From Sneathiellales bacterium (GTDB lineage: Bacteria; Pseudomonadota; Alphaproteobacteria; JANQFL01): DNA of 56,375 bases. Positions within the stretch are counted from its first letter, which is position 1. Each line of letters opens with the position of its first letter. Location: positions 1 through 56,375 of the forward strand of contig JANQFL010000042.1 in NCBI GenBank assembly GCA_028277845.1, read 5' to 3'. The notes under the pieces were generated by a model. The model was not told the DNA's origin, ran no database searches, and saw only the letters and a list, made by a program, of their open reading frames with translations. Below are positions 1 to 56,375 of this stretch, one piece after another. A program made the position numbers and the translations under genes.

Positions 1-1378
1 GTTCGTTGAAACGGTCGTGCTTCCAGAACGAATCGTTCCACGCCGCGTCGGCGGCGTAAGCGGTGGAGAACATCCAGTCCGCCGTCGGCCGCCCGCCCCA
101 GTAGACGGCGCAGTAGGGTTTCTTCATCCAGACGTTGGACCAGTAGCCGTCGTTGGGCTCGCGGATCACGTTGATGTTGATGCCGGCCTTGGCGGCGTTT
201 TCCTTGTAGATGGTCGCCGCGTCGACGGACCCCGCGAAAGCCGAATCGGCCGCCGACAGGTCGACGCTGAGGTTCTCCATGCCGGCTTTCTTGAGATGGA
301 ACTTGGCTTTGTCGGGATCGTAGACCCGCTGCGGCAGTTCACCGGCGTGGTACGGGCTGGCCGTGCTGATCGGATGATCGTTGCCCAGCGCGCCATGGCC
401 CTTGAGCACCGTCTTGACGATGGCCTCGCGGTCGATGGCGAACTTCAACGCCCGGCGGACATCGACGTTGTCGAACGGCGCGGTATCGCAGCGCATGGTG
501 AAGGTGTAGTGCTGGTTGCCGCTGACCTCGAGGAGCTTGATGCCCTTGCGCCGCTTCAACAGGTGCGCGGTCTTGAGGTCGACCTTGTCGATGGCGTCCA
601 CCTCGCCGGTGGTCAGGGCGTTCTGCCGCGCCGCGGCGTCGGCGATGGTGATCAGCTCACCGGAATCGAAGTGGCCCGCGCCGTCCTTGAAGAAGTTGGC
701 GTTGCGCTTGAAGCTGGTGCGCACGCCGGCTTCGTATTTCTCCAGGCTCATGGCCCCGGTGCCGACGCCCGACTGCCAATCGGCGCTGCCGTCGGCATTC
801 GCCGGCATGATGGCGATGTGATAGTCGGAAATGATGAACGGGAAGTCGGCATTGCCGGCTTCCAGCTTGATCCGCACCGTGTGCTTGTCCTCGGCCACCA
901 TTTCGGTCACCGGCTCGAGCAGCTTCTTGGCCGCCGATTTGGAGTCCTTGCCGCGATGATGGTTGATCGAGGCGATCACGTCATCGGCGTCCATGGACTT
1001 GCCGTTGTGGAACTCCACGCCCTTGCGCAGCTTGAAGGTCCAGGTCGTGGCGTCGTCGGAGGCGCTGACGCTCTCGGCCAGTTCGGGCCTGATGTTGCCG
1101 TCGGTGCCGACTTCGGTCAGGTTGTTGCGCAGATTGGCGCCCGCCACCTGCATGTAGAGATTTTCAAACGTTGCCGGATCGAGGGAATCCGTGGTCGAGC
1201 CGTGGCCCAGGCCGATCCGCATGTGGCCGCCCTTCTTGGGCATGGCCGCGGCCTTGTTGGACCAGAGGCTGGTGGCCAGGGCCGTGCCGGCGCCGAGCGC
1301 CGCGGCCTGGACCATGAAATCGCGGCGGGTCATCCCGCGCGCATGGAGTAACGTTTCGAGTTTATTCTTGCCGTCCAT
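1..1378 (-). CDS. ABC transporter substrate-binding protein, peptide/SBP family 5 (3' end outside window)
   Basis: The frame is open from an ATG at 1378 to the window edge (at least 459 residues), so the C-terminus is missing. The start is preceded by a strong GGGAGAAGG ribosome site. A twin-arginine-like signal (MTRRDFM followed by a hydrophobic AAALGAGTALA stretch) suggests folded export to the periplasm. The mature part has family 5 hallmarks: GHGSTTDSLDPAT near the start, LRKGVEFHNGKSMDADDV, and FAIDREAIVKTVLKG. Such proteins bind oligopeptides, dipeptides, nickel or glutathione and deliver them to Dpp/Opp-type permeases. The substrate cannot be read from the sequence. Permease and ATPase genes would be expected beyond the left edge. 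Confidence 0.88.
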   Translation of the reverse strand, partial: MDGKNKLETLLHARGMTRRDFMVQAAALGAGTALATSLWSNKAAAMPKKGGHMRIGLGHGSTTDSLDPATFENLYMQVAGANLRNNLTEVGTDGNIRPELAESVSASDDATTWTFKLRKGVEFHNGKSMDADDVIASINHHRGKDSKSAAKKLLEPVTEMVAEDKHTVRIKLEAGNADFPFIISDYHIAIMPANADGSADWQSGVGTGAMSLEKYEAGVRTSFKRNANFFKDGAGHFDSGELITIADAAARQNALTTGEVDAIDKVDLKTAHLLKRRKGIKLLEVSGNQHYTFTMRCDTAPFDNVDVRRALKFAIDREAIVKTVLKGHGALGNDHPISTASPYHAGELPQRVYDPDKAKFHLKKAGMENLSVDLSAADSAFAGSVDAATIYKENAAKAGININVIREPNDGYWSNVWMKKPYCAVYWGGRPTADWMFSTAYAADAAWNDSFWKHDRFNE

Positions 1379-1732
1379 CACCTTCTCCCTGTGATTCGCT
1401 TATTGCGGTTGTTCTTGGTTCATTTGTTGCGACGGTTTGTCTTCCGGTTCCCCTCTACCTTTTGCATTCTCCACAAAGCATGGGCCGGTTACGTATACAT
1501 TGCAACAGCGCCCCGGTTTGATTTGCCCGGCAATACAACCGTTCTCGGCAAACCGTCACGATCCATACCGTTAATTAAATCGGGCCGGCAGGGCGAAAGT
1601 GTGCGGCAATGCGCCCCGTTTTTGAACGTAACCGACACGAAACGTCGTCTTTTGGCAATTTCGGTGGAGAGGATGCCGACCCATTCCACTCACAAGTTCA
1701 TTTCAGGCCGGACTTGTTCTACTGTGCGCGCC

Positions 1733-2368
1733 ATGAAAGCCGCCGACCGAGAAGAGTTTTTCCGCCGCCTGTCCGAAGGCAACCCCGATCCGACCAGCGA
1801 ACTGGAATGGCGCAATCCCTACACGCTGTTGGTTGCCGTCGTGCTGTCGGCCCAGGCCACCGACGTCGGCGTCAACAAAGCGACCAAGGATTTGTTTCCG
1901 ATCGTCGACACGGCGGAGAAGATGGTGGCGTTCGGCGAAGCACGGCTGCGCGATACCATCAAGACCATCGGCCTCTTCAACACCAAGGCCAAGAACGTCA
2001 TCAAGTTGAGCGAGATATTGTTGCGTGAGTATGACGGCCGGGTCCCGGAGGACCGCGAGGCGCTGGAGGCCCTGCACGGCGTCGGCCGCAAGACCGCCAA
2101 CGTGGTGCTCAACGTGGCGTTTCAGCACCCCACCATGGCCGTCGACACCCACATCTTCCGGCTCTCCAACCGCACCGGCCTGGCGCCCGGCAAGACGCCG
2201 CTGGCGGTGGAAAAGAAGCTCCTGAAAGCGGTTCCGGCGCACTACATGCTGCACGCCCACCACTGGCTGATCCTGCATGGGCGCTATGTCTGCAAGGCCC
2301 GTAAGCCCGATTGTACCGCCTGCGTGGTCGAGGACCTGTGCCGCTACAAGGCGAAGACGACATTGTAG
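1733..2368 (+). CDS. nth: Endonuclease III
   Basis: DNA glycosylase/AP lyase that removes oxidised pyrimidines in base excision repair. From the ATG at 1733 the protein is 211 aa. Its key residues then fall where they do in the E. coli enzyme: helix-hairpin-helix LHGVGRKTA with catalytic Lys120, Asp138 in VDTHIFR, and a 4Fe-4S ligand set Cys187-x6-Cys194-x2-Cys197-x5-Cys203. The frame stays open upstream to 1391. An ATG at 1673 has a GGAGAGG in front of it, but the codons between 1673 and 1733 are unlike the rest of the gene, so 1733 is preferred. Faces the lipoprotein gene convergently across a long palindrome. Confidence 0.93.
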   Translation: MKAADREEFFRRLSEGNPDPTSELEWRNPYTLLVAVVLSAQATDVGVNKATKDLFPIVDTAEKMVAFGEARLRDTIKTIGLFNTKAKNVIKLSEILLREYDGRVPEDREALEALHGVGRKTANVVLNVAFQHPTMAVDTHIFRLSNRTGLAPGKTPLAVEKKLLKAVPAHYMLHAHHWLILHGRYVCKARKPDCTACVVEDLCRYKAKTTL

Positions 2369-2393
2369 ATGTCGCCGCGTTCGCGGCTGGAAC

Positions 2394-2474
2394 CCAGGCC
2401 GGCCCGCTCCCCCTGCCCAACCACCCCCAGGGTACACTCACGGGTGGTTGGGCAGGGGGAGCGGGCCGGCCTGG
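2394..2474. repeat. Long perfect palindrome (33-bp arms) between convergent genes
   Basis: Left arm 2394-2426 and right arm 2442-2474 are perfect reverse complements, with a 15-base loop (2427-2441). Outside them, about 2374-2385 and 2475-2487 can pair again with one missing base (CCGCGTTCGCGG against CCGCGTTCCGCGG). It lies between the 3' ends of nth and the lipoprotein gene, so it could terminate both transcripts, but there is no clear U-run. The size and GC-richness are more like a mobile palindromic repeat than an ordinary terminator. Confidence 0.8.
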
Positions 2475-2528
2475 CCGCGGAACGCGGATAAACAAAAAAG
2501 CGGAGCGGGCCGGCTTCAGGCAATGTCT

Positions 2529-3074
2529 TCAAGACTCTTTTGTCAGCTTGGCCTGGTGGCTGTCGAGGAAGAGTTTCTGCAAACACGTTTTCTGGGCCAC
2601 GGTGGAGAGCGACGCCAGCGAAACCGAGCCGTCGTGCATTTCCAGATACCAGACGCTCATGGGGTCGGTCTCGGTCTCGTAAAGAAACACCAGCAGCACG
2701 CAGCCCGGCCGGGTGTATTGCCAGACTTCCGCCGGGGCCTCGCGGCGAATCAGGCGGGGTTCGCCGAGCTGTTCGACCAGGGCATCCGGCGCCATGCCGA
2801 TCAGCTTGCCCGCCGACAGGTCGGGCAGGGGCGGGTGTTGCTTGGTGGGGTCGTGCCGGGGACGTGGCTTGGCCGGCGACGCCGCCTGTTTCGCTGGCTT
2901 TTCGGCCTTGGGCGCTGCTTCCGGTTCGGCCACCGGCGCGGATTGCGCCGCCGGCGCTTGCGTTGTCGTGGCCGGCTTTTGCGGGCCGCCGCAGGCCGCA
3001 ATCAGGGCGGCCAGGACAATGGGCGCGCCTATCCGGCATGCACGCCGGGTCATGAACTGGATACCTGACCGCAT
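2529..3074 (-). CDS. Proline/alanine-rich lipoprotein, possible BamE-like C-terminal domain
   Basis: 181-aa predicted lipoprotein: a basic N-terminus, a hydrophobic stretch and a lipobox LIAAC, then a low-complexity Ala/Pro/Lys linker of about 55 residues. A compact C-terminal domain begins near SAGKLIGMAPDALVEQLGEP. The GMxxxxVxxxLGEP pattern followed by WxY and a beta-rich segment recalls SmpA/BamE-type folds, but this is only a resemblance. The ATG at 3074 is chosen over a GTG at 3077 and an internal ATG at 3053; a GAGGG lies upstream. It starts 9 bases after the bactofilin stop, so the two are probably cotranscribed. Function unknown. Confidence 0.7.
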   Translation of the reverse strand: MRSGIQFMTRRACRIGAPIVLAALIAACGGPQKPATTTQAPAAQSAPVAEPEAAPKAEKPAKQAASPAKPRPRHDPTKQHPPLPDLSAGKLIGMAPDALVEQLGEPRLIRREAPAEVWQYTRPGCVLLVFLYETETDPMSVWYLEMHDGSVSLASLSTVAQKTCLQKLFLDSHQAKLTKES

Positions 3075-3083
3075 CACCGGCGA

Positions 3084-3695
3084 TCAGCCCTCGGCTGCAA
3101 CGGATACGGGCGCCGCGGCCGAGGCGGGCGCCTTGATGGTACCCTGAATCTGGCCGCCGCATTCGATTTCCAGTTCGCCGTAGGCGACCTCGCCCTTGAC
3201 GCTGCCGCTCGCGCGGATAACGAGGCGGCCGTGCACCGTCAGCGAGCCGTCGAACGTGCCGCTGATGTCGGCCTCGTCGATTTCCGCGGTGCCCTTAAAG
3301 AGGCCGCTTTCGGCGATTTCGACGAACCGGCTGTCGTTGAGGTTGGCCTCGACCCGGCCTTCGACGATCAACTTGTCGCACGCGGTGATATCGCCGTTGA
3401 GGGAAATCTCCCGGCCAACGATCAGGGTTTTGGGATCGGGTGTCGACACGGGGTCCGCCTCCTTTGCATGTCGCGCGCTGCCGGTCGCCAACCCGGCTGC
3501 CGGTGTTTTTGCGGCGCCGGGGATTTCGACCACACGGCGCGGTATTTCGGGTTGCAGGGACTGGCGGACAGGATGGCCGCCCGACGGCGCGCCGGATTGA
3601 GCCGGTTTCGCTTCTACCGTTTCGCCGCCAACGGGTGCATCAGGTTGCGCGGCTGCCTCGCCGGCTGGGTCTTCGGTTTTTTTCCGTCCGAACAT
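3084..3695 (-). CDS. Bactofilin (polymer-forming cytoskeletal protein)
   Basis: 203 aa. Residues from about 85 to 195 form the repetitive bactofilin domain (DUF583): TLIVGREISLNGDITACDKL, VEGRVEANL, and repeated short Gly/Val/Glu turns typical of a right-handed beta-helix. The N-terminal 80 residues are charged and Pro/Ala-rich, as expected for the disordered tail. Bactofilins polymerise without nucleotide and scaffold cell-shape, stalk or division proteins at the inner membrane. The ORF starts ATG TTC GGA at 3695 and is followed closely by the lipoprotein gene. No M23 peptidase partner gene is adjacent. Confidence 0.88.
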   Translation of the reverse strand: MFGRKKTEDPAGEAAAQPDAPVGGETVEAKPAQSGAPSGGHPVRQSLQPEIPRRVVEIPGAAKTPAAGLATGSARHAKEADPVSTPDPKTLIVGREISLNGDITACDKLIVEGRVEANLNDSRFVEIAESGLFKGTAEIDEADISGTFDGSLTVHGRLVIRASGSVKGEVAYGELEIECGGQIQGTIKAPASAAAPVSVAAEG

Positions 3696-3744
3696 GGTGT
3701 GCCCCTTTGATCGATAAAAATGGTTCGTTCGGTCGCTCGGTCAT

Positions 3745-4449
3745 TCAGACGCCCTGTTTGCGCCGGGCCGCCTTGAAGACATGGACCATCAGCGCGGTGG
3801 CAAATATCGGTGCGAGCAGATTGACCACCGGAACGGTCAAGGTGAACGCAACGATGACGCCGGCCAGAAAGACCGCGGACCGGGCGTTGCGCCGCAGCTG
3901 TTTCGCCGCCGGACCCGGCAGGTGCCGCAATGAGACCAGTTCGAAATACTCCCGGCCAAGAAGATACCCGTTCAATCCGTAGAATATAAGCACATTGATT
4001 ATGGGAATCCAAAACATCAGCAAATAAAGCGGAAGTACAAGAATGTTGAGGGCAATAACGACGACGGCAAACTGCAAGCTCACCATGACGGCGGTCTTGG
4101 TATCCAGGCTCGACCCCGTCGGTTCGCCGGGATAGTGACGTTCCTCGACCGCGTCGGCGATGTCGTCGAGGAAGACCGATATGAAGATCGTGCTGATGGA
4201 CGGGAACAACACCGCCATGACGGCGAAGACGCCGAACCAGGCAAACCATTCGAGCGCCGTGGACAAGCCCGAGTTGAGCCAGTCGGGGAACCAGGACACG
4301 GCGACGGCGAAGCTCTCCGGCATCAGCCACAACGACACCGCGTAGACGCCGATGAAAACGGCAACGGTCAGAGCCAATGCCTTCCACAAGACCGCCCAGA
4401 ACTTGGGATCGCTGAACTGTGCGACGGCTTTCAGGGCATGACCGATCAT
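3745..4449 (-). CDS. EI24/CysZ-like multi-pass membrane protein
   Basis: 234 aa with about four to six hydrophobic spans (residues about 24-44, 66-88, 120-160, 195-225). The topology and the segments SLWLMPESF, IFISVFLDDIADAVEERHYPG and LNGYLLGREYFELVSLRH match the EI24 domain family (DUF540), which includes the sulfate permease CysZ. The LLGREYFE signature is characteristic. The start ATG at 4449 overlaps the amidase stop (ATGA) and has AAGGA upstream, which indicates translational coupling. No sulfur genes are nearby, so sulfate transport should not be assumed. Confidence 0.8.
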   Translation of the reverse strand: MIGHALKAVAQFSDPKFWAVLWKALALTVAVFIGVYAVSLWLMPESFAVAVSWFPDWLNSGLSTALEWFAWFGVFAVMAVLFPSISTIFISVFLDDIADAVEERHYPGEPTGSSLDTKTAVMVSLQFAVVVIALNILVLPLYLLMFWIPIINVLIFYGLNGYLLGREYFELVSLRHLPGPAAKQLRRNARSAVFLAGVIVAFTLTVPVVNLLAPIFATALMVHVFKAARRKQGV

Positions 4450-5900
4450 GGAGTGGTGTCCTTGTTGTCGTTGGCGGTAGCGGCGCCGTCCCGCGGGTCG
4501 ATAGGTGTGCATCCCGTGAGGCCCGCGGCGTCCTCGAACGCGGCGGCGGCGGCCAGCAGGCGGTGCTCGCCGCCCATGGGCGCGACGATCTGCAGGCCGA
4601 CCGGGCGGCCGTCGGCGGTGAACCCACACGGTACGGAAATGGCGGGGCAGCCGGTCAGCGTAATGGCGAAGGTCATGATCAGCCAACTGACATAGGTGGG
4701 AAATTCCACCCCGTCCAGTTCGGTCAGATAGCGGATGCGGTGATCGAAGGGCGGCGCCACCACGGTCGGGCACAGCAGCAGGTCGTGGCTTTCGAAAAAC
4801 GCCATGAGGCTTTGCACCATGGCGCCCTGGCGGCGCTGCGCCCGGCCGATATCGCCGGCAGTCTGCTTGAGACCTTCCTCGATATTCCAGATCACCTCGG
4901 GCTTGAGCTGGTCGCGATGGGTGTCCAGGAGCGGCTCCTTGCCGGCGGCGAAGTGGGCCGCGCGCAGCACCCGGAACACGTCCTCGGCCCCGGCGAAATC
5001 GGGATGGGCGTCCTCGACCGCGACGCCGAGCCCCTCGAAGGTGCGGGCCGCCCGGGTGCAGATGTCGCGCACTTCGGCGTCGACCGGCGCGATGCCGAGG
5101 TCGGTGCTGAAGCCGATGCGGGCCGGCAGGGCCCGGCTCACGGCGGCATCGAGATAAGTCCGGGCCGGCCGTTCCAGGCTGATGGGATCGCCCGGATGTT
5201 GGCCGCACTGGGCGTCCAGCATGAGCGCCACGTCCTCTACCGTGCGGCCCATGGGCCCTTCGACACCCAGCTTCTGAAACGGCAGGTCGCTCGGTCCGTG
5301 GGCGACCCGGCCGGGCGACGGCCGCAGGCCGACCACCGAGGTGAAGCTGGCGGGAATGCGCAGCGAGCCGCCGAGGTCGCTGCCGGTGGCCAGCCAGACC
5401 TGCCCGGCCGCCAGGGCCGCCGCCGAGCCGCCCGACGAGCCGCCCGGCGTCAAGCCGGTGTGGAACGGATTGGTGGTGGTGCCGAAGACGTCGTTGAAGG
5501 TCTGCGCCCCGGCGCCAAATTCCGGCGTGTTGGCCTTGGCCAGAACCACCGCGCCGTTGGCCTCGAGGATGTCGACCAGATAGTCGGAATGCTCGGGCAC
5601 CCAGTCGGCAAAAACCGGCGAGCCCATGGTACAGCGCACGCCGGACACCGCCGTCAGATCCTTCACCGCGATGGGCAGGCCGTGCAGGTACCAGGGCGGC
5701 GGATCGGCCGGCGGATCGGCCATCAGGCGTTCGGCGCGTTCCCGCGCCCGGTCGGCGCACAGAGTCGGCAGGGCATTGATGGCCCCATCGGTGGCGTCGA
5801 TGCGGGCCAGGGCGGCGTCAATGAGGTCGAGCGGGGACACTTCACCCCGGGACAGGCGGGCAACGGCGTCGCGGGCGGTGAGCCCGATCAGAGAATCCAT
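4446..5900 (-). CDS. Amidase signature family protein
   Basis: 484 aa, the usual length. The amidase signature has the Ser-cisSer-Lys triad: Lys in GLPIAVKDLTAV, cis-Ser and flanking glycines in TPGGSSGGSAAALAAG, and nucleophilic Ser in GSDLGGSLRIPAS. The family hydrolyses amides, including the glutaminase role in GatA. The protein lacks a neighbouring gatB/gatC, and its C-terminal half (TYVSWLIMTFAITLTGCPAI) is more like free-standing amidases acting on indole acetamide or aryl amides. Substrate unknown. It is the first gene of a two-gene unit with the EI24 protein and is divergent from the PfkB kinase. Confidence 0.88.
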   Translation of the reverse strand: MDSLIGLTARDAVARLSRGEVSPLDLIDAALARIDATDGAINALPTLCADRARERAERLMADPPADPPPWYLHGLPIAVKDLTAVSGVRCTMGSPVFADWVPEHSDYLVDILEANGAVVLAKANTPEFGAGAQTFNDVFGTTTNPFHTGLTPGGSSGGSAAALAAGQVWLATGSDLGGSLRIPASFTSVVGLRPSPGRVAHGPSDLPFQKLGVEGPMGRTVEDVALMLDAQCGQHPGDPISLERPARTYLDAAVSRALPARIGFSTDLGIAPVDAEVRDICTRAARTFEGLGVAVEDAHPDFAGAEDVFRVLRAAHFAAGKEPLLDTHRDQLKPEVIWNIEEGLKQTAGDIGRAQRRQGAMVQSLMAFFESHDLLLCPTVVAPPFDHRIRYLTELDGVEFPTYVSWLIMTFAITLTGCPAISVPCGFTADGRPVGLQIVAPMGGEHRLLAAAAAFEDAAGLTGCTPIDPRDGAATANDNKDTTP

Positions 5901-6104
5901 TTAATTGAGCTGCCGTAATGCATTTCGTTGCAAATGGTTATAACGGGCCGGATTCGCCAGGGCTAGAGGCGGTTTTTCTTTTGTGTGCTATGCCTTGTGC
6001 TTGAATTCGCGCTGCCTATACTGCGCGCCGGTTTCGAAGACTTAACGGATTTGCGTCATACCATCGGTGTATGCACGCACCGCAGTTTCAGGAAAGGGCC
6101 GGAC

Positions 6105-7103
6105 ATGGCCGACAGCCAGTTTGACGTTTTATGCATCGGCAACGCCATCGTCGATGTGATCGCCCACGCCGAGGAGACGTTCATCGGCGACAACGACCTG
6201 GTCAAGGGGGCCATGACGCTGATCGACGCCGAACGCGCCGACGCCCTGTACGGCCGCATGGGCCCGGGCATGGAATGCTCGGGCGGATCGGCCGGCAACA
6301 CGGCGGCGGCGGTGGCCATGCTGGGCGGCCGGGCGGCCTATTTCGGCAAGGTGCGCGACGATCAGCTGGGCCAGGTGTTCCGCCACGATATCCGTGCCTC
6401 CGGCGTCAGTTTCGACACCGCACCGGCCGGCGACGGCCCGCCCACGGCGCGCTGCCTGATCCTGGTCACGCCCGACGCCGAACGCACCATGAACACCTAT
6501 CTGGGTGCCTGCGTCGATCTGGGGCCCGAGGACATCGACGAAACCGTCACGGCCGGCGCCAAGGTCACCTACATGGAAGGCTATCTGTGGGATCCGCCGC
6601 GGGCCAAGGACGCCTTCCGCAAGGCCATGTCCATTGCCCACGAACACGGCCGCAAGGTGTCGCTGACGCTCTCGGATCCGTTCTGCGTCGACCGTTACCG
6701 CGAGGAATTCCTGCACTTGGTCGAGCGCGAAGTGGACATCCTGTTCGCCAACGAGGACGAGATCATCTCGCTCTACCAGGCCGCCGATTTCGACGAAGCG
6801 CTGCAGCACGTGCGCGGCCATTGCGAAATCGCCGCCCTCACCCGTTCGGAGAAAGGCTCGGTGGTGATCAGCGGCGACGAAGTGCACGTCATCGACGCCG
6901 CCCCGGTCGACACCGTGGTCGACACCACAGGCGCCGGCGATCTCTATGCCGCCGGGTTCCTGCACGCCTGGTCTCAGGGCTGGTCGCTGCACGACTGCGG
7001 CCAGGCCGGCGGCATCTGCGCCGCCGAAATCATCAGCCACATCGGCGCCCGGCCCGAAGCCAACCTCAAGGACCTGATGCAGGCGGCGCTGGGCCGGTCG
7101 TGA
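6105..7103 (+). CDS. PfkB family carbohydrate/adenosine kinase
   Basis: 332 aa from the ATG at 6105, which has AGGAAAG about 9 bases upstream; the frame is open further upstream but without coding character. The PfkB N-terminal motif is GGSAGNTAAAVAMLGG and the C-terminal one is DTTGAGDLYAAGFLHAW, whose Asp is the catalytic base and whose glycines form the anion hole. Closest in pattern to bacterial adenosine kinase-like ribokinases, which phosphorylate a nucleoside or sugar with ATP. The 3' end overlaps the convergent permease-like gene by 38 bases. Confidence 0.88.
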   Translation: MADSQFDVLCIGNAIVDVIAHAEETFIGDNDLVKGAMTLIDAERADALYGRMGPGMECSGGSAGNTAAAVAMLGGRAAYFGKVRDDQLGQVFRHDIRASGVSFDTAPAGDGPPTARCLILVTPDAERTMNTYLGACVDLGPEDIDETVTAGAKVTYMEGYLWDPPRAKDAFRKAMSIAHEHGRKVSLTLSDPFCVDRYREEFLHLVEREVDILFANEDEIISLYQAADFDEALQHVRGHCEIAALTRSEKGSVVISGDEVHVIDAAPVDTVVDTTGAGDLYAAGFLHAWSQGWSLHDCGQAGGICAAEIISHIGARPEANLKDLMQAALGRS

Positions 7104-7818
7104 CCCGTTCCGGAAACAACGGCGGCAGCCGCCCCCCGTTCAAACCCGCGGACAACAGGAACAGGCCGAACAGGAACGACGCCCAAGCGGTTATGGGTGC
7201 CAGGGGCATGTGGGGAAACGACAACAGCATCCCGGTATACGAACTGATATCCCAGCCCCATAGGGCGTGCTGAGTCGACGGACCAATCCCAAGAACACCG
7301 AGCGTTTCGATCAGCGTCACGACCAGTGCAATCCGCGCCGGCGCATCGGCAATCAGAACCCTTGCGGCGGATCGAGACACCCCACTGGCATCAATAGCCC
7401 TGAGTTGCGCCACCGCGCCCGGTACGGCGAGCGCCAGGCCGGCGGCCACGAACGCCAGCCACCAGAACCCAGCCATGAACAGCACGAAAAACCAGATGAC
7501 GGGCGGCAAGGCCGCGACCACGTGGCCCACCGGGCTTAGCCAGCGTACACGCCACGCAAGCAAGGCTATCGCGTAGACCGGCACCAGCGCCGACATGCCG
7601 TACACAAATGCCCATCGCCCGCCTGTCGATATACGGCTGAGGATGTCACGACCAAGCAGGTCGGTACCCAACAGATGAATGTGTCCGTATTTGTCGGACC
7701 CACCAACTGGGACAAGCGGCTGAATCACTTTCTCCGGATCGAACACCGGCCCGAAGAGCGCCAACAAAATCCATAGGCCGGTAATGACAGCGCCTGCGAT
7801 GCTTATGAACCGGTCCAT
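7066..7818 (-). CDS. DppC-like ABC permease, orphan and divergent
   Basis: 250 aa, mostly hydrophobic. The N-terminal GTDLLGRDILSRISTGGRWAF is the classic loop of DppC/OppC peptide permeases. After that the match weakens: the usual EAA cytoplasmic loop is represented only by a poor version around SRSAARVLIADAPARIALVVTLIETLGVLG. There is no partner permease, ATPase or binding protein beside it. It may be a decayed remnant, or a diverged permease. The start at 7818 is an ATG (MDRFISIAG). It overlaps the PfkB gene end to end. Confidence 0.62.
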   Translation of the reverse strand: MDRFISIAGAVITGLWILLALFGPVFDPEKVIQPLVPVGGSDKYGHIHLLGTDLLGRDILSRISTGGRWAFVYGMSALVPVYAIALLAWRVRWLSPVGHVVAALPPVIWFFVLFMAGFWWLAFVAAGLALAVPGAVAQLRAIDASGVSRSAARVLIADAPARIALVVTLIETLGVLGIGPSTQHALWGWDISSYTGMLLSFPHMPLAPITAWASFLFGLFLLSAGLNGGRLPPLFPERVTTGPAPPASGP

Positions 7819-7988
7819 GGCGGCATGATAGGTCGTCTACACGTTTACGTCGATGTTCACTCGCCGGATAATCCTTTTTGATGCGGATCGCCGGGTTCGA
7901 AATCGCAGCCATCGCCGCGTCGTTATTTGCTTTCTGGCCGGGTCGCACGTAAAGGAGAAGGGGAACGACAACCAGATCAGGCGGGCCG

Positions 7989-9755
7989 ATGGCGCGAACC
8001 ATTCGAATCAGGGGTTTTTCCTCCCTGAGCAACTGGCGCATTGCCAGCGGCCTGGTGTTGTTCGCCTTCATCGCAACGCACCTGATCAACCACAGTCTCG
8101 GATTGATCTCGCTCGACGCCATGGAGGCCGGCCGCACGGTGTTTTTGGCGCTGTGGCGCAATCCGCTCGGCACCATCCTGTTGTACGGCGCGATCATCGT
8201 GCATGGGGTGCTGGTGCTGTACGCGCTGTATGGCCGGCGCAGCTTCCGCACCATGCGGCCCGGCGAGGCGGTGCAGGTGGTGCTCGGCCTGGCCCTGCCG
8301 CCGCTGATCGTCGTGCACGTGGTGGCGACCCGCGGGCTCGTGCAGGTCTATGACCTGAACGACATGTATGCCTTCGTGGTGCTGTCGATCTGGGTGTTCG
8401 ACCCCGCACAAGGCGTCATCCAATCGACCGCTTTGTTGACCGGCTGGGTGCATGGGTGCCTCGGCCTGTATTATTGGCTGCGACTCAAGCCGTGGTTCGG
8501 ACGCTGGAATACGGCGCTATACACGCTGTCGCTCGTGACCCCCCTGTTCGCCCTGGCCGGATTTGCCAGCGCCGGCCGCGAGGTGGCGGTGCTGGCCCAG
8601 GATCAGGGCTGGATGGCGGATTTCCAGCGCGCCATCAACATGCCCGCCGATGTCGACGAGGCGCGGGACTGGGTCTACAAGGCCGCCAACCGCGCCTATA
8701 TGGGCATGGCCGTCATCCTGGTCTTCACACTCGTAGCGCGCTGGATTCGCATCTTCCTCGAGAACCGGCGCGGCATGGTGACGATCCGCTATCCGGAAGG
8801 CCGCTCGGCCCGCGCCAAGCCGGGCCTGAGCGTGCTGGACATCAGCCGCATGAACGGCATTCCCCATGCCTCGGTCTGTGGTGGACGGGGGCGCTGTTCC
8901 ACCTGCCGGGTGATCGTGCGCGAAGGGGCCGAGCACCTCGAGCCACCCAACGACAGCGAGGTCCAGGTGCTGCGCCGGGTCGACGCGCCGGAGACCGTGC
9001 GCCTGGCCTGCCAGATCCGCCCGACCCACAATCTGACCGTCACGCCCATGCTGCCGGCGGCGGCTCAACCGTCGGCGGGGCATGCCCGGGCCAGTCATCT
9101 GCAGGGCCGGGAACAGAACATCGCCGTGCTGTTCGCCGACCTGCGCGCCTTCACGCAGTTTTCGGAAGATAAGCTGCCCTACGACGTGGTCTTCGTGCTG
9201 AACCAGTATTTCCGCGCCATGGGCCGGGCCATCGACGGCGCCGGCGGGCGGCTGGACAAGTTCATCGGCGACGGCGTAATGGCGTTGTTCGGCCTGAACA
9301 AGTCCCCCGAGGAGGGCTGCCGCGATGCCTTGAACGGTGCCCGTGCCATGGCCGAGGCCTTGGAGGAACTCAACCGGACACTGGCGACCGAGTTGGGCGA
9401 GCCGCTGCGCATGGGCATCGGCATTCATATCGGGCCGGTCATTGTCGGCGAGATGGGTTACGCCCATGCCACGACGCTGACGGCCATCGGCGATACGGTC
9501 AACACCGCCAGCCGGCTGGAATCCATGAGCAAGGACTACGGCGCCCAGTTGGTGGTGTCGCGCCGGGTCGCGCGCCAGGCCGGCGTCGACCTGAGCGCCT
9601 TTCCGCGCCACCGCATCGACGTGCGCGGCCGCACCCGGCCCATGCTGATCTATGTGGTGGAAAAGGCAACGGACCTGCCCGACGCCCATGCGGCGCGAAT
9701 GGCGCCGGAACAGCCTGCCCCGGCGGATGCGATGGCAGCTACCTCGGACGCCTAA
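7989..9755 (+). CDS. Membrane class III adenylate/guanylate cyclase with cytochrome b-like anchor and 2Fe-2S domain
   Basis: 588 aa in three modules. Residues about 15-255 hold around six transmembrane helices with spaced histidines (His31, His35, His72, His110, His155) in a pattern like succinate dehydrogenase cytochrome b. Residues about 263-355 are a plant-type ferredoxin with Cys297-x5-Cys303-x2-Cys306-x34-Cys341. Residues about 372-565 are a class III cyclase domain: metal Asp384 in FADLRAFT, Lys424 in DKFIGDG with Asp428, and AIGDTVNTASRLE for the transition state. It makes cAMP (less likely cGMP), and the anchor suggests control by quinone or redox state. Similar haem-anchored cyclases are known from Sinorhizobium (CyaC). 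A GGAGAAGGGG lies about 30 bases upstream, so the start is uncertain. Confidence 0.9.
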   Translation: MARTIRIRGFSSLSNWRIASGLVLFAFIATHLINHSLGLISLDAMEAGRTVFLALWRNPLGTILLYGAIIVHGVLVLYALYGRRSFRTMRPGEAVQVVLGLALPPLIVVHVVATRGLVQVYDLNDMYAFVVLSIWVFDPAQGVIQSTALLTGWVHGCLGLYYWLRLKPWFGRWNTALYTLSLVTPLFALAGFASAGREVAVLAQDQGWMADFQRAINMPADVDEARDWVYKAANRAYMGMAVILVFTLVARWIRIFLENRRGMVTIRYPEGRSARAKPGLSVLDISRMNGIPHASVCGGRGRCSTCRVIVREGAEHLEPPNDSEVQVLRRVDAPETVRLACQIRPTHNLTVTPMLPAAAQPSAGHARASHLQGREQNIAVLFADLRAFTQFSEDKLPYDVVFVLNQYFRAMGRAIDGAGGRLDKFIGDGVMALFGLNKSPEEGCRDALNGARAMAEALEELNRTLATELGEPLRMGIGIHIGPVIVGEMGYAHATTLTAIGDTVNTASRLESMSKDYGAQLVVSRRVARQAGVDLSAFPRHRIDVRGRTRPMLIYVVEKATDLPDAHAARMAPEQPAPADAMAATSDA

Positions 9756-10104
9756 TCATCGGCCCGAGCGGCCGGCCGGCGAACAGGTGAAAATGCAGGT
9801 GCGGCACTTCCTGGTGGGCGTTGGCGCCGGTATTGGCCAGCACCCGGTAACCGTCCTCGACCACGCCCAATTGCCGCGCCACCGTGCCGATGGCGGTGAA
9901 GAAACCGGCGATGGCCTCGGGGCTCGCCTTGGCGGTGAAGTCGTCCATGTCGACGTATGCGCCCTTGGGAATGACCAGCACGTGCACCGGCGCCTGGGGC
10001 TGGATGTCGTGGAACGCCAGGGCGTAGTCGTCTTCGTACACCGTGTTGTTGGGAATTTCGCCGCGCAGGATGCGGGCGAAGATGTTGTTGGGATCGTACG
10101 CCAT
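9739..10104 (-). CDS. hinT: HIT family nucleotide hydrolase (HinT-like)
   Basis: 121 aa. The histidine triad is PHLHFHLF (His102, His104, His106) near the C-terminus, preceded by NIFARILRGEIP, the typical HinT opening. These dimeric enzymes hydrolyse nucleoside phosphoramidates and aminoacyl-AMP. It lies just downstream of hisE on the same strand, a common arrangement in alphaproteobacteria, and its last 17 bases overlap the cyclase gene on the other strand. Confidence 0.93.
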   Translation of the reverse strand: MAYDPNNIFARILRGEIPNNTVYEDDYALAFHDIQPQAPVHVLVIPKGAYVDMDDFTAKASPEAIAGFFTAIGTVARQLGVVEDGYRVLANTGANAHQEVPHLHFHLFAGRPLGPMIRRPR

Positions 10105-10136
10105 GACAATTGCCCTGTTCTAATGCTTGGCCGTTC

Positions 10137-10496
10137 TTAGTCTTTGGACTGTGAATCCAGTTCCTTCTTGAGCTGGCTTTTCTTCAAGTCGAACCCGGAT
10201 ACGCCTTCACGCTTTTCCAGTTCCTCCAGCACCTCGGCCGGCTTGATGCCGGCGTCGGCCCACAGGATCATCAGGTGGAACAGCAGGTCGGCGCTTTCCA
10301 GTACGGTCTCGTCGCGGTTCTTCTCGACCGCGGCAATGGCCGTCTCCACCGCCTCCTCGCCGACCTTCTGGGCGACCTTGCCGGTGCCGCGGCTGAACAG
10401 CTTGGCCACGTGGCTTTTTTCCGGATCGCCGCTCTTGCGGTCGACGATGGTCTTGTAGAGCCGGTCGAGAATGCCGTAGTCGGTTTTTTTCGCCAT
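10137..10496 (-). CDS. hisE: Phosphoribosyl-ATP pyrophosphatase
   Basis: 119 aa. Second step of histidine synthesis, removing pyrophosphate from phosphoribosyl-ATP. The all-alpha MazG-like core is visible: KVGEEAVETAIAAVEK with Glu metal ligands, and ESADLLFHLMILWADAG. The ATG at 10496 is chosen (MAKKTDYGILDRLY); the frame stays open upstream but overlaps hisF coding sequence there. hisI is not in this window, so the bifunctional HisIE form is not used here. Confidence 0.95.
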   Translation of the reverse strand: MAKKTDYGILDRLYKTIVDRKSGDPEKSHVAKLFSRGTGKVAQKVGEEAVETAIAAVEKNRDETVLESADLLFHLMILWADAGIKPAEVLEELEKREGVSGFDLKKSQLKKELDSQSKD

Positions 10497-10519
10497 GTGA
10501 TGTCCCCTCGCCCGTCTTT

Positions 10520-11299
10520 CTATCCGTCTTCCGGGCCGTCTTCCAGGCGAACGGGAATCCCGGCGGCGCGCATGTGGGCCTTGGCTTCGCCGATGGAGTA
10601 GGTGCCGAAGTGGAAAATCGACGCTGCGAGCACCGCCGTGGCGTGGCCGTCGCGGATGCCCTCCACCAAGTGATCGAGCGTGCCGACACCGCCCGAGGCG
10701 ATCAGCGGAATGGGCACGGCATCGGCGATGGCGCGGGTCAGCGGAATGTTGAAGCCCTGCTTGGTGCCGTCCCGGTCCATGGAGGTGAGCAGAATCTCGC
10801 CGGCGCCGTAGTCGGCCATGCGGCGGCTCCAGTCCACGGCGTCGATGCCGGTCGGCTCGCGGCCGCCGTGTGTGAAGATCTCCCACCTGTCCGGCCCGAC
10901 CGATTTGGCGTCGACGGCGACGACGATGCACTGCGAGCCGAACTTCTCCGCCGCCTCGCGCACGAACTCGGGCCGCCTCACCGCGGCTGTGTTGATCGAC
11001 ACCTTGTCGGCGCCAGCCAGCAGCAGCTTGCGCACGTCGTCGGTGGTGCGCACGCCGCCACCGACGGTGAGCGGCATGAAACACTGCTCGGCGGTGCGGT
11101 TGACCACGTCGAAGATGGTGTCGCGATTTTCGTGGCTGGCGGTGATGTCGAGGAAGCAAAGCTCGTCGGCGCCCTGTTGGTCGTAAACGCGGGCCTGTTC
11201 CACCGGATCGCCGGCGTCGATCAGATCGACGAAATTGACGCCCTTGACGACGCGGCCATCCTTGACGTCGAGACAGGGAATGATACGGGCCTTGAGCAT
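10520..11299 (-). CDS. hisF: Imidazole glycerol phosphate synthase cyclase subunit
   Basis: 259-aa (beta/alpha)8 barrel. It uses ammonia passed from HisH to convert PRFAR to imidazole glycerol phosphate plus AICAR. The general acid-base aspartates are in [15 protein letters not shown] (about Asp11) and [10 protein letters not shown] (about Asp130). GGGVRTTDD and IASGGVG form the two phosphate-binding loops. The start ATG shares one base with the hisA stop (TGATG), so the two are coupled. Confidence 0.97.
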
Positions 11300-12036
11300 C
11301 AGGCGGCGACCAGGGCCAGGGCTTCCGCCGGATCGATGCGGCCGTCGTACAGGGCCCGGCCGATGATGACGCCTTCGATACCCCCTTCACCACTGGCCTT
11401 AGCCACGTCCTTCAGCGCCTTGATATCGTCGATGGATGCGACGCCGCCCGAGGCAATCACCGGGGTGGTCAGCTGATCGGCCAGTTGCGCCGTGGCCTCC
11501 ACGTTGACGCCCAGCAGGGCGCCGTCCCGGTCGATGTCGGTGTAGATGATGGCGGCGGCGCCGGCGTCCTCGAAACGGCGGGCCAGGTCGATCGCCAGGA
11601 TGTCGGACACCTCGGCCCAGCCTTCCACCGCGACCATGGAGTTGCGGGCGTCGATGCCCAGCGCCACCTGGCCGGGGAACCTTTTGCAGGCCTCTTTCAC
11701 CAGATCGGGATCGCGCACCGCGACGGTGCCGAGGATGACCCGCGAGACGCCCAGATCGAGCCATGTTTCCACCGTCTCCAGGGTACGGATACCACCGCCC
11801 AATTGGGCCGGCGCGTCGGTCGCCGCGATGATCGATTTGACCGCCTCGGCGTTGATCGGGCGGCCTTCGAAGGCGCCGTTCAAGTCGACGATGTGCAGTT
11901 TCTTGAATCCGGCCTCGGCGAAGTCCCCGGCCTGGTCGCCTGGGTCGGTGTTGAACACCGTCGCCTCGTCCATATCGCCGCGCAGCAGCCGGACACAGGC
12001 GCCGTCCTTGAGATCGATGGCCGGATAGAGGTTCAC
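11299..12036 (-). CDS. hisA: Phosphoribosylformimino-AICAR-phosphate isomerase
   Basis: 245-aa (beta/alpha)8 barrel catalysing the Amadori rearrangement of ProFAR to PRFAR. The N-terminal Asp is in [14 protein letters not shown] and the second in [13 protein letters not shown], with phosphate loops GGGIRTLE and IASGGVAS. The start overlaps the upstream GNAT stop (ATGA). It is one of five his genes in this minus-strand cluster. Confidence 0.97.
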
Positions 12037-12617
12037 GTGGCGGGCTCGGCTTGTTTGGATTTACTCTTCTTGCCGTTGCGGCGGCGTTTACGGGTCTTTT
12101 CCAGGTCCTTGGAATAGTAGTATCCCGCAACATACTCGCCGTTGACCAGGGCATAACTTTCCTGCACGCCCCAGCGCTCGAAGCCGATGGACTCGTAAAG
12201 CGAGATGGCCGCCGTCTGGGTCGCCCGCACATCCAGATCGAGGAACTTGAAACCCTGGCGCCGGGCCGAGGCTTCCAGGTCCGACATCAGTCCGCGGGCC
12301 AGGCCATGGCCGCGCGCCCAGGGGGCGACGAAAAACGTGGACACCCGGGCCGTGTGGGCGCCGGCCTCGTTGTTCGGCGCCGGGACCTGCAACTGCACCG
12401 AGCCGACGATCGAGCCTTCCAGCCGAGCGACATACAACTCGCGCTCGGGCACCAGCAGCACGCCTTTCCAGTAGGATTCCAGCACCGGCCGGGCCGGCGG
12501 CCGCAGCCAGCCGAAACCGGAGCCGTCCAGTATCGCTTCGTCGGTTGCCTCGCACAGATCGTCCAGATCGTTGCCGTGGAACTCGGTTACCCGTTCAACA
12601 CTCGCCTTCTTGCTCAA
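12033..12617 (-). CDS. GNAT acetyltransferase embedded in the his operon
   Basis: 194 aa from a TTG start at 12617. This is the only good start after hisH: TTGA overlaps the hisH TGA stop, and AAGGTGG sits 5 bases upstream. The GNAT acetyl-CoA loop is seen in [22 protein letters not shown], followed by [22 protein letters not shown], the usual motif A/B arrangement. The C-terminus is strongly basic ([15 protein letters not shown]). Acetyl acceptor unknown. Being overlapped on both sides by hisH and hisA, it is probably cotranslated with histidine enzymes. Confidence 0.85.
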
Positions 12618-13258
12618 GGACGCCACCTTAGAAAATTGCCGATCAAGGTCAGGCCCGTGGCCTGGCTTTTTTCGGGATGAAATTGTGTACCAACCAGATT
12701 GTCCCGCCCGATCACCGCGGTGACCGGGCCGCCATAGTCCACCCGGGCCAACTCCCGGCCCGCGTCGCGGCAGGTCATGGCGTAGCTGTGGACAAAATAG
12801 GCATGGCTGCCCGGCGTAATTCCGGCCAGCACGGGATGGTCGGGAACCCGCACCTCCAGCGTGTTCCAACCCATGTGTGGTATCTTGAGATTCGTGTCCG
12901 CCGGTTCAAGGGGGCGCACATCGCCTTCGATCCAATTGAGCCCGGGATGGGCGCCGTGCTCATGGCCCGTGGTCGCCATCAGCTGCATGCCGACGCAGAT
13001 GCCGAGAAACGGCCGGCCCCGGCCGATCACCGTCTCGGTGAGTGCCTCAACCATGCCCGGCACGGCATACAGTCCGCGCCGGCAATCGGCGAAAGCACCG
13101 ACACCCGGCAGCACGATGCGGTCGGCCCGGGCCACTACATCGGCATCGGCGGTCACATGAACATTTTGTTCCAGTTCGAGTTCCCGTACCCGGCGCTCGA
13201 ATGCCTTGGCCGCCGAGCGCAGATTGCCGGAGCCGTAATCGATGATGGCGACACTCAT
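12614..13258 (-). CDS. hisH: Imidazole glycerol phosphate synthase glutaminase subunit
   Basis: 214-aa class I glutamine amidotransferase that feeds ammonia to HisF. Nucleophile Cys in [11 protein letters not shown], His and Glu in TQFHPEKSQ, and the start [13 protein letters not shown] are all present. The start ATG at 13258 overlaps the DUF2628 stop (ATGA). The open frame extends far upstream through the DUF2628 gene, but the conserved MSVAIIDYG start is clear. Confidence 0.97.
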
Positions 13259-13725
13259 GCGGTACTCGTTCCGGATACGGTATGAATCGGCATTGAGGCC
13301 TTGGCCGGTGCGGATACGGTTTCGCCCATGAGTTCGCGCGGCCGGGTCATGGGGTGCGCCGCCCAGGCGGAGAACAGGCGCCGTTCGGCGTCGGCCAGCC
13401 GGTCGCCCGAGACAACGCCCCATTCCCGGTAGCCGGCCCGCTCCAGCGTCCAACGCCGCCAGTCGTTGGCCGACCAGCCGACCAGCGCCGCGAAGCCGAT
13501 CATCACCACGGTCTGCACCGCTTCGGAAAAACCCGCGATTTCCAGGGCGAAGCCGAGCCCCGCCGCGACCGCCAGGTAGGCGACGACGCCCAGCCACAGC
13601 CGGGAGTACAGCGCCCACAGAACGGGGATCACCAAGGCCGGCCAGCAAAAGCCTTCCTTGACGAGAACCACGTCGGGATCGCCGGCCGGTCCGCCGGCCC
13701 GGCAGTGCACCGTGTAAAGCCGCAT
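13255..13725 (-). CDS. DUF2628 membrane protein in the his operon
   Basis: 156 aa with two or three membrane spans around residues 28-75. The opening [26 protein letters not shown] and the following [19 protein letters not shown] match the DUF2628 family, which is often found between hisB and hisH in alphaproteobacteria. The ATG at 13725 is 16 bases after the hisB stop and the stop overlaps hisH. Function unknown. Confidence 0.82.
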
Positions 13726-13741
13726 CGGGTTCAGTCCAGTG

Positions 13742-14344
13742 TTACAGCGTGCCCTTGGTCGACGGCACGTCGTCGGCCTTGCGCGGGTCGATTTCGATGG
13801 CCTGGCGCAGCGCCCGCGCCAGGGCCTTGAAACAGGTTTCGACGATATGGTGGTTGTTCTCGCCGTAGAGGTTTTCCACGTGCAGGGTGACGCCGGCGGC
13901 CTGGGCGAAGGCCTGGAACCACTCCTTGAACAACTCGGTGTCCATGTCGCCGAGCTTGGGCTTGGAGAAATCCACACGCCAGATCAGGTAGGGCCGGTTG
14001 GAGATGTCCAGCGCCACCCGGGTCAGGGTCTCGTCCATGGGGATGGTGGCGGCGCCGTAGCGGGTAATGCCCTTGCGATCGCCGAGCGCCTGCGCCACCG
14101 CCTGACCGATGACGATGCCCGTATCCTCGGTCGTGTGGTGGAAATCGATGTGCAGGTCGCCGCTCGCCTTGACGGTCAGATCCATCAGCGAGTGGCGCGA
14201 GAGCTGCTCCAGCATATGATCCAGGAAACCGATGCCCGTCGACACGTCGTAGTGACCGTTCCCGTCCAGATCGAGGGACACGGTGACATCGGTTTCCTTG
14301 GTCTTGCGCGCGACGGAAGCCTGGCGCGCGGCGGGCTGAGCCAT
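13742..14344 (-). CDS. hisB: Imidazoleglycerol-phosphate dehydratase
   Basis: 200 aa, the monofunctional dehydratase without the N-terminal phosphatase of E. coli. Manganese-binding histidines are in [31 protein letters not shown] and [10 protein letters not shown]. The ATG at 14344 is preferred because GGAGAGGG lies just upstream; an in-frame start at 14359 would add 5 residues. First his gene of the cluster, so the operon promoter should lie between 14345 and 14397. Confidence 0.96.
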
Positions 14345-14397
14345 TGCCCTCTCCATCAATTCGTGGAATTGCGCGCCCTTTTATCAGGAAGGCCGCG

Positions 14398-15630
14398 CTA
14401 AAGCCAGTCCTGCGATCGTCCGTCGCCCATGGTCTGGGATTTGGCGGCCGCCCCACGGCCGGCCCGAGCGACCAGCGGCACGGCGGTCACCAGGAGCAAG
14501 ACACCGGTGGCGATCAGCGCGGCCGAAAACTGGCCGCTTACTTCGTGCACCAGACTGGCGCACACAGGCCCGGCCATCTGCCCGGTGGCGAACGCGGCGG
14601 TGAGGGCAGCGATGTGCCGGGCGGTATCGGGTGCCGGCGCGATGCGGTGCGCTTCCTTGATGCCGGCCATGGTGATGATCATGAAGGTGCCGCCGACGGC
14701 CAGGCCCGCCGCCATGACCGCCAGGATATGGGGCACGACGGCCGGCAGTACGACCCCGGCGGCCAAGACCATCTGGCTCACGGCCCAAATCCGCCGGTTG
14801 CCGTAGCGGGCGTACAGGCGCGCCGCAAGCAGGGTCGAGGCGAACGCCGCCGCCCCGAATACGGGCCAGCTCCACCCGAACACCAGGGGCTCGTCCATGA
14901 TGGCGCGGGCCATGACCGGCAGATAGGTGGCCGGAATGACATAGCCCATCCCCATGGCGCCGTAGGCGATGACCGCCCACCAGTCCAGCGGCACCCGATC
15001 GGACGCGGAGCGGCGGGCCGGCGACACGCGGGCACCGGGCAATGCCGGCCCCAAGACGCGGGCGACGAGCAGGGCGGCAGCCAAGGTGGCCGCGCCGATG
15101 ACCAGCCAGCTGCCGGCGCTGGGTACGCCGAATGTCATGAATGCCAAGCAGGCCAGGCCGGCCAGGCATATGCCCGCCCCGACCCCGCCGAACAGCCAGC
15201 CCTGATACACGGCTCCGCCAGATTTGGCGGCCGCCAAGGCTCCTGCCGGATAGGTGCCGACCAGAACGAGCATCCAGGCGCTGCACACGCCGGCGAGCCA
15301 GCGCAAAACCAGCCAGACCGGAAAGGCATCGGTCAGCCCCATGCCCAGGGTGCTCAGTCCGATGACCGTCAGGGCGGCATAACACGCGGCACGGGGCGAG
15401 AACGGCAGCCGCGCCGCCGAAACGGCGCCGACCCAATAGCCGAAAAAATGGACGGATGCCAGGACGCCGCCACCGACGATGTCGATCAGGCCGTCCGCGC
15501 GCATCATGGGCAGGAGCGGCGTGAAAACAAAGCGGCCGATCCCCATGGCCAGCGCCAGGGCCGCCAAACCCGTCATGGCGATGCGTAGGTTGGAGGATCG
15601 ACCCGCCACGGGACACTCCGCGAAAGACAT
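14398..15630 (-). CDS. MFS transporter, YbfB/YjiJ family
   Basis: About 410 aa with roughly 12 hydrophobic spans. The beginning GLAALALAMGIGRFVFTPLLPMM is the signature of the YbfB/YjiJ group (DUF1228/MFS_4). The ATG at 15630 is chosen over a GTG at 15642. It is divergently transcribed from a LysR gene about 105 bases away, which suggests the LysR protein controls it. Substrate unknown. Confidence 0.87.
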   Translation of the reverse strand: MSFAECPVAGRSSNLRIAMTGLAALALAMGIGRFVFTPLLPMMRADGLIDIVGGGVLASVHFFGYWVGAVSAARLPFSPRAACYAALTVIGLSTLGMGLTDAFPVWLVLRWLAGVCSAWMLVLVGTYPAGALAAAKSGGAVYQGWLFGGVGAGICLAGLACLAFMTFGVPSAGSWLVIGAATLAAALLVARVLGPALPGARVSPARRSASDRVPLDWWAVIAYGAMGMGYVIPATYLPVMARAIMDEPLVFGWSWPVFGAAAFASTLLAARLYARYGNRRIWAVSQMVLAAGVVLPAVVPHILAVMAAGLAVGGTFMIITMAGIKEAHRIAPAPDTARHIAALTAAFATGQMAGPVCASLVHEVSGQFSAALIATGVLLLVTAVPLVARAGRGAAAKSQTMGDGRSQDWL

Positions 15631-15734
15631 TGCCGGCACCACTTGCCGCCACCCTAGCCGCCGCGATACATTAAGAAAAACGAATATTCGTGAACGTTTC
15701 CATCTCGAAACAAGATATCCAAGGACACGTCGCC

Positions 15735-16598
15735 ATGCGCGCCCTCAACCTGCAGGCCCTGGAAATCTTCCGCGCCGTCGCGCTGGAGGGCAGCGTATCC
15801 GGCGCGGCGATCAAGCTGAACCGGGTGCAGTCCAACATCTCGACCCGCATCAAACAATTGGAACAACACCTGGGGAAACCGTTGTTCCTGCGCCGCAACC
15901 GGGGCCTTACACTGACGCCGGACGGCGCGCTTCTGTTGTCCTATGCCGAACGGCTGCTGCAGCTTTCCAACGAAGCCACCGAGGCGCTGAACCAGGGCCG
16001 GCCGAGCGGCGTTTTCCGGATCGGCACCATGGAAAGCACCGCCGCCGCGCGGCTGCCCGACATCCTGTCCCGCTATCACGCACGATTTCCCGACGTGCAT
16101 ATCGAACTGGAAACGGATACGGCCGGCGGCCTGATGGACCGGCTGCAGTCCTACGACATCGAGGCGGCGTTCCTGGCGGAACCCGTGACTGCCGGGTGGG
16201 CCGACACCGTGCCGGTGTTCGAGGAAGCGCTGGTGCTGGTGGCGCCGGCCGATTTTCCGGCGCTTTCGGACACGCGCGAGATCAGCGGCAAGACGATCGT
16301 GGCCTTCGAGACCGGCTGTGCCTATCGCCGCTATCTGCAGCAATGGCTGTCGGAAACCGGCATCGTGCCCGGCGGCATCATGGCGGTCGGCTCCTATCTC
16401 GCCATCCTGGCCTGTGTCTCCGCGGGGACGGGCTACGCCGTGGTGCCGCGGTCGGTCCTGGACACGGTGGCGATCAAAGGACAATTCAAAAGCTACGCCC
16501 TGCCCGGCAAGTTCGCCCACATCAGGACCTTGCTGGCCTGGCGGTCCGACTACCGGTCGGCGAAACTGGATACGTTGCGAACGTTATTGCCGTCCTAA
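15735..16598 (+). CDS. LysR family transcriptional regulator
   Basis: 287 aa. The N-terminal winged helix-turn-helix is clear: LQALEIFRAVALEGSVSGAAIKLNRVQSNISTRIKQLEQHLGKPLF. A substrate-binding-like effector domain follows from about residue 85. The ATG at 15735 has AAGGA 9 bases upstream; an upstream GTG/ATG at 15690 would add 15 residues. The neighbouring divergent MFS gene is the likely target. The effector cannot be inferred. Confidence 0.92.
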   Translation: MRALNLQALEIFRAVALEGSVSGAAIKLNRVQSNISTRIKQLEQHLGKPLFLRRNRGLTLTPDGALLLSYAERLLQLSNEATEALNQGRPSGVFRIGTMESTAAARLPDILSRYHARFPDVHIELETDTAGGLMDRLQSYDIEAAFLAEPVTAGWADTVPVFEEALVLVAPADFPALSDTREISGKTIVAFETGCAYRRYLQQWLSETGIVPGGIMAVGSYLAILACVSAGTGYAVVPRSVLDTVAIKGQFKSYALPGKFAHIRTLLAWRSDYRSAKLDTLRTLLPS

Positions 16599-16627
16599 GC
16601 GGCTCCGAGGCATCGAACGGTGGGCCG

Positions 16628-16834
16628 TCAGGCTGAGCGGCGGCCCCAGCGCACGCCGTTCCAGATTTTTTCGTGGATCAGAAAACAGACGAACCCGCTG
16701 GCGGACGCACTGAGCGACAGGCCGAATGCGCTGAGCAGGGACCCTGTATGGGGATAGCTCAAGGCCGTCATGACGGTGATTCCCAAGGCGTTCCAGGTCA
16801 GCGCCTTGGCCAGGGTGCGGGTATTGGTGTCCAT
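16628..16834 (-). CDS. DUF2061 small membrane protein
   Basis: 68 aa with two membrane spans. TRTLAKALTWNALGITVM and SASGFVCFLIHEKIWNGVRWG match the DUF2061 family; the FxxHExxWN element is characteristic. It is convergent with the LysR gene. Function unknown; some homologues are fused to adenylylsulfate enzymes, but nothing here supports that role. Confidence 0.82.
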   Translation of the reverse strand: MDTNTRTLAKALTWNALGITVMTALSYPHTGSLLSAFGLSLSASASGFVCFLIHEKIWNGVRWGRRSA

Positions 16835-16932
16835 ACGCGGTAATCCGTTACTGGGTCATGACGGGGGCGTCTCCCCGAGCATGTAACAAAAGATCATGGC
16901 CACGGGAATTGGGTGAATTTGCTACAGAAAGT

Positions 16933-16962
16933 CCCGTCTGTTGAAATTATTCATCAAACGGG
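16933..16962. promoter_or_regulatory. Imperfect inverted repeat, candidate operator
   Basis: CCCGTCTGTTGA (16933-16944), a 6-base AATTAT spacer and TCATCAAACGGG (16951-16962) match as inverted repeats at 10 of 12 positions. The repeat ends 13 bases before the ATG of the helix-turn-helix gene, a position typical of an autoregulatory operator. Confidence 0.5.
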
Positions 16963-16975
16963 ACATTATTGCCCG

Positions 16976-17812
16976 ATGGACAAGCGTGAACGGGCGGAGA
17001 TTTTCCGCAACCGGCTGGATGAACGCATGAAAGAGGGCGGGATCAGCCGCAGCGCGCTGGCGCGCCGCTGCGGCGTCGACCGTTCGACCGTGTCGCAACT
17101 GCTGGCCGACGATGCGCCGCGCCTGCCCAACGCCCACCTGGCGGCCGAATGCGCCGCGGCGTTGGGCGTCAGCGCCGATTGGCTGCTGGCCCTGTCGGAA
17201 CGCAGCGAAACGGCGGCCGATCTGCTGGAGACGTCGTTTCGCCTGACGGCCGCCGAGCGCACGCCGACCGACGCCGAGATCGCCGAATGGCACCGCGAGG
17301 CGGCGGGATACAAAATCCGCCACGTACCGGCGACGCTGCCCGACATCCTCAAGACCGACGCGGTGCTGGAATTCGAATACGCGGCGTTTCTGGAAAAGAC
17401 GCCGGAACAGGCAAGCGCCGCCATGCGGGACAAGATCGAATGGCTGCGCCGGCCGGGATCGGACTACGAAATCTGTGTGTCGAAGGAGTTGGTGCAATCC
17501 CTGGCCGACGGCGAGGGCTATTGGCGCGGCCTGCCGCCCGATGCCCGGCGCGAGCAGATCGCCCACATGGCTGCCCAATGCGGCGCCCTGTATCCCTCGC
17601 TTCGGGTTTACCTTTACGACCCCAAAGTCGTGTTTTCGGCCCCGGTGACCGTCTTCGGCCCGCTGCTTGCCGCCGTGTACATCGGCCGTTACTTCATGGT
17701 GTTCCGCGAAAGCCGCCAGGTCCGGGCCCTGACCGATCACTTCGATCAGCTGGTCCGCGACAGCGTAACCGACGCCCGTAACGCCGCCGCCGTCATCGGC
17801 GCCATGTCGTAG
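16976..17812 (+). CDS. XRE-type helix-turn-helix regulator with a unique effector domain
   Basis: 278 aa. Residues about 18-65 are an XRE/lambda-repressor-type helix-turn-helix (ISRSALARRCGVDRSTVSQLLADDAPRLPNAHLAAECAAALGVSADWLL). The remaining 210 residues are soluble and include a possible sensor domain (LFxxAVYIGRYFMVF near the end), not assigned to a named family here. The ATG at 16976 is used because the helix-turn-helix begins soon after; the GTG at 16913 would run through the inverted repeat. It borders the AT-rich island. Confidence 0.8.
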   Translation: MDKRERAEIFRNRLDERMKEGGISRSALARRCGVDRSTVSQLLADDAPRLPNAHLAAECAAALGVSADWLLALSERSETAADLLETSFRLTAAERTPTDAEIAEWHREAAGYKIRHVPATLPDILKTDAVLEFEYAAFLEKTPEQASAAMRDKIEWLRRPGSDYEICVSKELVQSLADGEGYWRGLPPDARREQIAHMAAQCGALYPSLRVYLYDPKVVFSAPVTVFGPLLAAVYIGRYFMVFRESRQVRALTDHFDQLVRDSVTDARNAAAVIGAMS

Positions 17813-17936
17813 GGAAATGCAATTGTCGAACGTTTTGCAAACTGATCTGGCAGGGTGACCTCCGACACTAACTAACGGAGCGATCCTAGGCATTGCAATT
17901 ACAGGACGATTTTTCTTATCAATGGGAGTTCAAAAT

Positions 17937-19067
17937 ATGGAAGGTGGTTCAGAGACTCGCATAAAAAGAACAGCACGATCTGAGGTAAATACTACTCAAC
18001 CTGGGGCAGCAAGCGGCGACGATGTGTCTCCAGTCGGCACTCTGGTACAACGGATACCAGAGGTCATCCTCAAAAAAACGCCTCCTCGACCTTCACCTGT
18101 TTTCGATACCTATTGGAAATTTGCTGCCGAACGTCAATCGATTTTTCACGCTCGAATCGCAGGAACGCCACAACCATGGACACAAGATACCATCTTGACA
18201 GAGTACAAGTTTACCAATGCTTACAGGGCATCAGATCGTGTGAGCCAGTTCCTCATCCGATATGTGATATATGCAGCAGAGTTTGATTGGAGCTCCACGC
18301 TTCTCCGCATCATCTTGTTCAAAATATTCAATAAGATATCTACATGGGAGCTAATAGAAAGTCAGATCGGCACTATCAACGCGACATCTTTTTCAGCTGA
18401 AAGAATAGGTCATGTGCTGGACAACGAGTTAAGGCGTGGTTCACCTATCTACTCAAGCGCCTACATAATGCCCAGCGGCCCTGCATCAATCCGCCAATCA
18501 CGTAAACATATGATGCACTTGGCTTTGCTTTCTGAAATTGTTAGGGGCCGCCTTTTCAACGATCTGTTGGAGGCTCGGTCGATGGAGGCGGCATATAGGC
18601 TCCTACTAGCGATTCCTAGCTTTGGGCCTTTTTTAGCGTTTCAATTCTTGATTGATCTGAACTACAGCAAGTATCTCAATTTTTCCGAGATGGATTTCGT
18701 GGTACCTGGGCCAGGCGCGCGAGATGGAATCCGCAAATGCTTCTATGATTTTGGTGACTATAATGAAAGTGATGTCATCCGATGGGTGACTGAACGTCAA
18801 GACGAGGAGTTTGCTGTACGAGAAATTAAGTTTCAGTCTCTTTGGGGTCGACACCTACAATTGATTGATTGCCAAAATCTTTTCTGCGAAGTCGACAAAT
18901 ATGCACGGGTGGCTCATCCGGACTTAAAGGGTAGAACTGGTCGAACTCGCATAAAGCAGCGTTTTTCACCCAACCCAAACCAAATTTCTCCATGGTTTCC
19001 GCCCAAATGGGCGCTGAACAAAAAGATCGGACGTTCTTACGCTGCGCCCGGCCCTTCTCTCGAATAG
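17937..19067 (+). CDS. Helical 5-hmdU DNA kinase/thymine pyrophosphorylase-like protein
   Basis: 376 aa from an ATG at 17937 with GGGAG 8 bases upstream (an ATG at 17922 lacks this). An all-helical core starts near residue 55: PVFDTYWKFAAERQSIF, GTPQPWTQDTIL, YKFTNAYRASDRVSQFLIR, then LRIILFKIFNKISTWELI. From memory of the family, these are the motifs of the HMUDK helical domain and the alpha-glutamyl/putrescinyl thymine pyrophosphorylase group, known from phages that hypermodify thymine. No P-loop is present, so kinase activity should not be assumed. Codon use is AT-richer than the flanking genes. The 3' end overlaps the convergent MazG gene by 31 bases. Confidence 0.68.
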   Translation: MEGGSETRIKRTARSEVNTTQPGAASGDDVSPVGTLVQRIPEVILKKTPPRPSPVFDTYWKFAAERQSIFHARIAGTPQPWTQDTILTEYKFTNAYRASDRVSQFLIRYVIYAAEFDWSSTLLRIILFKIFNKISTWELIESQIGTINATSFSAERIGHVLDNELRRGSPIYSSAYIMPSGPASIRQSRKHMMHLALLSEIVRGRLFNDLLEARSMEAAYRLLLAIPSFGPFLAFQFLIDLNYSKYLNFSEMDFVVPGPGARDGIRKCFYDFGDYNESDVIRWVTERQDEEFAVREIKFQSLWGRHLQLIDCQNLFCEVDKYARVAHPDLKGRTGRTRIKQRFSPNPNQISPWFPPKWALNKKIGRSYAAPGPSLE

Positions 19068-20149
19068 GTGAGGCTCTGGGATTCTGCATTCAGCAAGAGC
19101 CAGCCTCCGCGGTTTTTTGTAAGGGCACGAAAGGCCTCATAACCAATGAGCACCGCCCTCTGCCACTCGTGAAGATGGCATTCCTTGACTTCGAGGTTGC
19201 GAACCATGCGACCAATCAGTTTCAAAATGTTGTGGTCAAGACGGTCTAAACCTTCAAGCATCGAATGGCCGAGTGCATAGTTGAAGATTGTATGGGCAAT
19301 AGCTTCCTCAACAATGATGGCTCGCGCTCCATCTTCGACTTCATCTTTCTGAGGTTTACTCTTTCGCTTACAACGCAATATTGCACGTGTAACTGGTGAC
19401 CACCCTAGAACGGCGACATAGGCGAGGTGGAAGGCATCGTGATAACGGTAACCATCATCAATTGCTGCATTATCTGTAAGGCGATCACCAATATTTATGT
19501 TGTGGGCCCGCAATATGACTTCGACACGCCCTTTACCACGTTTTCGCTCTAAAAATTGAATGTCGAGCTTTCTTGGTAGTCTTTCATAAGCTGGATAGTC
19601 TGAACCATCGAAGCAGCGTGCAGGTCCAGGATCGTCTGGACCAAACATACTTCTTACCTTACTCAGATTGGAAGCTAGGACATTAGACACGTTCAGCTTT
19701 TGTGCTTTCAGAGCCTGCAGTGTCGCGCGGCCTGAAGCACCAATGCTTTTTGCGAGCGCTTGTTTTTGGGCAGGCGTTGGATTGTTGGGCAAGCTTTCAA
19801 AATTGTTTGCGAGATGAGGAATCGTCCTCACCATCGAATAAACGTGTCCGTATGGTTCCTTCGGGATCTTGAGGGGAGGTGTCTGCTTGATCAAATCAGC
19901 TAGATCAAAACCATAGTGGGAACACAACGCAGCCAAATACCAAAGAACATCTCCAAACTCTTCAACCAAGTTCACCTCACCGTCAGTATAGGCGTATCCA
20001 TCCCTCAAGGACTTCTTGAGCTCTGATACCACTGATCCGAGCTCGCCAATAACACCGAACGCAGGAATGTGACGTTTGGCGGAATCGTTCCAGTCTATCT
20101 GTGCAGTTTGAAATGCTTGCTTTTGATATTTGCTCAGATTCATGCTCAT
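19037..20149 (-). CDS. MazG-like nucleotide pyrophosphohydrolase with large C-terminal domain
   Basis: 370 aa. Residues 30-90 are MazG-like: GVIGELGSVVSELKKSL followed by LVEEFGDVLWYLAALCSHYG, giving Glu36, Glu43 and Glu64-x2-Asp67. The second Glu of the usual ExxE is Ser39. Members of this fold hydrolyse (d)NTPs to NMP and pyrophosphate. A second domain (about 200-360) has DGYRYHDAFHLAYVAVLGWSP and ARAIIVEEAIAHTIFNYA, resembling the MazG C-terminal domain found in modified-nucleotide systems. The ATG at 20149 overlaps the upstream stop (ATGA) and has GAGG before it. Last gene of the operon. Confidence 0.75.
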   Translation of the reverse strand: MSMNLSKYQKQAFQTAQIDWNDSAKRHIPAFGVIGELGSVVSELKKSLRDGYAYTDGEVNLVEEFGDVLWYLAALCSHYGFDLADLIKQTPPLKIPKEPYGHVYSMVRTIPHLANNFESLPNNPTPAQKQALAKSIGASGRATLQALKAQKLNVSNVLASNLSKVRSMFGPDDPGPARCFDGSDYPAYERLPRKLDIQFLERKRGKGRVEVILRAHNINIGDRLTDNAAIDDGYRYHDAFHLAYVAVLGWSPVTRAILRCKRKSKPQKDEVEDGARAIIVEEAIAHTIFNYALGHSMLEGLDRLDHNILKLIGRMVRNLEVKECHLHEWQRAVLIGYEAFRALTKNRGGWLLLNAESQSLTYSREGPGAA

Positions 20150-20961
20150 GTCGTGACCTCAACATGGCCATCTCGAATCTGCTTGCAACGCTCCAGAAGC
20201 TGAACGATATCCCTTCGGCGCCATTGAACAGAACTGTCAAGCTGGCGATCTTCCAACATGGCCATCGTGGCGTGGCACACAAGTGGCCCAACCTGAATTC
20301 CAACTTCACGCGCTATTGCCGCTTGCAATCTAGCTAGACCGAGCAAATTGCCAATCGCCTTTTGCGTGTAGAACTGATAGCGATAAAGAGCAGTCAAGTA
20401 GAGTTCTCGATTCGGGCCGAGCTTGAGGCTGATATGGCTAAGGCATTGACCACCGCGATTGTTGTTGTGATCGTTCTCAATGGAATAGAGTTTGAGTTCG
20501 AGTGGTTCTAGGCCCAAATCCAATTCATAAACCGCTCTCTTTGGCGACCGTGTCGATAGTTGCTTCTTCAGTTTGTTGATGGCCAACTCTAATGGTGCCA
20601 ACTTCGTTCCATCTGAACATTTTCGCTCGGTCAAGCGAAGTGCATACGTCCCCCACCGGTTTTGCTGTACGTTCCGAATATGCGGATAGACCGATTCTGG
20701 GTAATTATATACCGCTTCCATTCCGCCTTGCCGGTATTCGGTCGCTGGGAAGATCGTCTCGGCGACCGTGTGGTTCGGTTGAGCATGAAACTTCCGAAGA
20801 AAAGTGTCTAACTCTTTCTCAATTGCACGAGAAACTGAGGTAACTAGTCCGGGCTGTTCGACCTCCAACACCACATTGTAAAGGCGAGCGTGCGCATTTT
20901 CCAAAGCTAGTGCAGTTGCAAGCCAGGCTTCCGCCCTGGTCGTTTTGCTCTCTACGAACAT
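20146..20961 (-). CDS. Thymidylate synthase-fold protein
   Basis: 271 aa from the ATG at 20961 (GAGG 6 bases upstream). The stretch from residue 172 aligns by eye with the active-site region of thymidylate synthase: QCLSHISLKLG against PCHAFFQFYV places Cys173 on the nucleophile, LYRYQFYTQKAIGNLLGLA on [20 protein letters not shown] with Asn205 on the conserved Asn, and GIQVG on DLEVG. The Arg-Ser-x-Asp block itself is not kept. TS-like enzymes also include dUMP and dCMP hydroxymethylases. Assignment rests on pattern only. It starts 10 bases after the protease stop, so it is in the same operon. Confidence 0.6.
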   Translation of the reverse strand: MFVESKTTRAEAWLATALALENAHARLYNVVLEVEQPGLVTSVSRAIEKELDTFLRKFHAQPNHTVAETIFPATEYRQGGMEAVYNYPESVYPHIRNVQQNRWGTYALRLTERKCSDGTKLAPLELAINKLKKQLSTRSPKRAVYELDLGLEPLELKLYSIENDHNNNRGGQCLSHISLKLGPNRELYLTALYRYQFYTQKAIGNLLGLARLQAAIAREVGIQVGPLVCHATMAMLEDRQLDSSVQWRRRDIVQLLERCKQIRDGHVEVTT

Positions 20962-20971
20962 TTTTACCTCG

Positions 20972-21628
20972 CTACATGTGCGGAACCACCGACGCGTAAC
21001 CAATGAGTTTTTCTTTGACATATTCGGTCGACATCCACGCATAACCTTTATCGGCCCAGGAAGTCCCCCAGCTATTTCGGATTAGAAAAAACAAGTGACC
21101 GATAGTGTCGTTGCCAAGACCAACGACCAGGACCGCATGCCCACCAAATCCATCGCCATCAGCTGAGATGGTGAAGTTGGGCCGGCTAGGTGAAAGAAAT
21201 TCGGGGGAAACCTTGATACCTAATACCACGGGTTGCCCATTGCTAATCAGCCGCACAATCTCGGCAGACGCATTTACAGTGTTGTGCTTAAGGTTGCCGT
21301 GCCATATTTCCGTGACTAGGGGAGGTGTCCAGGGGTTCGGTTGCGTCAAGCTGTATGGCCACTCTAGTTCCGACGGTTGGCCGTTCTGCGCCAGTGCCAT
21401 CGTAGCTTCCTCGAAAGTAATACCGTCAAAGACATTTCCAACATTGGCGATTAGAACTGCGTGATAGAATAGGAATTCGGCGGATAGTGGCACGCAGTTA
21501 TGAAACAAAGTATGGGCATCGCTCGTAGCACAGGCGAGACACGTTGATCGATCGCCTTGATCACGAACTGCATCCAGTTCACCCCGGAGATCTACGGCCG
21601 CAGTAATCGCGCCACCCCCTGTCGTCAT
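20972..21628 (-). CDS. Papain-like (C1 family) cysteine protease
   Basis: 218 aa, the size of a bare catalytic domain with no propeptide or signal sequence, so it is probably cytoplasmic. Oxyanion Gln24 and nucleophile Cys30 are in VRDQGDRSTCLACAT, His164 in FGGHAVLVVG, and Asn185 in FLIRNSWGTSWADKGYAWM. The start ATG overlaps the upstream ImmA/IrrE stop (ATGA). Lack of a propeptide means activity must be restrained in another way, and the neighbouring chagasin-like domain offers one. Confidence 0.85.
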   Translation of the reverse strand: MTTGGGAITAAVDLRGELDAVRDQGDRSTCLACATSDAHTLFHNCVPLSAEFLFYHAVLIANVGNVFDGITFEEATMALAQNGQPSELEWPYSLTQPNPWTPPLVTEIWHGNLKHNTVNASAEIVRLISNGQPVVLGIKVSPEFLSPSRPNFTISADGDGFGGHAVLVVGLGNDTIGHLFFLIRNSWGTSWADKGYAWMSTEYVKEKLIGYASVVPHM

Positions 21629-22620
21629 GCCGCAAGAACACGCCCGGAACGCGGAATTCCTTCTGGTTCTCGCCCGACGAGCGCTAATTCAATCTCAAAG
21701 GTATTGCGGCTTTGTTGAGATACATCCCAGGCGCGACGCTCCTCAAGAAACAAGCGCTTGTGACCTTCTCCTTGTAGAACCAAACGTCGCTGGACACGGC
21801 CGCCTAACCGATCTTCATTGGCAGTGAATCGATCATCCTGCTCGAGCGACATTCCGGCGAGCGCGATCGCTTTAGCATCCCACGTGTAGCCACTTGCGAC
21901 ATTCTCGTCCAATTCTAGTACGATCAAATCATCAGGGCTGCCAAGGATATGAGCACCGCGGTCTTTTTCCGACACCAGCCAAACATCTCTATGCCAGTTC
22001 TCAGGTTTCATATCTGGAACAGCACGTTGTTTTGCGACTTTTGGTTCCACACTCAGCAGCCGCATGACGGTTTCACGATCTAGGAATCTTTGAGAGAGAA
22101 GCGCCCAGCACGTCGCCGAGTAGCTCGTCCCCAACCTCAATGACAATTGATAGACGAAGTCAGGCTGCTGTAAATGCGAGCGGCCCCAGTTCTGTCTAAG
22201 TAGATGAGCTGCGATAAGCCATTTGGGAAGTAAGAACTCCGCAGCAAACGCGTCTGCCTCAATTTCCTGATGATCATGCTTCGAGGTCTCGCCACGACCA
22301 ACGAATCCGACGACGGCGTCCAGACTCAATACCTTGTGTTCTAATATGTGATGTCCCAATTCATGAGCGGCTGTGAAGCGTTGAACATGAAGATCACGCT
22401 TGGTCGTGACCAATATGCCAGATAGCGCTCGAGTCGGCACGTATGCACCGAGGAGACCGTCGAGTGGTCGGAACATCAAGAATAGACCGAGCCTTTGCAC
22501 TGCACCCAAAACATCAACGGCACGGTCTCCGGCTGCTAATTCATCACGCACACCGAGTCTCTCGTGCAGGTCGGTTGCGCGAGCTACGCCAGTTAGAATT
22601 GCGTCACGCCGGGAAACCAT
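21625..22620 (-). CDS. ImmA/IrrE metallopeptidase with C-terminal chagasin-like (I42) domain
   Basis: 331 aa. The M78 zinc motif is AAHELGHHILEH (His86, Glu87, His90), with EIEADAFAAEFLLP supplying the third ligand. ImmA/IrrE proteins cut or inactivate XRE-type repressors. Residues about 225-315 have the three loops of chagasin: NVASGYTW (240-247, for NPTTGY), RLGG (271-274) and ERRAWD (294-299, for RPW), with beta-strands between. Chagasins inhibit papain-like proteases, and such a protease is encoded next. The start is 1 base from the upstream XRE stop. Confidence 0.8.
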   Translation of the reverse strand: MVSRRDAILTGVARATDLHERLGVRDELAAGDRAVDVLGAVQRLGLFLMFRPLDGLLGAYVPTRALSGILVTTKRDLHVQRFTAAHELGHHILEHKVLSLDAVVGFVGRGETSKHDHQEIEADAFAAEFLLPKWLIAAHLLRQNWGRSHLQQPDFVYQLSLRLGTSYSATCWALLSQRFLDRETVMRLLSVEPKVAKQRAVPDMKPENWHRDVWLVSEKDRGAHILGSPDDLIVLELDENVASGYTWDAKAIALAGMSLEQDDRFTANEDRLGGRVQRRLVLQGEGHKRLFLEERRAWDVSQQSRNTFEIELALVGREPEGIPRSGRVLAA

Positions 22621-22621
22621 T

Positions 22622-22957
22622 TCAAGTTTCTACTTTGGATCGAAGCACGAGATATTCGCTGAACCGCATAAGCTCATCACGATCCTGTTGAGAAAGTTTG
22701 GCAACTTGCTTAGCAAGTATCGTCACATCGTCACCCATCGTTTGCGCCTCTTCGCCGGTAAAAAACCCGATCGGCTGCTGATACAATTTGGCAAGAGCCT
22801 TTAGTTCTAGCGCTTCGACCCCACGATGGGCGGTTTCAATGAGAGATATCGCTGAGCGAGATAGTTTGACAGCGCCAGCTACTTCTTGCTGCGATAGCCC
22901 GAGATACTCCCTGGCCTCCTTTAGTTTGGCAGCAATTTTTTCTCTATCTGTCGGCAT
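22622..22957 (-). CDS. XRE family transcriptional regulator
   Basis: 111 aa. Helix-turn-helix at residues 8-62: LKEAREYLGLSQQEVAGAVKLSRSAISLIETAHRGVEALELKALAKLY. The remaining residues are a short charged helix region, probably for dimerisation. ATG at 22957 with GAGG 9 bases upstream. It directly precedes the ImmA/IrrE gene, the standard repressor/anti-repressor pairing, and it is the natural candidate to bind the palindromes at 23325-23370. Confidence 0.9.
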   Translation of the reverse strand: MPTDREKIAAKLKEAREYLGLSQQEVAGAVKLSRSAISLIETAHRGVEALELKALAKLYQQPIGFFTGEEAQTMGDDVTILAKQVAKLSQQDRDELMRFSEYLVLRSKVET

Positions 22958-22986
22958 GGCTCAGAACCTCAAATTTATCAGTTACA

Positions 22987-23313
22987 CTACTCAGCAGCGA
23001 CGGAATGGGCTGCTGTGACGACGCAATGTTTGGCAATATTTGCAATAAGGTCAGTTACAGCCTCATCAACGCTCTCATACCCCCCCTTCCGAATCCATTT
23101 GGGTTTGAGTTTCTGGCCCGTCATAGCGAGCACAATTGGAGATAGTTTGCATACAGTTTTAGAGTCAACCGTCGGAAGATCCCAAAGGTCGGTCTCCGGC
23201 TCGGGTTGCCAGGCACAATCTTTAAGCTCTTTCTGCAAGCCGTATGTCAGGGCGGATTGAAGCTCAGCCCGTTTTCCTTCGAACTCAGAAGGCGTCATCT
23301 TTGCGGTAACCAT
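22987..23313 (-). CDS. Unknown 108-aa protein, first gene of the island operon
   Basis: 108 aa, not recognised. It is soluble and mixed in charge: MTPSEFEGKRAEL, then a Trp-rich stretch (DCAWQPEPETDLWDLP) and a C-terminal helix. ATG at 23313 with GGAG 7 bases upstream. It follows the twin palindromes, and the XRE gene starts 29 bases after its stop, so it opens the operon. No defined domain. Confidence 0.62.
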   Translation of the reverse strand: MVTAKMTPSEFEGKRAELQSALTYGLQKELKDCAWQPEPETDLWDLPTVDSKTVCKLSPIVLAMTGQKLKPKWIRKGGYESVDEAVTDLIANIAKHCVVTAAHSVAAE

Positions 23314-23324
23314 AAATTCACTCC

Positions 23325-23370
23325 GTTCGAATATCGAACAATATAATACGACATAGTTCGAAAATCAAAC
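23325..23370. promoter_or_regulatory. Twin operator-like palindromes and promoter of the island operon
   Basis: Site 1 (23325-23339) is GTTCGA-ATA-TCGAAC, perfect 6-base arms. Site 2 (23356-23370) is GTTCGA-AAA-TCAAAC with one mismatch. Centres are 31 bases apart, about three helical turns. On the minus strand a TATTAT -10-like box lies between them, so site 1 covers the start region and site 2 the -35. This is a plausible XRE repressor target. Confidence 0.6.
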
Positions 23371-23380
23371 ACAATGTGTC

Positions 23381-24028
23381 TTATATTGAAAGCCATGCAA
23401 TAGCAAGTGTAAGCCCTTGTTTTTTTTCGAAGATTATCGAGGGCCCCGAAACAATAGCGGCAATACTCTGATCCAGAACCGACTCGGGTTTAGCCCTAAG
23501 AAGGCCACCAGTCGATTGAGCTAGCTCAACTTGTGTGAAGTCTAAGTCCATATCCCCCGTAATCGATGACTGGCATTTGAAAAGCGCCTCTTTAGCGGAA
23601 AACAGTAGGCGCGCCGCATCTTCGTAATCGTTTGCAAATGGATGTGTAATCAACGCTTTGATCTCGTCGCCCCGTCCAACTTCACGTGAGATAGAGCCCA
23701 AGTTGCGGCCATCCTCAATATCGATACCAACCGAGCGAACTTGGGAAGTTGGTGCTACCGCGACCACTACATGCGTACCACTGTGAGCAATACTGCCGCA
23801 CAGCCCCACCGGCCAGCAAGGAGCACCATTAGGGCGCCGCATTATCTGCTGTTCAACATGTCCCAATTCGACTAATGCTCGTCTAGCCAACACCCGACCA
23901 GCAATTATCTCCTTTTGCCGAGCAGGTACTGCACCTTCAAGCAAGTCAAACTCCTCCCCTACCAAAAATCCTTGGGCATCATTAATTCGACTAGTTTTCA
24001 CGACAATAGAATTTGGGCGAGAAGCCAT
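23381..24028 (-). CDS. 4'-phosphopantetheinyl transferase superfamily protein
   Basis: 215 aa from the ATG at 24028 (the frame is open to 24064; MVVLFAMASRPN would be the longer form). Signature blocks of Sfp/EntD-type enzymes are visible: CGSIAHSGTHVVVAVA, VGIDIEDGRNL and LLFSAKEALFKCQ, carrying the Asp/Glu metal ligands and the Lys. These enzymes attach phosphopantetheine from CoA to carrier proteins. It ends 11 bases before the twin operators and is oriented into the operon. No carrier protein is evident here. Confidence 0.85.
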   Translation of the reverse strand: MASRPNSIVVKTSRINDAQGFLVGEEFDLLEGAVPARQKEIIAGRVLARRALVELGHVEQQIMRRPNGAPCWPVGLCGSIAHSGTHVVVAVAPTSQVRSVGIDIEDGRNLGSISREVGRGDEIKALITHPFANDYEDAARLLFSAKEALFKCQSSITGDMDLDFTQVELAQSTGGLLRAKPESVLDQSIAAIVSGPSIIFEKKQGLTLAIAWLSI

Positions 24029-24123
24029 GGCAAATAATACAACCATATGAACCCATGCTGCCAACGTTTATTCTATTGAAACTCTTTGCAACCGACTGCC
24101 ACACCGGGTGCGCCAAACCAGCC

Positions 24124-24153
24124 CTTGACCGGGGCCGGCAAATCGCCACATGG
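24124..24153 (+). promoter_or_regulatory. Candidate heat-shock-type promoter for hslVU
   Basis: CTTGAC (24124-24129), a 16-base spacer and CCACATGG (24146-24153) lie about 60 bases before hslV. The -35 matches the RpoH form, but the -10 is a weak match to CCCCAT, so this is only a suggestion based on the known heat-shock control of hslVU. Confidence 0.25.
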
Positions 24154-24211
24154 TGGGCCTGAGGCGAGGCCAACCGGTTTCGCCCCGATTCCTTAGATTT
24201 GCGAGGATGAC

Positions 24212-24772
24212 ATGGCGGCGAGCGAACCGCAGCTTTGGCACGGCACGACGATCTTGTCGGTGCGCAAGGGCGATACCGTGGTGGTGGCCGGCGACGGCCA
24301 GGTGTCCATGGGCCAGACGGTGATCAAGGGCAACGCCCGCAAGGTCCGTCTGCTGGCCGACGGCCGCGTGGTGGTCGGCTTCGCCGGCGCCACGGCCGAT
24401 GCCTTCACCCTGGTCGAGCGGCTGGAAGCCAAGCTGGAACGCCATCCCGGCCAGTTGACCCGGGCCTGCGTCGAGCTGGCCAAGGACTGGCGGACCGACC
24501 GGTATCTGCGCCGCCTGGAGGCCATGATGGCCGTGGTCGATGCCGGCACGAGTTTGGTTTTGACCGGCACGGGCGACGTGCTGGAGCCGGAAGACGGCCT
24601 GATCGCCATCGGTTCGGGCGGCAACTACGCCCTGGCCGCGGCCCGGGCCCTCGTCGACCGCGACGACATGGACGCCGAGGCGGTGGCCCGCCGGGCCATG
24701 CAGATCGCCGGCGAAATCTGCGTCTACACCAACGACAATATTCTAGTTGAGAGTTTGAAGACCACGTCATGA
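24212..24772 (+). CDS. hslV: ATP-dependent protease proteolytic subunit HslV
   Basis: 186 aa. Ntn hydrolase of the ClpQY protease. The N-terminal nucleophile Thr12 follows WHG, to be exposed by cleavage. Catalytic context GDGQVSMG and [11 protein letters not shown] match HslV, and the C-terminal NILVESL is typical. GAGGATGAC sits just before the ATG. The stop overlaps hslU (ATGA). Divergent from the phosphopantetheinyl transferase gene. Confidence 0.97.
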
Positions 24773-26079
24773 CATCCTTTAGCCCGCGCGAAATCGTTCA
24801 CGAGCTTGACCGCCACATCGTCGGCCAGGACGACGCCAAGCGCGCCGTTGCGATCGCTTTGAGAAACCGCTGGCGCCGCCAGCAGCTGCCGGAAGACCTG
24901 CGCGACGAAGTGCTACCGAAAAACATCCTGATGATCGGCCCCACCGGCGTCGGCAAAACCGAAATCTCGCGCCGCCTGGCCAAGCTGGCCCATGCGCCGT
25001 TCATCAAGGTGGAGGCCACCAAGTTCACCGAGGTGGGTTATGTGGGCCGCGACGTGGAGCAGATCGTGCGCGACCTGGTGGAAATCGCCATCACCATGAT
25101 CCGCGAACGAAAACGAAAAGAAGTCACCGCCAAGGCCGAACTGGCGGCCGAGGACCGGGTGCTCGACGCCCTGGTCGGCGAGGGCGCCAGCGAGGACACG
25201 CGCCAGAAGTTCCGCAAGATGCTGCGCGAGGGCCAGCTCAACGACAAGGAAATCGAGGTCGAGGTCAACGATGCCGGCGGCGGCGGCCTGCCCACCTTCG
25301 ACATTCCCGGCATGCCCGGCGCCCAGATGGGCATGATCAATTTGAACGACATTTTCGGCAAGGCCATGGGCGGGCGCACCAAACCCAAGCGCATGACCGT
25401 CGAGGACAGCTATGAGATCCTCATCGCCGAAGAATCCGACAAGCTGCTCGACGAGGAGGACGTGGTTGCCGCCGCCATCGACCTGGTCGAGCAGAACGGC
25501 ATCGTCTTCCTGGATGAGCTGGACAAGATCTGTGCCCGCACCGAACGCATGGGCGCCGACGTCAGCCGCGAGGGCGTGCAGCGCGACCTGTTGCCGCTGA
25601 TCGAAGGCACGTCGGTGTCGACCAAGCACGGCACGGTCAAGACCGACCATATCCTGTTCATCGCCTCGGGTGCCTTCCATTTGGCCAAGCCCAGCGATCT
25701 GCTGCCCGAACTGCAGGGCCGGCTGCCGATCCGGGTCGAGCTGCAGCCCCTGAGCCGCGATGACTTCCGCCGCATTCTGACCGAGCCGGAAGCCAGCCTG
25801 GTGACACAGTACAAGGCGCTGATGGGCACCGAAGACGTGACGCTGGAGTTCCAGGAAGACGGCATCGAAAAAATCGCCGACCTGGCCGCCGAGATCAACA
25901 ACACGGTCGAGAACATCGGCGCCCGGCGGCTGCACACCATCCTGGAGCGCGTGCTCGACGACATCAGTTTCACCGCCACCGACCAGCCGGGATCTTCGGT
26001 GACCGTCGATGCGAACTACGTGCAGGAACACGTCGGCGACCTGGCCGGCGACGCCGATCTGAGCAAGTTTATTTTGTAG
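24769..26079 (+). CDS. hslU: ATP-dependent protease ATPase subunit HslU
   Basis: 436 aa, AAA+ unfoldase that feeds HslV. Walker [10 protein letters not shown], pore loop VGRDVEQI (GYVGRD), the inserted I-domain (about 110-235) and Walker [11 protein letters not shown] are present, as is the arginine-finger region [15 protein letters not shown]. Its C-terminus ends SKFIL, the hydrophobic tail that docks into HslV. Translationally coupled to hslV. Confidence 0.97.
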
Positions 26080-26106
26080 ACTGATTTATTCAGGCGATGC
26101 TCAGGA

Positions 26107-26421
26107 TTACTGAGTCCATACGGCGTGAAGGATCAGGGTAAGAAACGAACAAAACAGTAGCGATGCACCCGTCAGGTTGCACCTTCGCTCGGCAATCAGT
26201 TCGTGTTGCAAGTTTTCCGTCACTACCGGCGCCGCACGTCTTGCCGCCTCACCGAATCGTTCACTTGATTCCAGCTTTTCCCGTTTGAGCGCTGCCTTGC
26301 GAATGGCCCAGCTCTTAATCGGCGGGACTGCGAAAGCAATTGAACCGCAAAGCCCAAGCGCGCCCGACGTGATCGATGCGTATTGACCAACGAAAACGTC
26401 GAAAAGCAACGCGAAAAGCAA
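26107..26421 (-). CDS. Small two-span membrane protein, unknown
   Basis: About 104 aa (start uncertain, a TTG at 26421; other TTG codons lie a few residues later). Hydrophobic spans at about 17-36 and 83-101 flank a charged central helix (AALKREKLESSERFGEAARRAAP). It follows the XRE gene by 6 bases on the same strand. No family recognised. It has the base composition of the low-GC cassette. Confidence 0.45.
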   Translation of the reverse strand: MLFALLFDVFVGQYASITSGALGLCGSIAFAVPPIKSWAIRKAALKREKLESSERFGEAARRAAPVVTENLQHELIAERRCNLTGASLLFCSFLTLILHAVWTQ

Positions 26422-26427
26422 CGAAGT

Positions 26428-26874
26428 CTACTCCGTTCTGGTTTTAGGCGCCGGCGTGCCGGGAGAAAAATCAATTTCCAATATCCGACCGGCTGGTTTT
26501 TCAATATTCGAATTCGGTGTGTTGCTTGCGGCGGCCTCTACCCTGCTCTTTACAATCGCACGCAATGCGTCGCGTTCAGAAACAAGGGAGTCAATCTCGG
26601 CTGCGGTCGTCAAGACAAGGCTTTCCCCACACGCATCAGCGTAGCGTGCCATCAGATCGAGAGGCGGCATGTTTTCGACCTTGCCGTTTTCCAGCTGGGA
26701 AACTCGCGGTTGGGAGATGTCGAGCGCCGCTGCCATTTTCTTTTGGGTCAATCCTGCGCGGCTGCGCATCGCACGCAAAACGGCACCGGCGGATTTTGCC
26801 ATTTCGGCGACGATCCAGGCATCGTGCAGTGCCGGATCCAGTCGTTTTTTCTCAATAAGGTCCTTTATGCTCAT
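26428..26874 (-). CDS. XRE-type regulator, possible antitoxin
   Basis: 148 aa. Residues 29-88 are a clear helix-turn-helix: AGAVLRAMRSRAGLTQKKMAAALDISQPRVSQLENGKVENMPPLDLMARY. A C-terminal tail of 50 residues contains coiled-coil-like SLVSERDALRAIVKSRVE. The start ATG overlaps the stop of the upstream gene (ATGA). The order toxin-like gene then helix-turn-helix gene is that of HigBA systems, so an antitoxin role is possible. Confidence 0.75.
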   Translation of the reverse strand: MSIKDLIEKKRLDPALHDAWIVAEMAKSAGAVLRAMRSRAGLTQKKMAAALDISQPRVSQLENGKVENMPPLDLMARYADACGESLVLTTAAEIDSLVSERDALRAIVKSRVEAAASNTPNSNIEKPAGRILEIDFSPGTPAPKTRTE

Positions 26875-27233
26875 TCCACAACCTGACCTTCAAGCAACCT
26901 TTTATCAGCCCGCTTGACGAAATCGAATAGCCACTCAACCAACTCGGAGCGGCCCTCTGCAAATGCGGTCGCCAACAACGTCACCCGTTCCTCGTTGTCC
27001 TCACCTTGCACTTGAATAGCGCATCTGATCGGCCCGTCCGTAAACAACCAGATGTCGTTTTCGCCGGTTCGAGTCCAATCGTGGCGGGCGGCTCCGAATC
27101 CCTGGGTGTAAATTTGGTCGAGGCTTCCCAGCAAGCTGATGTACGCTTCCGTATGGTCGCGCGGCATCCCGGTCACCAGCAGCCTGTTCAGTTCATCCTC
27201 CGCATTGAAGCCCGGACCACAAACGTAATGCAC
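26871..27233 (-). CDS. Unknown 120-aa protein upstream of XRE, toxin-like position
   Basis: 120 aa from a GTG at 27233. Not recognised with confidence. The order WTRTGENDIWLFTDGPIRCAIQVQ followed by a charged segment and a C-terminal KRADKRLLEG helix loosely recalls small beta-strand-rich RelE/HigB-like proteins, but no conserved catalytic set is visible. It is coupled by ATGA to the XRE gene. Upstream DNA is AT-rich. Confidence 0.5.
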   Translation of the reverse strand: MHYVCGPGFNAEDELNRLLVTGMPRDHTEAYISLLGSLDQIYTQGFGAARHDWTRTGENDIWLFTDGPIRCAIQVQGEDNEERVTLLATAFAEGRSELVEWLFDFVKRADKRLLEGQVVE

Positions 27234-27464
27234 GCCTTCACCAAATATAAGCTATAGATTATAAATATTCAAGAAAGGATGTTCGAAAGTGCCGTTATTT
27301 TATATACAAAAACAATTTAAACAACTTATAGATGAAGTCTTGCCAGTCGCCGGAAGAAGGAACTGATCGAATGAGTTGACATTAATCGTTGCGTTCCACG
27401 CGCCATCACTTCCGGAGAAATGCAGCTCAATATCGCCCGTCAACGACGCTTGTGGCACGAATAC
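27234..27464. other. AT-rich intergenic stretch, no gene seen
   Basis: From 27240 to 27340 the DNA is clearly AT-richer than the flanks, with runs such as TATAAATATTC and TTATTTTATATAC that could serve as promoters for the cassette on the minus strand. The rest, to 27464, has no supported gene. Confidence 0.4.
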
Positions 27465-27947
27465 CTACAGGTACTTCTCAAGGGTATCCGCGTAGGGCGC
27501 GAAGCCGAGTTTGGCGTAGGCGGCGCGGGCGCGGTCGTTGGCGTGCAGGACGCCGAGCCGGACGACCTTGATGCCTTGGGCGCGGAAATGGTCCTCGGCG
27601 GCCGCCATCAGGGCCGGGGCGACGCCGCTGCCCCGAAAATCCGCTGCGACGAAAATGTCGCCGATCCAGCCGTAGGGTTTCTCGTCCGCCGTGATGTAGG
27701 CCTCACCCGGCTCCTGATAGCAGAGCAGGAACCCGGCCGGTTCGCCGTCCACCTCGGCGACGAACACGCGGCCGTGGTCCTTGGCGACCCGCTTCTCCTC
27801 CAGGGCCAGGAAACCGTCGGCGATCTCGGCGCCGGGCAGGCGGTTGGCATGCAGGGCGTGTTCGGTGTCCTGCAACCCGGCCATGTATTCGACCAGCAGC
27901 GGCCGGTCGGAAGGTACGGCGTCGCGCACGGTGATGGTGCCGGTCAT
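27465..27947 (-). CDS. GNAT family N-acetyltransferase
   Basis: 160 aa. Motif A is GWIGDIFVAADFRGSGVAPALMAAAEDHF, binding acetyl-CoA pyrophosphate, and the C-terminal NDRARAAYAKLGF is motif B. Acceptor unknown. Start ATG overlaps the stop of the XRE gene (ATGA). Last gene of the lutABC-smr-xre-GNAT string. Confidence 0.87.
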   Translation of the reverse strand: MTGTITVRDAVPSDRPLLVEYMAGLQDTEHALHANRLPGAEIADGFLALEEKRVAKDHGRVFVAEVDGEPAGFLLCYQEPGEAYITADEKPYGWIGDIFVAADFRGSGVAPALMAAAEDHFRAQGIKVVRLGVLHANDRARAAYAKLGFAPYADTLEKYL

Positions 27948-28312
27948 TTCGTTTTGTCCTTGTCTTTATCGAGCACGTCCATCAGGCGGTCGACCCGGTC
28001 GTCGGGCATGTCACGGATGTCCCGGGCCAGGCGGTTGGCCAGTTCGGTGGCCTTGGGGCTGAGGCCGGAGGTGTCGATGGTGATGCGCGGGTGGGAGAGC
28101 TGGGCCAGGCGTTGCAGTTCCTCGGCCTCGTCCCAGATGATGTTGAAATAGCCGCAGATACGCTGCACCAGGTCCCAGCTCGGCCGGCCGCGGTGGCCGT
28201 GTTCGAGGGCCGAGAGATAGGCGGCGGAGACGTTGAGGTCGGCGGCCATCTGCTTCAGCGTCACCGGCTTGGCCTTTCTCAGCGCCCGCACCTTTTCGCC
28301 GAACGGTGTCAT
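27944..28312 (-). CDS. XRE family transcriptional regulator
   Basis: 122 aa. Helix-turn-helix at residues 5-70: VRALRKAKPVTLKQMAADLNVSAAYLSALEHGHRGRPSWDLVQRIC. A coil-like tail (MPDDRVDRLMDVLDKDKDK) follows. Such short regulators next to smr genes are common in alphaproteobacteria. Its start overlaps the smr stop (ATGA). Confidence 0.9.
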   Translation of the reverse strand: MTPFGEKVRALRKAKPVTLKQMAADLNVSAAYLSALEHGHRGRPSWDLVQRICGYFNIIWDEAEELQRLAQLSHPRITIDTSGLSPKATELANRLARDIRDMPDDRVDRLMDVLDKDKDKTK

Positions 28313-28902
28313 AAGCTGCTCCGATGCCGTCTGAGAAGCACGTAGAACGCGCCCGAACCGCCGTGTCTGGGCTGGGCCGGCTGCATGGCCAGGATGCGCT
28401 GGCGGTTGCCCGGTTCGTTGAGCCAGCGCGGCACCATTTCCTTGAGCACGCCGCGCGAGCGGTCCGGCATGAAGCCGATGTCGTCGTCCTTTTGCGCCGA
28501 GCCCTTGCCGGTGATCACCAGCACGCAGCGGGCGCCCTGGCCGTGGGCGCGGGCGATAAAGGCGTTGAGCGCCCGATGGGCCTTCTCCTGGGTCAGGCCG
28601 TGCAGGTCGAGGCGGCCGTCGATCGCCATGCGGCCGCGGCGGAATTTATCGGCGGTGCGTTTGTCCAGGCCCGGCGCCGCACCCTTGGGGGCGGCAGATT
28701 CGAGCGCGACCGGTTTCAAGCCGGGTTTGGCGATGCGGCCGTCGGGCGGCGCCGGATCCTTGGGCCGCCGCTCGGGCGTGGCCGCATCGGGGTGCCTGGT
28801 GGTGCCGGGTTTCTCTTTGCGCTTGTCGGCGCCGGCCATGGCCTGACGCCACAGCTTTTCCTCGTCGGGGGTCAGGCGGCGGCCGCCGTCATTCCTGCCC
28901 AT
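28309..28902 (-). CDS. Smr domain protein
   Basis: 197 aa. The Smr domain begins at RLDLHGLTQEKAHRALNAFI (the LDLHG motif) and contains VLVITGKG and the C-terminal GGSGAFYVLLRR. The first 85 residues are charged and disordered. Smr domains have DNA nicking or RNase activity; free-standing ones (MutS2-like C-terminal modules) are linked to nucleic-acid processing. The 5' end overlaps lutC by 14 bases. Confidence 0.88.
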   Translation of the reverse strand: MGRNDGGRRLTPDEEKLWRQAMAGADKRKEKPGTTRHPDAATPERRPKDPAPPDGRIAKPGLKPVALESAAPKGAAPGLDKRTADKFRRGRMAIDGRLDLHGLTQEKAHRALNAFIARAHGQGARCVLVITGKGSAQKDDDIGFMPDRSRGVLKEMVPRWLNEPGNRQRILAMQPAQPRHGGSGAFYVLLRRHRSSL

Positions 28903-29587
28903 CGTCGACCAGCACGATGTGCAAACGCCGCGGCCCGTGCGCGCCCATGTAAAGCTGTTGGGCGATGTCGGCGGTGCGCGAGGGACCGGTGATCATATTG
29001 ACCGTGCGCGGCATGGGCGCCGGACCGTCGCCGCCGTCACGCGCCCGCAGACGGGACCACACCTCCTCATAGGTGCCGGTGACCTGGGAGGTCTTGAGCA
29101 CCACGATATGGTTTTCCGGCATGAAGTTGAGGGTGGTGGGATTGTCCGGCCCGCTGTGCAGCACCAGCGTGCCGGATTCGGCCACGGCGGCGAAGGCCGG
29201 CGTGACGCTGGTGGCATCGGCGTTTTCCGCCCGGCCCTTCTCGACGGTCAGCAGCGGCCGGTCCTGCCACGGGATGGCGTCCAGCGCCGGATCGGGCGCG
29301 GCGCGGATTTCGCTCGGCAGGTTGTTGGCGGCCAGATAATCGGCGACGGCGCCGGGAACGGCGTCCAGGCCGTCAACCCGGTCGACGGTGGTCTCCACAG
29401 CCTCGGCCATCCTGACGAACAGGTCGACCTGTTCGCCGTGGGGGATCTGCGCCCGGGCCGGTATGAGGTTGGCCTTGGGCGCCGTCATGCGTGCCTCCAG
29501 CGCTGCCTTGTCGGCCCCGTCCACCGGTCCGCGTCCGAGGCCGCGGCGGATACCGTCGAGGATGGCTTGGCGCGAACTCGACGTCAT
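28889..29587 (-). CDS. lutC: Lactate utilisation protein C (YkgG family)
   Basis: 232 aa, DUF162 family. Part of the LutABC complex that oxidises L-lactate to pyruvate. The family pattern VTPAFAAVAESGTLVLHSG, NFMPENHIVVLKTSQV and MITGPSRTADIAQQLYMGAHGPRRLHIVLVD is clear. The start ATG at 29587 overlaps the lutB stop (ATGA). The reading frame stays open far upstream in another frame of lutB, but this start is conserved. Confidence 0.92.
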   Translation of the reverse strand: MTSSSRQAILDGIRRGLGRGPVDGADKAALEARMTAPKANLIPARAQIPHGEQVDLFVRMAEAVETTVDRVDGLDAVPGAVADYLAANNLPSEIRAAPDPALDAIPWQDRPLLTVEKGRAENADATSVTPAFAAVAESGTLVLHSGPDNPTTLNFMPENHIVVLKTSQVTGTYEEVWSRLRARDGGDGPAPMPRTVNMITGPSRTADIAQQLYMGAHGPRRLHIVLVDDGQE

Positions 29588-31011
29588 CAGGCCGACCTCC
29601 CCCGTTGTCTGCGCCATTGGTCCTGGAAGGTTTGACCGGCTGGCGCCGGCAGGTCGCGGGTCGCGGTCCAACCGCCCGCCAGCGGCAGCTTGGCGATGCG
29701 TTTCCTGCGCCCGCCCAACAGCGACAGCCCCCGGACCGCCAGCCGGGTGCCGACACGGTAGAACGCCGGGTGCTTGGCCAGCCAGGCCCAGGCGCCGACG
29801 CCGAAGCGTTCGGCCGGTGGTGTCACGTTGCTCTCGAACGCCCGCTCGCGCCAACGCCGCAGGATGGACGGCAACGGGATGCGCATGGGGCAGACATCCT
29901 CGCAGCGGCCGCAGAAGGTGGAGGCGTTGGGCAGATGGCGGGCTTCCTCGATGCCGATGAAGTGGGGATCGAGGGCGGCGCCGATGGGACCGGGATAGAC
30001 CCAGCCGTAAGCATGCCCGCCGACGGCGTGATAGACCGGGCAATGGTTCATGCAGGCGCCGCAACGGATGCAGCGCAGCAGCTCGCGGTCCTCCGATCCG
30101 GCCAGCTTGGAGCGGCCGTTGTCGAGCAGCACCACGTGGAAGGACCCCGGCCCGTCCAGGTCGTCGTCGCGCCGCGGTCCGGTGGAGAACGTGGTGTAGA
30201 CGGAAAATTCCTGCCCCGTGGCCGAGCGTGCCAGCAGGCGCAGGATGGTGGACGCGTCCTCCATCGTCGGGATCACTTTTTCCAGGCTGGCGATGACGAT
30301 GTGCATCTTGGGCAGGGATTGGGTCAGGTCGCCGTTGCCTTCGTTTGTGACGATGACCGTCGAGCCGGTCTCGGCGATGAGGAAGTTGGCACCGGTGATG
30401 CCGACATCGGCGTCGATGTATTTCTGGCGCAGGATCTCGCGCGCCTCGTTGACCAGCATACGGCCGTCCGACTGGCGTTCGGTTTTGCCGTATTTCTGGT
30501 GATGCTCGAAGAACAGGTCGGAGATCTGGTCCTTGGTCTTGTGCACCGCCGGGCCGATGATGTGGCTCGGCGGTTCGTCGGCCAGCTGGATGATGTATTC
30601 GCCCAGGTCCGTCTCGATGGGCAGGACGCCGTTTTCCTCGAGGAACGGATTGAGGGCGATTTCCTCGGCGATCATCGACTTGCCCTTGGTGCAGGTCTTG
30701 GCGTCGACCGAACGGCACAGCTCGAGGATGGTGTCGCGGGCCTCTTTGGGTGTCGTGCACCAATGCACCTGGCCGCCGGTCTCGATGACCTTCTGCTCGA
30801 AGCGCTCCAGGTAATAGTCGAGATGGTCGAGTACGTGCATCTTGATGGCCACGCCCTCGTCGCGCAGGTCGTGGAACTCGGGCAGGCGCGAGATGGCGGC
30901 GGCGCGGTTGCCGGCGAAACCGGTTTCCACCCGGTGCAGGGCCTGGCGCAGATTGTCGTCCTTCAACGCCTTGGACGCGGCGTTCTTGAAATCGTGGGCG
31001 GTCGCTTTCAT
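29587..31011 (-). CDS. lutB: Lactate utilisation iron-sulfur protein B
   Basis: 474 aa. Two 4Fe-4S clusters are suggested by CIRCGACMNHCP and FCGRCEDVCPMRIPL, with the DUF162-like domain at the N-terminus (TKGKSMIAEEIALNPFLEENG). Electrons from lactate pass through these clusters. It follows lutA by 9 bases and overlaps lutC. Confidence 0.95.
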   Translation of the reverse strand: MKATAHDFKNAASKALKDDNLRQALHRVETGFAGNRAAAISRLPEFHDLRDEGVAIKMHVLDHLDYYLERFEQKVIETGGQVHWCTTPKEARDTILELCRSVDAKTCTKGKSMIAEEIALNPFLEENGVLPIETDLGEYIIQLADEPPSHIIGPAVHKTKDQISDLFFEHHQKYGKTERQSDGRMLVNEAREILRQKYIDADVGITGANFLIAETGSTVIVTNEGNGDLTQSLPKMHIVIASLEKVIPTMEDASTILRLLARSATGQEFSVYTTFSTGPRRDDDLDGPGSFHVVLLDNGRSKLAGSEDRELLRCIRCGACMNHCPVYHAVGGHAYGWVYPGPIGAALDPHFIGIEEARHLPNASTFCGRCEDVCPMRIPLPSILRRWRERAFESNVTPPAERFGVGAWAWLAKHPAFYRVGTRLAVRGLSLLGGRRKRIAKLPLAGGWTATRDLPAPAGQTFQDQWRRQRGRSA

Positions 31012-31020
31012 GGCCCGGCC

Positions 31021-31788
31021 CTACCTTTCGCCGCCGGCAATGGGCGGGGTGCCGTCGTCGCCGGCCAGCACCTCGGCCACGTGGCGCACGGCGATGTTGG
31101 AGCCGTCGCGCTTGAGCTTGCCGGCGATGTTCATCAGGCAGCCGAGATCCCCGGCCAGCACCGTGTCGGCGCCGGTGGCGGTGATATCGCTGGTTTTGCG
31201 GGTCACCATCTCGTCGGAGATTTCCGGGTATTTGACGCAGAACGTGCCGCCGAAACCGCAGCAGGCGTCGCCCTTCTCCAGGTCCTTCACCTCGAGCCCC
31301 TCGACCGAGGCCAGCAGGTACCGGGGCTGTTCCCGCACGCCCAGTTCGCGCAGGCCCGAACAGGAATCGTGGTAGGCGGCCACGGCGTTGAATTTGGCGC
31401 CGACCGACGTCACTTTGCGCACGTCGGCCAGGAACGACGTCAGCTCGAATGTTTTGTCCGCCACGCGCTTGGCCTTATCGGCCATGGCCGGGTCGTCGGC
31501 GAACAGGCGCGGATAGTGTTCACGGATCATGGCCGCGCAGGAGCCGCTCGGCGCCACCACGTAGTCGAAATCCTGGAAGGCGGCGATGACGTTGCGGCCC
31601 AGGTCTTTGGCATCATTGCGGCTGCCTGAATTGTAGGCCGGCTGGCCGCAGCAGGTCTGGGTATCGGGCACGTGCACGATGCAGCCGGCGTCTTCCAGCA
31701 GCTTGACGGTGGCGAAGCCGACGCTGGGCCGGAACAGGTCGACCAGACAGGTGACGAACAAACCTACATTGACGGGCGAGTCGGCCAT
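31021..31788 (-). CDS. lutA: Lactate utilisation protein A (CCG domain)
   Basis: 255 aa. Two CCG motifs bind the [4Fe-4S]-type cluster: TQTCCGQPAYNSGSRNDA and KGDACCGFGGTFCVKYPEIS. Homologous to GlpC/GlcF-type subunits. First gene of the lut operon; the unit A-B-C is intact. It starts 99 bases from the mltA stop, and no regulator of the GntR/LldR type is adjacent. Confidence 0.94.
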   Translation of the reverse strand: MADSPVNVGLFVTCLVDLFRPSVGFATVKLLEDAGCIVHVPDTQTCCGQPAYNSGSRNDAKDLGRNVIAAFQDFDYVVAPSGSCAAMIREHYPRLFADDPAMADKAKRVADKTFELTSFLADVRKVTSVGAKFNAVAAYHDSCSGLRELGVREQPRYLLASVEGLEVKDLEKGDACCGFGGTFCVKYPEISDEMVTRKTSDITATGADTVLAGDLGCLMNIAGKLKRDGSNIAVRHVAEVLAGDDGTPPIAGGER

Positions 31789-31887
31789 GGCGGTGGTGCA
31801 ATCGGTTGTGCGGCGATATGTCGGCTAGAATAACGATCACGCGCAAAGCGGCAAGACGGAACGGATACGGTGCCGTATCGGGAAGAT

Positions 31888-33084
31888 CTAGGAGCCGGGC
31901 CCGGCCACGCGCGGCAGCAGGATCCAGTAGCGGCCGGGCTGTTTCATACGCCCGGCGATGTCGGCGGCGGTCTTGCCGAACCCGAAGAACACGTCGCCGC
32001 GCACCGGCCCGCGAATGGCGCCGCCGGTGTCCTGGGCGATCATGAGCTGCCGAAACGCCGGGGTCTTGCCAGGCGACGGCAGCGAGGTTTCGAGCCAGAG
32101 CGGCGCGCCCAGCGGCAGATGCGTCTTGTCGATGGCCAAACTGCGTTCCGGCGTGAGCGCCACGCCCAGCGCGCCGATGGGGCCGTCGCCGGCCAGCGGC
32201 CGGAAGAAAATGTATGACGCGTTCATGGCCATGACGGTTCGGGCCTCGGCCGGATTGTCCGCCAGCCATCGGCGGATCGCCTGCATGGACACGGTTTCCT
32301 TGGTCATGGCGCCGCGGCGGATCAGTTCGCGGCCGATGGCGAAATAGGGGTGGCCGTTGTGGCCGTCATAGCCGACCCGCAGGATCGAGCCATCGGCCAT
32401 GCGCACCCGGCCCGAGCCCTGGATGTGGAGAAAGAACGCGTCGACCGGATCATCGACCCAGGCCAGCTCCAGCCCCTTGCCGCCCAGCGATCCGCCGTCG
32501 ATGGCGGTGCGGTCGTCGAAGGGCACCAGCTTGCCGTCCACCACCCGGCCGGCGATGCGTCGGCCCTTCAGGTCGGCGCGGAACTGGCCGAGGCTGACCA
32601 GCACCAGATCATCCGGCCGGCGGTAGAGAGGCACGCTGTATCGGCTATCGGCGGCAACGGCGCCGCTGAGCTCGGCCTCGTAGTAGCCGGTGAACAGGCC
32701 ATCCCGTTCCCCGTTATTGCTGACGGCGTAGGGCCGGAATGTGCGTTCGAAGAAGGCCCGCGCGGTGGCGTTGTCGCCGGGCGGGACGGCCAGGGCGGCG
32801 TCGCAGGCCGTCTGCCAATGGGCCTCGGTCACCGTGAGGGTATCGAGTGTGAAAGGCTGCTTGGCGGCGCGTAGAACAGTCTTGGGACAGCCCTGGACGA
32901 ACGCCGCAAGAGCCTGGGCATGGTCGTCGCCGGCCCAACTATTTAGTTCATTGAATGCGGCGGGTTCCAGCACCAACCGGTCGGCCACCGGTTCCGGCGC
33001 CGGCCACAGCCACCAGGCCAGCAGGGCGGCCACGGCCAATCCGGCGATTGCCAGGGCAACAATCGCGAGCTTGCGTGGCGTCAT
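31888..33084 (-). CDS. mltA: Membrane-bound lytic murein transglycosylase A
   Basis: 398 aa. An N-terminal hydrophobic anchor (IVALAIAGLAVAALLAWWLW) is followed by the MltA domain and the 3D domain. The catalytic Asp lies in MIAQDTGGAIRGPVRGDVFFG, and FTGYYEAELSG is the MltA signature. It cleaves peptidoglycan to anhydromuropeptides. It follows the Tim44-like gene by 19 bases on the same strand, the usual alphaproteobacterial order. Confidence 0.95.
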   Translation of the reverse strand: MTPRKLAIVALAIAGLAVAALLAWWLWPAPEPVADRLVLEPAAFNELNSWAGDDHAQALAAFVQGCPKTVLRAAKQPFTLDTLTVTEAHWQTACDAALAVPPGDNATARAFFERTFRPYAVSNNGERDGLFTGYYEAELSGAVAADSRYSVPLYRRPDDLVLVSLGQFRADLKGRRIAGRVVDGKLVPFDDRTAIDGGSLGGKGLELAWVDDPVDAFFLHIQGSGRVRMADGSILRVGYDGHNGHPYFAIGRELIRRGAMTKETVSMQAIRRWLADNPAEARTVMAMNASYIFFRPLAGDGPIGALGVALTPERSLAIDKTHLPLGAPLWLETSLPSPGKTPAFRQLMIAQDTGGAIRGPVRGDVFFGFGKTAADIAGRMKQPGRYWILLPRVAGPGS

Positions 33085-33103
33085 AGGCGGTCAGGGAAAC
33101 CGG

Positions 33104-33784
33104 TCAGCTGGGCACGCGGGTGGCGACGAGGGCCCAGTTGGGATCCTTCGAGCGGGTGTCGCGGGCGAACGTCCAGATATCGGTGATGGTATCGACGCGG
33201 TTGGGATCGCCGTCGACCACCTTGCCGTCCTCGTCCTTAGTGACGTTGACCAGTTGCGAGACGAACTTGAGCGTGACTTCCGCCACCTTGCCCTTCATCT
33301 CCGCGTCGATGACGTCGGTTTCGTCGATGGACACCAGCGTGGTTTCATGGATGTGGTTGGCGGCGGCGCGGTCGTCGACGGCCCGCTCGAACTGGCGGTA
33401 GACGTCGTCGCTGAGGAAGGTCTTGAGCGTGTCCTTGTCACCGGAGGCGAAGGCCATGATGATCATTTCATAGGCGCCCTTGGCACCGTCGACGAACATC
33501 GGCAGATCAAAACTGCGATCGGCCAGCTTGATTTGCGTGATCGCGGCCCCAAGTGGCGAGTCGTCCGTCGGTTCCGGCACGTCCGCCACCTGGCGGTTTT
33601 GATCGGGCAGAGGAATGACGTTATCGTCGCCCTGGTCCACTTGACGGTTGCGCTCCTCGCCGGTCATGTCGGGCTGTTGCTGGTGATGGCCCATGCGGCG
33701 GCCGAGCACGCTCCTGAGCCGGAGTGCGATAAAACCGGCCACCATGGCCAAGAGTATGATGTCGAAAAACTGGAAGTCAGACAT
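33104..33784 (-). CDS. Tim44/TimA domain protein
   Basis: 226 aa from the ATG at 33784. One N-terminal membrane span (FDIILLAMVAGFIALRL) is followed by a charged linker and the Tim44-like domain at about 90-220 (FVDGAKGAYEMIIMAFASGDKDTLKTFLSDDVYRQFERAV). It is homologous to the C-terminal domain of mitochondrial Tim44 and is thought to act on inner-membrane proteins. Divergent from fxsA. Confidence 0.9.
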   Translation of the reverse strand: MSDFQFFDIILLAMVAGFIALRLRSVLGRRMGHHQQQPDMTGEERNRQVDQGDDNVIPLPDQNRQVADVPEPTDDSPLGAAITQIKLADRSFDLPMFVDGAKGAYEMIIMAFASGDKDTLKTFLSDDVYRQFERAVDDRAAANHIHETTLVSIDETDVIDAEMKGKVAEVTLKFVSQLVNVTKDEDGKVVDGDPNRVDTITDIWTFARDTRSKDPNWALVATRVPS

Positions 33785-33930
33785 AATTACTGCCGTCGCG
33801 TCGGCCTTGCGGGCGCCCTGCGCGTGGAATGTGAGACAGACTAGCCTAGCGGCAAGTGGCCCCTGGGTCCACCTGTGTACCCAGGCGAAGTGTTCTTTAT
33901 AGATAGGATGGCGCAAAGCCAAGGACAAGA

Positions 33931-34461
33931 ATGGCCATTTACCTGCTTCTCGCACTGATTTGCGTACCCATTTTGGAGATCGCCGTCTTCATTGAAGCCG
34001 GGGCGATCATCGGCTTGTGGCCCACTATCGGCTTGGTTGTGCTCACCGCCATCGCCGGGACGGCGCTGCTGCGCCAGCAGGGCCTGGCGACCCTGGCCCG
34101 GGCCCAGACGTCGCTGGAAAACAACCGGTTGCCGGTCAACGAGATGTTCGACGGCCTGTGCCTGCTGATCGCCGGCATCGTGCTGCTGACGCCGGGTTTC
34201 GTGACCGATGCCGTCGGTTTGCTGTTGCTGGTGCCGGCGGTGCGCGGTTTTCTGCGCGCCTGGGCCAAAAAGGTGATCGCCAAATCCGGCCATGTGCACG
34301 TGGCGGGCCGGCATTTCGTCATGCATGACGTCCGGCCCGGGCCCCGATCCGATCCCCGCGAACCCTTGCGTCCGCAAGGCGGCAACGACGTCATCGACGG
34401 CGACTATGTGGACATCACCGATACCGACCCGGACGACGGAAAACCCGGCAAACAGGGTTAA
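33931..34461 (+). CDS. fxsA: FxsA family membrane protein
   Basis: 176 aa with four hydrophobic spans in the first 115 residues. ILEIAVFIEAGAIIGLWPTIGLV and LLTPGFVTDAVGLLLLVPAVR are FxsA (YtzA) hallmarks. In E. coli, FxsA relieves exclusion of phage T7 by the F plasmid, but the normal function is not known. The C-terminal 55 residues are hydrophilic. Confidence 0.9.
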   Translation: MAIYLLLALICVPILEIAVFIEAGAIIGLWPTIGLVVLTAIAGTALLRQQGLATLARAQTSLENNRLPVNEMFDGLCLLIAGIVLLTPGFVTDAVGLLLLVPAVRGFLRAWAKKVIAKSGHVHVAGRHFVMHDVRPGPRSDPREPLRPQGGNDVIDGDYVDITDTDPDDGKPGKQG

Positions 34462-34564
34462 CGTCTGTGTGAAAGCGCAGCCGGTGCTTGTGCCCCGTCT
34501 GCAACCATGATAGCCACGGGCCGGATTTATACAGTGGGCCAGACTGAAAGAGCGGGAGAGGTCG

Positions 34565-35113
34565 ATGAGCGACACGCAAGCGGGCGGCAACGGAGCCGCC
34601 GCCGAAACGGGCAACGGAGAAGCGGCACAGGAAACGGCACAGCCGTCCATCCGGATCGCCGCCCAATACATCAAGGACCTGTCCTTCGAGAACCCCAATT
34701 CGCCTCAGTCGCTCGCCCAGCAAAGCGGCCCGCCCGACATCCAGGTCGGCATCGACGTGCAGGCCCGCGGCCTGGACCAGACCAATTTCGAAATCACGCT
34801 GCGCGTCACCGGCAACGCCAAGTTCGGCGATCAGACGGCGTTCGTCGTCGAGCTGCTGTACGGCTCGGTGTTCGTGCTGGAAAACATCCCCCAGGAAAGC
34901 CTGGAACCGATCTGCCTGATCGAATGCCCGCGGCTGATCTTCCCGTTCGCCCGCCGGGTCTTGGCGGACGTCACCCGCGACGGCGGTTTCCCGCCGCTGC
35001 TGTTGGATCCGATCGACTTCGTCTCGCTCTACCAGCGCAACAAGGCCAACCAGAACCCCGCCGCCGGAGCGGAGGCAGAGGTCGAAGCGGGCGCGGCCGA
35101 GGACGACTCCTAG
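34565..35113 (+). CDS. secB: Protein-export chaperone SecB
   Basis: 182 aa. SecB tetramers hold preproteins unfolded and hand them to SecA. The conserved core is QYIKDLSFENPNSPQSL, FEITLRVTGNAKFGDQTAFVVELLYGSVF and IECPRLIFPFARRVLADVTRDGGFPPLLLDPIDF. Long acidic/Ala N- and C-terminal tails are typical of this class. ATG at 34565 with GGGAGAGG upstream. The stop overlaps the convergent dnaQ stop by 4 bases. Confidence 0.97.
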   Translation: MSDTQAGGNGAAAETGNGEAAQETAQPSIRIAAQYIKDLSFENPNSPQSLAQQSGPPDIQVGIDVQARGLDQTNFEITLRVTGNAKFGDQTAFVVELLYGSVFVLENIPQESLEPICLIECPRLIFPFARRVLADVTRDGGFPPLLLDPIDFVSLYQRNKANQNPAAGAEAEVEAGAAEDDS

Positions 35114-35778
35114 GCGTTCCAGATGGCGTCGGGCACGCTGTCTTCGAGATACTTCCGATGGGCCGCCAGTTCTTCGTCGCTGGCGGCATGGGGACGCGGG
35201 TCGCGATGTTCGCGCGTCACCGTCACCGTGCGCGCCGCCGATTGCCGGTCCAGGGTCAGGCCGGGCTGCCGGCCGCCGATCAGTTCCAGATAGACCTCGG
35301 CCAATAGCTCCGAATCGAGCAGAGCGCCGTGCTTGGTGCGGGCGGTGTTGTCGACGCCGAAGCGGCGGCAGAGCGTATCCAGATTGACCCGTTCGCCCGG
35401 GAACTTCTTACGCGCCAGCGTCACCGTGTCCACCGCGCGGCGCGATGGAATGAACGGTTTTTCCAACCGGCGCAGCTCGGCGTTGAGGAATTTCAGATCG
35501 AACTCGGCGTTGTGGATGATCAGGGGCGCGTCGCCGATGAAGGCGAGAAAGTCGTCGGCCACGTCCTTGAACACGGGCTTGGTGGACAGGAACTCCTCGC
35601 TCAGGCCGTGCACCTGAAACGCCTCCAGCGGCATGTCCCGCTCGGGATTGATGTAGCGCTGGAAGTGGTTGCCGGTGGCGATGTGGTTGACCAGTTCGAT
35701 GCAGCCGATCTCGACGACGCGGTGGCCGGAGTTCGGATCGAGCCCGGTGGTTTCCGTATCCAGCACCACTTCACGCAT
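35110..35778 (-). CDS. dnaQ: DNA polymerase III epsilon subunit
   Basis: 222 aa, the proofreading 3'-5' exonuclease. DEDDh motifs are readable: [14 protein letters not shown] (ExoI), [16 protein letters not shown] (ExoII) and [20 protein letters not shown] (ExoIII with the conserved His and Asp). The start overlaps the coaE stop by 8 bases. Part of dnaQ-coaE-aroE-maf. Confidence 0.95.
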
Positions 35779-36376
35779 TCGTCCCTCCTTCCGCCGTCAG
35801 GATCTCGGCGATCCTCCGCACCTGCCGCCGAGTGTCCTCTTTCGGCCCGCTCGTGTCGATGACGAAATCGGCGCCGGCGCGTTTTTCCGCGTCGGGTGTC
35901 TGGCGCGCCAGGATGTTTTCGAATTTATCTTCCGTCATGCCGGGCCGGGCCAGGACCCGTTCGCGCTGCACGTCGGCCGGCGCGCTGACAACGGCGATTT
36001 TGTCGACCGCTTTCTGGCCGCCGGTTTCGAACAGCAGCGGAATGTCCAACACGACGAAGGGCGCCCCGGCGGCCCGCGCCCGTTCGAGGAAACCTTGCCG
36101 GGCCTCGGCGACGATGGGATGCACGATGGATTCCAGGTGCTTGAGCGCCGCCTTGTCGCCGACCACCCGGGCGCTGAGTTTTTCCCGGTCGACCGCACCG
36201 TCGACCACGACGCCGGGGAAGGCCGCCTCGACCGGCGCCACGGCCGTGCCGCCCTTGGCATAGGCTTCGTGCACGCCGGCATCGGCGTCGTAGGTCGGCA
36301 CGCCCAGGTCGTCGAACATCTGTTTGACCGTGCTTTTGCCCATGCCGATGGATCCGGTCAGTCCGAGGAGAATCAT
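35771..36376 (-). CDS. coaE: Dephospho-CoA kinase
   Basis: 201 aa, last step of CoA synthesis. P-loop [12 protein letters not shown] at the N-terminus, LID/CoA motif [12 protein letters not shown] and DFVIDTSGP near the C-terminus. The start ATG at 36376 is 7 bases from the aroE stop. Between dnaQ and aroE as in most alphaproteobacteria. Confidence 0.96.
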
Positions 36377-36383
36377 GGCGTGT

Positions 36384-37232
36384 TCAATCCCGCAGGACGA
36401 AGTTGCGTAGCGCCGGCGTCACCTCCGGCCGCACGCCGAACCAGGCTTCGAAACCGGGCACGGCCTGGTGCAACAGCATGCCCAGGCCATCGACCACCGG
36501 ATGGCCCCGCTCCCCGACCCTTCGCAGCAGATCGGTCTCCAGCGGTGCATAGACGATGTCGGTCACCACGGCCGCCGGCGGCAGCGCCGTGAGATCGAGT
36601 TCAAGCGGCGGCTGGCCGGTCATGCCGAGCTGCGTCGTATTGACCAGAAGACCCGCGCCGGCCAGGGCCCGTCCGCGATCTTCCCAGTCCCGCACCGATA
36701 CGTCGGCCGGTGCATTGGCGAACAGTGCCGCCAGGTCTTCGGACCGGGACCGGGTGCGGTTGCAGATGACGATGGACCCGGCGCCTTGACTGATCAGTCC
36801 GGCGATCACCGACCGTGCCGCGCCGCCGGCGCCCAGCACGACGGCGGGGGCGGAGGATGCTTTCCAATCCGGTGCGCCGGCACTCAGATTGGCCATGAAG
36901 CCGTAGCCGTCGGTGTTGCGGCCATCCAGCGTGCCGTCCCCGGCGACGATGATGGTGTTGACCGCACCGATCGCCTCGGCTTGATCATCCGGCCGGTCGA
37001 CCAATCGGAAGGCCGCTTCCTTGTGCGGCACGGTGACGTTGAAGCCGCGGAAGCCGGCGGCGACCAGCCCCCGGACGGCGGTTTCGAAATCTTCCGGCTT
37101 CACGGGCAGGGGCACGTAGGCGCCGTCGATCCCGTATTGCCGCAGCCAGTAGCCGTGCAGGCGCGGCGATCGGGAATGGCCGACCGGCCAGCCCAGCACG
37201 CCGGCAAGTTTGGACTGGCCCGACAGGATCAT
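36384..37232 (-). CDS. aroE: Shikimate dehydrogenase
   Basis: 282 aa. NADPH-dependent reduction of 3-dehydroshikimate. [17 protein letters not shown] and [12 protein letters not shown] carry the shikimate site (Lys in the PHKE motif), GRNTDGYGF the Asp, and [13 protein letters not shown] the nucleotide-binding loop. Start ATG at 37232 overlaps the maf stop (ATGA). The upstream frame is open but not coding. Confidence 0.96.
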
Positions 37233-37840
37233 GTCGTGAGCACTCCGGCCTGGCGGAAGAAGTCGAGCAGCGGCAACAACGGCAATCCCATGATGACGAA
37301 GGTGTCCCCTTCTACACGGGAAAACAGTTGCGCTCCAAGCCCTTCGATTTCGTAGCTGCCGACGGACCGCAACGCGTCGCCGCCCATGGCCGCGAGATAC
37401 CGGTCGAGAAAGGGGTCGGACAGGGACCGCATGGTCAGATGCGCGGTTTCGCAAACGGACCATGCGATCGCACCGTTGCGCGCCACACTGACGGCGGCGT
37501 GCAGCTGGTGCCGGCGCCCGGACAGCCATTGCAGGTTCGACCGCGCTTCATCCGGGTCCGCCGGCTTGTCGAACCAGCGATCCTCGCAACGCAGCATCTG
37601 ATCGGCGCCCACGACCCATGCGCCCGGATGATGCGCCGAAACGTTCAGCGCCTTGGCGTCGGCCAGGGCCAACGCCGTGTCCTCGGCTGACCGGCCGTCC
37701 CGGCGCATGGCCTCCTTGATGCGGGTCTCGTCCACGTCCGACGGGTGTACGATACAGTCGAGACCGGCCGCCGCCAGCATGGATTGACGCGCCCGGCTGG
37801 CGGACGCGAGAACCAGTGTGGATGGGTCTGTGGATAACAC
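37229..37840 (-). CDS. maf: Maf family nucleotide pyrophosphatase
   Basis: 203 aa. Maf enzymes hydrolyse non-canonical or canonical NTPs to NMP. LVLASASRARQSMLAAAGLDCIVHPSDVDE is the family opening, and GADQMLRCEDRWFDKP carries the catalytic Asp. The start is a GTG at 37840; no better ATG exists before residue 20. The start codon region carries a perfect DnaA box. Confidence 0.92.
   Translation of the reverse strand: MLSTDPSTLVLASASRARQSMLAAAGLDCIVHPSDVDETRIKEAMRRDGRSAEDTALALADAKALNVSAHHPGAWVVGADQMLRCEDRWFDKPADPDEARSNLQWLSGRRHQLHAAVSVARNGAIAWSVCETAHLTMRSLSDPFLDRYLAAMGGDALRSVGSYEIEGLGAQLFSRVEGDTFVIMGLPLLPLLDFFRQAGVLTT
37829..37837. promoter_or_regulatory. Perfect DnaA box at the maf 5' end
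   Basis: TGTGGATAA at 37829-37837 is a perfect complement of the consensus TTATCCACA. It is inside the first codons of maf, about 3 kb from the origin candidate, and might be an outlying titration or control site. A single 9-mer may also be chance. Confidence 0.4.
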
Positions 37841-37932
37841 CTTGCTTTGCGCCCCTGAAATGATAGACTTTTCGTTAATTCACAAACACTTATACTAATT
37901 CTTTCACAGGCGTGAAGAAAGGTTCTCTACAA

Positions 37933-38973
37933 GTGTCTCAAAGTGGAGAAATCATTCCATTTGAGTCGGCCGTCCAGAAGGATCCGTACCTGGACAGCCG
38001 TAGCCGCCTGACGGATATCCTGATCCGTTATTGCCTGATCGACAGCTACACAACGTTCAAGTCTCACGGCGCCCGGTATCCGTTTATCGATCCCGCCAAT
38101 CTGTTGCCCAACACCGGCAGCCCCAATATCGAGCAACCCTATCAGAACACGGTTCTGATCTTCATGCTCGACGGCGGTCTGCCGCGCGGACTGAACAAGC
38201 ACTTCCGCCTCCGGGGTTCGAACCAGGTGACGTGGCGCAACATCCAGCGCCTGGCACCGGACATCGACGCCGGCGAATACAAGTCGGCCCATTGCGAACT
38301 GCAGTCTCCCGAGGCGGAACGGCTGCTGCGCAAACTCTCGCGTCTTGACTATGCCTTGATGGTGGAGCGGGACAAGGATGTGTTTTCCCTCTCCCATATG
38401 CATGTGAAGGTCGAGCGTTTGACGGACAACGCCATCAAGGATCTGGGCAAGCAGCTGGGCTACATCGACCGGCGCCTGTTCGAACGGGGCGAGGATTATG
38501 TCGATGCCCTGGAAGCCAAGTTCTTCGAATATTACGGCTTCTCGCAAAACGCCTCGGGACGCAAGGGTGCCGCGGCCATGGCGGCGCAGTTGCTCGACGA
38601 TCACGTCGGCCGGTTTTCGGTCTTCGTGTCCAGCCAGGAGGATTGCCGCCTCACCCAGTTGGACGAGGGCGATCTGATTACCCAGTATTTGCTTGTGCGG
38701 CTGGACGAGGACGACAAGGCGGCTTTGTCGGCGGTGCTCGACAAAACCGCGCAATCAGGCCTCGAGGACTATGTCATCGACGTCAGCGACGAGGGCCACC
38801 CCATCGTCCTGTTCCGCGTCCGCTTCCGCCGGCGCAATCCGGCTCTGGGCGCCGGCCGCGGCGTCATTGACCGTTCCCTGACCGAACCGTGGCTGGATAT
38901 CGCCGATCAAGCCGTATTGGCCCCCTTGACCGGTCATCTGCCGGCGGTGCCGTTCGCCTGGTTCCGGGGCTGA
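37933..38973 (+). CDS. Unknown 346-aa protein near the origin
   Basis: About 346 aa from a GTG at 37933 (GAAAGG 9 bases upstream); a GTG at 37912 would add 7 residues. Soluble, mixed-charge, no signal or spans. Recognisable but unassigned elements: FMLDGGLPRGLNKHFRLRGSNQVTWRNIQRLAPDI, LSHMHVKVERLTDNAIKDLGKQLGYID, and a C-terminal VLFRVRFRRRNPALG. Not assigned to any family. It lies between maf and ppsR, which normally are adjacent, and is divergent from maf. Confidence 0.7.
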   Translation: MSQSGEIIPFESAVQKDPYLDSRSRLTDILIRYCLIDSYTTFKSHGARYPFIDPANLLPNTGSPNIEQPYQNTVLIFMLDGGLPRGLNKHFRLRGSNQVTWRNIQRLAPDIDAGEYKSAHCELQSPEAERLLRKLSRLDYALMVERDKDVFSLSHMHVKVERLTDNAIKDLGKQLGYIDRRLFERGEDYVDALEAKFFEYYGFSQNASGRKGAAAMAAQLLDDHVGRFSVFVSSQEDCRLTQLDEGDLITQYLLVRLDEDDKAALSAVLDKTAQSGLEDYVIDVSDEGHPIVLFRVRFRRRNPALGAGRGVIDRSLTEPWLDIADQAVLAPLTGHLPAVPFAWFRG

Positions 38974-39133
38974 CATTCCCGACGACCAACAAGGTGACCC
39001 CAGGCCGTGATGCGCGCCATCGATAAGTGTGCTTCGCCGTACCGATAAGAACTTTTGATTTGATTGATCCGCCCGTCTCGCGAAGGATGCGGCACGAGAA
39101 CAATGCCGCGCGCACGGGACAAGGAGACACGGC

Positions 39134-39793
39134 ATGGCCAACGCACCGGTTTACATCTTCGAGGCCCGGGACAAACCGTCCCTGCCGTTGGTCGAGGTAC
39201 CGCTGATCGAGGCCACGGACGACAGCCTGCAAGGCTATGGTTGTCTCGTGGACGATCCGGACGCCTTCGACATCGAGATCGTGCGCTGGCCGGCCCAGGG
39301 CTGGCGGCCGGTGGATGAGGATTCAGGCGATGAAGGCGGCGTGGTGGAAGGCGTCTTTTCCTGTCGATGGCAGGGCGACGTGCTGCGCGGGACCAACGGC
39401 GCGGTCAACGGCGACTATGTGCTGGGCTGGCGTTGCGATCCGCAAACGGCCTCGGCCGAACAGGCGACCGGTCCGCGCGAGCAGGTTCTGCTTTGGCACC
39501 TGAACTATCATCCCGACGGCGGGCAGTTGTTCTTTCCGATCGACAACAAACCCTTCGTCGTACCCGCCGCCCTACCCGGCGACGACATCAAGCCGGAAGA
39601 CGTCGTGGCGTTCTGGTGCGACGGCAGCCGGGGCTTGTACATCCACCCGGGCATCTGGCACGAAGGCGTGTTTCCGGTCAAAGACGACCAGCGCTTCCGC
39701 GACCGCCAGGGCCGGGTTCATGCCCGGGTCAGCTGCGATTTCGGCGCGGAGTTCGGCGTGTACCTATCGGTACCGTTGCCATCGACGCCCTAA
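39134..39793 (+). CDS. Ureidoglycolate lyase/hydrolase-like protein
   Basis: 219 aa. Beta-rich cupin-like protein resembling the ureidoglycolate lyase family (AllA): LLWHLNYHPDGGQLFFPIDNKPFVVPAALPG and YIHPGIWHEGVFPVKDDQRF give the expected order and a His-rich site. In purine breakdown it would release urea from ureidoglycolate. No other allantoin genes are adjacent. ATG with AAGGAGA upstream. The stop overlaps ppsR by 3 bases on the opposite strand. Confidence 0.75.
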   Translation: MANAPVYIFEARDKPSLPLVEVPLIEATDDSLQGYGCLVDDPDAFDIEIVRWPAQGWRPVDEDSGDEGGVVEGVFSCRWQGDVLRGTNGAVNGDYVLGWRCDPQTASAEQATGPREQVLLWHLNYHPDGGQLFFPIDNKPFVVPAALPGDDIKPEDVVAFWCDGSRGLYIHPGIWHEGVFPVKDDQRFRDRQGRVHARVSCDFGAEFGVYLSVPLPSTP

Positions 39794-40623
39794 TCCATGC
39801 CGCCCGAGACATTCAGTTCGGCCCGGCGCGAGATCAGGTTGAGGATGGCGGCGGCGGTTTCCTCGATGGAGCGCCGGGTGACGTCGATGATCGGCCATTT
39901 GTTGCGGTTATAGGTCTTGCGGGCGTAGGCGACCTCTTCCTTGACCATTTCGATGTCCACGTAGTCGGTTTCCGGCGACTGGTTCATGGCCAGCAGCCGG
40001 TTGCGCCGGATCTGCACCAGCCGTTCGGGACTGGCGGTCAGGCCAACCACCAGCGGACGGGTCAGCGTGTCGAGTTCCGTCGGCAGCGGTATGCCCGGCA
40101 CGATCGGCACGTTGGCCGCCTTGACGCCGCGGTTGGCGAGGTAAATGCACGTCGGCGTTTTCGACGTGCGGGAGACGCCGACCAGAACCACGTCGGCATC
40201 GTTCAGCATACCGGCCATCTGGCCGTCGTCGTGCTGCATGGAATAGGACAGGGCCTCGATGCGATGAAAGTATTCGGCGTCCATCATGTGCTGGCGGCCG
40301 GGCTGACGCCGGCTCTTGGCGCCAAGATAGTTGCTCAACACGCCGAACACCGGATCGAGCACCGCGATACACGGCACGCGCAACCGGCGGCAACGCTCTT
40401 CCAGGATTTCCCGCAGCTCATCATTGACCAGCGTGAACATGACGACGCCGGGATTGGCTTCGACGCCCGCCAGCACGTCGTCCAGTTGTTTGGACGTTCG
40501 CACCAATGTCCATAGATGTTCGACCGCCTCGGCCTCCTCGAACTGAACCAACGCGGCCTTGGCCACCGAGTTCAGGGTTTCGCCGGTGGCGTCGGACACG
40601 AGATGAAGATGAAACGCAGTCAT
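39790..40623 (-). CDS. ppsR: Pyruvate, phosphate dikinase regulatory protein (DUF299)
   Basis: 277 aa. Bifunctional kinase/pyrophosphorylase that controls PPDK or PEP synthase. HLHLVSDATGETLNSVAKAAL opens the protein and GVSRTSKTPTCIYLANRGVKAANVPIVPG contains the P-loop-like GxSRTxKTP. Adjacent to the hemE-side origin, as in several alphaproteobacteria. Divergent from hemE. Confidence 0.95.
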   Translation of the reverse strand: MTAFHLHLVSDATGETLNSVAKAALVQFEEAEAVEHLWTLVRTSKQLDDVLAGVEANPGVVMFTLVNDELREILEERCRRLRVPCIAVLDPVFGVLSNYLGAKSRRQPGRQHMMDAEYFHRIEALSYSMQHDDGQMAGMLNDADVVLVGVSRTSKTPTCIYLANRGVKAANVPIVPGIPLPTELDTLTRPLVVGLTASPERLVQIRRNRLLAMNQSPETDYVDIEMVKEEVAYARKTYNRNKWPIIDVTRRSIEETAAAILNLISRRAELNVSGGMD

Positions 40624-41094
40624 ACGCGGTGGCCTGTCAATGATCTGGAGATCGCCGGAAAGTTACCCACGATCGCTTCGGGATAACCTATGAATAGCGC
40701 CCGTCCCAATTGGGGACAATGGGGCCTTATCACACGAAGCGTTGAGACCATGCCATCACTCAATATCCCGTCCGGATGCTTATTCAGGATGGAACGAATT
40801 CATCCCGCGTTCTGAATAACATGGATAGTTCACGGATACCGAATGGCGGGATTGGTTTTTCACCGTTTTTCGTGTTATCCCCAGCCGCGGTTTTGCATGA
40901 ACGGCGACACACTGTCCGGTGTTTTGTCCACGCAGGCCCCAACCAACATCGGTTATCCACGAAAAGCCCGCCCGGGTGTTGATCGTTGATAATCCACAGG
41001 ATTCACGGCACAACAACCACTACCACCTTTTCTTAATAAAATATTAATTGGTTAATGGATGGTAACGATTCCGAGTCGGAAAGGACCTTCAGGC
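40624..41094. other. Probable chromosomal replication origin (oriC)
   Basis: 471 bases between ppsR and hemE, with no ORF but several initiator-type signals: TTATCCACG (40953-40961), TAATCCACA (40990-40998), TTGTCCACG (40924-40932), TTATCCCCA (40875-40883) and TTATCACAC (40728-40736), all near-consensus DnaA boxes. An AT-rich run (41030-41056) suits an unwinding element. A TTATTCAG...CTGAATAA inverted repeat lies around 40780-40820. GANTC sites occur at 41000, 41067 and 41073. hemE-linked origins are known in Caulobacter and Rickettsia. Confidence 0.72.
41033..41047. promoter_or_regulatory. CtrA-type site
   Basis: TTAA-N7-TTAA (TTAA 41033-41036, TTAA 41044-41047), followed by a third TTAA at 41052-41055. 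It is the consensus for the cell-cycle regulator CtrA, which in Caulobacter binds the origin and blocks initiation. It also overlaps the probable hemE promoter. Confidence 0.55.
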
Positions 41095-42147
41095 GTGCAG
41101 GCGAACGGCACTGAAAAACGGTTTCTCAAGGCGCTCGCCGGTCGGAAGGTCGATCGGGCGCCGTTCTGGTACATGCGTCAGGCGGGACGCTATCTGGCCG
41201 AATACCGCGCGGTGCGGGAACAGGCCGGCGGCTTTCTGGACCTGTGTTACACGCCCGAGTTCGCCATCGAAGTGACGCTGCAGCCGATCCGGCGCTACCG
41301 GATGGACGCGGCCATTCTGTTCGCCGATATCCTGGTGGTACCCGATGCTCTGGGCCAGCCCGTGGCCTACAAGGAAGGCGAAGGGCCGGTGCTGGAACCG
41401 GTCCGCACGGCGGATGCCGTCAAAGATCTGAACACGTCCAATGTGGTCGGTCATTTGGCGCCGGTGTTCGAGACGTTGCGCGGATTGCGCCGGGAGTTGC
41501 CCGAAGACGTCGCCCTGATCGGGTTCGCCGGCGCGCCGTGGACGGTCGCCACCTACATGGTCGAAGGCGGCGGCAGCCCGGATCATGCGCTGACCAAGCG
41601 CTGGGCGCTGGGCGGCGAGCCGGGTTTCGATACGCTGATCGATGTCCTGGTCGACAGCACGGTCGCTTATCTCAAGGCCCAGATCGACGCCGGCGCGGAA
41701 ACCGTGCAGCTCTTCGATACTTGGTCGGGAGCACTGCCGGAATCCGGCTTCGACCGCTGGTGCATCGAACCGACCAGGCGTATCGTCGACGCCGTCAAAC
41801 AGGCCCATCCGGAAACCCCCGTCATCGGCTTTCCCCGTGGCGCCGGCGCCAAGTATGTGGACTACGTCAAACAGACCGGTGTCGATGGCGTCAGCATCGA
41901 CAGCAGCGTGTCGCCGGCGTGGGCGGCGGCCAACCTGCAGCCCTTGTGCACCGTGCAGGGCAACCTCGATCCCCAGTTCCTGGTCATCGGCGGTGATGCC
42001 ATGCTGAGCGAGGCGCAGCGGATTCTGTCGACGCTGGGCAATGGTCCGCACATCTTCAATCTCGGTCACGGCATCGTGCCGCAGACGCCACCCGAGCACG
42101 TGGCGGCGTTGTCCGAATTGATCCACGCCGGAACGGCGGACGACTGA
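41095..42147 (+). CDS. hemE: Uroporphyrinogen decarboxylase
   Basis: 350 aa from a GTG at 41095 with AAAGGA 9 bases upstream; an ATG at 41059 would add 12 residues and run into the CtrA-type site. Converts uroporphyrinogen III to coproporphyrinogen III. PFWYMRQAGRYLAEYRAVR is the family's substrate-binding motif and GFAGAPWTVATYMVEGGGS the second. Followed within 13 bases by hemH. Confidence 0.95.
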   Translation: MQANGTEKRFLKALAGRKVDRAPFWYMRQAGRYLAEYRAVREQAGGFLDLCYTPEFAIEVTLQPIRRYRMDAAILFADILVVPDALGQPVAYKEGEGPVLEPVRTADAVKDLNTSNVVGHLAPVFETLRGLRRELPEDVALIGFAGAPWTVATYMVEGGGSPDHALTKRWALGGEPGFDTLIDVLVDSTVAYLKAQIDAGAETVQLFDTWSGALPESGFDRWCIEPTRRIVDAVKQAHPETPVIGFPRGAGAKYVDYVKQTGVDGVSIDSSVSPAWAAANLQPLCTVQGNLDPQFLVIGGDAMLSEAQRILSTLGNGPHIFNLGHGIVPQTPPEHVAALSELIHAGTADD

Positions 42148-42160
42148 GGACGGCCTGGCC

Positions 42161-43192
42161 ATGGCCAAGACCGCCATCGTCCTGTTCAACCTGGGCGGCC
42201 CCGACAAGCCCGAGGCGATCCGGCCGTTTCTGTTCAACCTGTTCAACGACCGCGCCATTCTGCGTATGCCGCAGCCATTCCGCGCCATGCTGGCCTGGCT
42301 GATTTCCACCCGACGGGCGCCCGTCGCGCGGGAGATCTATGAACATCTGGGCGGCCGGTCGCCGTTGCTGCCGTTGACGGAACAGCAGGCCGAGGCGTTG
42401 ACGGACGAACTGGCGGATCTGGGTGACGTGCGTGCGTTCATCGCCATGCGCTACTGGCATCCGTTCAGCGTCGAAACCGTCGAGAAGGTGAAGGCCTGGG
42501 GACCGGAAGAGATCGTCCTGCTGCCGCTTTATCCGCAGTATTCGACCACGACGACGGAATCCTCCATCGCCGACTGGCACCAGGCGGCGGCGCGTCTGTC
42601 CGTGCCGACACGGGCGATCTGCTGTTATCCAATCGAAAGCGAGTTTATCGCCGCCCACGCCGACACCATCCAGACGGCGTTGGACACCGCGTCCGCCAAC
42701 GGCACACCGCGGGTGCTGTTTTCCGCCCACGGCCTGCCCCAAGACATCATCGACCGGGGCGATCCCTATCAGCACCAGGTCGAGCAAACGGCTCGGGCCG
42801 TGGCAGAGAAATTGGGATTGGCCGATGACCGCTGGGTGACCTGCTATCAAAGCCGGGTCGGTCCCAAGGTGTGGATCGGGCCGTCCACCGACAGCGAAAT
42901 CGAACGGGCCGGCCGCGACGGCGTGCCTGTCGTGGTGGTGCCCATCGCCTTCGTGTCGGAGCATTCGGAAACCCTGGTGGAGCTGGATATCGAATACCGT
43001 GAGCTGGCGGACATGGCCGGCGTGCCGGGCTATGTTCGCGTACCGGCGCTGGGCACCCATGCCCGTTTCATCAAAGGCCTGGCCGATACGGTGCGGCGCA
43101 CGGTCGGCCGGACCGGAACCTGTTCCCAGGCCGGCGGCCGCACCTGCCCGAACGGCTTCAGCCAATGCCCTTTGCCACCAATGACCGAATAG
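42161..43192 (+). CDS. hemH: Ferrochelatase
   Basis: 343 aa. Inserts iron into protoporphyrin IX. The active-site His lies in VLFSAHGLPQDIID and the Glu in VPIAFVSEHSETLVELDIEY. The C-terminus carries Cys-x7-Cys-x6-Cys (residues about 324-339), which with another Cys might hold a 2Fe-2S cluster as described for some alphaproteobacterial enzymes; this is inference. ATG with TGAGGA upstream. Confidence 0.95.
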   Translation: MAKTAIVLFNLGGPDKPEAIRPFLFNLFNDRAILRMPQPFRAMLAWLISTRRAPVAREIYEHLGGRSPLLPLTEQQAEALTDELADLGDVRAFIAMRYWHPFSVETVEKVKAWGPEEIVLLPLYPQYSTTTTESSIADWHQAAARLSVPTRAICCYPIESEFIAAHADTIQTALDTASANGTPRVLFSAHGLPQDIIDRGDPYQHQVEQTARAVAEKLGLADDRWVTCYQSRVGPKVWIGPSTDSEIERAGRDGVPVVVVPIAFVSEHSETLVELDIEYRELADMAGVPGYVRVPALGTHARFIKGLADTVRRTVGRTGTCSQAGGRTCPNGFSQCPLPPMTE

Positions 43193-43219
43193 AGATCACG
43201 AAATCCCGAGGAAATACGG

Positions 43220-43681
43220 ATGCTTGAAGGGCTGACTGATTGGCTGAGTGACTGGTACGACTGGATTCGCGCCATTCACGTTATTGCGGTGATGGCGTGG
43301 ATGGCCGGCATGCTCTACCTGCCGCGTCTGTTCGTCTATCACTGCGACGCCGAGGTGGGCTCGGTACAGTCGGAAACCTTCAAGGTGATGGAGCGGCGCC
43401 TGATGCGCGCCATCATCAACCCGGCGATGATGGTGGCCTGTACGCTCGGTATTCTGCTGTTGCTGACGCCGGGCATCATCGATTGGTCGAGCGGCTGGAT
43501 CTGGACCAAGCTGGCGGCGTTGCTGGTGCTGACCGGCCAGCACGGTTTCCTGTCCCGCTGGCGGCGCCAGTTCGAGAACGACGAAAACACCCACAGCCAG
43601 AAATTCTATCGCTGGATGAACGAACTGCCGACAGTGCTGATGATCGTCATCGTCATCATGGTGGTGGTGAAGCCGTTTTAG
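43220..43681 (+). CDS. hemJ: Protoporphyrinogen oxidase HemJ
   Basis: 153 aa with four membrane spans. RAIHVIAVMAWMAGMLYLPRLFVYH carries the conserved His of HemJ, and KVMERRLMRAIINPAMM and GIIDWSSGWIWTKL follow. HemJ replaces HemG/HemY in many alphaproteobacteria, and its position next to hemH and hemE supports the call. The end overlaps the flavodoxin-family gene on the other strand. Confidence 0.93.
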   Translation: MLEGLTDWLSDWYDWIRAIHVIAVMAWMAGMLYLPRLFVYHCDAEVGSVQSETFKVMERRLMRAIINPAMMVACTLGILLLLTPGIIDWSSGWIWTKLAALLVLTGQHGFLSRWRRQFENDENTHSQKFYRWMNELPTVLMIVIVIMVVVKPF

Positions 43682-44276
43682 CCCAGTCGCCGCAAAACCT
43701 TGTCCAGCCGGCCGAGAAACGCCTCGAGACGGGCGGCGGGCACATCCTCGGCCTTTTGTAGAGCGACAGCATGTGGAAGCGTGCCTTGGGGGCGCAGGCG
43801 CCGACCAGCGCGGTCTTCAACACCCGCCGGACCGGCCGGCGCATGATCAACCGGTCGACCCACCAGGGCGATCCCAGGGTGGTGACCGCCACCACGTGTT
43901 TGAGATCGTGCAACAGGGGTTTGAGTGGGCCGTAATCGGGGCTGTGGTCATAAGCCACGCCTGGCACCCAGACCCGGTCGAACCAACCTTTCAGCACGGC
44001 GGGAAACCCGAACCACCATGTGGGAAAGACCAAGACCACCACCTCGGCCGCGCGTAAGGCCGCCACGTGATCGGCGATATCGTCGCCCGGATAGTCCGCC
44101 TGATAATACCGGGACCGTTCCGCCGCGCTGAGAGCCGGCGGGAATGCGGTGTCATAGAGATCGATCCAGCGCGCATCGTAGCCGTTGCCACGCATGGTCC
44201 GTTCGGCCTGATTGGCAAGATTGCGGCACAGGCTGTTGTCCAGTGGGTGACAGGAAACGACGAGGCATTTTTTCAT
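43656..44276 (-). CDS. Flavodoxin-fold NAD(P)H dehydrogenase (quinone), possibly frameshifted at the 3' end
   Basis: 206 aa as read. The KefF/MdaB type fold is clear: CLVVSCHPLDNSLCRNLA (FMN), VVLVFPTWWFGFPAVLKGWFDRVW and TTLGSPWWVDR. It transfers two electrons from NAD(P)H to quinones. After SLYK the reading frame is odd (RPRMCPPPVSRRF), while the overlapping frame reads KAEDVPAARLEAFLGRLDKVLRRLG to a stop at 43678, a more natural C-terminus. One base missing at an A4 run (TTTT 43754-43757 on the plus strand) would explain it. May be a sequencing or real frameshift. Confidence 0.75.
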   Translation of the reverse strand: MKKCLVVSCHPLDNSLCRNLANQAERTMRGNGYDARWIDLYDTAFPPALSAAERSRYYQADYPGDDIADHVAALRAAEVVVLVFPTWWFGFPAVLKGWFDRVWVPGVAYDHSPDYGPLKPLLHDLKHVVAVTTLGSPWWVDRLIMRRPVRRVLKTALVGACAPKARFHMLSLYKRPRMCPPPVSRRFSAGWTRFCGDWAKTASPPP

Positions 44277-44313
44277 GAACGGGATCCATCGGATTGGCGG
44301 AAGCGCCGCAACC

Positions 44314-44577
44314 TTAGGCGAGGGCGGACCGGAATGCTTGTTTTTGTTGCGCGGGCGCCAAATAGTTCAACGGCCTTTCGGCCATTAACTGTCTGTTTTC
44401 AAATCTGTGTTTGACATTACTATCGGATTGTCCCATGTAGAGGGTGATCCACACATTGTTGGACCATGTGTCTTGCATGGGCAGGACTTCCCGACCGAAC
44501 GGGTCGGTTTCGTCGTCGCCACCAACATCTCCATCTGAATTCTTAAATGGGCCATTCGGCCAGTTCTCCGACGCCAT
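44314..44577 (-). CDS. Small unknown protein upstream of rho
   Basis: 87 aa from an ATG at 44577 with AAAAAGG 6 bases upstream, so the start looks real. Composition is hydrophilic with [13 protein letters not shown] and a C-terminal [12 protein letters not shown]. No family recognised. DNA here is AT-richer than neighbours. It is divergent from rho with 27 bases between starts, so rho's promoter must lie in or across it. Could be spurious. Confidence 0.4.
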
Positions 44578-44604
44578 GTCGCCTTTTTCCCCGGACGGTT
44601 TCCG

Positions 44605-45861
<1,257 letters not shown>

Positions 45862-45865
45862 TGCC

Positions 45866-45890
45866 GGTTGCCGCGGTCACCGCGGCAACC
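45866..45890. terminator. GC-rich hairpin between rho and qor
   Basis: GGTTGCCGCGG-TCA-CCGCGGCAACC, a perfect 11-bp stem with a 3-base loop, four bases after the rho stop and 24 before the qor stop. There is no U-run on the rho side; on the other strand the U-run (AGAAAAAACC read in reverse) precedes the stem. It may act as a convergent terminator or transcript-end stabiliser. Confidence 0.5.
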
Positions 45891-45914
45891 AGAAAAAACC
45901 TTGATTCAGCCGGC

Positions 45915-46889
45915 TTACGGCAGCAGAACGGTCGATCCTGTGGTCTTGCGCCCTTCCAGGTCGATGTGGGCCTGGGCGGCCTCTTTCAGCGCGTAGGTTT
46001 GGTTGATTTCGATTTTTACAACCCTCTCTCCCACCACGTCGAACAGTTCGTTGGCCGTGGCCTCCAGGTCCGCCCGCTTGGCGGTGTAGGTCATCAGCGT
46101 GGGCCGGGTCAGGAACAGGGAACCCTTGGCTGAGAGAATGCCGGGCTCGAAGGCCGGTACGGCGCCCGAGGCATTGCCGAACGACACCATCATGCCCATG
46201 GGCGCCAGGCTGTCGAGGGAGGCTTCGAAGGTGTCCTTACCCACGGAATCGTAGACCACCGGCACGCCCGCGCCACCGGTCAGTTCGCGCACCCGCTCGG
46301 CGATGTTCTCCCGGTTGTAGAGAATGGTGTGGTCGCAGCCGTGCGCCCGGGCCAAGTCGGCCTTGGCCTCGCTGCCCACCGTGCCGATGACGGTGCAGCC
46401 GAGATGCTTGGCCCACTGGCAGGCGATCAGACCGACCCCGCCGGCGGCGGCGTGGAACAGAATGGTCTGACCCGCCTCGACCCGGAAGGTGCGGCGCAGC
46501 AGGTACTGTACCGTCATGCCCTGCAGCATCATGGCCGCCGCGGTGCGGTCGTCCACGGTCGCGGGCAGGACCACCAGCTTGTCGGCCGGCATGACACGGG
46601 CCTCGGCGTAGGCCCCGACCGGCGGCGCGGCATACGCGACCCGGTCGCCCGCCTTGACATGGCCGACACCGTCGCCGACGGCTTCGACCACACCGGCGGC
46701 TTCCATGCCGATGCCGCCCGGCAGTTCCATGGGGTACAAGCCGGTGCGGAAATAGACATCGATATAGTTGAGGCCGACGGCATTGTGGCGCACCAGGGCT
46801 TCGCCGGGGCCGGGATCGGCCAATTCAACGTCGACCCACTCCAAGACATCCGGGCCGCCGGTTTTGCTGATGCGAATCGCTTTGCTCAT
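45915..46889 (-). CDS. NADPH:quinone oxidoreductase (QOR-type MDR)
   Basis: 324 aa, zinc-free medium-chain reductase family. Cofactor-binding region ILFHAAAGGVGLIACQWAKHLG (AxxGGVG) and VVYDSVGKDTFEASLDSLAPMGMMV fit the QOR/zeta-crystallin group. One-electron or two-electron reduction of quinones with NADPH. The specific substrate is not known. Convergent with rho. Confidence 0.93.
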   Translation of the reverse strand: MSKAIRISKTGGPDVLEWVDVELADPGPGEALVRHNAVGLNYIDVYFRTGLYPMELPGGIGMEAAGVVEAVGDGVGHVKAGDRVAYAAPPVGAYAEARVMPADKLVVLPATVDDRTAAAMMLQGMTVQYLLRRTFRVEAGQTILFHAAAGGVGLIACQWAKHLGCTVIGTVGSEAKADLARAHGCDHTILYNRENIAERVRELTGGAGVPVVYDSVGKDTFEASLDSLAPMGMMVSFGNASGAVPAFEPGILSAKGSLFLTRPTLMTYTAKRADLEATANELFDVVGERVVKIEINQTYALKEAAQAHIDLEGRKTTGSTVLLP

Positions 46890-46952
46890 ATCGGATCCTC
46901 GACAATCTATTGTTTCGCTTACGAAACGATAACGTTTTGAAGGCGAAATGAA

Positions 46953-47402
46953 TTAAAGAAGTGAGCCTTCCAGGCGCAGCAAGGCCACTTTGGTCTCTAC
47001 GCCACCCTGTCCGGAATAGCCGCCGATACGCTGATTGGCGGCCAAAACCCGGTGACAGGGAATGATAATGGGTATGGGGTTGGCGCCGCACGCGGTTCCG
47101 GTCGCCCGTGCATTGGATCCGGCCCGTTCGGCCAACGCGCCGTATGACAGCGTATGTCCATGGGGAATCTTCCGCATTTCCGACCAGACCCGGTGTTGAT
47201 GGACCGAACCGGCCGGGCGCAGCGGCAGATCCGGTAAATTCGTTTCGCCATCGAAATAAAAATTCAACCAATCGCGGGCGCGGTTGAGCAAGGGCGTGTC
47301 GTCCTGGTGTTCCACCCAGCCCCATTCGACGACCACGATGGCCTGATTGTCTTCGAAAATGGTCAAGTCGCCGACCGGACTGTGCAGAGAGAGTGAGGGC
47401 AT
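46953..47402 (-). CDS. ogt: Methylated-DNA-[protein]-cysteine S-methyltransferase
   Basis: 149 aa from the ATG at 47402; the frame is open upstream but lacks a better start. The active-site motif is PIIIPCHRVLAANQRIGGYSGQGGVETK, with Cys accepting the alkyl group from O6-methylguanine. It is a free-standing Ogt-type protein, without the Ada N-terminal domain. Confidence 0.94.
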   Translation of the reverse strand: MPSLSLHSPVGDLTIFEDNQAIVVVEWGWVEHQDDTPLLNRARDWLNFYFDGETNLPDLPLRPAGSVHQHRVWSEMRKIPHGHTLSYGALAERAGSNARATGTACGANPIPIIIPCHRVLAANQRIGGYSGQGGVETKVALLRLEGSLL

Positions 47403-47416
47403 GGTTTTTCGTTGCG

Positions 47417-49468
47417 TCAAAGGGTTTGTAGAGCTTCCGCCAAGCGCGACGGATCCGTCAAGGGCAACGAACACGTCCCGCCGTGGCAGACATAGGCGGT
47501 CGCCCGTCCGTCGATTTGGCTTTTGCCCGCCGCCGGATGACCGGTCGGAACGCCGCCGGCTGGCGGGACGATCAAAAGCGCGCGACCCGGAAGGCAGTGG
47601 GCATGGACCGTACGCAGCAATTCGCCGGTGTCCTCGCCTTGACGGTCACCCACGATGACAATGGACCGGTCGTGAATGCGGGTATCGAGACCGTTCAGCA
47701 GCGTGGTGAAGGGAAAGACGTTGCGGGCCAGATCCGGCGCGAAGGCGGCGATCAGTTCGTCGGCACGCCGCTGGTATTGCATCTCCCCGGTGACGTGGAA
47801 CAGGCGTTGCAGCACCGAAACCATGGTGCCGTTCCCGGCGGGAATGGCATTGTCATGGGCATGACGGGTGCGGGTGATCAGCGCTTCGGCATCATCCGCG
47901 GTATAGTAATACCCGCCTTGATCCGTATCCCAGAAATGCCGGTCGAGGATGTCTTTCCATCGCCGGCAATCGTCGATCAAATGCGGCTGTCCCGAGATCT
48001 CGAACAGTTCGAGGGCCGCCCAGGACATGTTGGCGTAATCATCCAACAGACCGCTGTGGCGGGCCCGGCCGTCCCGGTAACTGTGGAACAGGCGGCCGTT
48101 GTCATTCAGCGACTGCGTGACGAACGCGTAAGCCCGTCGGGCCAGGTCGGCCCAATCGGCGCGGCCGAAAACGGCGCCGGCCCGGGCAATCGCCGCAATC
48201 GCCAAACCGTTCCAATCGACAAGGACCTTGTCGTCCCAGCCAGGCCAAACGCGATCGTTTCGGGTTTTTAATAAAATAGCGCGGACATCACCCAGTTCGG
48301 CCTCGGTTTCCGGGTCGGCCAGACTGAGATCGCGGGAACGGTTGAGGATTGTCCTGGATTCCCAATTGCCTTCGGGCGTCACATCGTAGACTTGCTTGAA
48401 CAGATCCGCGGTGTTGCCTGCCAACCGGTCGATTTCGGCCTCGCTCCAGACATAAAAACGGCCTTCTTCACCTTCGGAATCCGCATCGTAGGACGCCGCG
48501 ATACCGCCGTCGGGCGTAACCATGTCGCGGGCGATCCAATCGATGGTCTCCGCGATCCGCACGGCGTAGAGGTCGTCTTTGTCCCGTTGCCAGGCCGTCG
48601 TCATGAGATCGATCAGCAAAGCGTTGTCGTACAACATCTTTTCGAAATGAGGCACGAGCCAGCGTTCGTCGGTGGCGTAACGGGCGAAACCGCCGGCCAG
48701 GTGGTCGTAAATGCCGCCCTGGCACATGTTTTTCAGGGACAGGTGGACCAGATCACCGAGCATTTGATTGCCGGTCCGCAGATAACCCCGCCAGATGGTT
48801 TCCAATGCCGTCGTCTGAGGAAACTTCGGCGCTCCGCCGATCCCGCCGTGCACGACATCGACCGAATTGGCCAGCCGGGCGGCGACGCGATCCAAAAATC
48901 CGCTGTCGAGCACCGGGACGTCGCCATCCGTCCGGCGGCTCATTTTTGTCAGCGCGTCCTTGAGCGTACCGGAATTTTTGGCAATGACGTCCGGATCCGT
49001 GCGGTAGATCTGCTCAACGCGAATCAGAACGTCGCGAAATCCGGGACGGCCATACCGGGGCTCGGGCGGGAAGTACGTGCCGCCCCAGAAGGGCTCTCCC
49101 GCCGGCGTGAGGAACATGGTCAACGGCCAACCGCCGTGCTCTCCCAGCAGGGCGAGGGCCGACTGGTAGATGGAATCGATGTCCGGCCGTTCTTCGCGGT
49201 CGACCTTGATGTTGACGAACAGGTCGTTCATCACCTGGGCGGTCTGATCGTTCTCAAAGCTTTCGTGCGCCATGACATGGCACCAGTGACAGGCCGCGTA
49301 ACCGACACTCAAGAGTATGGGCTTGTTTTCGGCTTTGGCCCGGTCCAGTGTCTCAACCGACCAGGGCTGCCAGTGGACCGGATTGTCCCGGTGTTGGAGG
49401 AGGTACGGACTGGTCTCCCCGGACAAGGCATTCCGTAGCGCAGGGAATTCTTTATCTTGCAAAGTCAT
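47417..49468 (-). CDS. Thioredoxin-domain protein of the DUF255/YyaL family
   Basis: 683 aa. Opening [22 protein letters not shown] and the catalytic-like [18 protein letters not shown] (CxxC-type, thioredoxin fold) identify the DUF255 family (Spata20/YyaL). A large (alpha/alpha)6-like cellobiose-2-epimerase-type region follows (about 200-600). Probably a redox or sugar-linked enzyme; function unresolved. It lies 14 bases upstream of ogt on the same strand, so the two may be cotranscribed. Confidence 0.9.
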
Positions 49469-49623
49469 AGCGAAAAATCATATTCGACGCGTACTGGCCC
49501 ATGAAGACACAGAAATACGCCGACGGTATGTTTCCAATAATTGTTTCGACACCGGAATGAGTATAGATACCAAATTCCTGATTGTTTCGGTAGTGAAATG
49601 AATGAACAGGAGACGACAGTCCT

Positions 49624-49869
49624 ATGAAGATAAACATCGATATTGACTGTTCACCTCAGGAGGCAAGAACCTTTTTGGGTTTGCCCGATGTGGAACCGAT
49701 GCAACGGTCGTTAATGCAGATGATCCAGGATCGCATGGAAAAAAACCTGGCCGCGATGGATGCGGAAGCGCTCATGAAGCAGTGGATGCCCGCGGGAGCC
49801 CAGGGATGGGACGCCATGCAGAAGATGTTCTGGTCGGCCATGAGCGGAACCGGCCAAAAGAAGGAATAG
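49624..49869 (+). CDS. DUF6489-like small protein
   Basis: 81 aa. MKINIDIDCSPQEARTFLGLPDVEPMQ then a helical, Met-rich C-terminus ending AMSGTGQKKE. It resembles the DUF6489 family of alphaproteobacteria, which sits in this same gene neighbourhood. ATG with AGGAGACG upstream. Function unknown. Confidence 0.75.
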   Translation: MKINIDIDCSPQEARTFLGLPDVEPMQRSLMQMIQDRMEKNLAAMDAEALMKQWMPAGAQGWDAMQKMFWSAMSGTGQKKE

Positions 49870-49880
49870 GATTTCCGTTT

Positions 49881-50246
49881 ATGAGCGATACAGGATCACC
49901 GTCGTCCGAGCCGTATTTCCGCCTGCACGTGTTCTGCTGTACCAACGTCCGGCCGGCCGGACATCCGCGTGGCAGCTGTAAGGCGCGTGGTTCGGAACCG
50001 TTGCGCAATTACCTGAAGGCGCGGGCCAAGGAGCTGGGTGTTGACCGGGTTCGGATCAATGCCTCCGGATGTCTCGACCGTTGCGAACTCGGGCCGACGA
50101 TGGTCGTTTATCCCGAAGGTGTCTGGTATCATTACAGTTCGATGGAGGACGCGGAAGAGATTCTGCAGGAACACATTATCAGGGGCCGTATCGTCGAACG
50201 TCTCAGATTGAGAGTGGATCAGACCGAATTGGACGAGATCGGGTGA
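49881..50246 (+). CDS. Thioredoxin-like [2Fe-2S] ferredoxin
   Basis: 121 aa from the ATG at 49881. Cys pattern FCCTNVRPAGHPRGSC and then GCLDRCELGPTMVVYPEGVWY matches the thioredoxin-fold 2Fe-2S ferredoxin family (Shethna-type/HoxE-like). Probable electron carrier. It begins 11 bases after the DUF6489-like stop, and mnmE follows by 22 bases, so the three may form an operon. Confidence 0.85.
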   Translation: MSDTGSPSSEPYFRLHVFCCTNVRPAGHPRGSCKARGSEPLRNYLKARAKELGVDRVRINASGCLDRCELGPTMVVYPEGVWYHYSSMEDAEEILQEHIIRGRIVERLRLRVDQTELDEIG

Positions 50247-50268
50247 TCGCTCCGGATTGGGACGCACT

Positions 50269-51591
50269 ATGACCATCTTCGCGCTGTCATCCGGTGCCGG
50301 CCGGGCGGGGGTCGCGGTCATACGCATCTCCGGTCCGGCGTCCCTGTCGGCATTGGAACAACTGACCGGGTCGGGTGTTTTCCGGGAACGCCAGGCCCGG
50401 CTGTGTACCCTGATCGATCCCCGAACCGGAATCCATCTGGATCAGGCCCTGGTTCTGTATTTTCGTGGTCCGCGCTCTTTCACCGGCGAAGATGTCGCGG
50501 AGTTGCATGTGCACGGAGGCCGGGCCGTCATCAACGCCGTACTGGATGCCCTCGAGTCCATCACGAATCTGCGTCCGGCCGAACCGGGGGAATTCACCCG
50601 GCGGGCGTTTCTGAACGGCAAGTTGGATCTGACCGCCATCGAGGGCCTGGCGGATCTCGTCGCCGCGGAAACCGAAGCGCAACGGCGTCAGGCGGCCCGG
50701 GTGGCCGAAGGCGGGCTGCGCCATCTATACGAACAGTGGCGCAGTGCCATCGTGCGAACGCAGGCGCTGATGGAAACCGCCATCGATTTTTCGGAGGACG
50801 ATGTTCCGGACGATCTTGAAACCCGGGTCGATGGTGCCATCGATGAATTGGTTCAAGCGATCACAAGTCATCTTTCCGGCGCCGATCGGGGCGAGCGGCT
50901 GCGCGACGGATTTCACGTCGTCATTCTGGGCCGGCCCAACGTGGGTAAGTCCAGCCTGCTCAATTGGCTGGCGCGCCGGGACGCGGCCATTGTCTCCGAC
51001 CAGGCGGGGACCACGCGCGACGTTGTCGAGGTGCATCTCGATTTGGACGGGTATCCCGTCATTGTCGCGGATACGGCCGGGCTGCGCAGGAGCGCGGATC
51101 GGGTCGAGAGGGAAGGGGTCGACCGGGCGCGGCGCCGGGCGGCGGATGCCGATCTGAAAATCGTCGTGCTCGACAGCACCGATCAATCGGGTGAGGCCGA
51201 GCTGTGGGAACACCTGGATCCGGCAACGATTGCCGTGGTCAATAAAATCGATCAGGTGCAACCCGCGCCGTCTCATATGCGCATTGCGGAAACCGTGTTA
51301 CCGGTTTCGGTCAGGACCGGGGCGGGTATGGACGCATTGATGGACGCGTTGACGTCCCGGGTCCGGACAGCTTTGGACCAGGGGGCCGAACTGGTGCCGA
51401 TCCGTATGCGGCATCGGTCCAAACTTCATGAATGCCTCGACCATTTGCATCGGGCGAAATCCGCGCCCACCGCCGAGACACGGGCCGAAGACCTGCGGTT
51501 GGCGGCCCGGGCGCTGGGTGCGATTGTGGGAACGGTGGACGTCGAGGATATTCTCGATGTGATCTTTGCCGATTTCTGCATCGGCAAATAA
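50269..51591 (+). CDS. mnmE: tRNA uridine-5-carboxymethylaminomethyl(34) synthesis GTPase
   Basis: 440 aa from the ATG at 50269. With MnmG it modifies U34 of tRNAs. TrmE N-terminal domain (TIFALSSGAGRAGVAVIRISGP), GTPase G1 GRPNVGKSSLLN, DTAGLR for G3, NKID for G4, and the C-terminal FCIGK whose Cys is conserved. A parS site follows about 15 bases after the stop. Confidence 0.96.
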   Translation: MTIFALSSGAGRAGVAVIRISGPASLSALEQLTGSGVFRERQARLCTLIDPRTGIHLDQALVLYFRGPRSFTGEDVAELHVHGGRAVINAVLDALESITNLRPAEPGEFTRRAFLNGKLDLTAIEGLADLVAAETEAQRRQAARVAEGGLRHLYEQWRSAIVRTQALMETAIDFSEDDVPDDLETRVDGAIDELVQAITSHLSGADRGERLRDGFHVVILGRPNVGKSSLLNWLARRDAAIVSDQAGTTRDVVEVHLDLDGYPVIVADTAGLRRSADRVEREGVDRARRRAADADLKIVVLDSTDQSGEAELWEHLDPATIAVVNKIDQVQPAPSHMRIAETVLPVSVRTGAGMDALMDALTSRVRTALDQGAELVPIRMRHRSKLHECLDHLHRAKSAPTAETRAEDLRLAARALGAIVGTVDVEDILDVIFADFCIGK

Positions 51592-51600
51592 CCGCGTGTA

Positions 51601-51626
51601 GACGATGTTTCACGTGAAACATCGTC
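51601..51626. promoter_or_regulatory. parS partition site within a 26-bp perfect palindrome
   Basis: The 16-base parS core TGTTTCACGTGAAACA is at 51606-51621, and the flanking GACGA/TCGTC extends the palindrome to 26 bp. ParB, encoded 3.5 kb away, binds such sites near the origin. Confidence 0.92.
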
Positions 51627-51716
51627 GTCTCCGTCGACGAGACGGTGCAGGCCCGGGACTTTGCACATCGCAATCGACTTCCTTGAAAAAAGCGATGATC
51701 CGCCTTTGACTCACCC

Positions 51717-51725
51717 TGTGGATAA
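51717..51725. promoter_or_regulatory. Perfect DnaA box before mnmG
   Basis: TGTGGATAA is the complement of TTATCCACA, 15 bases before the mnmG start. gidA/mnmG-linked DnaA boxes are common remnants or controls near bacterial origins. Confidence 0.5.
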
Positions 51726-51740
51726 CCCTACATTCCCGCC

Positions 51741-53612
51741 ATGTCCCATTATGATGTCATTGTGATCGGCGGCGGTCACGCCGGGTGTGAGGCTGCGTCC
51801 GCCGCGGCTCGCCTGGGTGCGCGCACTTTGTTGCTGACCCACAAGATCGAAACCATCGGAGAGATGTCCTGTAATCCGGCAATCGGCGGATTGGCCAAGG
51901 GGCATCTGGTCCGGGAAATCGACGCCATGGACGGATTGATGGGCAAGGTGGCGGATGCGGCCGGCATTCAGTTCCGTTTGTTGAACCGCAGCAAAGGGCC
52001 CGCCGTGCGCGGCCCGCGCGCCCAGTCGGATCGCAAGCTGTACCGCCGGGCCATGCAGGCGGCCGTTCTGAACCAGGACAATTTGACGGTCATGGCCGAC
52101 GGCGTTGAGGATCTCACCATCGATAAGGGATCGGTGTGCGGTGTTGTCACCGCGTCAGGACAACACCACGCAGGCAGTCACGTCGTATTGACGACAGGGA
52201 CGTTTCTGCGAGGCGTCATTCATATCGGTACCGAACAGCGCGCCGCCGGCCGGGTCGGCGATCCGCCCGCGATCGGTCTTTCGGATACGCTGCGGTCCAC
52301 GGGCTTTGGCTGGGGCCGGCTCAAGACCGGCACACCGCCGCGTTTGGACGGCACAACCATCGACTGGTCCGGGCTGGATCCGCAAAAGGGCGACAATCCG
52401 CCGGTGCCGTTTTCCTTTTTGACCCGGTCGATTTCCAACCCACAGATCGAATGCTACATCACGGAGACCACTCCGAGTACACACGACATTATTCGGGAGA
52501 ACCTGCACGTCGCGCCGATCTATTCGGGGCAGATTGAATCCAGCGGTCCACGATACTGCCCTTCGATCGAGGACAAGGTGGTGCGGTTCGCGGACAAGTC
52601 CCGGCACCAGATATTCCTGGAACCGGAAGGACTGGACGACGAGACCGTTTATCCGAACGGTATTTCCACGTCGCTGCCGGAATCCGCGCAAATCGCCATG
52701 TTGAAAACCATTCCGGGTCTGGAACATGCCGAAGTCGTCCGGCCGGGATACGCTATAGAATACGATTACGTGGACCCAAGGGAACTCAAGCCGACACTGG
52801 AAACCCGGCATATTTCCGGACTTTACCTGGCCGGTCAGATCAACGGCACGACGGGATATGAAGAGGCGGCCGCGCAAGGCTTGATGGCCGGACTGAACGC
52901 TGCGCTGCGGGCCGGGGGATCGGACCCGATTTTACTGGACCGGTCGGAAGCCTATATTGGCGTGATGATCGACGATCTGATTACCCGCGGCGTATCGGAG
53001 CCCTATCGCATGTTCACCTCGCGCGCGGAATACCGGTTGGTCTTGCGGGCCGATAACGCCGATCTGCGCCTGACTCCCGTGGCGCGACGGATCGGCGCGG
53101 TGGGCGCCGAACGGTGGCGGGCGTTCGAAACCAAACGCGACAGCTTGGCGCAGGCACGATCGGTTCTGTCATCCAAGTCCTTGACTCCGCCGGAGGCAAA
53201 CCGTCACGGGATCAGGGTCGTGCAGGACGGTGTCCGCCGGAACGGATTGGCGCTGCTGGCATATCCGCAGGTGCGTTTCACTGACGTGACGGATATCTGG
53301 CCGGAATTGCGGGATACACCCACCGATGTGGTTGAGCAATTGGAAATCGACGCCGCGTACGCCGGCTATATCGATCGCCAGACCGCCGATATCCAGTCTT
53401 TCAAGAAAGACGAAGCCATCCGGTTGCCGGTCGATCTGGCCTATGAAGATATCCCGTCCTTGTCCAATGAAGTACGGGAAAAGCTGATGGCAGTGCGACC
53501 GCGGACCCTGGGCCAGGCCGCACGTATCTCCGGCGTCACGCCGGCCGCGCTGACCATTTTGCTCGCCTACCTGCGGCGTGGCCCACAGCGGCACGGCAGT
53601 TCGGTCGCCTGA
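51741..53612 (+). CDS. mnmG: tRNA uridine-5-carboxymethylaminomethyl(34) synthesis enzyme
   Basis: 623 aa. FAD-binding [17 protein letters not shown] at the start, [22 protein letters not shown] and [21 protein letters not shown] confirm MnmG (GidA). Methylene-THF supplies carbon for the U34 modification. The pair mnmE-mnmG with rsmG, parA and parB is the classic origin-proximal cluster. Confidence 0.97.
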
Positions 53613-53622
53613 TCGTGCAGGC

Positions 53623-54279
53623 ATGACATCGTCACACCAGGAACGGACGCCCTATTCGGCGGACGATCTGGCGAGGGAGGTCGATGTTTCACGTGAAACA
53701 TTGGATCGACTCGCGCTTTTCGTTGCCCTTCTCCAGAAATGGCAACCCGCCATCAATCTGGTCAGCCGGAAAACGCTGTCGGATGTGTGGCGCCGGCATA
53801 TCCTCGATTCGGCGCAGCTGTACGCCTTGGTGCCGGACAGCGTACGATCAGGGCGCGGGACCTGCGTCGATTTGGGCAGCGGTGGTGGTTTCCCCGGACT
53901 GGTCCTGTCCATCATGGGGTTGCGCAATGTGCACCTAGTGGAAAGCGACAGCCGAAAATGCCAGTTTTTGCGGGAAGCCAATCGAATTTGCGGTGCCGAG
54001 GCAACGGTCATCAACGCCCGGATCGAAGCCGTGACGCCGTTCCCGGCCGATGTGATCACGGCCCGGGCGCTGGCGCCGCTGGACCGGCTCTTGGACATGG
54101 CTGACCAATTTGTCACACAAGATACGGTATTACTGTTTCTCAAGGGTCAAGATGTAGATAGCGAATTGACGAAAGCGCGAAAAATCTGGACAATGGACGT
54201 CGAACACATCGCCAGCAAAAGCGATCCCGACGGGACAATTTTGCGGATCCGTCATCTACACAGGCCTATCCATGTTTGA
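53623..54279 (+). CDS. rsmG: 16S rRNA (guanine527-N7)-methyltransferase
   Basis: 218 aa from the ATG at 53623. SAM motif VDLGSGGGFPGLVLSIMG; conserved INLVSRKT and ILDSAQLYAL. Residues about 21-25 (DVSRET) are encoded by the second parS site, a dual coding/binding sequence seen widely in this gene. The 3' end overlaps parA by 8 bases. Confidence 0.95.
   Translation: MTSSHQERTPYSADDLAREVDVSRETLDRLALFVALLQKWQPAINLVSRKTLSDVWRRHILDSAQLYALVPDSVRSGRGTCVDLGSGGGFPGLVLSIMGLRNVHLVESDSRKCQFLREANRICGAEATVINARIEAVTPFPADVITARALAPLDRLLDMADQFVTQDTVLLFLKGQDVDSELTKARKIWTMDVEHIASKSDPDGTILRIRHLHRPIHV
53685..53700. promoter_or_regulatory. parS partition site inside rsmG
   Basis: TGTTTCACGTGAAACA, a perfect 16-base parS, about 2.1 kb from the first. 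It is read through as DVSRET in RsmG, so the protein and partition sequence are both constrained. Confidence 0.92.
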
Positions 54280-55078
54280 CACGCGCCCTCTGATGAACGC
54301 CCGTAACCGCATTCTCGCCATCGCCAATCAAAAGGGCGGCGTTGGCAAGACAACCACAGCCATCAATTTGGCGACGGCGCTGGCCGCCATCGGCAAGCGG
54401 GTTCTTGTGATTGATCTTGATCCCCAGGGCAACGCCAGTACCGGACTTGGTATCGACCAGCGGGATCGGATGCGCAGCACCTACCAGGTGCTGATCGGTG
54501 ACGTGAGCGTCGAGGATGCGGCCGTCGAAAGCCAGATTCCCGGTTGTGACATCGTTCCCTCCAATATCGAACTTTCCGGAGCCGAAATGGAATTGGTCGA
54601 TCTGGAGGACCGGAGCCATCGGCTGCGTAAGGCGTTGGGCTCCGGCGCCGGCGGCTATGACTACGTCTTGATCGACTCGCCGCCGTCCCTGGGTTTGTTG
54701 ACCCTGAACGCCCTGGTGGCGGCCGACGCGGTGCTGGTCCCGTTGCAGTGCGAGTTTTTCGCCCTCGAGGGCTTGAGTACCCTGGTGCGGACGATCGAGC
54801 GGGTTCGGGCCAGCCTCAACCCCTCCCTGGAGATCCAGGGCGTGGTCCTGACGATGTACGACAGGCGGAACAATCTTTCCGGACAAGTGGCACAGGATGT
54901 ACGAAAGTTCTTCGGTGATATGGTTTATGAGACCATGATCCCAAGAAATGTCCGAATTTCGGAAGCGCCGTCCTACGGCAAACCGGTCCTGATCTATGAC
55001 CATCAGTGTGCCGGCAGCCGGGCGTATCTCGATCTGGCCCGCGAGGTTCTGTACCGCGAACGGACCATGGCGGCATGA
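54272..55078 (+). CDS. parA: Chromosome partitioning ATPase ParA
   Basis: 268 aa. Deviant Walker A KGGVGKTTTAINLA, Walker A' VLVIDLDPQGNAST and LIDSPPSLGLLTLNAL are complete. ParA ATP-bound forms a gradient that moves ParB-parS complexes. ATG at 54272 is used; an internal ATG at 54293 (MNARNRILAIANQKGG) is possible. Stop overlaps parB (ATGA). Confidence 0.95.
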   Translation: MFDTRPLMNARNRILAIANQKGGVGKTTTAINLATALAAIGKRVLVIDLDPQGNASTGLGIDQRDRMRSTYQVLIGDVSVEDAAVESQIPGCDIVPSNIELSGAEMELVDLEDRSHRLRKALGSGAGGYDYVLIDSPPSLGLLTLNALVAADAVLVPLQCEFFALEGLSTLVRTIERVRASLNPSLEIQGVVLTMYDRRNNLSGQVAQDVRKFFGDMVYETMIPRNVRISEAPSYGKPVLIYDHQCAGSRAYLDLAREVLYRERTMAA

Positions 55079-56232
55079 GCGAAGACGGCAACAAACGACT
55101 GGGCCGCGGCCTTTCCGCTCTTCTGGGAGAGGAAGCGGAGGATTACGCCGCGCTCGACCGCATGCGGTCGTCCAAGGAAATCCCGGTCGAGTATCTCAAG
55201 CCCAACCCCTATCAGCCCCGTTACCGCTTCGACGAGACGGAGTTGCAGTCCCTGGTCGAATCCATCAAGGACAAAGGGATATTGCAGCCCATTCTGGTGC
55301 GCCGCATCGAGGGCGAAGCCAACACCTATGAAATCATCGCCGGTGAACGCCGTTGGCGGGCGGCCCAGGCGGCCAAACTACATCAGGTTCCGGTCATTAT
55401 CCGGGAATTCAACGACGAAGACGCGCTTGAAATCGCCCTGGTCGAAAACCTGCAGCGCCAGGACCTGACCCCGATCGAAGAAGCGCAGGGGTATAAACGG
55501 CTACTGGAAGAGTTCTCCCTGACCCAGGACCAGGTTTCCAAACGTGTCGGCAAGAGCCGCAGTCATGTGGCCAATATGATGCGTCTTCTCGGCCTGCCCG
55601 AGGAGGTGCGGGAAATGCTGGACGACGGACGGTTGTCCGCCGGCCATGCCCGCGCGCTGGTATCCGCCGATGAACCGTTGTCCCTGGCCCGGCAAATTGT
55701 CGCCGGCGGTTTCAACGTACGCCAGGCGGAAAAACTGAGCCGGCGGCAGAAAAGCCCGTCAAAATCGGCCGGCAAAAAAGAACAGAAAGACGCCGATACC
55801 CTGGCGCTCGAAGGCGATCTGTCGGCGGCGCTCGGTCTCAAGGTCACCATTCATCACCACGGCGATGAAGGCGGGGACGTGCGCATCAATTACCGAACGC
55901 TGGAACAGCTTGACGAAGTGTGCCGCCGGCTGTGTCATCAAAGTGAAGACGAAGTCGTTGAAGACAATGGTGAGTTTGGCGCGTTCGGATCGGACGGCAA
56001 CGGTGACGCCGGCCACTTGACCGGCGACGGTCCGTCGACCGTCCCGGACGATGCCGGATTCGCGGATCCCGGAGACACACCGGGCTTGCCGGAGCAGCCG
56101 CCGTCATTGGGCGACAAGGTGGAAATCAGCTTTGAGGATGACGAGCCGGATGATCCCGGAACGGCAATGGATCAAAACGAGCGGCCAACCGGCGATCAGG
56201 CCGGTTCCGGTGTTTCAACCATAACTCATTGA
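55075..56232 (+). CDS. parB: Chromosome partitioning protein ParB with acidic C-terminal tail
   Basis: 385 aa from the ATG at 55075. CTPase domain with GERRWRAAQAAKLHQVPVIIRE and ENLQRQDLTPIEEAQGYKRL, helix-turn-helix RVGKSRSHVANMMRLLGLP, and a C-terminal dimerisation segment ending near RRLCHQ. About 85 further residues are acidic and Pro/Gly-rich (FGSDGNGDAGHL, EISFEDDEPDDP), beyond the usual ParB length of about 290. Start overlaps parA stop. Confidence 0.95.
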   Translation: MSEDGNKRLGRGLSALLGEEAEDYAALDRMRSSKEIPVEYLKPNPYQPRYRFDETELQSLVESIKDKGILQPILVRRIEGEANTYEIIAGERRWRAAQAAKLHQVPVIIREFNDEDALEIALVENLQRQDLTPIEEAQGYKRLLEEFSLTQDQVSKRVGKSRSHVANMMRLLGLPEEVREMLDDGRLSAGHARALVSADEPLSLARQIVAGGFNVRQAEKLSRRQKSPSKSAGKKEQKDADTLALEGDLSAALGLKVTIHHHGDEGGDVRINYRTLEQLDEVCRRLCHQSEDEVVEDNGEFGAFGSDGNGDAGHLTGDGPSTVPDDAGFADPGDTPGLPEQPPSLGDKVEISFEDDEPDDPGTAMDQNERPTGDQAGSGVSTITH

Positions 56233-56242
56233 TTCTGTTTGC

Positions 56243-56375
56243 CTATCGAGCTCCTGCCTGGCCTCCCCGGGCCAGACGCAGCAGAGTCTGCCGGCAGATG
56301 GCGGCGGCCGGCATGTCGGTCGACTTGCACGATATCTCGGCGTCGGTCACCAAATTGATGGCACTTTCCAGCCGC
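56243..56375 (-). CDS. holA: DNA polymerase III delta subunit (C-terminal fragment)
   Basis: Partial: the last 43 residues, ending at a TAG (56243-56245), run off the right edge. The translated end AINLVTDAEISCKSTDMPAA then ICRQTLLRLAR fits the C-terminal clamp-loader delta pattern, and holA normally lies after parB in this class. Only the tail is visible, so the assignment rests on a short match. Confidence 0.68.
   Translation of the reverse strand, partial: RLESAINLVTDAEISCKSTDMPAAAICRQTLLRLARGGQAGAR

Follow-up and report, generated by a model that had tools for sequence, protein, structure and literature searches.

The stretch of DNA analysed here (56,375 nucleotides from a Sneathiellales bacterium, hereafter the window) carries a conserved set of eight genes at positions 17922 to 24064. 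We propose that this set is a horizontally spread, normally silent operon that most likely acts against phages, or mobile DNA more generally, a reading to which we assign a probability of about one half. The gene set, the folds and motifs of its products and a pair of candidate operators can all be read from the sequence (Table 1).

Table 1 Features of the gene block in the window
Feature	Position	Strand	Support or remark
HMUDK_hel-family protein, 381 aa	17922-19067	+	PF18723 4.9e-104; convergent with the operon
MazG domain fused to MazG_C, 370 aa	19037-20149	-	PF18722 1.9e-70; PF03819 0.0012
Thymidylate-synthase-fold (TS-like) protein, ORF 298 aa	20146-21042; 20146-20961 (271 aa) from likely start	-	TIGR03283 2.5e-7
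Papain-like cysteine protease C1, 218 aa	20972-21628	-	PF00112 7.4e-13
M78 (ImmA/IrrE) metallopeptidase with C-terminal I42 chagasin domain, 331 aa	21625-22620	-	PF06114 1e-10; PF09394 1.7e-7
XRE repressor, 111 aa	22622-22957	-	PF13560 7.7e-10; PF01381 4.4e-9
Carrier protein, acyl-carrier type, 108 aa	22987-23313	-	D50-S51 site; profile relation
Candidate operator O2	23324-23340		Core GTTCGAATATCGAAC; near expected transcription start
Promoter-like site TTGATT-17-TATATT	23340-23368	-	Consensus match upstream of carrier gene
Candidate operator O1	23355-23371		31 bp from O2; over -35-like hexamer
Sfp-type 4'-phosphopantetheinyl transferase (PPTase), 227 aa	23381-24064	-	PF17837 8.3e-18; PF01648 2e-7

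Layout and recurrence of the gene set

An earlier sequence-only reading of this DNA had noted the tight packing of the minus-strand genes, which we confirmed: ATGA overlaps of 4 nt join MazG to TS and C1 to M78, and the gaps measure 1 nt (M78/XRE) and 29 nt (XRE/108 aa). The block it had outlined is real but too short, because the PPTase gene belongs to the set and moves the true end to 24064. The block is indeed AT-richer, with a GC content of 0.47-0.53 (1-kb windows, 17.5-24 kb); the left flank has 0.63-0.70 and the right flank 0.64, followed by a second low-GC patch at 26-27.5 kb. The gene hisB had been taken for a direct neighbour, from which the block is separated by MFS, LysR and 299-aa XRE genes. 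The window operon is flanked by non-defence genes, which counts against an anti-phage role. Insertion-site repeats sought around the block gave nothing convincing, and a comparison of seven flanking window genes with the 54 other loci, made in search of a shared insertion site, returned only a weak LysR match.

We found 58 loci with a TS-like gene, most of them with most of the set, spread over several bacterial phyla and one haloarchaeal plasmid. Since the set recurs, the possibility that these genes never co-occur elsewhere, on which the first interpretation was to be given up, does not apply. The TS-like gene lay close by in all 19 plasmid records with an M78/I42 relative, and in 398 genomes from the phylum (own genome included) all four with MazG_C had it within ~3 kb; the grouping is thus not due to chance. 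Three genomes reached via MazG_C alone also carry the gene set, and among 96 relatives drawn from the class the TS-like protein was found in the own genome only. The gene order of the window, with the PPTase gene first, is matched exactly in 7/58 loci. MazG_C, PPTase/AcpS or C1 is missing from some loci, which counts against our preferred reading. Genes resembling dCTP deaminase (12/58 loci) and thymidylate kinase (3/58), one of each confirmed by Pfam, fit a dUMP route. Defence, toxin-antitoxin, caspase or CHAT annotations occurred near 9/16 plasmid loci, as counted by annotation names, and toxin-antitoxin genes in one of six control stretches, which were taken from plasmids already known to be positive.

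Carrier protein, thymidylate-synthase fold and candidate operators

The 108-aa protein, previously listed as unknown, is a carrier protein of the acyl-carrier type. Its D-S attachment site is invariant in 25/25 aligned rows at a mean identity of 22%, and lies at the start of helix II, with the predicted helix beginning at S51; one actinobacterial relative (L036) has E-S instead. When the profile of carrier family A4 was compared with the PDB, most of the 36 matches were carrier proteins (best 1.5e-4). The homologue in locus L007 matches PF00550 at 1.2e-7, and the proteins of the window, L049 and L035 have no Pfam match. The fold search alone is too weak to assign the family, with a Foldseek E of 1.0 at best and VIA Z-scores of at most 5.6, the top row not being a carrier. 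A PPTase or AcpS gene is found in 33/58 loci, never both together. The PPTase is expected to load the carrier protein, phosphopantetheinylation being predicted from the adjacent PPTase only. The set has no gene that would charge the carrier with an acyl group or an amino acid, which counts against our preferred reading. A Gly-Gly in the carrier occurs together with the papain gene: the pattern GGY was present in 30/32 papain loci and 0/14 others, and after widening to GG[YFL] in 32/32 and 0/14.

The TS-like ORF opens at 21042, and its relatives favour a start at 20961; residue numbers follow the 298-aa ORF. Its sole family match (TIGR03283) is far below the model cut-off, and no Pfam family, PF00303 (ThyA) included, was found at E up to 1. 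Structure comparison supports the thymidylate synthase fold: the AlphaFold2 model (pLDDT 84.9) retrieved such enzymes by Foldseek with E down to 1.8e-8 and TM-scores of 0.41-0.59, and VIA gave Z-scores of 17.3 to the dCMP hydroxylase AfhB, 16.9 to the CMP hydroxymethylase MilA and ~15 to ThyA (range 14-17, ~200 residues). With these enzymes the protein shares the fold and, by HMM alignment, the catalytic Cys (C200) and base-binding Asn (N232), both invariant in 37 rows. It differs from them in being only 8-15% identical and in the apparent replacement of the motif residues D, H and Y, as judged from a weak HMM alignment to 4dq1 (E 0.052); in ThyA the Asp binds folate and the His and Tyr bind the sugar (O3'). 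The host has ThyX, and PF00303 found no match in its genome at E 0.001, so the TS-like protein is not the host's thymidylate synthase. The suggestion that the block is a domesticated phage module was not borne out, as the TS-like query, run at an E threshold of 0.001, found nothing among 50,697 phage records, though HMUDK_hel does have phage relatives.

A conserved pair of candidate operators, overlooked in the sequence-only reading, precedes the carrier gene and accounts for two of the three exact copies of the pattern in the own genome. In upstream regions (961 kb) the pattern occurred at 42 places, against 4-8 in five single-base shuffles; because it was derived from the same regions, the own-genome count is the fairer test. 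At up to 3 mismatches, the window alone gave 4 matches, with 5.0 expected by chance and hence no excess. Promoter-like matches in the region (6, with 5.9 expected) are not significant by themselves.

Repressor, proteases and putative nucleotide enzymes

Domain assignments of the first interpretation (M78 with I42, C1, TS fold, MazG and HMUDK_hel) were upheld by Pfam profiles and by the structure search with the TS model. When all eight proteins were searched against PADLOC, only M78 and XRE matched; the models hit were capP/capH, RmrA and some others, with no cyclase among them. The M78 protein matched capP (1.3e-16) and its HExxH is kept in 46/46 aligned relatives. The XRE protein fits RmrA (8.5e-14) better than capH (3.1e-10), which counts against our preferred reading. 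One paper (PMC10904395) states that ssDNA activates cleavage of CapH by CapP and of DdrO by PprI.

The gene for the I42-tailed M78 protein directly adjoins that of the papain-like protease, in which the catalytic Cys, His and Asn are all in place (phmmer match to the cysteine protease 3ois, 2.7e-10). The I42 inhibitor loops are present, and the chagasin domain gave one weak match in the PDB (amoebiasin-2, E 0.34). Chagasin loops were found in 37/37 scored loci with a papain gene and in 0/14 without, a link that amounts to only two independent evolutionary changes (sign test p 0.5). This scoring covered 51/53 M78 loci, L027 (short M78) and L059 (short TS-like row) having been dropped by length, and used a pattern widened from G[YFHA].W to G[YFHAM].W to include L036. 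The first pattern scored 30/33 papain loci and missed L015, where the loop is visible in a gene left partial by the end of its contig, L027, whose M78 gene is interrupted, and L036. We infer that the I42 tail binds the C1 protease and holds it inactive.

In the MazG/MazG_C protein, the MazG domain scores 19.5 bits, below the 22-bit cut-off, and the first metal motif lacks the second Glu in eight seed sequences, which makes pyrophosphatase activity doubtful. In MazG_C, the RxHDxxH, ED and EE residues are conserved in all or nearly all of 45 sequences. Against the PDB, MazG/MazG_C gave two weak matches and HMUDK_hel none. In the HMUDK_hel protein of the window, only the helical domain was matched. 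The Walker A (P-loop) motif GxxxxGK[ST] of a 5-hmdU DNA kinase was absent from all three proteins checked, that of the window included, so that the earlier label "kinase" is merely a family name. UDG (14/58 loci) and HMUDK_hel (39/58) replace each other and never occur together, with neither present in 5 loci. The swap requires five changes on the TS-like tree, a quick tree with long branches flagged. It prompted the idea that HMUDK_hel is a helix-hairpin-helix glycosylase, for which a PDB profile search gave chance matches only.

Proposed mechanism, alternatives and known systems

The initial interpretation is partly supported overall, and we still regard its central idea, that a pyrimidine nucleotide is governed by a protease-controlled switch, as the best one. 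In the form that we prefer, at about even odds, ssDNA or another stress signal would activate M78, which would cut the XRE repressor and open the operon. The papain protease, whose likeliest partner is the carrier protein, would be held in check by the I42 tail for as long as M78 is neither spent nor rearranged. The Cys of the TS-fold enzyme would attack C6 of a dUMP-like nucleotide, and the enzyme would couple C5 to a group that the phosphopantetheine arm either brings in or takes up. In the pool, the nucleotide so formed might then be acted on by MazG, and once it is in DNA its altered base by UDG or HMUDK_hel, so that the product would either poison phage DNA or be cleared from host DNA. 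The chemistry, the papain target and the role in phage defence are all inferred. A more specific version, which we consider rather unlikely, is an immune pathway built on a nucleotide linked to the carrier: the TS-fold enzyme would connect the phosphopantetheine arm with C5 of dUMP, and the chagasin-held papain would process the carrier, perhaps at its conserved Gly-Gly, to free the active antiviral nucleotide. The carrier could hand an acyl group to C5, or else a methylene intermediate could be attacked by the pantetheine thiol itself, which would tether the nucleotide to the carrier protein.

The set might instead restrict phages with 5-hydroxymethyl- or hypermodified thymidine: MazG would destroy modified dNTPs, UDG or HMUDK_hel would attack the phage base, and the TS-fold enzyme with the holo-carrier would undo the C5 substitution, with transfer of the one-carbon unit to the pantetheine thiol. 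The exchange of UDG and HMUDK_hel agrees with this, as do relatives of HMUDK_hel in 487 phage records (best identity 35.8%; five cover 80% of the query), many of them in host groups known for hypermodified thymidine. A further point in its favour is that MazG_C with UDG is also found where the TS-like operon is absent; in 4/4 such plasmid records inspected, the pair has TIR or SIR2 genes around it. Recognizing modified DNA, however, needs no protease-gated switch of the DNA-damage type, and the reverse reaction lacks sequence support, which makes this alternative doubtful. Papain next to its fused inhibitor also resembles a toxin with its antitoxin, and MazG, UDG, dCTP deaminase and the PprI/DdrO-like regulation are themes of DNA stress; a cassette for stress response or plasmid maintenance, handling dUTP and dUMP under DNA damage with papain/I42 as an addiction module and no phage role, would be in line with both. 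We regard it as unlikely, given that variants without C1 retain the other genes and that dUTP control needs no dedicated carrier protein. Still less probable is self-marking, in which thymidine of the host or plasmid would receive a group from the carrier, for protection or silencing, and UDG would restrict unmarked DNA. A carrier protein, a TS fold and occasional kinase-like genes would suit base modification by a precursor route, and the set is also found on plasmids, but the paired candidate operators speak against constant marking, UDG is present in just 14/58 loci, and profile scans of the eight genes revealed neither a nuclease nor any sequence-specific enzyme.

Separate XRE and M78 genes near the operon head are shared with CapH/CapP (the CBASS regulators), PprI/DdrO and ImmR/ImmA; here, in contrast, M78 has a fused I42 inhibitor domain, with a papain gene as its counterpart, and unlike in CBASS the set holds no cyclase or CBASS effector. 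Phage genes for thymidine hypermodification comprise HMUDK, aGPT-Pplase and TS-like hydroxymethylases. The HMUDK_hel domain and the TS fold are common to both, whereas our set has no P-loop motif, adds a carrier, PPTase, proteases and a repressor, and has a TS-like protein absent from the phage records. The MazG_C and UDG pairs in TIR/SIR2/phospholipase islands belong to the same two families and are likewise adjacent, but the four loci showed no carrier, TS-like, M78 or C1 match.

New beyond the sequence-only reading are the carrier with its PPTase, the paired candidate operators, the joint occurrence of chagasin loops and papain, and the exchange of UDG and HMUDK_hel. To our knowledge, carrier-protein chemistry, TS-type pyrimidine-nucleotide chemistry and a cathepsin/chagasin pair under a damage-type switch are combined nowhere else. 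If our reading is correct, the set would represent an unrecognized inducible pathway common to bacteria and archaea, point towards modified nucleotides not seen before and assign a role to MazG_C and host HMUDK_hel proteins; a nucleotide built on the carrier would be the first case to connect carrier-protein chemistry with nucleotide-based immunity and with a cathepsin/chagasin pair of bacteria. The accessible parts of the open-licence literature, including PMC13092281, PMC10853773, PMC12458937 and PMC10904395, contain no description of the set, and earlier mention of its parts is possible. Overlap is also possible with the systems predicted by DefensePredictor (PMC13092281), compared here by the text: its main text does not use "acyl carrier" or "papain", UDG and HTH are named in the legend of its Fig. 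6F, aGPT-Pplase, MazG and MazG-C appear among its predicted, untested defence domains, and the validated ones include a thymidylate synthase domain as well as a 5-hmdU kinase.

Composition of the gene block

The genes named in the sequence-only reading proved to be real, and ORF calling and profile matches bore out their family-level names. On the minus strand, from 24064 downward, the order is PPTase (4'-phosphopantetheinyl transferase), a 108-aa protein, XRE (the presumed repressor), M78 (ImmA/IrrE metallopeptidase) with an I42 (chagasin) tail, C1 (papain-like protease), a thymidylate synthase (TS)-like protein and MazG/MazG_C. The convergent HMUDK_hel gene overlaps the operon end by 31 nt. 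Base composition likewise agreed with the earlier statement that AT content is higher in the block than on either side, which fits the expectation for an acquired island; no tRNA gene was found in the window, and no flanking repeats of note were found around the block. A second AT-richer patch lies after hslU, where a 120-aa ORF overlaps an XRE gene in a layout like that of a toxin-antitoxin pair.

Positions and profile matches of features in the window and in compared plasmid records (L-numbers)
Feature	Record	Strand or orientation	Positions	Profile match
PPTase	window	minus, first from 24064		PF17837, 8.3e-18
M78 with I42 tail	window	minus		PF06114, 1e-10; PF09394, 1.7e-7
C1 protease	window	minus		PF00112, 7.4e-13
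MazG/MazG_C	window	minus	19037-20149	PF18722, 1.9e-70
HMUDK_hel protein	window	convergent with operon		PF18723, 4.9e-104
Second AT-richer patch	window	minus	26428-27233	
Lone TS-like fragment	L002		5995-6537	
MazG_C and UDG, adjacent in TIR-type island	L051		6914-8721	
MazG_C and UDG, adjacent in TIR-type island	L052		6986-8778	
MazG_C and UDG, adjacent in TIR-type island	L053		6995-8826	
MazG_C and UDG, adjacent in TIR-type island	L055		6926-8694	

Recurrence and spread

The gene set recurs elsewhere. In tblastn searches, the TS-like protein matched 20 plasmid records and no phage records, and the M78/I42 protein matched 19 plasmid records. M78/I42 and TS-like genes occur together in 19 plasmid records, namely the 18 common to both searches and the nineteenth M78/I42 record, which also carries a TS-like gene. 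A scan of a genome collection yielded 40 loci out of 92 pattern matches; with the window and the plasmid records, the total is 58 TS-like loci (54 without near copies). Counted over these 58, as lower bounds because contig ends cut some loci, M78 is present in 53, XRE in 52, MazG_C in 47, the carrier protein in 46 by profile and in three more by eye, C1 and HMUDK_hel in 39 each, PPTase or AcpS in 33 (never both in one locus), UDG in 14, and dCTP-deaminase-like and thymidylate-kinase-like genes in 12 and 3, respectively. Pfam matches were obtained for one relative each of UDG (PF03167), the deaminase (PF22769) and the kinase (PF02223). According to record titles, the hosts comprise alpha-, beta-, gamma- and deltaproteobacteria, Myxococcales, Planctomycetota, Dehalococcoidia, Actinomycetota and Cyanobacteria, and an archaeal copy lies on a Haloarcula plasmid.

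As a check that does not select for the TS-like gene, MazG_C was sought in a draw of 398 genomes from the host's phylum and was present in four, the host's own included, which indicates that the operon is rare (about 1 genome in 100). All three other genomes carry a TS-like gene within ~3 kb of MazG_C and M78 upstream of the TS-like gene, and UDG or HMUDK_hel adjoins MazG_C. Three loci (L033, L034 and L018) hold TS-like, HMUDK_hel and MazG_C genes with no M78 or C1 detected; in L018 the carrier gene is present and the TS-like gene is interrupted. One of the 20 TS-like plasmid records, from Burkholderia arboris (L002), contains no more than a lone TS-like fragment, 59% identical to the window copy; a 1774-aa ORF in its vicinity is RHS-like by eye.

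Carrier protein and candidate protease switch

Sequence and predicted fold identify the 108-aa protein as a carrier protein of the acyl-carrier type. D50-S51 are the sole invariant residues among 25 aligned relatives (22% mean identity), and a helix in its AlphaFold2 model (pLDDT 72) begins exactly at S51. The carrier profile gave a modest best match to the PDB (1.5e-4), most of the 36 matches being acyl or peptidyl carrier proteins, and a fold search with the model returned weak scores, yet was rich in carrier proteins. A Streptomyces relative passes PF00550, which two other relatives checked (L049 and L035) do not, and four relatives are publicly annotated as "acyl carrier protein". In three actinobacterial loci the carrier gene was recognised by eye ahead of the TS-like gene; one of these proteins has E-S in place of D-S.

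M78 matches the capP model, and XRE matches the RmrA and capH models. Two palindromes spaced 31 bp, each one mismatch off TGTTYGANNNTCRAACA, precede the carrier gene, over and just past a promoter-like site, and are candidate operators. The 16-bp core has three exact copies in the 5.39-Mb genome, two of them at this operon. With at most two mismatches allowed, such sites are present ahead of the carrier gene in 22 of the 46 loci where a profile detects that gene, near copies counted, and six of the 46 have paired sites at 30-32 bp spacing. In the cyanobacterial copies (L044-L050), the promoter region ahead of the carrier gene is overlain by a different palindrome, GTAAGANNNTCTTAC or near it. 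PMC10904395 states that ssDNA stimulates repressor cleavage in PprI/DdrO and CapP/CapH.

The chagasin tail on M78 appears to go with the papain gene. The chagasin L2 loop (G[YFHAM]xW) was found at the M78 C-terminus in 37/37 scored papain loci and in 0/14 loci without a papain gene, and three further loci are consistent with the link (one with both, two with neither). Since the tree holds only two independent changes (p 0.5), this association is suggestive, not proof. The C1 catalytic residues are intact in 32/33 loci; the exception is L015, whose C1 gene is divided between two frames. Among the carrier proteins of the 46 loci, Gly-Gly-[Tyr/Phe/Leu] follows the attachment site in 32/32 papain loci and in none of the 14 loci without a papain gene, and it is missing from two by-eye actinobacterial papain loci. 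The motif could be where the papain protease contacts or cleaves the carrier protein; the same caveat applies.

TS-like protein, downstream enzymes and proposed function

The TS-like protein has a TS fold, but is no canonical thymidylate synthase. The best solved structural matches of its model (pLDDT 84.9) were AfhB, a phage dCMP hydroxylase and the closest solved fold (Z 17.3), MilA (16.9) and ThyA enzymes (~15), and Pfam PF00303 gives no match to it. Over 37 rows, Cys200 and Asn232 (298-aa ORF numbering) are invariant, and Arg221 is missing from five cyanobacterial rows and one planctomycete row. A weak HMM alignment shows replacements at the Asp and His/Tyr positions, which we take to serve folate and sugar binding, respectively. 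The host genome carries ThyX.

No locus has both UDG and HMUDK_hel (UDG in 14 and HMUDK_hel in 39 of 58, neither in five), and the two swap in five changes on the TS-like tree, so that they probably fill one shared slot acting on DNA. The MazG_C residue set of His, Asp and Glu is kept in 45/45 aligned proteins. For the MazG domain of the window, the eight seed sequences show Exx[S/G/T] rather than ExxE at the first metal motif; this part may be altered or inactive. A phage relative of HMUDK_hel (match H77) overlaps features annotated "terminase small subunit", a name that is probably wrong.

We know of no system that brings a carrier protein together with a TS-fold enzyme and a papain/chagasin switch; each of the families on its own is already known. 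No description of the gene set turned up in the literature searched, which included the DefensePredictor text. That text gives aGPT-Pplase, MazG and MazG-C as predicted, experimentally untested defence domains, and a 5-hmdU kinase and a TS domain as validated ones (PMC13092281).

Beyond the gene set, folds, motifs, candidate operators and spread, which are observed, we infer that the operon functions in phage defence. A damage or infection signal would trigger derepression, the I42 tail would hold the papain protease, a C5-altered dUMP-like product would be made with the carrier protein, and MazG and UDG/HMUDK_hel would handle this product in the pool and in DNA. Annotations for defence, toxin-antitoxin, caspase or CHAT genes turn up close to the operon in 9/16 plasmid loci and within 1/6 control stretches, a weak comparison because the control plasmids were chosen after the neighbours of their operons were known. 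All four plasmid records inspected that have MazG_C+UDG pairs and no TS-like operon place them among TIR genes, which ties both families to immunity; one such island (L052) also holds SIR2 and CBASS phospholipase genes.

Follow-up and report, generated by a model that had tools for sequence, protein, structure and literature searches.

A chagasin-like domain fused to an M78 metallopeptidase and its predicted papain-like target in a carrier-protein operon

How a papain-like protease that lacks a propeptide might be restrained inside a bacterial cell is the question raised by a locus of a Sneathiellales bacterium (GCA_028277845.1, contig JANQFL010000042.1), which we analysed as a stretch of 56,375 nucleotides, hereafter the window. 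An earlier note on this DNA proposed that an ImmA/IrrE-type (M78) metallopeptidase fused to a chagasin-like inhibitor holds the adjacently encoded protease inactive. In our best explanation, which as a whole we consider somewhat better than evenly supported, the chagasin-like (I42) domain holds the papain-like (C1) protease inactive under M78/XRE control of the CapP/CapH style, and the I42-C1 pair has been inserted into a mobile operon for nucleotide or DNA modification that is built around a carrier protein.

The fusion protein (331 residues; 21625..22620, minus strand) matched two Pfam families, namely Peptidase_M78 (PF06114) over residues 42-170 (1e-10) and Inhibitor_I42 (PF09394) over residues 230-311 (1.7e-7), the latter with 31.8 bits, above the curated Pfam cut-off of 27.2 bits. 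The zinc motif of the M78 domain, HELGH (residues 86-90), is invariant among relatives. In the AF2 model of the fusion (pLDDT 82, pTM 0.84), the I42 domain spans residues 208-315 (21676..21999, minus strand), and VIA-align matched it to EhICP2 (amoebiasin-2, 3m88; Z 12.8, 2.9 Å, 101 residues) and chagasin (2nnr; Z 11.4, 3.1 Å, 101 residues), the structures matched being inhibitors solved alone or in complex with cathepsin L or falcipain. The N-terminal M78 part of the model resembled CapP (Z 12.5) and IrrE (Z 12.3). A profile built from eight relatives likewise found amoebiasin-2 for the I42 half (1.8e-11) and CapP and IrrE for the M78 half. The proposed fusion is thus borne out by a Pfam score above the cut-off and a predicted fold at Z 11-13, and the I42-like fold expected for residues 225-315 is what the model gives over 208-315.

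The three chagasin loops occur in the order that the earlier note had read, as NVASGYTW (L2; residues 240-247, 21903-21880), RLGG (L4; 271-274, 21810-21799) and ERRAWD (L6; 294-299, 21741-21724), all on the minus strand. Across 20 family members, G244 and W247 are invariant (20/20 each), followed by W298 (19/20), Y245 (18/20) and G273 (18/20), and in this alignment the putative inhibitory loops are among the best-conserved stretches of the I42 domain. L6 of the window departs from the usual RPW motif in lacking its Pro: position 297 is Pro in 16/20 family members and Ala in the window (RRAW), and a second departure, RQAR, was seen in locus L006.

The neighbouring gene (20972..21628, minus strand) encodes a papain-like C1 protease and shares a 4-nt ATGA overlap with the fusion gene, as previously noted and as the coordinates of the two genes (22620-21625 and 21628-20972, minus strand) confirm. 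The protein matched Peptidase_C1 (PF00112) at 7.4e-13 in Pfam, and its profile searched against the PDB scored 6.5e-21, with cathepsins at about 1e-20. For its AF2 model (pLDDT 90), the match to cathepsin S covered 203 residues at Z 23.4. Model residues 9-218 align to residues 2-219 of mature cathepsin S; the open reading frame therefore begins at the mature domain and does not encode a zymogen with a propeptide. The catalytic Gln24, Cys30, His164 and Asn185 are each present in 20/20 family members, which agrees with the description of an intact, propeptide-less protease. Because C1 has no propeptide, an inhibitor acting in trans and encoded directly upstream would make a sensible safety catch.

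Our profile survey found a C1 gene directly beside the M78-I42 fusion in 25/25 distinct loci, comprising 21 from the first surveys and four new ones (L185-L188) from 385 freshly sampled genomes of the class, so that the same arrangement, which the earlier note had suggested looking for, does recur in other genomes. Proteobacteria, a haloarchaeon and a viral contig are all represented among these loci. Full-length relatives were located on plasmids of sphingomonads, rhizobia, Bradyrhizobium, Burkholderia and a Haloarcula, as well as on genome contigs and one contig of a viral collection; in phage records, the M78 matches were partial and none was full-length. The best 16 plasmid matches to C1 (E up to 3e-16) all lay in this cassette, and the next best, from Deinococcus, lay in a different context. 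Stand-alone I42 genes, mostly short ORFs, were sampled from 398 genomes of the phylum, and of about 25 such loci only 1 had a C1-model match at a distance of up to about 1.5 kb. In the rearranged cassette of L188 (L188:3-3622), the thymidylate-synthase-like (TS-like) gene and acpS have shifted upstream of the XRE gene, and M78-I42 and C1 remain contiguous, followed by MazG; the fusion protein there carries a TGFRW loop, and a clear RPW was not seen. We also observed an independent case of inhibitor-protease adjacency, in which a stand-alone chagasin-like gene adjoins a large C1-like protease gene (L231:1492-3266).

A sister operon without the I42 inhibitor provides the comparison: C1 was present in 0/17 of its loci, which are distributed over Cyanobacteriota, Acidobacteriota, Planctomycetota, Bacteroidota, Actinomycetota and Pseudomonadota. 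Its gene order is carrier - XRE - M78 - TS-like - HMUDK_hel - MazG_C, and acpS is frequently present as well. One genome (G558) holds both operon forms, the extended one with I42 and C1 and the simple one (L186 and L205). On a tree of the TS-like proteins, all extended loci tested formed a single clade (support 100/98), to which the actinobacterial type was sister. The loop-bearing I42 and C1 were therefore gained once and then retained jointly over a long time, and its co-occurrence does not amount to a set of independent replicates. The suggestion that inhibitor and protease co-evolved stands for adjacency (25/25 against 0/17 in sister operons) and not in the strict sense, given that the mirror-tree distance correlation between I42 and C1 (0.81) fell to a partial correlation of 0.24, an ordinary level, after controlling for the other genes. 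Both the single origin and the ordinary partial correlation would be expected if I42 and C1 had merely been acquired together and did not interact in the cell. We consider this very improbable, since catalytic residues and inhibitory loops are both conserved across deep divergence, the archaeon included, and the adjacency has outlasted the rearrangement in L188. Instead, a single gain followed by joint retention supports a functional I42-C1 pair. Overall, the pairing of I42 as inhibitor with C1 as target is strongly supported by fold, by the conservation of loops and catalytic residues and by exact co-occurrence, and the predicted inhibition of C1 by I42 is well supported.

The same comparison bears on what the I42 domain does for its own metallopeptidase. 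Where the extended form has I42, the simple-type M78 carries a different C-terminal domain of ~85 aa, for which hhalign found no similarity to I42. Exceptions are the three actinobacterial-type loci (L094, L180, L181), in which this part of M78 begins like I42 but lacks the GYxW/RPW loops, and which have no C1 either; the M78 C-terminus of this type matched the first strands of I42 weakly (hhalign, P 2.4e-4, probability 20%). Such replacement at one position, together with the finding that the C-terminal domain of PprI aids activation by ssDNA (PMC10904395), could indicate that I42 serves chiefly for docking or sensing, with C1 as a ligand whose occupancy gates M78 and hence operon repression, and with inhibition of C1 being secondary. 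The conserved I42 residues, however, coincide with the ones through which chagasin-type inhibitors engage the active-site cleft, which exceeds the needs of a scaffold, and we regard this reading as unlikely.

The genes around the pair bear on what the protease might act upon. A gene 1 nt upstream of the M78 gene encodes an XRE/Cro-type repressor of 111 aa (22622..22957, minus strand; Pfam HTH_31 and HTH_3, PADLOC capH 3e-10), the probable M78 substrate, and this order is kept in the homologous loci surveyed. Downstream of C1 lies the gene of the TS-like protein, 271 aa from its probable start at 20961 (20146..20961, minus strand; TIGR03283, 2.5e-7). Its nucleophile-like Cys200 and its Asn232 are invariant in 15 homologues from both operon types (Cys200 being numbered on the 298-aa ORF 20146-21042), and neither PHROGs nor PADLOC gave the protein a name. 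It is followed by a MazG-like pyrophosphohydrolase with a MazG_C domain (19037..20149, minus strand; Pfam, 1.9e-70) and, convergent with the latter, by a protein with the hypermodification-associated helical domain HMUDK_hel (17922..19067, plus strand; PF18723, 4.9e-104). Many relatives have a UDG-superfamily protein in the slot of HMUDK_hel. The two were not seen together in relatives (L003, L009, L012 and others) and seem to fill one slot beside MazG_C. The general order of the cassette is thus carrier - XRE - M78(-I42) - (C1) - TS-like - MazG_C - HMUDK_hel or UDG, in many cases accompanied by a phosphopantetheinyl transferase, and the window genes bring together MazG_C, HMUDK_hel and a TS-type protein, a combination expected of a DNA base hypermodification cluster. 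Among the cassette copies, the TS-like gene is split over two frames in L006:8643-9477 and L018:10694-11529, by a frameshift or a sequencing error. A second, ordinary protein of the Thymidylat_synt family is encoded near several cassettes (L007:13702-14754, L012:15675-16700 and L178:1653-2708), and in L007 and L012 its gene adjoins a large metallophosphoesterase gene.

From HMUDK_hel to the transferase, the cassette coincides with a sharp low-GC island at 17.9-24.1 kb (GC 0.47-0.53 vs 0.63-0.70), suggesting that it is probably one acquired unit. The island adjoins genes that resemble hslV and hslU in their translations. A second, small low-GC patch (26428-27233) downstream of the HslU-like gene contains an XRE gene that overlaps an ORF of 120 aa; the two may form a toxin-antitoxin pair. 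Several cassette copies have defence genes nearby, including Shedu (L005), AbiEii (L003), an LmuB-like ATPase (L178) and a caspase-like gene (L006). PADLOC applied to the window operon returned generic M78/XRE matches only, and none for C1, the TS-like protein, MazG_C or the carrier.

The carrier protein (108 aa; 22987..23313, minus strand) was recognized from the alignment of its homologues, from their profile, which hit PDB entries of acyl carrier proteins at 1.3e-6, and from three relatives named 'acyl carrier protein' by NCBI. Pfam PP-binding was matched by 7/29 carrier relatives, and the window protein itself matched no Pfam family, PP-binding included. Ser51 (codon 23163-23161, minus strand), in a D-S-x motif, is the sole invariant residue (29/29 homologues) and hence a candidate attachment site for phosphopantetheine. 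Upstream of the carrier gene and within the low-GC island, a gene with a TTG start as listed (23381..24064, minus strand) encodes an Sfp-like 4'-phosphopantetheinyl transferase (Pfam 4PPT_N 8e-18, ACPS 2e-7); such a transferase or acpS was also found beside L005, L006, L008, L010, L033, L036, L055, L061, L178, L179 and L188. The pair is an add-on to a conserved mobile operon that combines the carrier, the TS-like protein, MazG_C, either HMUDK_hel or UDG and in many cases a phosphopantetheinyl transferase, a context that alters what the protease is likely to guard or control.

Past the Ser region, the carrier has a GGY motif (residues 77-79; 23085-23077, minus strand). The GG at residues 77-78 is present in 20/20 carriers of extended loci and in 0/9 of the simple or actinobacterial carriers aligned, is as conserved as Asp50-Ser51, and as GG(Y/F/L) shares its branch of origin with I42 and C1. 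The motif is a possible target of C1. Taken further, C1 could be an internal off-switch or maturase of the operon, whose substrate would be the carrier at its GG motif or cargo on the phosphopantetheine arm, with I42 only blocking premature action. That the carrier and its transferase are core to both operon forms fits this idea as well as the GG pattern does, but the correlation comes from a single branch and the GG may be structural, so that we think it improbable.

Returning to the restraint of C1 by I42, known M78 systems offer a mode of control. In PprI/DdrO and CapP/CapH, the M78 enzyme cleaves an XRE repressor on a signal, and the C-terminal part of PprI is a sensing GAF-like domain. 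By analogy, the XRE protein of the cassette would repress the operon until a signal, for instance ssDNA, prompts the M78 domain to cleave it; repressor cleavage by PprI and CapP is reported to respond to ssDNA (PMC10904395). The chagasin-type domain, at the C-terminus of M78 where PprI has its GAF-like sensor, would plug the active-site cleft of the adjacently encoded C1 with its three loops and would stand in, in trans, for the propeptide. The M78-I42/C1 complex might come apart when M78 is activated, through self-cleavage, or when an invader attacks it. Freed C1 would then become active and cut a partner, the candidates being the carrier (at the GG motif), the repressor and proteins of the invader. 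Release on phage infection or DNA damage, as suggested in the earlier note, may follow by the same analogy with PprI and CapP, and the cassette would protect its plasmid or host, probably against plasmids or phages.

Another outcome would be abortive infection, in which phage infection frees C1 from I42 and essential host or phage proteins are degraded. A protease without a propeptide, a dedicated inhibitor and a CapP-like regulator would suit such an effector, as would the plasmid and defence-gene neighbourhoods. The operon, however, contains other, nucleotide-active enzymes, and the existence of a sister operon without C1 argues that C1 is not the core effector; we therefore give abortive infection a modest chance at best. 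More tentatively still, and with little expectation that every step holds, one may picture a two-protease latch: the chagasin domain would have taken the place of the sensor in a CapP-like metalloprotease, binding or loss of C1 would couple de-repression of the operon to proteolysis, and freed C1 would act on the carrier at GG and so turn on or off a hypermodification defence, of DNA or nucleotides, that depends on the carrier.

Should the restraint of C1 by I42 hold, an I42 inhibitor would be built into a bacterial stress-sensing metalloprotease, and a propeptide-free papain protease would be restrained by the regulator of its own operon. The strict joint occurrence of I42 and C1 makes such a new protease-controlled switch testable, and operons with and without the pair form a natural comparison with clean genetic controls. 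Furthermore, a carrier protein and a phosphopantetheinyl transferase are added to predicted nucleotide-hypermodification clusters, suggesting carrier-delivered groups, a chemistry that is directly testable.

Compared with known systems, the I42 domain shares with the chagasin/ICP family (MEROPS I42; chagasin, amoebiasin-2) the fold and the three loops, with L2 (T/S)GY/F.W and L6 RPW-type motifs. Members of that family are mostly stand-alone and have been solved in complex with papain-like proteases, whereas here I42 forms part of an intracellular M78 protein and has a protease gene as its partner next door, a pair known from sequence and predicted single-protein models. Like papain and the cathepsins, C1 has the catalytic Gln/Cys/His/Asn and the full C1A fold (Z 23); unlike them, it has no propeptide, is probably cytosolic and has its inhibitor encoded by the upstream gene. 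With CapP/CapH and PprI(IrrE)/DdrO, the locus shares an XRE repressor gene adjoining an HExxH M78 metallopeptidase (fold match at Z 12), but I42 replaces the sensor-like C-terminus and the operon is one of carrier, TS, MazG_C and HMUDK genes; neither Pfam nor PADLOC listed a CD-NTase or Cap effector of CBASS among the operon proteins. DefensePredictor (PMC13092281), in the part of that account used here, lists MazG-C, UDG, aGPT-Pplase, 5-hmdU kinase and TS domains in predicted hypermodification or defence clusters, and treats four of these domains (MazG-C, UDG, TS and 5-hmdU kinase) as parts of defence systems that are either predicted or validated. The cassette shares MazG_C, UDG, TS and 5-hmdU-kinase-type domains with these clusters, and the same part of the account mentions no carrier protein, phosphopantetheinyl transferase, I42 or papain-like protease. 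Our literature search found neither chagasin joined with ImmA/IrrE or phage defence nor I42-M78 with a propeptide-free C1 in a carrier/TS/MazG_C operon, although an earlier computational account of parts of the cassette is possible. Each part of the cassette comes from a known family, and what appears new is the combination of I42-M78 and a propeptide-free C1 inside a carrier/TS/MazG_C operon.
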